Shown: positions 1 through 24,132 of the stretch, piece by piece | Numbering within the stretch: the first letter of the stretch is position 1 | Layout: every line of letters begins with the position of its first letter | IMG/VR virus record: IMGVR_UViG_3300045911_000042 | Location: 1-24,132 of that record | DNA from: a virus | DNA: 24,132 bases | Strand: one strand, 5' to 3' | Notes under the pieces: generated by a model | What the model was told of the DNA's origin: nothing | The model's database searches: none | Seen by the model: only the letters and a program-made list of their open reading frames with translations | Made by a program: the position numbers and the translations under genes

Positions 1-139
1 ATTTGAAACACTAAACAAAACATTTATTAAAATGAGCGATGGCAAAAATGGTTTTGAAAAAACCAAAGAGGGATGGAAAATTTTTAATACTTTTTCTACC
101 CAAATGTTCAATCAAAGCACGTCTGCCCGCTTGAACTAA
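1..139 (+). CDS. 3' end of a plus-strand gene, cut by the window edge (function unknown)
   Basis: An open frame enters from the left edge (first full codon at position 2) and ends at the TAA at 137-139, giving about 45 C-terminal residues with ordinary coding composition and a GFEKTKEGW segment. It is the only plus-strand frame I believe is real, because it lies opposite no gene except for a few bases of stop overlap with the last minus-strand gene. The two are therefore convergent and mark the end of the minus-strand operon. A small SRPBCC/AHSA1-type protein could end this way, but the fragment is too short to assign. It may be host DNA beside a prophage or another phage module. Confidence 0.5.
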   Translation, partial: FETLNKTFIKMSDGKNGFEKTKEGWKIFNTFSTQMFNQSTSARLN

Positions 140-549
140 ATTAACATAGCAATCAAAAAACCTCCTATCAGCCCGGCACTAAACCAATATTTTCGCTGCT
201 TTGCTTTTTTCTCTAACTTATTATTTTTCTTCCTCAAATCATTAGCCTCTTTGCTAATTTCGTTTATTAACTTGTGTTGATATGCAACCTGAAAATCATA
301 AGAAGTACATTTGTTTTCTAAACCGACAATTATATTTTCTTTTTTATCAATTATTTTTTTTAAATCAATTATTAAGCTATCCTGAATAATTACTATACTT
401 TTCAAGTGCTTTTCATTGAATATAGATTGAAGTATCTTTTTTTGCTGTATGGTGTCGAAACACCTAATATCCTGAGACTTTCCAAAGGCTGTCAAGCTGA
501 ATAGCAGTAGCATCATGGATAGTCTTATTATCGTTGTTTTTATTTTCAT
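136..549 (-). CDS. Membrane-anchored coiled-coil protein, putative second spanin-type lysis protein
   Basis: 137 aa. Residues 5-23 form a hydrophobic signal-like segment (SMMLLLFSLTAFG), residues 60-118 are charged and coiled-coil-like, and residues 121-137 (YWFSAGLIGGFLIAMLI) form a C-terminal membrane segment. I see no lipobox cysteine, so this is not a classic Rz1 lipoprotein. It overlaps the upstream spanin-like gene by 86 nt in another frame, as Rz/Rz1 pairs often do, and follows holin-like and endolysin genes. I infer a role in disrupting the outer membrane at lysis. This is the last gene of the operon and meets a plus-strand gene head-on. Confidence 0.55.
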   Translation of the reverse strand: MKIKTTIIRLSMMLLLFSLTAFGKSQDIRCFDTIQQKKILQSIFNEKHLKSIVIIQDSLIIDLKKIIDKKENIIVGLENKCTSYDFQVAYQHKLINEISKEANDLRKKNNKLEKKAKQRKYWFSAGLIGGFLIAMLI

Positions 550-784
550 AAACTGATTTTATTTTTTTTTCTAAGCCCAAGATATTTGAATTTAATCTTT
601 TTATTTCTTTTTTATGCTCTAAAATTATACTGTCTTGTTTAAATCGGTATAACTCATGTAGCTTTTTACTTTCGCTGAAATCGTAAATTATTTCCTTATC
701 TTTAGCTTTATTTAATAAATAAATATTAATCAAAAGACTAATGCCAAGAATAATAAAAATTAAATATTTCTTTATATTCTCCAT
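464..784 (-). CDS. Putative i-spanin (Rz-like): N-terminal membrane anchor plus periplasmic coiled coil
   Basis: 106 aa. Residues 6-25 (KYLIFIILGISLLINIYLLN) form one N-terminal membrane segment. The rest is charged and heptad-like, with a helical stretch around residues 35-85, matching Rz-type inner-membrane spanins that span the periplasm. The start overlaps the end of the endolysin gene by 13 nt and the 3' part overlaps the next small membrane-protein gene by 86 nt. The call rests on architecture and on its place after holin and endolysin, since spanins are not recognisable by sequence. A generic membrane protein remains possible. Confidence 0.55.
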   Translation of the reverse strand: MENIKKYLIFIILGISLLINIYLLNKAKDKEIIYDFSESKKLHELYRFKQDSIILEHKKEIKRLNSNILGLEKKIKSVYENKNNDNKTIHDATAIQLDSLWKVSGY

Positions 785-1302
785 ACATCAACAACGCTTG
801 TTAGATTGATTATTTTTATTGTTTTATCGTCATTTCCTTTTGTGTCCAGGTGCATCCACCCTTTAGAGTTTCCTCCTGTCAATGAGTAATGCTCTATCCT
901 TCTTACTCCTAGCCTGTACAATTCGTTTTTATTATCTTTAGCAAACATAAACATACTGTATGCTGTCATGCCGTTAACATCAACGTCTATCGCCTGTCCT
1001 GTTTTGTGTGCGCTTAATTTCGCCCCTGTTTCGGTATTTACATTTCTCAAACCTCTCTCCTTAAATATCCCTTTATTGGCGTAAACCATTTCTACTACTT
1101 TAGCGTTATTTATATTGTCTAAATAATACTTCCAGTAATTATTTATTATTACCGAACTACCTGTTTTACTCCTTATAAATTGGGCTATTTCTATCAGCCT
1201 ATTGTCTATGTGTTTAATGGATTTTTCTTTATGTTCATTATAAACACATGGACAGATGAACTCATCTAAAAAGAAATTATCACTTACTTTTACTCTATTC
1301 AT
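772..1302 (-). CDS. Endolysin, peptidase M15 family (peptidoglycan peptidase)
   Basis: 176 aa. It carries the M15 zinc-peptidase signature SAHKTGQAIDVDV at residues 97-109 (family pattern SxHxxGxAxD, with H99 and D106 as zinc ligands) and GWMHLD at 148-153, which supplies the last ligand H151. E137 in RRIEHYS is a candidate general base. M15 enzymes cleave D-Ala-D-Ala or L-Ala-D-Glu bonds in cell-wall peptides. No signal peptide is visible, so it would act after the holin opens the inner membrane. The ATG at 1302 overlaps the nuclease gene by 8 nt, and the spanin-like genes follow directly. This is a complete single-domain protein of normal length for phage M15 lysins. Confidence 0.9.
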   Translation of the reverse strand: MNRVKVSDNFFLDEFICPCVYNEHKEKSIKHIDNRLIEIAQFIRSKTGSSVIINNYWKYYLDNINNAKVVEMVYANKGIFKERGLRNVNTETGAKLSAHKTGQAIDVDVNGMTAYSMFMFAKDNKNELYRLGVRRIEHYSLTGGNSKGWMHLDTKGNDDKTIKIINLTSVVDVWRI

Positions 1303-1591
1303 TGGTTAAAAAAAATAAATTATTTATGTCGTTATTACTCTCTGCTATAATATAATTACACTTTTGCTCCTCTACTTTTTTTTTAAACTCAAGCTCAGCA
1401 GGAGTTAGTTTTCTTTGGCTCGGAAATTTCTCACCGTCTTTAACCTCAACAAAAAAAACATTACCATCTTTCAAAAAAATCATATCGCAAAAACCGCCTG
1501 CGACATCGGCTGTATCAATAACGGTAAAGCCTAAACTTTCAGCGTGTCTCTTTATCTCCTTATGGTTTGCATCCCTTCTACCACCTCTCAT
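1295..1591 (-). CDS. Small PD-(D/E)XK / VRR-NUC-like nuclease
   Basis: 98 aa from the ATG at 1591. The core is GGFCDMIF (D36) followed 13 residues later by FFVEVKDG (E49, K51), the D...ExK metal site of the PD-(D/E)XK fold as seen in VRR-NUC and small resolvase-like nucleases. An N-terminal HKEIKRHAESLGF helix resembles the helix carrying the extra acidic residue in VRR-NUC domains (E12). I chose this start over the in-frame ATG at 1618 because it forms an ATGA overlap with the stop of the 59-aa gene upstream. Such nucleases act on branched or flap DNA. Its position between holin-like and endolysin genes is unusual and suggests late expression, perhaps for packaging or for clearing DNA. Specific substrate unknown. 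Confidence 0.75.
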   Translation of the reverse strand: MRGGRRDANHKEIKRHAESLGFTVIDTADVAGGFCDMIFLKDGNVFFVEVKDGEKFPSQRKLTPAELEFKKKVEEQKCNYIIAESNNDINNLFFLTNE

Positions 1592-1767
1592 AAAACCTTG
1601 TTTAATCTTTTTTCGCAAAGCAAGTGAAGTTCTTCCAACTGCTCGGCAACTCTTTTCCTTAGTGCGTTTATTACCTTCTTATTTGGCTTTGTAGTGCCTT
1701 TTTTTAACTGCTCTTTTATAAAGGCAATGGTTTGTTCAGGCGTGCTATTTTCCTCTAAGTGTTTCAT
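1588..1767 (-). CDS. Small charged helical protein of unknown function (59 aa)
   Basis: An open frame from ATG 1767 to TGA 1588 encodes 59 aa that begin MKHLEENSTPEQTIAFIKEQ and continue with Lys/Arg/Glu-rich, strongly helical sequence ending in HLLCEKRLNKVL. It exactly fills the space between the holin-like gene (23-nt overlap) and the nuclease gene (ATGA overlap), so translational coupling is likely. No membrane segment or known motif is visible. Its fit to the operon, amphipathic composition and lack of any other gene in this stretch support a real gene. It could partner either neighbour, but nothing in the sequence shows this. Confidence 0.65.
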   Translation of the reverse strand: MKHLEENSTPEQTIAFIKEQLKKGTTKPNKKVINALRKRVAEQLEELHLLCEKRLNKVL

Positions 1768-1993
1768 AGATTAGCGATTTTAGTTCATTAAAAGATTGAG
1801 TAAAATTATTTAGTGCGTTCAATGTGTTTTTATGTTCTTCCAAATTATCTTTAGCGACCTGCTGCGAATAATCTATAAGTGTTCTGTTCAGTTCTTTTAA
1901 ATCTTTCTCCAAACTATAATTCTTATAAGCAAGATAGGCAATTACAATACCTTGCAGTCCATATTCGAGTAATTTATTTATTATCGCTTCCAA
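1745..1993 (-). CDS. Putative holin, BhlA/UviB-like
   Basis: 82 aa. A short N-terminal helix is followed by one membrane segment (LQGIVIAYLAYKNYSLEKDL, about residues 13-32) and a long charged amphipathic tail. This is the layout of BhlA/UviB-type holins, in which LxxQGxFA-like sequence precedes a single membrane helix and a Lys/Glu-rich tail. It is the first gene of the lysis block. The start appears to be TTG at 1993: there is no in-frame ATG, and an in-frame stop lies four codons upstream. The start lies two bases from the stop of the adhesin gene, so reinitiation may set its level. The identification is architectural, with weak sequence resemblance. Confidence 0.6.
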   Translation of the reverse strand: MEAIINKLLEYGLQGIVIAYLAYKNYSLEKDLKELNRTLIDYSQQVAKDNLEEHKNTLNALNNFTQSFNELKSLIYETLRGK

Positions 1994-1994
1994 A

Positions 1995-4037
1995 CTAATA
2001 AATTAAATATTCTTTTATCAAAATAAATCCATTACCACCATTGCCTCCCCTGCCACCTGTCGAACCATTCAGCCCACCACCTGCACCACCACCACCTGCG
2101 CCTCTACCTCCATCTCCACCACGTCCTCCGCCACCAGTTTGATTACCTCCACCACCTGCCCCCGAAGTGCCTAAACCAACAGTATTGCTTGGTGTGGTTT
2201 CAGATAAAAATAATTGCAAAGCCACATCGTTTGAGCCATTACCACCATTACCACCACCTGCTGTACCTCCTGATATAGCTGCTGATAATGTACCATCAGC
2301 CCTATACATTCTTCCTCCTGCACCTCCTGTTCTTTCTGTTCCTGCTGTGTTCACTCCTCCTCCTCCTGCACCCGAATTATTTATTGATGCATTCATCCCA
2401 TTCTGCTCAGCATCTTGTCCATTTGCAGCAACATTTCCTGCCCCTGAAATATTTGAAGCTAAAGAAAGCGGGAAAATATTTGGAGTGTATGCCGTAATCA
2501 AATAAGGTGTTGAGCCTGTTGTTTGAGTATTTGTTGTTCCGCCATTACCACCTACCCCTCCCTTTGCAACCAACAATGAACCAAAATTTGTATCACCACC
2601 ATTTGCGCCCGCATTGCCCACTGTATTGTCTGTTGTTGGTGCTGCGCCTCCTGCTCCTCCTGCACCCACATTATAATGAATACCGCCTGCTAATTGCGCT
2701 GCTGTAAATAATCCTCTCGCTAACCCACCGCCTGTACCGCCTGCTCCTCCTCCTCTTGAGGAATTACCTAAACCCCTTCTTCCACTTCCTCCACCTCCAC
2801 CTGCTCCTACTGCAACTACTTCTGCATATAGAAGGTTCGGAGGCGGATTATATACCCCTGCTCCTGTTGCCGTTATTTGAATTACATTCGTTGTTATTCT
2901 TCCATTATATACTGCTATTATTTGAGATGCTAACATTTGCGCAATCAAATCGCTGTTTTCTAAAGATGGGATTTGTGTGCAAACTAAATTTTCGTTTGGA
3001 AATTTATTTTCGTCAACGCCGTTTGGCTGTTTTAAAACTATACTGGGTGCAATAAAAGTTTCTCCACTTTTTATATTTTGAGTAAATGTAGGTGAAGTGC
3101 TTTTATTTCTGTAAACGGCATCGGGAGCAACAATATCTGCTGCATCGGTAGCCATAACATTAGTTATGCTTAAAATATTATTAGCCGTATCTTTAAGGGT
3201 AATTAAGCTATCGGGAACTTGGTAGTTAGCAACTCCATCACTTAAAACTGTTACTTGCTGTATATTGGCATTATTTGTTTTACGAACAAAAACATTTCCA
3301 TCGGGTGCAATAACATCATTATTTCCGTTATCAGCTAAAATAGGAAATGTGTTGATTATATTTCCATCCGTATCTTTTAACAACACATTGCTATCATCAA
3401 CAGTAAAAGGGTTTGGTGCAGTTGCTATACCGATTACTGTATTATCACTTCGTCTTACCTCTATTGTGCCGCCACCGCTTGTGGTGTAGTCAAACCTTCC
3501 TCCACTCGGTACATTCATTTCAAAGATACCATTTTGGTATATAGATACAGGGGCGCAAACATCAAATAGATGCGCACCAAAATCATACTCTCTATACGGA
3601 ATAGCGCATAAATCTCTAAGGTCTGCAACTTGTAAAGTTAAGTTCATCACCCAGCCGCAAACAACATCCGTAGAGGCTTCACGAAAATAATTTATTTGAG
3701 CATCTCCGATTATAGTACTCCATCTGCTCCATCGCTTAGACTGTATTGTGTTGTGAATGTCGTTTATTATTTGAAGCGTATCGCTCCTTACATCATTTTC
3801 GTTTATTCTGTCCGTATATATTTTATCCGCAATAGTTATTTCTAAATCTAAATTTATATAATTATTTTCTCCCTTACCTTTCCTCGTCTGCTTTACGTTT
3901 ACAATCAATACAGTACTTGTTATTATATTCTCATTAAAAGCATCATAAAAATATCCCCAGTAAAAATCATTTATTTGCTTATGCTCTTTTGCAATTACTT
4001 CAAATTCTGATTTTATCTGATTTAAAGTTCTTACCAT
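1995..4037 (-). CDS. Virion protein: neck-like N-terminus fused to a glycine-rich, adhesin-like C-terminus
   Basis: 680 aa. Residues 1-155 form an alpha/beta domain with HKQINDFYWGYFYDAF near the start and CGWVMNLTLQVADLRDLCA near its end, a pattern I associate with neck or tail-completion proteins of Bacteroidota phages. Residues 165-340 are beta-rich with an internal repeat: LLKDTDGNIINT...APDG (about 219-247) and LITLKDTANNIL...VAPDA (about 278-307). Residues 405-672 are dominated by GGAGG/GGxGG runs, like the polyglycine-II sandwiches of glycine-rich phage adhesins and the glycine-rich domains of tail-fibre proteins. The final stretch is FILIKEYLIY. I infer a virion protein carrying a receptor-binding tip. 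The gene follows the connector-like gene with a 7-nt overlap and precedes lysis. The glycine codons make this region much richer in G and C than its neighbours. Confidence 0.7.
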   Translation of the reverse strand: MVRTLNQIKSEFEVIAKEHKQINDFYWGYFYDAFNENIITSTVLIVNVKQTRKGKGENNYINLDLEITIADKIYTDRINENDVRSDTLQIINDIHNTIQSKRWSRWSTIIGDAQINYFREASTDVVCGWVMNLTLQVADLRDLCAIPYREYDFGAHLFDVCAPVSIYQNGIFEMNVPSGGRFDYTTSGGGTIEVRRSDNTVIGIATAPNPFTVDDSNVLLKDTDGNIINTFPILADNGNNDVIAPDGNVFVRKTNNANIQQVTVLSDGVANYQVPDSLITLKDTANNILSITNVMATDAADIVAPDAVYRNKSTSPTFTQNIKSGETFIAPSIVLKQPNGVDENKFPNENLVCTQIPSLENSDLIAQMLASQIIAVYNGRITTNVIQITATGAGVYNPPPNLLYAEVVAVGAGGGGGSGRRGLGNSSRGGGAGGTGGGLARGLFTAAQLAGGIHYNVGAGGAGGAAPTTDNTVGNAGANGGDTNFGSLLVAKGGVGGNGGTTNTQTTGSTPYLITAYTPNIFPLSLASNISGAGNVAANGQDAEQNGMNASINNSGAGGGGVNTAGTERTGGAGGRMYRADGTLSAAISGGTAGGGNGGNGSNDVALQLFLSETTPSNTVGLGTSGAGGGGNQTGGGGRGGDGGRGAGGGGAGGGLNGSTGGRGGNGGNGFILIKEYLIY

Positions 4038-4570
4038 ATACCTCCTTTAATAAATAATATTTTATTTGATGAATTATTTTTTTTATCGTTTGGCTTCACT
4101 TCTATTGGATCGCACTCTAAATATTCAGGCAGTTTTTTAAATATCAAAAAATCAATTAATTTATTTCTGTAAAAAATAGCATCACGTAAAACATATTCCT
4201 GTAAATTCTTTCTTTCTTTAATTTCAGCAATACGTAAGTTTGCGTCTACATTAGTGCCTACGCCTGCTGCCTTCATGTTATTATTTAAGTGCATTATTGC
4301 CCTTTCCTCGCAATATGGTATCATGCAAGGTATGATATAGTCGTTAATCAACTCTAAATAATCTGATTGTATAGGTGTATTGTTATCAAGTAACTCTTTT
4401 ATGTCGTTTAAAATCCTCTTATATAATACACCTCCCAATATAGGTTGTATCTCTGTTTCCTGCACTCGATAGATAACATGAGATAAATCAATATCATTTA
4501 TATTTCTATGTAAAAAACCTCTGTCCTTTAAATCTTTCGGTTGAATTATATATATCAATCTCTCTGCCAT
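4031..4570 (-). CDS. Putative head-tail connector / head completion protein
   Basis: 179 aa from ATG 4570. A largely helical protein with the pattern VIYRVQETEIQPILGGVLYK at residues 33-52, followed by helices with conserved-looking LINDYIIPCMIPYCEERA. This matches the helical connector/adaptor proteins that sit under the portal in siphophages, in which an N-terminal IQxAQExxIxPxLG-type segment is common in Bacteroidota phages. It starts 4 nt after the portal stop, as expected for a portal ring partner. The in-frame ATG at 4699 lies deep inside the portal gene and is rejected. The assignment is by pattern and position. Confidence 0.6.
   Translation of the reverse strand: MAERLIYIIQPKDLKDRGFLHRNINDIDLSHVIYRVQETEIQPILGGVLYKRILNDIKELLDNNTPIQSDYLELINDYIIPCMIPYCEERAIMHLNNNMKAAGVGTNVDANLRIAEIKERKNLQEYVLRDAIFYRNKLIDFLIFKKLPEYLECDPIEVKPNDKKNNSSNKILFIKGGIW
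4038..4048 (-). promoter_or_regulatory. Strong Shine-Dalgarno site (AAAGGAGG) before the glycine-rich virion gene
   Basis: On the minus strand AAAGGAGG (4048-4041) is followed by TAT and the ATG at 4037. The match to the anti-Shine-Dalgarno sequence is near perfect but the 3-nt spacer is short. It stands out because the other starts here follow A-rich leaders. The bases also encode the last residues (KGGIW) of the upstream gene, so part of the match is constrained by protein sequence. Confidence 0.5.
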
Positions 4571-4574
4571 AATT

Positions 4575-6365
4575 TTATTTTTTTCTTGCCACAACATTCT
4601 GCATCCATATATGCCTACAAAACGGTGTGTTTGTTTTTGTTTGTGGATTGCTATACCAACCCCCTCTATACCTCCACGCATCAAACTGATTTGTTTCATT
4701 TCCCAAACTAGATGATATAGCGTCTATTTCTTCTCTAGTATATAATTTATCTAGCGAAACCAAAGCCTTACAAAAAGGTCTGCTTTCACCCTTCAATTTT
4801 GGAGCATCAGGTCTTAGCTCATAGCTGTATCTTATCTCAAACTCATCAATACTTGCCGGAGAACTTTCTAAATATTTTATTGCATTTGCTGCCACAGTCC
4901 CATCAACGTTTATTAATTTTTTTTCAGATAAATAAGTGTATTCAGCTATAACATCAGAAACTTTTATTTGTAAAGCCCTCGCAATACTTGGCGCATCGTT
5001 TCCGTCTTTTATTAATTTTAAAATATTTTTTTGAGTTTCTGTAAGAGCAATGCTAAAAAATATATTCTCTTTTTTTAGGTTTTCAAATATTTCTGACTCA
5101 GATTTATTAAACCATTGCTCATCTGCATCGTCAGGAACTGGCATGCTCTTTGAAAAAACAAAATTATTCCTCTTTAAGCCAACCCTTTCAAATGCCTTTA
5201 AAACAGGGTCTTTTGCAGAGAAATTATTTTTTTCTACTTCATTTACATCCTCTTTTTTAGGAATAATAAAATCAACCTCATTCAATTTAAAACTGATATT
5301 TTCTCCATAAATTTTCTTCAAAAACCAATTAAATAATTTATTTATCTTATCTTGCCTTGATTTTACATAAACATTTTTAAATATGCTAAATCCTATCTCC
5401 ATCTCCTGCGTATCACCTAACTTACCTTGTGTACGTAACCCAAATAAACTGGGTGAATTTACCACATGCCCCCTCATTATACTTTCAACAACGTGGACTT
5501 CAGTTTGCATATAGCGCTTATCCAAATCATTTCCGTTCAGCGTAAGTATCTCTGGTCGTTCTGTGCCGCCTTCACCAAATAAAACCGCAACGCTATTTGC
5601 TGCTTCTCTGTCTGTAGCACCCATCTTTATGTCATTGACAAGCTCAAGCCTCTCTCTATCGTCTCCGGGACGTGTAGGCAAATAAACGATTGTACCCGTT
5701 TTAAACTCATTCATTATTCCGTGAAGATGATAAGATTTTATTTCTATCTCTGTCATTATACTTTCTATGCATGAGGCATAAACAGGCGAAGGGTAAATAT
5801 TACCTAACTTATTTTTGTCAGTTTTCTTTTTTGTTTCTGAATGGTAAAAAAGAAATTCACCCACTCTGTTCGATGGGTCGAAATTGTGATATATTTTAAA
5901 TTCATTCTCTTTTGTCCAATCTTCTGTATAAAAGAACAGTGTCTTATCAGCATTCGTTCTTACGTTATCAAAGTCAATATGTGATATGTACTTTAAATTT
6001 CCAGTAAGTAAATCCCAAACTCCACGAAAACAAAATCCATTATATTTTTCATAATCCAAAACGCAATCCTTGACAACTTCCTCAAAACTATCATTATCAA
6101 TGCCATTTTCTAATATTGACTTTAAAATATTTTCATCTCTATATTGTATATCAATTCCAGCCCCTGATATGTAGTATGATTTACCTATAATAATTCCTGA
6201 ATGCGTTGGAGATTTTTCTATCAATGTATTCAAAAACATGGGATAATCATTGTTCTTGCCCCATTTAACATATCCACCAGAAACCAATGCCTCTGTTGGT
6301 TGTGGGGTCTTTTTTGTTTTTCTCCAATCAACGAATGTATATTTATTTACTAGTCTATTTTTCAT
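4575..6365 (-). CDS. Portal protein with a C-terminal winged-helix-like segment and head-protein-type tail domain
   Basis: 596 aa. Residues 1-400 read as a phage portal: an early WGKNNDYPMFL motif, a long stem/clip region, and VVNSPSLFGLRTQGKLGDTQ (301-320) followed by helices, typical of HK97/SPP1-type portals. The portal forms the dodecameric DNA gate at one capsid vertex. After it, residues 441-487 (TETQKNILKLIKDG, then IARALQIKVSDVIAEY) look like a winged helix-turn-helix. Residues 528-590 carry SRPFCKALV, LYTREEID, WRYRGGWY and PFCRHIW, a Cys/His/Trp-rich domain seen at the C-terminus of phage minor head proteins. No separate MuF-type gene is visible, so part of that role may be fused here. 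It overlaps the preceding stop in a TGATG arrangement. Confidence 0.85.
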   Translation of the reverse strand: MKNRLVNKYTFVDWRKTKKTPQPTEALVSGGYVKWGKNNDYPMFLNTLIEKSPTHSGIIIGKSYYISGAGIDIQYRDENILKSILENGIDNDSFEEVVKDCVLDYEKYNGFCFRGVWDLLTGNLKYISHIDFDNVRTNADKTLFFYTEDWTKENEFKIYHNFDPSNRVGEFLFYHSETKKKTDKNKLGNIYPSPVYASCIESIMTEIEIKSYHLHGIMNEFKTGTIVYLPTRPGDDRERLELVNDIKMGATDREAANSVAVLFGEGGTERPEILTLNGNDLDKRYMQTEVHVVESIMRGHVVNSPSLFGLRTQGKLGDTQEMEIGFSIFKNVYVKSRQDKINKLFNWFLKKIYGENISFKLNEVDFIIPKKEDVNEVEKNNFSAKDPVLKAFERVGLKRNNFVFSKSMPVPDDADEQWFNKSESEIFENLKKENIFFSIALTETQKNILKLIKDGNDAPSIARALQIKVSDVIAEYTYLSEKKLINVDGTVAANAIKYLESSPASIDEFEIRYSYELRPDAPKLKGESRPFCKALVSLDKLYTREEIDAISSSLGNETNQFDAWRYRGGWYSNPQTKTNTPFCRHIWMQNVVARKK

Positions 6366-6715
6366 CAGCTATTGTTATTTACATAATTATTTTTATTAGG
6401 AAAATTATAAAAATAATTATTTATATCGCTATCTTCAATTACCCTAGCTTTTCCAACCTCAACCAAATTTTCATCACTATCAAAAACCGAGTATTGATAA
6501 TCCCCTAACAAATCTAAATCAACATCAACACCCTCCGTAAAGACAAACAAGCTATACCTGTTCTTGTGCATTGATGTGTCCGTTACCATTATCTCTTTTC
6601 TTTTTCTTTCGACCTCGTGGCTTAAAACTAACTTGTAAGTGTCCGATGTCGTTTGGTTCAGCTCCTTCGCTGTTAGAACTATCTCGTTCGCTTGCCCCTT
6701 TATGATTATTAGCAT
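6365..6715 (-). CDS. Small beta-rich virion-associated protein, unknown function
   Basis: 116 aa from ATG 6715. The sequence starts MLIIIKGQANEIVLTAKELN and continues with alternating hydrophobic residues (RYSLFVFTEGVDVDL, GDYQYSVFDSDENLVEVGKA), which points to a small beta-sandwich. Proteins of this layout occur in structural clusters of Bacteroidota phages, but I know of no defined function. An upstream TTG at 6733 is less likely. The first 164 nt overlap the 85-aa frame, an unusually long overlap. The stop overlaps the portal start. Head decoration or tail assembly are possible roles. Confidence 0.7.
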   Translation of the reverse strand: MLIIIKGQANEIVLTAKELNQTTSDTYKLVLSHEVERKRKEIMVTDTSMHKNRYSLFVFTEGVDVDLDLLGDYQYSVFDSDENLVEVGKARVIEDSDINNYFYNFPNKNNYVNNNS

Positions 6716-6809
6716 CCTCTTTTGTTTTATCAAATTTAAAAATAATTTCTTTGTTTTCTTTATTATTTTCTAAAAACAATTTAAGTTCTTTTACGTAAAT
6801 TTTTTCCAT
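6552..6809 (-). CDS. Small charged protein of uncertain reality (85 aa)
   Basis: An ATG at 6809 follows an A-rich leader just downstream of a terminator and opens a frame of 85 aa: MEKIYVKELKLFLENN at the start, then a charged, low-complexity region and a basic end (RGRKKKKRDNGNGH). Only the first 31 or so codons lie outside the next gene, and the remainder is the alternative frame of that gene. The N-terminus looks natural and fills a space otherwise empty between terminator and next start, which favours translation. The overlapping half may be real or incidental. A +1 frameshift joining it to the next frame is a further possibility. Confidence 0.45.
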   Translation of the reverse strand: MEKIYVKELKLFLENNKENKEIIFKFDKTKEDANNHKGASERDSSNSEGAEPNDIGHLQVSFKPRGRKKKKRDNGNGHINAQEQV

Positions 6810-6818
6810 ATTTTTTTT

Positions 6819-6850
6819 ATAAAAAAGGGCGGGCTACTAACCCACCCTTA
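6819..6850 (-). terminator. Intrinsic terminator inside the head gene cluster
   Basis: On the minus strand a stem AAGGGTGGG / CCCGCCCTT (6849-6825) with one G-U pair and a 7-nt loop (TTAGTAG) is followed at once by a run of T. It lies 24 nt after the stop of the 173-aa virion gene. Its GC-rich stem stands out in very AT-rich DNA. It should end or thin transcripts coming from the capsid genes, so portal and later genes would depend on read-through or another promoter. Confidence 0.8.
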
Positions 6851-6872
6851 AATTTTTATGCTAAATCAAAAA

Positions 6873-7394
6873 TCAACTTGTCATTACTTGCAACGAGGCA
6901 TATATACTGTTACTAACAACAGGCGCATGTTCAGGACGCATCACACTAGATACAACAGTTACTCCGTTCCTATCTGCTTTCGCTGTGCCTGATGAATGCT
7001 CTGTGCTATCAACCAAATGTCCTTTCGGCATACCCGTAACAACATTTTTTCCATCGCTGTATTTTACCACCGCAAAAAATCTTCCTTTCGTTAACGTGTT
7101 TATCGTGTTGCGAATGTCTTTACCAAATGAATTGATAACCATAGTTAGTTGCTGCGTTACGACATACGTTCCGTTCTCTCTGCTACCTGCACCGTTCTCA
7201 TTATAAAACGATGTGCCTTCTTCTAATTCATATTTATAAGCTACCTTGCCTGGCGCTAAAGTAAACGCAGTCACCTCTCCGTTTGTAACGGTGTATGTAG
7301 CTACATCTTCTATGTTGCCAATCAGTACTTCGTCTATTCCACCGAAGCCGTCTCTGCATCCTAAAGGTATTCCTGATGTTATCTCACAACTCAT
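6873..7394 (-). CDS. Virion structural protein following the capsid gene (tail-tube-like candidate)
   Basis: 173 aa. The N-terminus MSCEITSGIPLGCRDGFGGI is followed by beta-rich sequence with YVVTQQLTMVINSFGKDIRN and GRFFAVVKYSDGKNVVTGM, and a C-terminal RNGVTVVSSVMRPEHAPVV segment. I recognise this as a recurring protein beside major capsid genes in Bacteroidota phages. The strand pattern, a sheet with one helix (KDIRNTINTLTKGR), would fit a tail-tube-type fold. The gene starts 24 nt after the capsid stop and ends at a strong terminator, so it is probably made at capsid-like levels, which also fits an abundant tube or decoration protein. Exact role unproven. Confidence 0.6.
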   Translation of the reverse strand: MSCEITSGIPLGCRDGFGGIDEVLIGNIEDVATYTVTNGEVTAFTLAPGKVAYKYELEEGTSFYNENGAGSRENGTYVVTQQLTMVINSFGKDIRNTINTLTKGRFFAVVKYSDGKNVVTGMPKGHLVDSTEHSSGTAKADRNGVTVVSSVMRPEHAPVVSNSIYASLQVMTS

Positions 7395-7418
7395 ATTTTT
7401 TGTTTTTTAAAAATTAAA

Positions 7419-8420
7419 CTAAGAAGCAGCAGGAATAAACAATCCGCAATGCTCATTGAATCTAAATGTAGTTCCTATTCTAAATTGTAAACGCAACCAC
7501 AATGACTGCTCTTTTTTGTCATAATCAGAATCAATAGTGGTCATGTCTGAGGCTAAATCAGTACCAAGTATATACTCACCGTTTCCACCAAATAAACCTG
7601 CGGCTATGTAGTCAGTACCATTCAATCCGGGAGCGTACCAAACTTTATGAAAAGTTCCGGGAATTTCTATTGCATTCATTTTCTTTTGCCCATCAACAAG
7701 CTCCTCAGTGATGTATGTTGAACCAGTAGCACCGTATTGTGTAAGCAGGTTCATCTGCAACTTGCGCATTGTCTCATATCCAGCCATAAATGCAAATCTC
7801 TCATCAGACGCAAGAGTATGAGGTATAGCCATTTCGGCATTTAAAAATGCTGTAATAGCATTAGATGCAGTAATTCCGGTCAAAGCACCTGTGTTCAATG
7901 CGATAACTCCATTTCCAATTCCTGCAGTAAGTTGCTTAATCAAACCGTCAATTTTATTTAAGTTAGCATTCATGCTTAACTTATCCCCCATCCACAAAAG
8001 ACTATCCATTTTTAAGGCATTCTTAGCCAATATATCATCCATTATTACACTAGCATAAGGAAGTTCTTCTAGTTCAGCATTCGTTCCTGCACGAAGGTCG
8101 TAGCGAGGAAAGAAGTTTATCAAATCTTTGTTGCAAAATTCAAACTCAACTTTTATTGGTGCAACTTCAATTTCTTTTTGAGCGAAAACAACTTCTCCGG
8201 TCGGATTAAATCCACAATCCGCTGCTGATTGATAATCCACATCAGTGTATAAATCAGGAAGCAATTCTTTATGTTTTATCCCGTCTATTGTTCTAAGCAT
8301 TCTCGCTGTGCGTGCCTCACCAACAAGTCTTGTTGCAAGGTTATCTGAATTTTCCCTTATATATTCATTTAAGTTGGCTGTGTCCCAGCTAAACTTTTCG
8401 CTTACTTTTATCTTTGCCAT
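7419..8420 (-). CDS. Major capsid protein (HK97-like fold)
   Basis: 333 aa, a usual length for an HK97-fold capsid protein. It starts MAKIKVSEKFSWDTANLNEY, has a long mid-region with MLRTIDGIKHKELLPDLYTD, then the FEFCNKDLINFFPRYDLRAG segment and a C-terminal strand set (EQSLWLRLQFRIGTTFRFNE), as in major capsid proteins of Bacteroidota siphophages. It assembles the icosahedral shell. It follows the protease and the scaffold-like gene, the canonical order, and starts 1 nt past the scaffold stop. No N-terminal delta domain of lambda or HK97 size is visible, which fits scaffolding by the separate upstream protein. Confidence 0.85.
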   Translation of the reverse strand: MAKIKVSEKFSWDTANLNEYIRENSDNLATRLVGEARTARMLRTIDGIKHKELLPDLYTDVDYQSAADCGFNPTGEVVFAQKEIEVAPIKVEFEFCNKDLINFFPRYDLRAGTNAELEELPYASVIMDDILAKNALKMDSLLWMGDKLSMNANLNKIDGLIKQLTAGIGNGVIALNTGALTGITASNAITAFLNAEMAIPHTLASDERFAFMAGYETMRKLQMNLLTQYGATGSTYITEELVDGQKKMNAIEIPGTFHKVWYAPGLNGTDYIAAGLFGGNGEYILGTDLASDMTTIDSDYDKKEQSLWLRLQFRIGTTFRFNEHCGLFIPAAS

Positions 8421-8421
8421 T

Positions 8422-8910
8422 TTAAAATAATTTTTTCGTTTTATTATTTACTTCTGTTTTTTGAAAGCTAAATTTTTCTCCTTTCTCAAGGTATTTTGAT
8501 ATAGCTTCAAATTTTTCTTTTTGTGAATTTTCTATTGCATGAATTTTATCATTGATTGATTTTAATTCGTGCGCAAATCTTTTTACTAAATCCTCAAAGG
8601 CAGCAGAAAAATCTTCGTTTTTAGATTGCTTAGATGCTTCAATAAGCTCAACTAATTTTCCATCCGCATCTACTACTATTGATTTACCCTGCATATCTCC
8701 ACCTAACTCATAAGTCCCCTCAGGCAAAGCAGACTCAATTTCGTTTCCATCTGCATCAACACCTTTTACTCTTAATGAAACTCCAGCCACTAACTCGCCT
8801 TCGTAAGTAACCTCTGTGCCATCGGCTAACATAATAGAAGCGAATTTTTCTGAAATAGAAAGTATTTGCTCGAATATCTCTAAGAATTTATTTGCTCTTT
8901 GTTTACTCAT
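8422..8910 (-). CDS. Putative scaffolding protein
   Basis: 162 aa from ATG 8910, which follows an A-rich leader. Residues 24-92 form a small beta domain (LADGTEVTYEGELVAGVSL, then ALPEGTYELGGDMQGKSIVV) like the ADGT/EGEL modules attached to phage head proteins. Residues 98-145 are charged and coiled-coil-like, the usual signature of scaffolds. The position between protease and major capsid gene supports the role of guiding procapsid assembly and then being cleaved out. An ATG at 8958 would give an ATGA overlap with the protease gene but adds a hydrophobic, AT-driven N-terminus (MNLLISLSLVLINKKN). I prefer 8910. Confidence 0.65.
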   Translation of the reverse strand: MSKQRANKFLEIFEQILSISEKFASIMLADGTEVTYEGELVAGVSLRVKGVDADGNEIESALPEGTYELGGDMQGKSIVVDADGKLVELIEASKQSKNEDFSAAFEDLVKRFAHELKSINDKIHAIENSQKEKFEAISKYLEKGEKFSFQKTEVNNKTKKLF

Positions 8911-8954
8911 ATTTTTTTTATTAATTAAAACTAAACTCAAACTAATAAGTAAAT

Positions 8955-9533
8955 TCATAGTAATTTTTTTAAATCACTTGCAATTTTTTTTAAATCATTA
9001 CTTTTTTTTATCTTTAAGGGTGTTTTGTAAAACACGCCCTCAATTGAAAATCCATTAAACTCTCCTTTTTTTATTTTATTAAATATTTCCTCATCTTCTA
9101 TTTTATAGCTTACCATGATGCTGCCGTCTTCTATGTCTTGTCTTTCCAACTGCTTAGGCACTCCCTTGCCGTTTTCTCTGTCAACTATCCATGCCTCTAC
9201 TTCATAAATGCCTTTTATAAATCTATCCGAGTGTTCTATATTTACCATATTTGTCGCCCCATTCTTTTTCATATTTAAAAACATACGCTCCGCTGCTTTA
9301 GGTGTAAAAACAACATAATGCTCGCCTATCTCTTTATCGTGTCTATATATAGGCTTGTTCACGTTTATCATTACGCCCGTTATCATTTTCTTTTCGTTAT
9401 TGAAAAAATATTCGTGCGTTTTTGAGAATGCGTAAAATGATTTTTGGTGAGCAGGAAACTCAACTAATGAATTTGAACTAACAAATGTATCTTTGTCGTT
9501 TTCGTCAATATCAATTAAAAAAATTTTTATCAT
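8955..9533 (-). CDS. Prohead maturation protease, XkdF-like
   Basis: 192 aa. The segments ITGVMINVNKPIYR, GEHYVVFTPKAAERMF, MVNIEHSD, YEVEAWIVDR, GSIMVSYKIED and EFNGFSIEG follow the XkdF/S78-like herpes-fold protease pattern. H101 in IEHSD and S163 in GFSIEG are the likely catalytic histidine and serine. It would cleave the scaffold and any capsid pro-sequence before DNA packaging. It overlaps the tape-measure gene by ATGA and is followed by the scaffold-like gene. Length and order (protease, scaffold, capsid) are normal; what is odd is that tail genes precede it. Confidence 0.8.
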   Translation of the reverse strand: MIKIFLIDIDENDKDTFVSSNSLVEFPAHQKSFYAFSKTHEYFFNNEKKMITGVMINVNKPIYRHDKEIGEHYVVFTPKAAERMFLNMKKNGATNMVNIEHSDRFIKGIYEVEAWIVDRENGKGVPKQLERQDIEDGSIMVSYKIEDEEIFNKIKKGEFNGFSIEGVFYKTPLKIKKSNDLKKIASDLKKLL

Positions 9534-11644
9534 AAAGTGCTTTGTATTTTTATTTTATTACTTAATTCGTTATTTGCTTCTAAATCTGATTGCACCACCA
9601 CTACTCTTTGCATCCCCACATTACCGCCTAAAAACCCTGCTGTCAATGTTCCGTTCGGATTTTCTCTCGGCATCACCAGACCTTGTGTATTAGAGCCCGA
9701 TGAGCCACTACCGCTACCTAAATTCGGTGCAGTACCTATGTTTGCGCTCCTATATGCTTTTACTGCTGTCGCTATGTTAGCTAATACAGTAGCTACTCCA
9801 GTAGCTATGGCAGCTATGTTCATCGGGAAAGGTTTTCCTGCTCCCGCTGCAACTGCTCCACTAATTGCCTTCGCACTATCTAATGCCATTTGTGCCGCTG
9901 TTATGTGTGCTTGAAATTTTTGCAGCTTAGCTTGGTCTTTTATGAATATCTCGCCCAGTGAAGTTAATGAGGCAAGTATGGAGCGTTCAATGTCTAATCG
10001 CGCTTGCGCTAAGTCCTGCTCATCCTTTAATATTTTTTGTGCGCTTTCGTTTGCTCTTTTCGCCTGTTCATCTTCTTGCTTTTTTCTTTCTTCTTGTTTT
10101 TTACTATGGTATTCAAGTTCTATCAATCCTAATTCATGATTTTTCTTTATCTCTAATTCTTTCAACAACTCGCTTGACCTGCCGAACTCATTTATTATAT
10201 CTTGCCGCTCTTTTTCATAGGCTAATAAATATAGTTGTTTTCTTTTTTCTAAGCTATCTGCTGTCGCATCTAACCTCATTTTATTCAATAAATTTTCCTC
10301 TTTTAACTTCTGCTCATTTTCTTTTATTATAGCATCTGTAATCTCTTTATCCTGTTCTTTCTTTTTATCTGCTGCCTTTTTTCCCTCTGCAATTCTGAAT
10401 AGGGCTAAATCCCTTTCTGCTTTTTCTATCTTCGCTTTTTGTTCTTCAACAACTCTTAATCTATTTTTTTCAATTGCCTCAACGTCCAATCCTTTTGCTT
10501 TTGCTGCTTTCAATATTTCTTCCTGAGATACGCCAAACAATTCTGCCTGCTGTTTTATTAATTCTTTTAATTTATTATTTTTTTCTTCTTCAATTTCTAA
10601 CTCACGTTTCGCTCTCTCGATAATCATTTTCAATTTTTTGCCCTCTAAATCCGCATACTCTTGCCCTGCCGCTTGTCTTTTCTTAATTTCAAAATCAATA
10701 CTATCTACCTCTTTATCGTGAGCCTGTTGCTGTTTTTTATTCTTCTCATCAAGCAGTTTTATTTCCGCCATTGTTTGAGCTGAATTATTTGCAGCTTGTT
10801 TAGCTAAGGCATCGCTTCTTTCTTCTTCCGCTTTCTTTAGCTCTTTATATTTTTTTATTTGGTCAATAATATATCCTGAAATTCCGTAAGACAAAAAATT
10901 AATAACCTTTTGGCCTATGTCAATTAAATGTTCAAATGATTCAACAATAAAATCAATTCCTATTTTTACAGCCTTATTAACTGACTCCCATTTTGCAAAA
11001 TATGTTATTGCCCCTGCAACGGCTGATACTATTGCAATTATCGGGAATGCCTTGAGCGCATTATTAGCAAGCCATTGCACGGCTGTATATGTTTTTGTCA
11101 ACAATATCTTTCCTTGCAAAACAAGAAAGCTCTCCTTCTCGAAAGCTGCCCTAATCTGCTCCAATGCAGTAAGTGTGCTTGTGGCTGCTTGTAATTGTGT
11201 TATTGTTTCAAGCATTTTCTCGTTTTCCACGCCAAGCATTGCAGTAACGCCCCTTACGGCAGTGAAGCCACTAACAACGGTTGAACCTAATTGTAGTGCC
11301 GCCTGCATTTTCACTCCATCATTCGATAACCTGTTTACTTGGTTACGCAAGTCGCCAACTTCGTCTTTCAATTTAGCAGCGTTGTTTATGGCTTGCTGAC
11401 CGATTGGAGTTTCCCTGCCTGCTATCGCTGCTAAATCCGCGAATTCTTTCGATAGCTTATTTAATTCGCGAATGCTTAAACCACCATTTTTTAGTTTTTC
11501 ATTTAGCTCGTCAAATTTTTTGTTTACATCACCTATATTTTTGGAGCTGTTTTTAGTTTCGTCTAAAGCTTTTTTTACATCCAATAAATCATTTACACTA
11601 TTGCCAGTGTCAACTCTACCATTTATTATTATTACCTCTTCCAT
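9530..11644 (-). CDS. Tail tape measure protein
   Basis: 704 aa. The N-terminal 110 residues are helical, and residues 120-215 contain hydrophobic helices, including a membrane-like ALKAFPIIAIVSAVAGAITY at 197-216. Residues 262-550 form an almost unbroken Lys/Glu-rich coiled coil. Residues 590-630 (AKAISGAVAAGAGKPFPMN and an Ala-rich hydrophobic run) are typical of tape-measure C-termini. It sets tail length and enters the host envelope at DNA ejection. At roughly 0.15 nm per residue, about 100 nm of tail is expected (inference). It is the longest coiled-coil protein in the window. It directly precedes the prohead protease, which is not the usual neighbour. Confidence 0.85.
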   Translation of the reverse strand: MEEVIIINGRVDTGNSVNDLLDVKKALDETKNSSKNIGDVNKKFDELNEKLKNGGLSIRELNKLSKEFADLAAIAGRETPIGQQAINNAAKLKDEVGDLRNQVNRLSNDGVKMQAALQLGSTVVSGFTAVRGVTAMLGVENEKMLETITQLQAATSTLTALEQIRAAFEKESFLVLQGKILLTKTYTAVQWLANNALKAFPIIAIVSAVAGAITYFAKWESVNKAVKIGIDFIVESFEHLIDIGQKVINFLSYGISGYIIDQIKKYKELKKAEEERSDALAKQAANNSAQTMAEIKLLDEKNKKQQQAHDKEVDSIDFEIKKRQAAGQEYADLEGKKLKMIIERAKRELEIEEEKNNKLKELIKQQAELFGVSQEEILKAAKAKGLDVEAIEKNRLRVVEEQKAKIEKAERDLALFRIAEGKKAADKKKEQDKEITDAIIKENEQKLKEENLLNKMRLDATADSLEKRKQLYLLAYEKERQDIINEFGRSSELLKELEIKKNHELGLIELEYHSKKQEERKKQEDEQAKRANESAQKILKDEQDLAQARLDIERSILASLTSLGEIFIKDQAKLQKFQAHITAAQMALDSAKAISGAVAAGAGKPFPMNIAAIATGVATVLANIATAVKAYRSANIGTAPNLGSGSGSSGSNTQGLVMPRENPNGTLTAGFLGGNVGMQRVVVVQSDLEANNELSNKIKIQSTL

Positions 11645-12247
11645 TTATAAACTTAAAAAATTATAAAACAAAATAACTGTTACTGGACTATCACCGTCAA
11701 CCAAACTAAAATCATTGATGAAAAATTCAACGTCTGTTTCTATTCTATAAATATTATTAGATGCGTTTAAATTCATTCTTACCACCTTATCATCTGTGCT
11801 ACCAAAAAAATCAATTGGACATGTATGTGTATAATCGCTATCGCTATCACCTTCATACTTCAAACGCAAGGTGTTTGATCTTAAATCATATGGCGTGGTT
11901 TCAAACTGAAGCCAAGCATACGCAAGTATTATATTTAAAACGCAACCCGTAGGCACTTGTATGCCTGCCGCAATAGGCATATTGTATTTTAAATCATCAG
12001 AAGTAAAAAAAATTTTTTTTGTTTGAATTTCAGATATTCCTTTATCTTTTGCTAATGTGATTATCTCATTACCTAATCTTGTCTGAATTATCTTATCAGC
12101 TCTATTCATATACAGCTCGCCCTCATACAAGTCTGTATCCAACCAACTGCCATCTGTATGTGTTGCAGTTGCTGGCACAGTAGCTACTTTGCCAGTTGTG
12201 TTTGTTTGCTTATGTATTATTCTAACATTTGTTTTTTCACATGCCAT
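11645..12247 (-). CDS. Tail fibre/baseplate-associated protein
   Basis: 200 aa. Residues 41-60 (YEGELYMNRADKIIQTRLGN) match the short EGELxxNxxDxxIxxRxGN element found at the start of many phage fibre and receptor-binding proteins. It is preceded by a THTDGSWLDTDL segment. The rest is beta-rich, with hydrophobic strands up to a VTVILFYNFLSL end. It sits between a large baseplate-like protein and the tape measure, with a 2-nt gap on one side and direct abutment on the other. I infer a virion tail protein, perhaps a small fibre or baseplate piece. No enzyme motif is visible. Confidence 0.6.
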   Translation of the reverse strand: MACEKTNVRIIHKQTNTTGKVATVPATATHTDGSWLDTDLYEGELYMNRADKIIQTRLGNEIITLAKDKGISEIQTKKIFFTSDDLKYNMPIAAGIQVPTGCVLNIILAYAWLQFETTPYDLRSNTLRLKYEGDSDSDYTHTCPIDFFGSTDDKVVRMNLNASNNIYRIETDVEFFINDFSLVDGDSPVTVILFYNFLSL

Positions 12248-12249
12248 AA

Positions 12250-14586
12250 TTATTTGTTTTGTCCCGTTATTAAAACTGCAATCGTATCTATTATATCAAC
12301 CTCGCCCTGATAGAAACCAAAGCTCGGTGAATTTCCATTACTGTCATCACCACCTGTTACTGGTGTCCTTGTTTCTCCACCAACATATACTGGTGGGTTT
12401 AAGGTTCTTCGTTTATCACCTTCAACAATACGCAATAACTCAACCATGCATGTATTATCATTTATCGCGTCAAAATCATTTATTATATTTTTTCTGTATA
12501 GAACATTATCAATCATAACAAGTCTATTGAACCTTGTTTGCTCAACATCAAATTCGTTAAGCAAAAAATGTGCTCTCAATACCTTACTATCTTTTCCTGT
12601 AATCTCTCTAATAAATTTTTCCGTGTATTCAGAAAATAAATTAGTTGCTGTATAAGCCGTGAGATTATAATAAACTTCAATGGGAACACCAAAATTCAAA
12701 TCAAATGTTGGTGCGTTCAAATTCATTATATGGTGAACGCATGGGTAATGATTTAGATTTGTTGGCGAGTTTGTGGCTCTATTCCTTAGTGTCCATGTGT
12801 CTGAGTTTATTAAACCGTTGTAAATATAAATTTTAGGCTTGCCTCTGTAAGGCTTAACTAAATTTGTTTTTGGGTCTATCGTTATTATTGTTGGCACAAA
12901 AATATTTGTGTTGCTGACCTGCACAGGTATTGCTTGACCGAATGAGACCTTAAAATCCCTATTTCCAGTTTTGTACGTTGTTTGAATATCATAATCTAAA
13001 TTACCATAACCTATTCCGTATTTATCGAAATAAAATTGATTATAATAATCTTTTTCCTCTGCCCACATAAATCTATATCTCTTTCCCTCTATCATTGAGG
13101 ATGGTAATATCTCTATTTTTTTTGAATGGTCTAATTTTTTTGTCCAATCATCAAACACGTTTGTGCCTAAGTAATAATCATCCAAAGGCTCTATGTTTAT
13201 ATTTCCTAATATATCAGGCTCGGATATATAAAGGTTGAACATAATAATTGATGAGCGTATAAAATCACCACAATCCATCTCAGGCAGATAAGATGATAGC
13301 TCTATCATGTCGCCATCCTGAACAGGCACATCAATGGGTCTTATGTTAATCTGAAAATCAGGCGATGACTCTATACTGATGAATTGGTTAATCATATTCT
13401 CAGGCTTCGTTGAGGTAACTACATTGCCTGTGCTTGATAAACGCACTACAAATTTAATTACATCTCCCACATTTAAGGATAGTTGTATCGCACTATCAAA
13501 ATTTATCACACCCATTGAATTTGTAAACTTCAATGGATACTCTATATTATTTTTTAAAACGTAAAGTTTTACGGTTGAAAATCTCGACCAATCAATATCT
13601 ATATCACCCACAAAAGAGATGTTATAAACACCCTTTTTTAAAATAGTAATTGTACCGTCATTATCAACTAATGTATAATTATCTTGAACTATAATTATGT
13701 TTGCCCAATAATTATTCCCTATCGTAAGGTTCAACAATGTATTATAATTGTAAGTATATACATTACTTAAAACGGTGTAAGATGCGAATGTATATTCATG
13801 CGTATATTGACCGTTTGCATTAAATATAATAGTTCTGTTATTCACTTCTGCAACACTCAACGTCTGCCTATCTCCACCTCCCCAACCTATCACTATTCTT
13901 TTTATCAATTCAGAATTAAAAAAATTTGAAGAAATAGTAAATCCTAAATAATTAAATATTTTAAAAAAAACTTCCCTAAAATAAACGTGAGGATAAATAT
14001 CATTAGTGTATGTGTTTAGCACATTAGCATTATAGCCATAGTCTACTAATGGATATAGATAACCAAAGCCATCAGGCACTCCGCCTGTAAAATTACTTAT
14101 AGGCGTTCCGTCTTTTATTACCGAAGTGTTCCAACTATTTTGAATGTTTGACACATTCAACTCATGGTTATATTCGCTCCATCCTAATTCAGAAATTTTT
14201 TTACCTTTTAGTTCTGAAAAAATATCTATCAAGTTTGAATATAAAATGATATTAAAATAATAAAATTGGTTCTCAATCTCTACGCTCGTTAAAGTCATAA
14301 AGCCATCGAATACGGTAGTGCCATTCTTTATTACCTGCGCGGGATACCTTAGCGTTGGATTGAAATCATAATCAGTTGCAACCTCAACAACATTTGTATA
14401 ATTTAAAAAGAAAGCATTTGAAAAAAAAGCCATGTTGTTAGCTGTTCCAGGTATTCGCACCTGCTTACTGCTGCTCCTTCTCCTTTGCTCAGGATTTTTA
14501 AAATCAGCTATTGAGTAAGTAATCGGAAAGACTATATCATCACTCAGGTCTATATAATTATTCGCTATGTACAACTCTGTATTCAT
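12250..14586 (-). CDS. Large tail/baseplate protein of Bacteroidota-phage type
   Basis: 778 aa. The first 150 residues carry a recognisable pattern: SKQVRIPGTANNMAFFSNAF (40-59), then YPAQVIKNGTTVFDGFMTL and YYFNIILYSNLIDIFSELKG. I associate this with large tail-tip or baseplate proteins of Bacteroidota siphophages, in which R/K-S-K-x-I-x-L/I-PGT-x-N-N is common. The rest alternates beta-rich blocks with few charged runs. It may act as a hub or distal tail protein, which follows only from position and size. The start forms an ATGA overlap with the upstream tail gene, so the two are probably coupled and work together. Confidence 0.6.
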   Translation of the reverse strand: MNTELYIANNYIDLSDDIVFPITYSIADFKNPEQRRRSSSKQVRIPGTANNMAFFSNAFFLNYTNVVEVATDYDFNPTLRYPAQVIKNGTTVFDGFMTLTSVEIENQFYYFNIILYSNLIDIFSELKGKKISELGWSEYNHELNVSNIQNSWNTSVIKDGTPISNFTGGVPDGFGYLYPLVDYGYNANVLNTYTNDIYPHVYFREVFFKIFNYLGFTISSNFFNSELIKRIVIGWGGGDRQTLSVAEVNNRTIIFNANGQYTHEYTFASYTVLSNVYTYNYNTLLNLTIGNNYWANIIIVQDNYTLVDNDGTITILKKGVYNISFVGDIDIDWSRFSTVKLYVLKNNIEYPLKFTNSMGVINFDSAIQLSLNVGDVIKFVVRLSSTGNVVTSTKPENMINQFISIESSPDFQINIRPIDVPVQDGDMIELSSYLPEMDCGDFIRSSIIMFNLYISEPDILGNINIEPLDDYYLGTNVFDDWTKKLDHSKKIEILPSSMIEGKRYRFMWAEEKDYYNQFYFDKYGIGYGNLDYDIQTTYKTGNRDFKVSFGQAIPVQVSNTNIFVPTIITIDPKTNLVKPYRGKPKIYIYNGLINSDTWTLRNRATNSPTNLNHYPCVHHIMNLNAPTFDLNFGVPIEVYYNLTAYTATNLFSEYTEKFIREITGKDSKVLRAHFLLNEFDVEQTRFNRLVMIDNVLYRKNIINDFDAINDNTCMVELLRIVEGDKRRTLNPPVYVGGETRTPVTGGDDSNGNSPSFGFYQGEVDIIDTIAVLITGQNK

Positions 14587-15761
14587 CTAAGTGCTTTTGT
14601 CCTTGTATTGCCTAATTTAAAAGTAACATTTTCTCTTATCAATTCATCCTCATCATTCTTCAGCTCATACGATGAGTTAACTAATGACACTTGAATGTAT
14701 TGAGCCCCCTCGCTAATCATTACGTTTGTGCTTTCATACATCTCGGACACTAACCAATTTTGAATATCCCTATTTATCCAATCGCTGTTAATCTCTATTT
14801 TATCGCTCGATATGTTTTGGTAGTTAACTATTCTGTTTTTGTTTGAGTAACTAAAATTATTAGAATCGTCCCATTTACCCCATGATTGTAAAACCTCTTT
14901 TCTCTCTATCTCTGTCGTATGCTTCCTTTTTTTTGTAAACGTAAAAGCGTCTATTCCACCAAATGAATTTAGAAAATAAAATCTTTCTTTATCATATTTA
15001 CTGCAATCCCTATCCACCTCAACAACCATTACATTGGTATTTTTTGTCTCCGTTGAGTTTGTTATCCATATTCTATAAAAAACACAGTTGTCAAAATCTT
15101 GCTGCGTTATTGACGTGTTGTTTATTATTGCCTGCGGACTTGCGTTTAGTGCTATTATCTTAGGCGTCGTTGATAGTGATACATCCTCAACTATTATACT
15201 ATCGTTGTTAGCATCTCGCAAATCAATCTTATATTTTAAATTATTCGCGTTGTTGGTGATAAAATAAAAAAATAAATTTTCGTTTATTGCGCATTTAAAC
15301 CTGTTAGTTGCATGAGGATATATCGTCAAAAATCTTTTCTCCGCCGGGTCAGTGCCCCACACGTAATTTTCGTTATTAAAACGTAAAAAATAATCAGGTG
15401 CTAAACACGCTTTAAAAAATGTTTTTGTTCCTGTTGTTATGTTTGACTGCAACGCTGGTGTTGTTCCGTACCTCTCGTAAATCTTTATATAAACAGTGCC
15501 ATTATTAGCCGCATCATCGGTTAGTGTGTGAATAGGCATTGCACTATTGCAGGAGATTCTACACATATTAGATACGTCAATCATTGCCCTTGAACCATTA
15601 CGCGGAAAAACCATTGCTGTGGTTTTTAAAATAGAATTTACGAAAATCTCTATGTAAAAAGAAAAGTTAGGCTGTCCCGTTTGATTAGACGAGAACACCC
15701 ATGTTATCGGGTTATCGCTCGGTGTGTATGTAAGTGGTTCACTATGTATTGTTATTGCCAT
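14583..15761 (-). CDS. Tail/baseplate protein, function unknown
   Basis: 392 aa from ATG 15761 (MAITIHSEPLTYTPSDNPIT), chosen over an in-frame ATG nine codons upstream because the longer N-terminus is basic and lies within the previous gene. It is beta-rich throughout (FSFYIEIFV, TVYIKIYERYG), with CSKYDKERFYFLNSFGGIDA and a KKRKHTTEIERKEVL segment in the second half. Similar proteins occur next to the larger baseplate-like protein in Bacteroidota phages. It overlaps the gp10-like gene by 20 nt and the next gene by ATGA. I infer a structural tail-tip component and see no catalytic motif. Confidence 0.6.
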   Translation of the reverse strand: MAITIHSEPLTYTPSDNPITWVFSSNQTGQPNFSFYIEIFVNSILKTTAMVFPRNGSRAMIDVSNMCRISCNSAMPIHTLTDDAANNGTVYIKIYERYGTTPALQSNITTGTKTFFKACLAPDYFLRFNNENYVWGTDPAEKRFLTIYPHATNRFKCAINENLFFYFITNNANNLKYKIDLRDANNDSIIVEDVSLSTTPKIIALNASPQAIINNTSITQQDFDNCVFYRIWITNSTETKNTNVMVVEVDRDCSKYDKERFYFLNSFGGIDAFTFTKKRKHTTEIERKEVLQSWGKWDDSNNFSYSNKNRIVNYQNISSDKIEINSDWINRDIQNWLVSEMYESTNVMISEGAQYIQVSLVNSSYELKNDEDELIRENVTFKLGNTRTKALR

Positions 15762-16311
15762 CTGCCATCTTTTTAAAACTAACTTCAACTAATTTTTTTA
15801 AAGCGATTGAAACCACTCTTTTCATCTCATCAATGTAGTCATCGCCAAATGCCTCAGTCCAGTTCTTTGCATCTATACCTTTTTTCTTTACGTTTGTAGC
15901 TATCGCCCACGATAGACTATTATAGTTGTCGGCAAACAATCCTGCCGCCTGAACCCATGAGCGTATAGCTTCAACCATTCCTATGCTTGCTCTCGGTGTG
16001 TTGAATGAATACGGAGATTCAATCTTTTTTTCTATTCCGCTTACTCCTTTATCAACAAAATCAGCCTCTTTGCTTGCAATCACTTTGAATGAATATACAT
16101 TACCACTCACCTGAACGGGCATCGCCACTATTGTTTGAGCAAGTGTCGCTGATTTGCTTAGTGAGCGAGAAAGAAGAATCTCTCTCGCCATTTCAACCGC
16201 TTGCCTGTTAACTGAATTTATAATAACAGACATACTATCATTGAACACATCAGCTTTCGATATTCCAAGCCCAAGACCTGATAGTTGTTGTTTTATTTCG
16301 TTTTCAGTCAT
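15742..16311 (-). CDS. HK97 gp10-like neck/tail completion protein
   Basis: 189 aa from ATG 16311. Helical N-terminus, then SLSKSATLAQTIVAMPVQVSG and YSFKVIASKEADFVDKGVSG, a layout like HK97 gp10-type tail-completion proteins, where a polar middle strand pair is followed by a GxxG-type loop. A SPYSFNTPRASIGMVEAI segment and a C-terminal helix with KRVVSIALKKLVEVSFKK follow. Proteins of this type sit at the head-tail joint. The start lies 3 nt after the stop of the -1 frame extension of the chaperone candidate. It overlaps the next tail gene by 20 nt. Confidence 0.6.
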   Translation of the reverse strand: MTENEIKQQLSGLGLGISKADVFNDSMSVIINSVNRQAVEMAREILLSRSLSKSATLAQTIVAMPVQVSGNVYSFKVIASKEADFVDKGVSGIEKKIESPYSFNTPRASIGMVEAIRSWVQAAGLFADNYNSLSWAIATNVKKKGIDAKNWTEAFGDDYIDEMKRVVSIALKKLVEVSFKKMADGNNNT

Positions 16312-16314
16312 CAA

Positions 16315-16572
16315 TTATATAAGTAAATTTTGCTTACTTTTTTTTATATAAAAATTTATTTTAAATAAAAATTGCTTGTATTGTTCTTCGAGTATATTAT
16401 CCCATTTAGTATAATCATTTCCGCTTAGTGCATGAACCCAATCTATCCAAGCCTGCGCATTATCTTCTCTGCTTTTTGCGCGTGATACTTTGCTTCCGCT
16501 GTTTTTAGAATTTGAAAACCAATGTGTATGTTCTTGTATTTTTGCAAAAAAAAACCTACTAAATCCAAAAAA
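16315..16572 (-). CDS. -1 frame extension of the chaperone candidate (gpT-like part)
   Basis: In the -1 frame relative to the 199-aa gene, a stop (TGA, 16575-16573) is followed by 85 sense codons up to TAA at 16317-16315. The frame has no ATG, GTG or TTG anywhere, so it can only be translated by frameshifting. It reads as normal protein (SREDNAQAWIDWVHALSGND, then KWDNILEEQYKQFLFKIN) and its stop lies just before the gp10-like start, leaving no wasted space. A slip at either heptamer gives a 242-aa fusion. The alternative, a sequencing error or decayed gene, is possible but fits less well with the slippery sites. Confidence 0.65.
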   Translation of the reverse strand, partial: FFGFSRFFFAKIQEHTHWFSNSKNSGSKVSRAKSREDNAQAWIDWVHALSGNDYTKWDNILEEQYKQFLFKINFYIKKSKQNLLI

Positions 16573-17042
16573 TCATTCGCTTTAAAATAATTATTAAATA
16601 TCTCAGCCCTCTCTTTTGGTGGAACATCGCCATATTTTTTATCCTTCTCAATATAACACAATGCAAATAATCTTTGCGGATTTTCCTCTATATCCATACT
16701 TACATCGGTGCTATCTATAAACCTGCCTGCTGTCCATGACTTACTATCTAAGTTTTTCTCAAAATAATAATCTATACCGTTTATGGTTACCGTACTTTTT
16801 GGCTCTTTTGGTATGTAATCAAAATCTTTTATTATTTTTTTATACGCAGTAATGACATCGTCTTTATGTAAACTCATTAAATCCTTCTTTTTTATTTCGG
16901 TAATTTCACTAATTAAGTTAACCATGTCAATAATAGTCAATTCGCCTATTACTATTCCATCCTGCCACTTAAGGTATTTTGCAGCTTGTTTGATAGAATA
17001 ATTATTTATTTTTTTTGGCAATTTTATTTCTAAATATTTCAT
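16443..17042 (-). CDS. Candidate tail assembly chaperone, zero-frame product (gpG-like)
   Basis: 199 aa. It begins MKYLEIKLPKKINNYSIKQA. Its core includes VTINGIDYYFEKNLDSKSWT followed by AGRFIDSTDV, then NPQRLFALCYIE and PKERAEIFNNYF, a pattern I associate with tail assembly chaperones, which hold the tape measure during tail building. Near the 3' end two TTTTTTG heptamers occur in frame, and a second frame without any start codon continues to 16315, matching the lambda G/GT arrangement. Unusually, four genes separate it from the tape measure. The start overlaps the last 41 nt of the upstream glycosyltransferase. Function rests on pattern, frameshift layout and tail context. Confidence 0.6.
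   Translation of the reverse strand: MKYLEIKLPKKINNYSIKQAAKYLKWQDGIVIGELTIIDMVNLISEITEIKKKDLMSLHKDDVITAYKKIIKDFDYIPKEPKSTVTINGIDYYFEKNLDSKSWTAGRFIDSTDVSMDIEENPQRLFALCYIEKDKKYGDVPPKERAEIFNNYFKANDFLDLVGFFLQKYKNIHIGFQILKTAEAKYHAQKAEKIMRRLG
16545..16572 (-). promoter_or_regulatory. Tandem slippery heptamers for -1 ribosomal frameshifting
   Basis: Two copies of T TTT TTG occur in the zero frame, at 16572-16566 (codons GAT TTT TTG) and 16551-16545 (codons TTT TTT TTG within a run of nine T). They are 21 nt apart and sit at the very start of the -1 open frame. I see no strong hairpin or pseudoknot just downstream in this AT-rich stretch. Confidence 0.55.
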
Positions 17043-17697
17043 CTGCTATTTTGTTTTGAATTGATTGGTCTTTATTTCTAAAACTCTCGTAAATTGAAAA
17101 TTCATCAGGCAATAATATAGGTCTAATCCAGCCATGCTCATGTTTCGCACATACTATTTTTTTGTTTTTTTTAGATGCCTCTAAGCTAAAGACTAAATCG
17201 CTCATCAACTTATATTCACTATTGTGTATTATAGGCTTAAAATAATCCGTTTTAAAAGCCGTTACTCCTGTCCCGGCTACATCTATTATAACATCTTCGT
17301 TTACCGCATCTAAACACCTATATGCCTTGTTTCCCGTGTAGTAATTTCTACCCTCCGAAATTATTTCCCTGCCATGATAAGTAACTATACAACCATGTAT
17401 ATTTATTTTTTTTATCGTTTCATCCACATAATTCTTAGGGTAAAGTAAGTCATCGTCAAGAGTAAAATAATAGCAATCTTCTTTTAACTCGCTTAAAAAA
17501 TAGAACTTGCCATTATCGGTTAAGTCATCTCCGAGTTTAAAATTTAGATTCCTGTACTTCCTTAAGAAAGAAGGTGCCTCAACACAATTATTCAAATAAA
17601 TATTTATTTCGTCAAACTGAAAAAATATAGTTTCCAACATTACCTCTAAATGTCCAAATCTACTTCTGTGAGTTGATATGTTGGCCGTTGTTTTCAA
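17002..17697 (-). CDS. Glycosyltransferase, GT-A-like, with DDD motif
   Basis: 231 aa. After an N-terminal STHRSRFGHLEVMLETIFFQ segment, residues 78-87 (FTLDDDLLYP) hold a triple aspartate expected to bind metal and nucleotide sugar. AGTGVTAFKTDYF (141-153) and MSDLVFSLEA (165-174), the latter likely containing the catalytic acid region, follow. The layout is that of GT-A-fold enzymes that move a sugar from a nucleotide donor. No membrane segment is present, so it acts in the cytoplasm. Its start forms an ATGA overlap with the GT25-like gene, so the enzymes are likely made together. Acceptor unknown: virion protein, DNA or host glycan are all possible. Confidence 0.75.
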   Translation of the reverse strand: MKTTANISTHRSRFGHLEVMLETIFFQFDEINIYLNNCVEAPSFLRKYRNLNFKLGDDLTDNGKFYFLSELKEDCYYFTLDDDLLYPKNYVDETIKKINIHGCIVTYHGREIISEGRNYYTGNKAYRCLDAVNEDVIIDVAGTGVTAFKTDYFKPIIHNSEYKLMSDLVFSLEASKKNKKIVCAKHEHGWIRPILLPDEFSIYESFRNKDQSIQNKIADEIFRNKIAKKNK

Positions 17698-18302
17698 AAC
17701 TTTAAAGTGTCTCCTTTCAAAACTACGCTTGTTATATCAGATTGGCTGGTTGCTTGCCACGTCATTGACTTTTTTACTATATAACAATTATTATCTTTCT
17801 GAAATTTAGTAAACAAAACATCAACTTTATTTTTCTCGCTTAGCAAAACATTCAACAACCTATCTATACATGAGTTATTTATTATATAGCTATGAGTGCA
17901 TAATACATTATTTGCTTTATTGAACGGTAAATCAGGCATCTCTATTATTGAATTTTCAAAAGTATATACATTTCCTCCTAAGTAAAGCAAATCGAAATCT
18001 ATATTTTTATTTAATAAATTATAAATATCATCTTTCTTAATTTCATCTGCGAAAATACAGTCATCTTCCAGCACAAGGGTATATCCTATTCTTTCATGTA
18101 TTGAGTTTAAAAGTTTTATATGGCTATCAAGGCATCCATAATGACCTTTCATTAATTGCGAAATATTTATTGATTTATATTTTTCTTTTCCGTTTACTGC
18201 ATCTACGAAAGAATAATCGTCAATCCCTATTTTTTTTAATTCGCAAATAATGCTTCTTCTCCTGTCTTTTCTGTTCTTAAGATTAATTATTTTTGTTTTC
18301 AT
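17694..18302 (-). CDS. Glycosyltransferase family 25-like protein
   Basis: 202 aa. It shows the GT25 series: KIINLKNRKDRR at residues 4-15, FVDAVNGKE (32-40), GHYGCLDSHIKLL (53-65), LVLEDDCIF (76-84) with the acidic motif, DLLYLGG (104-110) and a C-terminal QATSQSDI (183-190). GT25 enzymes build lipooligosaccharide or modify proteins such as collagen, using nucleotide sugars. It is shorter than bacterial LPS GT25 enzymes but no motif is missing. ATGA overlaps on both sides join it to the other two transferases. No signal peptide. Confidence 0.85.
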   Translation of the reverse strand: MKTKIINLKNRKDRRRSIICELKKIGIDDYSFVDAVNGKEKYKSINISQLMKGHYGCLDSHIKLLNSIHERIGYTLVLEDDCIFADEIKKDDIYNLLNKNIDFDLLYLGGNVYTFENSIIEMPDLPFNKANNVLCTHSYIINNSCIDRLLNVLLSEKNKVDVLFTKFQKDNNCYIVKKSMTWQATSQSDITSVVLKGDTLKF

Positions 18303-19009
18303 CTGCTTATGAGTGGGTTTTTACTCCTTAAATTATAGTGCATCTTACTATCATGCGCGCCATGAAAAGCAAGTGAATAGTTAGGAAAAGGCAAGTATAT
18401 GTTTATATCTAATTGATTCATCCTGTTTGTCAGTTGATAACCGACACCGCTGCTTATTTCCTCATTAATAAACCACTCTATAGGTACTGCATCTATCTTG
18501 AATTGTAGTTTTTTTAATGTTTCGTAATTACAGAAAAATCCGCAATCAACATAAAAACACCTTTGGTATTTTTTTTTGTTTATCACTTGGGTGAAAGCAG
18601 ATTTATTATTCCAACACATTGTTCTTCCATCAAATATTATATTGTGAGCGTATGCACTATAATTCAGTTCGCTATGTATTTTAATTATTTTTTTTATTTG
18701 TATATTAGAAAAATCATCAGGTATAAACAAATATAAATCATGTTTTGGCAAGTTTCTGATAATATCAAAAGACTTCCTCCACATCTTATAATGGTTTCTT
18801 TTTCCGTACCTCTCGTTTGTTCTAATGTATTGGCATAGATTAGCATGTTCTTTATAATCGTAGTTTGAGCAATCATCAATAACTATAACAGTATCTACAT
18901 TCCCGTTTAGTTCCAGTAATGTGTTCATTAGCATATTTGGTCTATCGCAGCTTAAAACGACAGCACAGATTCTAGTAGTATTTATATCTTGCGTTTCCTG
19001 ATTTGTCAT
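18299..19009 (-). CDS. Glycosyltransferase, GT2-like
   Basis: 236 aa. Residues 14-29 (ICAVVLSCDRPNMLMN) and 38-49 (VDTVIVIDDCSN) form the nucleotide-binding start of a GT2/GT-A fold. FIPDDF at 95-100 is the DxD-like metal site. FYVDCGFFCNYETLKKL and LAFHGAHDSKMH follow; the last resembles the histidine-rich tails of phage and capsule transferases. It overlaps the large terminase gene by 38 nt and couples to the GT25-like gene by ATGA, so it is expressed with packaging and morphogenesis genes rather than with early genes. Acceptor and sugar cannot be read from the sequence. Confidence 0.75.
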   Translation of the reverse strand: MTNQETQDINTTRICAVVLSCDRPNMLMNTLLELNGNVDTVIVIDDCSNYDYKEHANLCQYIRTNERYGKRNHYKMWRKSFDIIRNLPKHDLYLFIPDDFSNIQIKKIIKIHSELNYSAYAHNIIFDGRTMCWNNKSAFTQVINKKKYQRCFYVDCGFFCNYETLKKLQFKIDAVPIEWFINEEISSGVGYQLTNRMNQLDINIYLPFPNYSLAFHGAHDSKMHYNLRSKNPLISR

Positions 19010-20150
19010 ATTTTAAGAAAAAGTATTTGATTGCATCCATTGCGTGGTCATTCTTTTTAAGCGGCACATTCAAATTATTTCCATTCTTATCCGTTTCCCA
19101 AATGTAATTGTTTTTTTCGTAAATGATGTTTTTGCTTTGCTCTGTGATTAATATTTTTTTTGACTGCACTATTGATATACCGAATACTACAGAGCCTGTT
19201 CCTTTTTCTGTCGCTGTAATTAATAATCCCTTTCTTCTTAAAGCCTCTATAGCTTTCGGCTCTGCGCTATCCGCATAAATATAAACTGAATTATTTATTT
19301 TATTTTTTATTTCTAAAAACAAATCATCATCCGTCAATCCTGTTTTGTATAGTATCTCATCAACAATAAATGCATCGTTGTATTTGTACACCGCAACGAG
19401 CGCCGTAAAAGAATTGCTAAATCCAAAGTCAAGACCATAACCTAATAGCTTTGCTTCGCTTGGTATATTAGTTACCACCTCCCATCCATCATAAACAGTT
19501 CCCATTAACGAGCCTATATTGCCTAAACCATACACTTGCCAAAGGTTTGCGAAATATTTATTTTTTATTTCACCATTATCAAAATACCCGAGTTTATAAT
19601 AGTTCATTATCTCTTTTCTTTCTCTATCACTTAACTGTTCATTATCTTTAAATGTTAGCTGTAAAAAATCACAATCATCGCGAGTTAAAACATGTTCATC
19701 AATAAAAAAGTGTGCATCAGGGTTATAGTCTGCATAAACTATTTGTGCTCTTGTGCTTATCTGTCTATATCCCTCGAATGAAATTTTATTTACTTCATTA
19801 AAATAAGCCACATGACATCTGAATCCTTTACCTGCATCATCCTTATCTAATCCCATGAATTTAATAAACGAGCCGTTTGGAAATCTGTACATAACACCGC
19901 CTATCAGTCTTTGCGGCATAAATATACCTATCTCTCTCATTATGTTTATGAAGTCTTTTATTACTGTTACCCTCATTTTGGTTAACTCATGAGATATGAC
20001 AAATACCTCCCTGTACTCTTTATTCAGGCAATGGTTGATAAGAATTATTAGAATAGATATTGTTTTACCTGCACCCTGCCCACCTCTAACTATCCGTATC
20101 GGTTTCTTTAGCTGTGATATCTTCTTTAGTGCTGTTGTCGCCTGTATCAT
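18972..20150 (-). CDS. terL: Terminase large subunit
   Basis: 392 aa. ATPase domain: Walker A GGQGAGKT (23-30), Walker B HVAYFNEV with E119 as catalytic base, and the coupling-type segment DYNPDAHFF (141-149). Nuclease domain: GLDFGFSNSF with D241, YADSAEPKAIE with D294, and NDHAMDAIKYFF with D368/D372, the RNase H-like metal site. It pumps DNA into the prohead through the portal and cuts the concatemer. A complete protein at the short end of the family's range. It overlaps the small-subunit gene by 65 nt. The portal, usually the next gene, is more than 12 kb downstream. Confidence 0.95.
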   Translation of the reverse strand: MIQATTALKKISQLKKPIRIVRGGQGAGKTISILIILINHCLNKEYREVFVISHELTKMRVTVIKDFINIMREIGIFMPQRLIGGVMYRFPNGSFIKFMGLDKDDAGKGFRCHVAYFNEVNKISFEGYRQISTRAQIVYADYNPDAHFFIDEHVLTRDDCDFLQLTFKDNEQLSDRERKEIMNYYKLGYFDNGEIKNKYFANLWQVYGLGNIGSLMGTVYDGWEVVTNIPSEAKLLGYGLDFGFSNSFTALVAVYKYNDAFIVDEILYKTGLTDDDLFLEIKNKINNSVYIYADSAEPKAIEALRRKGLLITATEKGTGSVVFGISIVQSKKILITEQSKNIIYEKNNYIWETDKNGNNLNVPLKKNDHAMDAIKYFFLKYDKSGNARYKYY

Positions 20151-20547
20151 CTAATGGGTCTATGTTTAAAACTTTGAAAGTTGCACTTGCGTTCACATTA
20201 TCACCTATCGCATTTATTCTGGCAACTAAATTGGGTGCTTTATATTTACCTGTGAGCGTTCCGGAAATTTGGTCGTTCTGCCATTCATTCCTAATATGTG
20301 TAACAATTGGCACGAATTCAGCGTATTTGTTTCTGTAATTATCTATATAATGATTGATTCCATAGCCAAGTTTATTAAAAGCAAATGCCTCAAAACCTTG
20401 TCTCGTAAATGGCTTTCTCACTTTCAATTCAACCACATCCCCTTTTGGAGTAGCCTGTTGAATCAAGTCATAACCTACATTATCTTTATACTCATTCCAA
20501 AGTTCAAGTAATTGTTTCGGGTCTTGCATATATTTTTTCCTTCCCAA
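20086..20547 (-). CDS. terS: Terminase small subunit
   Basis: 153 aa. The N-terminal MQDPKQLLELWNEYKDNV, the RKPFTRQGFEAFAFNKLGYG segment and the central helix with IRNEWQNDQISGTLTGKYKA follow the small-terminase pattern of many Gram-negative phages: a DPExLxELxxEYK start, a P-x-T-x-QGF-E block and a Q..G....Y.AN.VAR end. The acidic tail (DDTGDNSTKEDI) may contact the large subunit. It recognises phage DNA and starts packaging. It lies directly before the large subunit with a 65-nt overlap. Confidence 0.8.
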   Translation of the reverse strand: MGRKKYMQDPKQLLELWNEYKDNVGYDLIQQATPKGDVVELKVRKPFTRQGFEAFAFNKLGYGINHYIDNYRNKYAEFVPIVTHIRNEWQNDQISGTLTGKYKAPNLVARINAIGDNVNASATFKVLNIDPLDDTGDNSTKEDITAKETDTDS

Positions 20548-20551
20548 TTTA

Positions 20552-20785
20552 TTATTTTTTTTTATTTAAGTTATCGTAAAAATTGGATAATCTTACTAGT
20601 GCATCATGTACGCATGATGCGCAATAAAGGTTTATTTTTGAGCCACCAATTTCTAAAAGAGCCTCTTGCAGCAATTGTTTTTCTGTTGAAGATATTTTTA
20701 TCTTATTGCCCGAGAAATAATAATTTCTAAGGGGCAAGAATATTTTCATAAATTTATTTAGGTTAGGATATTTTTGTTTATTCAT
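20552..20785 (-). CDS. Small protein with a CxxC motif, unknown function
   Basis: 77 aa, rich in Lys and Leu, with a C-terminal KINLYCASCVHDALVRLSNF segment containing a C-x-x-C pair and a nearby His, which could bind a metal. Short proteins with this YCxSCVHDAL element occur close to the small terminase in Bacteroidota phages as I know them, without assigned function. It ends 4 nt before the terminase start and overlaps the upstream membrane-protein gene by 8 nt. It could be a DNA- or RNA-binding accessory of packaging, but this is a guess. Confidence 0.6.
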   Translation of the reverse strand: MNKQKYPNLNKFMKIFLPLRNYYFSGNKIKISSTEKQLLQEALLEIGGSKINLYCASCVHDALVRLSNFYDNLNKKK

Positions 20786-21077
20786 ACGTCATTAGTTTAT
20801 CGATTAAAGAAGCTATGAGGAAAGAGGATATGGTGATTGTTATATTGTTATATAAGTTTGTGTTGAAAAGCATAACTATGAATACGTTGCGCATTATCCA
20901 GCATGGGAAGCAGTCAAAATACTTATTATGTATGAAAGTATATTTGTTAGCTTTTTTTATCGAGCGTGTTTTAATAAAATAGAATAATTTCTTTAAATAC
21001 ACATGCGCGGATAGTGTGTAGAAGCTAAAGAAGGTGGCGCTAAAAGTTAGCGCAGTCAAAATCAATAAATCTTTCAT
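20778..21077 (-). CDS. Small membrane protein, unknown function
   Basis: 99 aa from ATG 21077. Residues 2-22 (DLLILTALTFSATFFSFYTL) form one membrane segment. After a basic stretch (KKLFYFIKTRSIKKANK) there is FDCFPCWIMRN with a CxxCW-type motif and a second hydrophobic region (about residues 57-92). Membrane proteins with a CxxCW turn are common in Bacteroidota phages and have no agreed role. It overlaps the sigma-like gene by 38 nt. In-frame codons upstream to 21182 lie inside that gene and are not used here. Superinfection exclusion or lysis timing are possible but unsupported. Confidence 0.55.
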   Translation of the reverse strand: MKDLLILTALTFSATFFSFYTLSAHVYLKKLFYFIKTRSIKKANKYTFIHNKYFDCFPCWIMRNVFIVMLFNTNLYNNITITISSFLIASLIDKLMTYE

Positions 21078-21477
21078 AGAGTATTTTTTTTTGTTTATTA
21101 AATTGGTAGTAAATTTTATTTTTTTTATTTTCGTTAATCTTGCCTGATTTAAGGAAGTCATAAATAAGTTGTTTATCCGCATCAGGCATTTTGGGTAATT
21201 CAGAATCTAAGAATTTTCTAAAGCAATCAGTTGTGCTTGATATATTTGGAGATATTTCGCAGGTGTTTACTCGTTCTTTATGTGATTTATTAAAGGAAGA
21301 ATAATTGTTTCTCCATTCGTTTTTTGCTATTGTTTTAAAATATTTTATTTTTTCCTCATCATTTTTTAGTTTTCTTTCTTTTTGGTTCAGCAAAATCCAT
21401 GAGTGCTGAAAGAGGTCGAGGTGAAGCGATGAGTTATTAGTTAATATTTGGCAGTATTTAATCAATTGCTCGTACAT
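21040..21477 (-). CDS. Sigma-factor-like transcription protein
   Basis: 145 aa. The N-terminal half has the shape of sigma-70 region 2: LHLDLFQHSWILLNQ (residues 18-32) resembles the DLxQExxLxL helix, and KIKYFKTIAKNEWRNNYSSF (43-62) the YxxxIAxNxxxDxxR helix that contacts the -10 element. The C-terminal half (MPDADKQLIYDFLKSGK and the following basic helix) resembles a short region 4. It lies just before the terminase genes, where phages often keep their late-gene regulators. I infer that it may redirect host RNA polymerase to late promoters. Similarity is weak by eye; a plain helical DNA-binding protein is the alternative. Confidence 0.5.
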   Translation of the reverse strand: MYEQLIKYCQILTNNSSLHLDLFQHSWILLNQKERKLKNDEEKIKYFKTIAKNEWRNNYSSFNKSHKERVNTCEISPNISSTTDCFRKFLDSELPKMPDADKQLIYDFLKSGKINENKKNKIYYQFNKQKKILYERFIDFDCANF

Positions 21478-21653
21478 TGATTGAAATAATGGGTTACTGC
21501 TTTTAGTGCAATTTCAGATATTTTTTTTCTTCCGAGTTTCTCTAATACCGGGTAAGGGTAAGAAGTGTGCACCTGAACTTTTTTATTTTCTTGTGATTTT
21601 CTTTTTGCCCCCCTTTTTGATTTAGGAGGTAATGACTGGTTTACTGCTTCCAT
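21462..21653 (-). CDS. Small basic protein, ribbon-helix-helix-like, putative DNA-binding regulator
   Basis: 63 aa from ATG 21653. A basic, disordered N-terminus (PPKSKRGAKRKSQENKK) leads into VQVHTSYPYPVLEKLGRKKI and SEIALKAVTHYF, which reads as a strand followed by two helices, like short CopG/Arc-type DNA binders. The start is chosen because a typical A-rich leader and a TAnnTTTG promoter element precede it; a TTG at 21707 would place the promoter inside the gene. It overlaps the sigma-like gene by 16 nt. Being first after a promoter, it may regulate its own operon. Confidence 0.55.
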   Translation of the reverse strand: MEAVNQSLPPKSKRGAKRKSQENKKVQVHTSYPYPVLEKLGRKKISEIALKAVTHYFNQCTSN

Positions 21654-21680
21654 TATTTTATTATTTAGTTTATTTAAATG

Positions 21681-21708
21681 CAAATATAATAATAATTTTT
21701 GAATCAAA
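21681..21708 (-). promoter_or_regulatory. Putative Bacteroidota-type promoter for the late/regulatory genes
   Basis: On the minus strand TATATTTG (21688-21681) matches the -7 consensus TAnnTTTG, and TTTG (21708-21705) lies 16 nt upstream as a -33 element; known spacing is slightly longer, about 17-23. It lies in one of the few real gaps (21654-21703), about 27 nt before ATG 21653. The match is short and AT-rich sequence makes chance hits possible. Confidence 0.5.
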
Positions 21709-22795
21709 AAATAGATGGTTCTAATTCGTCGTTCAATGATTTGCCGTCTGAATTGAAAAATTTATTTATTAGATCTTCGGAGTTTTTAGGTTCTAATTCT
21801 TTATGTTGATGTATCGTGTTTTTTATTTCGTAAGGTCTTTTAGAATATTTTATTTCTCCAGAGTTGTTTACCCAATAATAATTATTTCTTTTGTAATCCC
21901 AGTATAGTATTGCTTTACCGAGTTTACCTACACCTTTGGGTTTTGATTTTTGAATAAAAAAGTGCAGTTCATTATCTTTGTGCGGTTGTCCGTATTCGTT
22001 ATTTAAAAAAGTTGGTGGGCGATAGCACAATCCCATTTGGAAGCCGCGCCTGTGCCACTCACGACCGCCCGACCATTCGCTTGGCATGGGAACGGGAGTA
22101 TATCTAAGTTTAGTTTCTTTGTCAATAACGGGGGCTATATCTGCCACGTGTGTAATGATAAAATTTACTCTGTTATTTTTTTTTGCATCTCTACGGCATA
22201 TTTTTAATGCACTTGAAATAAAAAAGTCTTGCCTACCGTTGTATTTGTGGCTTTCGTCTATAGCATCATTGAAAGGGTCTAAGTAGGTTGTATCGAAAGA
22301 AATTCCCAATTCATTTTCTATAGAGTTGGCTAAGGAGTAAAATTCGCTTATGGTAAAGTCTGTTATTGATGTGTCTATCTCTTCGGTATCTATGAAATAA
22401 AAGTGCTGTGCGATAAATTGTTCGGCATACATTCTTTCGGATTCGCTCATACAGTAGGTGATAGTTTCTTGTTTAGTGTTTTTTGTTAGGTAGGGCTTGC
22501 CAATAAGTTTATAACACAGTTCAGCTATAAGCTCTGATACGCTACCGCTTTCTCCAGAATAAACTAAATGCTTCCAGCCGTATAGAACGGAAGTGTTTAG
22601 GAGTATCTCTAATCCTAATTCTGTTTTGCCAGAATGTGGACTACCCGCTATGTAGAATGGGTAGCCCTTTTTTAGGGAGCAAATATCGTCTAAGGGTTCA
22701 ATGCCTGTGGATAGACCTTTAACAACGCCATCATATCTAAGTTCTGACAGTTCTTTTATTTTGTCTTCTACGGAAAAATAACTTTTTTTATTCAT
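21704..22795 (-). CDS. DnaB/RecA-like replicative helicase, helicase domain only
   Basis: 363 aa. It starts with a short lead containing KGLSTGIEPLDDI, then Walker A GSPHSGKT (51-58), the H1a-like acid in YSGESGS (E82), Walker B FDTTYLDPFND (D173), H4-like FIITHVAD (H216) and a basic finger region KSKPKGVGKLG (283-293). This is the RecA-type motor of DnaB helicases. The DnaB N-terminal domain is missing, as in many phage helicases. It would unwind DNA as a ring at the phage origin, after loading by the replication protein or its partners. The next gene upstream, a coiled-coil protein, overlaps it by 8 nt and might be a loader or adaptor (inference). Confidence 0.85.
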   Translation of the reverse strand: MNKKSYFSVEDKIKELSELRYDGVVKGLSTGIEPLDDICSLKKGYPFYIAGSPHSGKTELGLEILLNTSVLYGWKHLVYSGESGSVSELIAELCYKLIGKPYLTKNTKQETITYCMSESERMYAEQFIAQHFYFIDTEEIDTSITDFTISEFYSLANSIENELGISFDTTYLDPFNDAIDESHKYNGRQDFFISSALKICRRDAKKNNRVNFIITHVADIAPVIDKETKLRYTPVPMPSEWSGGREWHRRGFQMGLCYRPPTFLNNEYGQPHKDNELHFFIQKSKPKGVGKLGKAILYWDYKRNNYYWVNNSGEIKYSKRPYEIKNTIHQHKELEPKNSEDLINKFFNSDGKSLNDELEPSIF

Positions 22796-23189
22796 AAATA
22801 TTTTTTTTGAGGTTTGTTATTTCTTTTTGTATTTTTTGTAATTCGGATTTAAGCTGGATATTTTCGGAAATTATTTCGTTTGTTGTTTGGATATAAATTT
22901 CTAACTCATTATTTTTTTGAGAGTAAAAAGAGAAAGATTTTAAAAAAAAGTGGTAGCAGTAATTGATTTTTTCAAATTTTTGCTGTAACCTAAGTTTATT
23001 TTCTTCGCTGCCTTTGTAATTTAATAAATCTTTTTTCATGGTTGTTATTAGTTCAGTAAATTCTTGAACATAATCGAGAATATCAACCTCATTTTTTTGT
23101 GATTGGGTAAATTTACTTTTTTTCCATTCAATAAATTTTTTATAATCAAAAATTTTCAAAGTTTTATCAGTGTTTTCTTGCATATTCAA
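22788..23189 (-). CDS. Coiled-coil protein of the replication block, unknown function
   Basis: 133 aa, with a second ATG two codons in (23183). The N-terminal part (IFDYKKFIEWKKSKFTQSQK) is basic and aromatic, the middle is helical, and residues 92-133 form a clear coiled coil (NEIISENIQLKSELQKIQKE). No enzyme motif or membrane segment is seen. Lying between the replication protein and the helicase and overlapping the latter by 8 nt, it may adapt or load the helicase, but nothing in the sequence proves this. Confidence 0.6.
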   Translation of the reverse strand: MNMQENTDKTLKIFDYKKFIEWKKSKFTQSQKNEVDILDYVQEFTELITTMKKDLLNYKGSEENKLRLQQKFEKINYCYHFFLKSFSFYSQKNNELEIYIQTTNEIISENIQLKSELQKIQKEITNLKKNIYE

Positions 23190-23289
23190 AATTTAGGTAT
23201 TTATATCAATTTTAACGAACTTTATTTTTGTCTTGGGTGTATGTACTAAAAAGAAAAGATAATGCACCACGTTTTATTAAATAGTGTTT

Positions 23290-24036
23290 TTAGCCATAGT
23301 GTTGGGGGTTGAGGTTTGGATTTATTTTTTTTGTATTTTCAAACTTAGAAATGAAGTTTTTAAAAAAGTTTATAACATGGTTTGAGTTACTGAACTGATA
23401 ACCAATTGTTTGAGTGTCTAAATTTTGGGTAAATTCTTCAAGGTTTATTTTTTTGTGAGCGTTCTGCATCATGAGTGCGCTTAGCGTAGTGTTGTGATTT
23501 TCAAAGAAATAAGCTGAAAATTTTTTTTCTATCAGTTCGTTTTCAATGTAAAAAAAATATTTTAAATTTTTATCAGGTATTTTTTTATCAAAATTTTTCT
23601 TTTTTATTATATTTTTTCTTTTTATTTCTTTTTCTTTCTTTTCTTTTATAGCATTGCTGTCGCATTGCGATGGCAATGCGTTCGCATCAGCATTATTTTT
23701 TTTCCACCTATAAAACGCTGACTCTCTTGCTTTTAGAGTTTTTTTATTTCTTTCCTCTAATCGCTCTTTCACGGAGTTACTACCGAAAATTTCGCCATTT
23801 ATTTCAAATAATTGGAAGTCATTGATTATGCTTTTCACAACATCGCAATGCACATTGAATGCGCTAGCAATGCAGTCGTAATCCGTTGGCAATGCGTTCG
23901 CATTATTATATAAATCCTCAACGATTGCCCAGTATATTCCGTAACCCAAATAACCATGCTTACTAATTAGCTTTTTTATTTTATAGTCAGCCCTTGCGTT
24001 GTAATCGTGCGAAAAATAAAATGTTTCTTTTCTCAT
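23290..24036 (-). CDS. Phage replication protein with Lin1244/Lin1753-like (DUF4373) N-terminal domain
   Basis: 248 aa from ATG 24036. Residues 5-90 follow the DUF4373 pattern: FYFSHDYNARADYKIKKLIS, YLGYGIYWAIVEDLY, then FNVHCDVVKSIINDFQLFEI and the ERLEERNKKTLKARESAFYR block. This domain, winged-helix-like and related to DnaD-type primosome proteins, starts phage and plasmid replication genes. A Lys-rich linker (130-150) leads to a helical C-terminal domain (IENELIEKKFSAYFFENHNT onward), perhaps for helicase contact. Two clusters of 11-bp-phased GCAWTGC repeats lie inside the gene. An in-frame GTG at 24105 would add a Cys/Lys-rich N-terminus and run through the leader inverted repeat, so I reject it. 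A 100-nt gap follows. Confidence 0.8.
   Translation of the reverse strand: MRKETFYFSHDYNARADYKIKKLISKHGYLGYGIYWAIVEDLYNNANALPTDYDCIASAFNVHCDVVKSIINDFQLFEINGEIFGSNSVKERLEERNKKTLKARESAFYRWKKNNADANALPSQCDSNAIKEKKEKEIKRKNIIKKKNFDKKIPDKNLKYFFYIENELIEKKFSAYFFENHNTTLSALMMQNAHKKINLEEFTQNLDTQTIGYQFSNSNHVINFFKNFISKFENTKKINPNLNPQHYG
23651..23687. repeat. Iteron-like cluster B in the replication gene
   Basis: Three GCAWTGC heptamers begin at 23651, 23662 and 23673, exactly 11 bp apart, followed by GCAT at 23684. The last unit is the 17-bp TGGCAATGCGTTCGCAT (23671-23687), also found in cluster A. The heptamer is palindromic apart from its central base. GCATTGC-CATG... and its partner also form an inverted repeat around 23662-23679. 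They encode residues about 117-129 of the replication protein. Confidence 0.65.
23845..23903. repeat. Iteron-like cluster A in the replication gene
   Basis: Perfect GCAATGC heptamers start at 23845, 23867 and 23889, 22 bp apart, and degenerate copies (TGAATGC at 23856, GTAATCC at 23878) fill the 11-bp positions between them. The cluster ends in the same 17-bp TGGCAATGCGTTCGCAT (23887-23903) as cluster B. It covers residues about 45-64 of the replication protein. Spacing of 11 and 22 is not a multiple of three, so a peptide repeat does not explain it. Possible replication origin or autoregulatory site. Confidence 0.7.
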
Positions 24037-24062
24037 ATAATTTTTTTTAAAACAACCCTTTC

Positions 24063-24109
24063 GCTTGTGGTGGCAAATACCATCACGACAAAGCAAACCA
24101 CGCACAAGC
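24063..24109. promoter_or_regulatory. Inverted repeat in the leader of the replication gene
   Basis: Arms GCTTGTGGTGG (24063-24073) and CCACGCACAAGC (24098-24109) pair over 11 bp with one bulged G, around a 24-nt spacer. It lies about 27 nt before the replication gene start. No T-run follows on the minus strand, so it does not look like a terminator. Operator, RNA leader structure or origin element are possible. The remaining bases to the window edge show nothing I can assign. Confidence 0.5.
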
Positions 24110-24132
24110 TACTCGGATTATTTAATTTTTTT

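Follow-up and report, generated by a model that had tools for sequence, protein, structure and literature searches.

Gene order and reading frames at the locus

The DNA analysed here (hereafter the window) is a fragment of 24.1 kb (24,132 nucleotides) from an IMG/VR virus, and its genes lie mostly on the minus strand (Table 1). Read along this strand, the terminase gene is followed by three genes, a gene of 199 codons, a gene of neck type and two large genes, after which come a gene for a 200-aa protein, the tape-measure-like gene and then the head and portal genes. The relative of the neck-type gene in the Nonlabens phage P12024S gives a weak match to phrog_5 (tail completion/Neck1). The three genes situated between the terminase gene and the 199-codon gene (17002-19009) are absent at that place in P12024S, and one of them encodes a family-25 glycosyltransferase (E=1.9e-15).

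Table 1. Coordinates of the frame pair, its candidate slip sites and the neighbouring genes in the window
Feature	Position	Strand	Basis or remark
Terminase large subunit	18972..20150	-	Terminase_3C, E=1.2e-16; upstream of the frame pair
Zero-frame gene for the short, G-like product of 199 aa	16443..17042	-	ORF; N-part profile of relatives, E=8.9e-10
-1 frame, 85 codons, C-terminal part of the 242-aa fusion	16318..16572	-	stop codon 16315-16317
Upstream in-phase TTTTTTG heptamer	16566..16572	-	probably incidental
T9 run preceding a G; conserved slip site, homologous to that of relatives	16546..16554	-	at least nine T residues here in 208/208 loci
Helical domain at the C terminus, conserved and encoded in the -1 frame (AWIDWVHALSGNDYTKWDNIL...KKSK)	16333..16452	-	alignment with the -1 frames of relatives
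Next gene, neck/tail-completion type	15742..16314	-	phrog_29822, E=1.2e-7
Tape-measure-like gene	9530..11644	-	phrog_339 (tail length tape measure), E=1.1e-4

The zero-frame gene is overlapped by a -1 frame that contains no ATG, GTG or TTG, extends 125 nt beyond the zero-frame stop codon and terminates just ahead of the next gene, and which is closed on its 5' side by a TGA directly preceding the heptamer at 16572. The G/GT genes of tail assembly chaperones have this layout, in which a -1 ORF without a start codon overlaps the zero-frame ORF and runs past its stop, and the predicted fusion comprises 242 aa with either of the two candidate slip sites. Apart from the TGA, these elements had been listed in a preliminary description of this DNA and are present as claimed there. 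The arrangement exceeds what chance would give: no other minus-strand gene among those tested has a -1 frame that stays open for at least 60 nt on both sides of its stop codon.

The run of nine T residues (T9) starts 18 nt past the TTTTTTG at 16572. Together with the following G (16554-16545) it holds in phase both T_TTT_TTT (at 16554) and T_TTT_TTG (at 16551), and it is the only run of at least nine T residues on the coding strand of the window. In-phase TTTTTTN heptamers are common in the genes of the window, and hence the heptamer at 16572 is unremarkable when taken alone. In the relatives described below, the junction consists of a single run of at least nine T residues at a conserved FF, with a TAG directly 5' of it in the -1 frame in several families, and the homologous site of the window is therefore the T9. 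The near-identical contigs L002 and L003 retain both the TTTTTTG at 16572 and the T9 exactly. The TTTTTTG is probably background, with occasional use possible. Two tandem TTTTTTG slip sites had been proposed earlier; both in-frame heptamers do exist, but a tandem double site is not supported, as the T9 alone is homologous and in-phase TTTTTTN is frequent in this AT-rich window.

Six further T9 runs lie on the plus strand, corresponding to A9 in the sense of the minus-strand genes (562-570, 1376-1384, 18569-18577, 20555-20563, 21084-21092 and 22176-22184), and should the host's RNA polymerase slip on A9, the genes carrying them would be affected too.

Conservation of the T run and of the -1 frame

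Direct searches matched only two contigs, both near-identical to the window; tblastn of the window fusion against the phage collection gave no match, and a BLASTP comparison between the window and P12024S did not reach significance. The portal gene led to the Nonlabens phages P12024S and P12024L, in which genes 38 and 39 (numbering of P12024S; phrog_32199 and phrog_38404) occupy the same place, gene 39 being in the -1 frame relative to gene 38, which has T9 at the overlap. These phages resemble the window in the homologous family, the post-terminase place, the T9 at the junction and the conserved -1 frame, but differ in that the pair of P12024S is deposited as two separate hypothetical genes (L010:1237-1931). 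Gene 39 has been called from an internal ATG, the annotation missing the first 31 or so codons of the -1 part, and phrog_38404 covers only this truncated fragment. With the neck-gene alignment as an anchor independent of the T run, 80 loci were retrieved. Of the 78 that were scored, nearly all of them found via the neck gene, 69 show the zero and -1 frames paired as in the window and joined at T9 or T10. Among the remaining nine, L045 carries T10 and reads as one open frame; the other eight are without the pair in the scanned stretch, mostly because the contig ends shortly upstream. The relatives derived from the neck gene thus form a bridge between the window and P12024S despite the non-significant BLASTP.

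Searches with the fused proteins returned at least 578 relatives in viral contigs, 80 of which were read. They also returned five contigs from assemblies of cellular genomes, including Flavobacteriaceae contigs of Winogradskyella, Flagellimonas and Galbibacter; these assemblies and P12024S point to a host that is probably a member of the Bacteroidota. A further scan, of the phase-2 subfamily, contributed 54 more loci that were read, some being repeat views of contigs counted before. In total, 208 loci representing 166 distinct contexts were covered, with T9 in 162 contexts, T10 in four and a shorter run in none, and 56 non-redundant loci were analysed in detail. Throughout the 208 loci, which include the isolate genomes of P12024S and P12024L with T9, the run is uninterrupted, at least nine T residues long, and found in all three codon registers. 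Loci that appeared to be continuous, or to be of a +1 type, turned out when read by eye to have the same T9/-1 layout. The T9 is kept even in relatives with a far higher GC content, L055 (57% GC) and L177 (47% GC), where chance runs are rare. The more distant Flavobacterium phage FPSV-S2, which has an annotated tail chaperone, contains no run of at least nine T residues anywhere and no such layout, and the T9 device is hence not general to all Flavobacterium phages.

The coding nature of the -1 frame was addressed with a profile of the relatives' -1 parts, from which the window and its near-copy were left out and which was compared with the complete set of 442 stop-to-stop segments in the window. 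Its best match is the -1 frame itself (16318-16572, E=1.6e-5), the next segment reaching E=0.047, and the N-part profile of the relatives finds the zero-frame gene. By homology, the -1 frame is coding. The sequence AWIDWVHALSGNDYTKWDNIL of the window aligns with KWGWYQSIYSLAKGDIRRF... of relatives, likewise situated in their -1 frames, and its counterpart in the alignment of relatives is KWGWYQSIYSLAKGDIRRFKSI. The comparison with related phages that had been suggested as a check thus finds both the -1 frame and the slip run conserved, and the claim of a programmed -1 shift gains strong support from the conservation of the peptide and the slip site in 166 distinct sequences.

Structure predictions were obtained for the natural T10 variant L045, in which the gene encodes one protein of 257 aa, and for the 199-aa product of the window. 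The AlphaFold model of the former has a mean pLDDT of 88.9, is weak only around residues 191-210, and its C-terminal part consists of helices. The mean pLDDT of the latter is 80, with residues 171-185, in the zero-frame tail after the run, below 50, a low value that counts as weak evidence since the tail was without aligned relatives in that prediction. In the N-terminal part of the L045 model, residues 2-31, 86-116 and 130-161 look like repeats of a unit of beta-hairpin plus helix, perhaps an internal duplication.

The constancy of this arrangement bears on two explanations that require no programmed shift. That the split results from a sequencing error or from pseudogene decay of a once continuous gene has a practically negligible probability. 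The predicted viral protein A0A6J5N0W0 matches the fused model from end to end (TM 0.83/0.80), and single-frame versions may exist, but the same split is present in the isolates P12024S and P12024L and in many contigs from independent studies with both parts conserved, and such conservation in isolates and in 166 contexts rules this explanation out. Only a trace more probable is a phase-variable homopolymer, whereby the length of the DNA run would switch the long form on and off. Homopolymer runs are unstable, and L045 with T10 (551-560; same contig as L197) and a joined 257-aa frame has a near-identical counterpart, L046, with T9 (555-563) and split frames. However, 162 of the 166 contexts have exactly T9, the other three T10 cases keep the frames split, and switching would leave many fused or T8 alleles, so that the constant run length makes DNA phase variation very unlikely.

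Slippage by RNA polymerase or by the ribosome

All experimentally known tail-chaperone frameshifts are, to our knowledge, ribosomal, and ribosomal slippage was also assumed in the preliminary description of this locus, whereas the conservation of T9 makes transcriptional slippage at least as likely. In a review, tail-chaperone shifts are placed at the ribosome (PMC5009743). Concerning transcription, the RNA-DNA hybrid measures 9-10 bp (PMC5009743), runs of nine A or T residues are regarded as slippage-prone (PMC1088944), E. coli RNA polymerase slips more on poly(T) than on poly(A) (PMC6260861), and in mxiE slippage on a run of U residues inserts a U that joins two ORFs (PMC1088944).

If a programmed ribosomal -1 frameshift alone were responsible, tRNA-Phe (or Phe/Leu) would slip in tandem on U_UUU_UUU or U_UUU_UUG in a manner similar to lambda G/GT. 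Every T9 includes an in-phase T_TTT_TTT in any register and ribosomal slippage thereby keeps its place among the candidates, but the presence of an in-phase X_XXY_YYZ heptamer is trivial for any T9. For ribosomal slippage seven T residues would suffice, yet none of the 166 contexts has fewer than nine, and in the relatives read the junction is never another type of heptamer. Where the run takes its commonest register (nTT TTT TTT Tnn), the two outermost T residues fall beyond the sole in-phase heptamer. One register has V/L/I ahead of the run and Y/W/C behind it, another A/S/G ahead and L behind, so that the flanking residues change between registers with the nine T residues remaining constant. 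The flanking T residues are partly explicable by amino-acid constraint.

Folding of the downstream 60 nt in the 56 non-redundant loci revealed no excess over shuffled sequence (mean z +0.3 and +0.1), and no stimulatory RNA structure was found in 60-nt windows up- and downstream of the junction in these loci, by a single-strand folding of such windows that is blind to pseudoknots and distant elements. This result for the downstream side counts, though not decisively, against the ribosome alone; some ribosomal frameshift sites, for their part, need no 3' stem-loop or pseudoknot.

In the other coding sequence of the 56 related loci, a run of at least nine T residues was seen once against 7.9+-1.9 expected (ratio about 0.13) and runs of at least nine A residues 15 times against 33 expected (about 0.45, a mild depletion), with ratios of 0.6 for T7 and T8 and 0.93 for T6, all expectations coming from synonymous shuffling that ignores shared ancestry between loci and so serving as a guide and not as a probability. 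The especially strong depletion of T runs of nine or more argues against slippage by the ribosome alone. In its favour, T7 and T8 are depleted as well, as would be expected if ribosomes slip too, and A runs of this length are merely mildly depleted, six A9 in the sense of the minus-strand genes occurring in the window.

Two features expected of transcriptional slippage are thus found together, namely a conserved A/T homopolymer of at least nine residues at the junction and the avoidance of such runs in other coding regions. Nine T residues in any register, the lack of downstream structure and the depletion of long T runs favour transcriptional slippage, none of them being decisive. The persistence of T9 in loci with 47% and 57% GC adds to this side. 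On this basis, transcriptional slippage is the somewhat more probable cause of the shift, a ribosomal -1 frameshift alone being a serious but less probable alternative. It is likewise slightly favoured that a large and widespread lineage of Bacteroidota phages sets the short:long ratio of its tail chaperone by slippage of RNA polymerase on an invariant T9 and not by ribosomal frameshifting.

Putative role of the two products and relation to known systems

Sequence profiles of Pfam, PHROGs and the PDB revealed no family of known function, and in PHROGs the two halves are separate families of unknown function (phrog_32199 and phrog_38404). Fold comparison with the PDB gave weak matches (Z<=3.0), which are untrustworthy and do not constitute evidence of a new fold, and in BFVD the sole named match among those listed is a tail assembly chaperone (A0A8S5V8Z8), at a weak E=8.5e-3. 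A tail assembly chaperone of the G/GT type is the best functional guess, plausible from layout and operon position rather than from homology. The earlier proposal of this function thus fits the G/GT layout and the position in a structural operon, but a named family is absent in PHROGs, Pfam and PDB.

The usual site of such genes, between the major tail protein and the tape-measure gene, is not the one observed here, as the gene comes after the terminase and four genes before the tape measure. This distance had been correctly described, but is not peculiar to the window, since in relatives, too, the gene follows the terminase and precedes a neck gene and two large genes. A position after the terminase that is common to the relatives is a mild argument against a chaperone. 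It is unlikely, though conceivable, that the pair specifies two isoforms of a different assembly or structural protein, for instance a head-completion or neck assembly factor, and not a tail chaperone. Such a role would suit a gene placed right after the terminase and before the Neck1-like gene in the window and in relatives, adjoining terminase and neck genes and not lying between tail tube and tape measure, and would agree with databases (Pfam, PHROGs, PDB sequences) that name no chaperone and with the lack of any PDB fold match of weight. It is opposed by the zero-frame gene with a short -1 extension, which is the hallmark layout of tail chaperones, by the finding of no second -1 overlap of such kind among the minus-strand genes tested in the window, and by the one weak fold match to a named tail assembly chaperone.

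Considered as a whole, a two-product gene with a G/GT-like role and a transcriptional slip at T9 is the best explanation and a moderately probable one. The region would represent a conserved two-product gene of a tailed phage, probably of Bacteroidota, in which layout and conservation are observed and the two products are predicted. Ordinary expression would yield the 199-aa protein, and a minority of expression events would shift by -1 at T9 to yield the 242-aa protein, which would share the first 165 or so residues and in which the conserved C-terminal domain would replace the zero-frame tail. The shift would arise from slippage of the host RNA polymerase on T9, with the addition of one U, and a fraction of the mRNAs would thereby have U10 and be read as one frame. 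Most likely as in lambda G/GT, the short form would coat the tape-measure protein and the long form, the rarer of the two, would recruit the tail-tube protein via its extra domain. A gene encoding a 173-aa protein after the capsid-type gene (6873-7394), belonging to a family of unknown function (phrog_19091, E=1.4e-17), may specify the tail-tube protein that is expected to bind the long form.

With lambda G/GT and similar frameshifts of tailed phages (PMC5009743), this gene has in common two predicted products from one start, a short start-less extension, conservation of both parts and a location in a tailed-phage structural operon. It differs from lambda G/GT in a slip site that invariably comprises nine or more T residues in a row and in its position after the terminase gene and before the neck gene, with the tape measure four genes away, and from the named chaperone families in having no detectable sequence similarity to them. 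With Shigella mxiE, Thermus thermophilus dnaX and IS elements (PMC1088944, PMC5009743) it shares nine identical A or T residues at an ORF overlap; as in mxiE, one inserted U would join both ORFs into a longer product, and, as for genes with programmed transcriptional slippage, runs of at least nine T residues are avoided in other genes. In contrast to these examples, it is a phage morphogenesis gene and not a secretion-system, IS or replication gene, and its slippage is predicted from sequence. A search of the open literature, without most subscription journals, found no report of transcriptional slippage for tail chaperones. Two-product tail chaperones and programmed transcriptional slippage, the latter in a few bacterial genes, are each well known, and no paper found in that literature combines them.

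These findings explain a recurrent annotation gap, in that a conserved domain in the -1 frame of hundreds of phages has been missed by gene callers, and they open a direct test of whether ratios in phage morphogenesis can be set during transcription. If the proposed scheme is correct, the protein outcome of lambda G/GT would be reached at another level of gene expression, and tail-chaperone recoding would join dnaX as a case in which the same protein outcome is achieved via two different steps of gene expression.

Follow-up and report, generated by a model that had tools for sequence, protein, structure and literature searches.

Does a phage replication gene carry its own origin of replication? 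The question is raised by a 24,132-bp IMG/VR virus record, the whole of which was analysed here and is referred to as the window. Inside one of its genes, short GCAWTGC repeats are grouped in two clusters, at spacings of 11 bp or its multiples. Our observations on this gene and its relatives are of phased sites, constraint at the DNA level, a conserved position, a purine ladder and co-variation of protein residues 106 and 107 with the repeated word. From these comparisons of sequence, we conclude that the two clusters are very probably binding sites (iterons) of the protein that the same gene encodes, and most likely its replication origin.

An initiator gene with two phased clusters of GCAWTGC

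The gene matches the Pfam family PF14297 with an E value of 3.4e-11 and a score of 44.1 bits, above the curated Pfam cut-off of 25, and phrog_2562, "replication initiation protein," with an E value of 1.6e-15. The original prediction had placed the iterons within a replication gene, and these matches of the Lin1244_N/DUF4373 gene bear it out. Lin1244_N was the one match returned from Pfam for the window protein, and a sequence search of the PDB with this protein found no relative. A fold search of the PDB with the N-domain returned weak matches (E values of at least 0.1), FNR, CodY and MarR types among them. In the AlphaFold model (m72903dd57e58), residues 11-110 form helices and a two-strand wing with a pLDDT of 81-98, while the linker encoded by the array is disordered, with a pLDDT below 50 at residues 137-163 and C-terminal helices beyond. 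Residues R110 and W111, at the end of a long helix, are near-invariant among relatives. The features of the gene are as follows.

23290..24036, minus strand: replication initiator gene, 248 aa, ATG at 24036, with a Lin1244_N (DUF4373) N-domain, a disordered linker and C-terminal helices
23773..24018, minus strand: winged-helix-like N-domain, residues 7-88 (Pfam residues 7-88 and AlphaFold)
23695..23778, minus strand: long helix, residues 87-114, with S-A-x-x-R-W at its end, the proposed DNA-reading helix
23649..23693, minus strand: linker cluster, an 11-bp lattice of TGC-N4-GCA-W units
23843..23905, minus strand: second cluster, in the N-domain (codons about 44-65), the same 11-bp lattice, partly degenerate

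All six GCAWTGC copies that had been reported are present, at 23651, 23662, 23673, 23845, 23867 and 23889, and both clusters do end in one common unit (repeat family D1). In the linker cluster, GCA occurs at 23651, 23662, 23673 and 23684 and TGC at 23655, 23666 and 23677; in the second cluster, GCA occurs at 23845, 23867, 23889 and 23900 and TGC at 23849, 23860, 23871 and 23893. The repeat unit is TGC-N4-GCA-W, 11 bp long, and the clusters form an alternating-dyad lattice rather than plain direct repeats. The gene contains the multiple short, helically phased repeats by which an iteron-type origin is recognized, and its linker cluster sits between residue 114 and the C-terminal helices, a layout of the λ O type.

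Across the whole record, GCAWTGC occurs 11 times, compared with 3.81 ± 1.92 times in dinucleotide shuffles, none of 100 of which reached 11. The 24,132 bp contain no further phased pair, so that an equal density of phased heptamers elsewhere, which would speak against the iteron reading, was not found. The initiator gene has 6 copies and 6 phased pairs, neither of which was reached in 20,000 synonymous-codon shuffles (mean, 0.94 copies). By a generic 8-mer lattice score, the window gene does not stand out, with an observed value of 4 and a null maximum of 5. This score being uninformative alone, the strength of the signal rests on the GCAWTGC word and on the comparison with relatives. Neither the purine tract nor the co-varying helix residues described below were part of the original prediction.

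Downstream in the same gene block lies a second replication-type gene.

21704..22795, minus strand: RecA/DnaB-like ATPase (phrog_5482, E value of 7.4e-36; weak DnaB_C and phrog_19 matches)

This ATPase is a candidate helicase or helicase-loading partner of the initiator. In EF62phi and in a Porphyromonas phage, the family member adjoins a DnaC-like loader, whereas the partner downstream in the window is a DnaB/RecA-like ATPase and not DnaC. GC skew is uninformative at the array; its turn from negative to positive values lies elsewhere, at about 20.5 to 21 kb (within positions 20000-23000 of the window). Elsewhere in the window, three adjoining ORFs beside the terminase (17002-19009) look glycosyltransferase-like by eye.

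Phased arrays and a purine ladder recur in relatives

A contig scan with the single protein as the query gave no matches. An alignment was used as the query instead, and the 170 relatives collected were cut to 100 non-redundant genes (<80% identity). An early sign of phasing came from distant phages, whose words differ: Enterococcus EF62phi has ATAGCAAW, Lactobacillus JNU_P2 has AGCAATGC and MT836332 has ATCGCCACCCG. Over the 100 genes, 303 identical 7-mers at a lag of 11 were found in 61 genes, compared with 28.8 ± 7.1 in synonymous shuffles (z = 38). Lags of 22 and 33 also stood out (z = 27 and z = 16, respectively), with no peak at lags of 13, 23 or 34, and the neighboring genes of the same loci, taken as a control, gave 6.7 lag-11 7-mers after length correction. 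The pairs pile up at gene nucleotides 120-200 and 320-440, which are the two places occupied in the window gene (domain codons about 41-66 and the linker). Lag-11 7-mers were absent from 39 of the 100 genes, so that many of the relatives have a degenerate or different array or have lost it. Taken gene by gene, the generic lattice score is too blunt, with 29 of 100 genes exceeding 30 shuffles. In two Bacteroidales genes (L120 and L128), the linker is unusual in being G/A-rich and containing GGGACGAGAAGA-like repeats, beyond which TGGCTGGG words occur at multiples of 11 bp.

The linker array is directly followed by a purine-rich stretch.

23608..23649, minus strand: purine tract AAAAGAAAAGAAAGAAAAAG... 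directly after the linker cluster, an irregular or degenerate form of an AAAG[GT] 5-bp ladder

The ladder itself follows the linker array in 77 of the 100 genes (321 lag-5 8-mers versus 18.9 ± 5.8). When IMG/VR was searched for the array end joined to the ladder (AATGCNATAAAGGAAAGKAAAG), 79 of the 80 listed loci were within Lin1244_N ORFs; the 80th match lies 35 bases from a contig end. We propose that the purine tract, or ladder, is a putative DNA unwinding element.

A working model can be patterned on λ, SPP1 and the helically phased iterons of plasmids. The initiator would bind the 11-bp lattice of short TGC-N4-GCA-W dyads on one face of the DNA, and the dyads would be read by the helix ending in [S/A/G]-[A/V/I/M/N]-x-x-R-W, which is encoded just upstream of the linker array. 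The resulting nucleoprotein complex would wrap or strain the DNA and so open the adjoining purine ladder, at which the phage helicase or its loader, encoded nearby, could enter. What we infer here is direct binding by helix 87-114, opening of the strands at the ladder and activity as an origin. The cluster within the domain may belong to the origin as its second half, or it may act in autoregulation. The 5-bp period of the ladder also prompts the question of what protein might recognize a purine repeat with a 5-nt step as an origin opens.

The initiators of iteron replicons often autoregulate. One alternative, accordingly, is that the initiator does bind these sites but that their main function is regulation of the initiator's own gene, as an autoregulatory operator or a roadblock, and not service as an origin. 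The sites do lie inside the transcribed gene, and the second cluster occupies N-domain codons distant from the ladder. The linker cluster, however, is far from any promoter position and is followed by a ladder in those 77 of 100 genes, and the array together with the ladder fits the layout of the intragenic origins of λ and SPP1. We therefore consider a mainly regulatory role unlikely and favor an origin at which the gene's own product binds.

The iteron word co-varies with residues 106 and 107

The helix just upstream of the linker array carries the motif [S/A/G]-X-x-x-R-W, and its residues 106 and 107 co-vary with the iteron word.

23716..23721, minus strand: codons 106-107 (Ser-Ala), a proposed two-residue specificity code, which predicts CGCA/TGCG sites, as found

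All 82 genes with TGC (GCA/TGC) words have A at residue 107, and all 21 genes with TAC (GTA/TAC) words have V or I there (Fisher's test, 2.5e-22). M107 goes with GTTAT/ATAAC words and, in a few genes, N107 goes with ATC-containing words; under a looser automatic classing, the TGC class included genes with M (three), S (three) or N (two) at residue 107. We scanned IMG/VR for the predicted M word GATAACANTGTTATAACA alone, and all 14 of the Lin1244-type ORFs found carry M107. Seven ORFs with other N-domains in the same scan have GMxxRW too. A corresponding pattern test with the TAC word placed 43 of 76 loci in ORFs matching the Lin1244_N profile, some of them weakly, via the RW helix of other families. 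The remaining 33 loci were mostly chance occurrences with no lattice, in an SSB-like and a polymerase-like gene, and several were in genes with phased arrays that belong to other initiator families.

Residue 106 tracks the base that precedes GCA or GTA: S goes with C (54 of 61), A with T (24 of 29) and G with a purine (10 of 11). The overall concordance of 88 of 101 compares with a mean of 44.5 and a maximum of 61 under a permutation that ignores kinship. On a tree built without the columns for residues 106 and 107, the word changes about 20 times. Well-supported branches hold only three independent switch pairs for TAC and two for TTAT, all of which agree save for an occasional TTAT tie, and the switches across the tree are suggestive, though no formal proof, of independent co-change of the residues and the word.

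The co-variation suggests that two amino acids of the initiator set the letters of its sites. Co-variation by itself does not point to the helix that contacts the DNA, for which helix 87-114 is the candidate. It is plausible that the V, I and M side chains meet the thymine methyl gained in TAC or TTAT words.

We also considered and rejected a trivial overlap, in which the codon for residue 107 would itself lie within an iteron (Ala as GCA, Val as GTA). The Ala codons GCG, GCA, GCT and GCC are used 9, 35, 25 and 21 times, respectively; I and M would be left unexplained; and the phase of the array relative to codon 107 varies. Codon 107 itself is without DNA-level constraint. In Lin1244_N genes that have lost the R-W motif (L095, L136, L170 and L145), the words are of the TTCAAC/CAAC type, as if W111 also sets the word.

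A host protein, or another DNA-binding protein of the phage, would likewise impose constraint at the DNA level if it and not the gene's own product bound these sites. Yet the word switches with the product's own residues 106 and 107 (82/82 and 21/21, with the M prediction at 14/14), and the joint array-ladder motif falls within Lin1244_N ORFs in all but one of the 80 listed loci. Binding by a third party is thus very unlikely, and we retain the gene's own product as the protein that recognizes the sites.

The words are held at the DNA level

That selection acts on the DNA rather than on an encoded repeat, as had been argued from the spacing, is supported by the relatives: the starts of lag-11 and lag-22 pairs are spread equally across the three frames (192, 170 and 162), and synonymous shuffles lose the signal. 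Codon constraint was analysed in the 25 genes of the window's clade (at least 50% identity). The choice among synonymous codons is strongly restricted in two stretches, codons 45-56 and 117-139, while conserved residues over most of the N-domain vary their codons freely. Examples of constrained codons are Asn45 (AAT in 24 of 24), Ala48 (GCA in 20 of 20) and Ala129 (GCT in 20 of 20). Codons 45-56 lie in the second cluster, codons 117-130 correspond to the linker cluster and codons 131-139 to the purine tract, and within the constrained stretches the letters are mostly kept even where the amino acids differ.

Words vary by family yet switch jointly in both clusters. In two genes (L070 and L078), both clusters have TAC/GTA in place of TGC/GCA. 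Six-mers common to the two clusters number 5.33 within a gene, versus 2.99 ± 0.26 when clusters are swapped between genes. Relatives that kept the residues but lost the heptamers would have weakened the iteron reading; we found the reverse, with words and spacing kept while NANAL changes to NTNVL.

These data bear on a protein-level explanation, in which a low-complexity linker repeat rich in Asn, Ala, Lys and Glu would be the selected feature and the DNA pattern its by-product. The linker is indeed predicted to be disordered, and the encoded peptides look repetitive (NANAL, KERKGKE). Neither 11 nor 5 is a multiple of three, however, which counts against a protein-level repeat, as do the equality of all frames and the loss of signal on synonymous shuffling. 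Residues change while the DNA words stay coherent, and one of the clusters is in a folded domain, so that we regard this explanation as extremely unlikely. A neutral process, in which an 11-bp unit was duplicated in tandem or slipped within a linker that tolerates it, could also generate tandem units, and 33-bp steps would stay in frame. Its probability is close to negligible. A single 11-bp slip would break the frame, distant families have the lattice at the two equivalent places with words of their own, and codon choice there is constrained in the window's clade. The word also tracks protein residues outside the array, a co-variation with residues 106 and 107 that already contradicts a neutral origin of the repeats. 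Initiator-binding sites remain our preferred reading of both clusters.

Similar arrays lie behind other initiator domains

TAC words were also found behind DUF1376 domains and an unnamed phage domain, with V or I before xxRW wherever the motif was readable. Among 32 non-redundant DUF1376 genes, the lag-11 count was 36, versus 1.4 ± 1.2, and the pairings were SAxxRW with ATGCGAACGCA, SIxxRW with TACGAACGTA and KANxxRW with ATCAGATCTGA. The DUF1376 ladder (linkers L444 to L522) is a 6-bp ACCAAT/ACCAAG repeat and not AAAG[GT]. Ladder words seem to vary from one initiator family to another. DUF6291 genes have KKGMxxRW with the M word, and a scan for their relatives gave three loci. When the Lin1244_N and DUF1376 profiles were compared, one of which consists of two sequences, the RW helix and the C-terminal part alone aligned. 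One gene of an unnamed family with no Pfam match (L258, 2821-4526; MEKMQWFKFSISEWKMG...) combines VxxRW with a phased TAC array and a purine ladder; the ORF after it appears RecA/DnaB-type ATPase-like by eye.

We think it likely that these genes share a portable initiator cassette, in which a reading helix ([S/A/G]-X-x-x-R-W) with a two-residue code, its own array and a short-period ladder stand behind the N-domains of Lin1244_N, DUF1376, DUF6291 and one unnamed family. In this putative code, residue 107 would pair A with GCA, V or I with GTA, M with GTTA and N with ATC, and residue 106 would specify the base immediately before the word, S pairing with C, A with T and G with a purine. If the code holds, A107V (or I) is predicted to shift preference from TGCGAACGCA to TACGAACGTA, and S106A from CGCA to TGCA. 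If the cassette is real, the protein sequence of the initiator would be enough to predict the origin word in a very large number of phages, and initiator and origin would change specificity in step, within a single gene.

Most origins of metagenomic phages are unknown. If our reading is correct, this initiator group carries its origin at a fixed, sequence-recognizable place, with a site that can be predicted from two residues; the group is common among Bacteroidota and Bacillota, in phages as well as prophages, and has look-alikes in other phages. It would also provide a clear-cut example of co-evolution between a protein and its DNA target in one gene, with the letters of the target dictating part of the protein sequence.

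Comparison with known origins

An intragenic iteron origin is an already known kind of origin. The original prediction held that no iteron set had been described for DUF4373 genes, and nothing in the literature searched contradicts it. The 11-bp dyad lattice and 5-bp ladder in these genes and the two-residue code were absent from that literature, which covered few subscription journals and so is weak evidence of novelty.

Genes of the Phage_rep_org_N family (PF09681) from prophages of Lactobacillales are similar in that linker dyads such as GGACAAATGTCC are followed by a purine ladder. In a set of these genes (L176 to L196), the dyads are GGACAAATGTCC or GTTGCAATGCAAC, and the ladder that follows is a 6-bp GATATA/GAGTTA/GAAAGA repeat. 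The PF09681 linkers apparently have a parallel origin layout, judged by these sequence patterns. They differ in that lag-11 is weak (12 pairs in 7 of 22 genes) and the ladder step is 6 bp, which is codon-compatible; no lag-5 signal was found in the 22 genes. RepA_N plasmids likewise have iterons embedded in the coding linker of the initiator, with the origin inside the rep gene, although RepA_N initiators belong to a different protein family from Lin1244_N.

oriλ lies in the middle of O and contains four iterons (PMC3985674). The likeness drawn to it in the original prediction is apt: the four annotated iterons are in O, and the linker layout is the same here. In λ and, putatively, here, the initiator gene contains repeats of its product's binding site, beyond which come first a stretch rich in A/T and purines and then the genes for helicase loading. 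The λ iterons, however, are 18 to 19 bp long, with starts 20, 24 and 23 bp apart, compared with 11-bp units here, and by the same lag measure the λ O iterons show neither the 11-bp lattice nor the 5-bp ladder. The presence of a second cluster within the N-domain is also unlike λ.

In SPP1, oriL comprises direct repeats within the initiator gene 38, which gp38 binds, and an AT-rich unwinding element; replication also uses the helicase loader gp39 and the DnaB-type gp40 (PMC6316719). By this published description, the window gene resembles oriL/gp38 in having repeats in the initiator gene and an adjoining putative unwinding element. Iteron plasmid origins have short initiator sites in helical phase beside a DNA unwinding element (PMC5043065). 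The sites described here differ in lying within coding sequence, in having an alternating dyad of 11 bp as their unit and in a word that co-varies with two residues of a helix.
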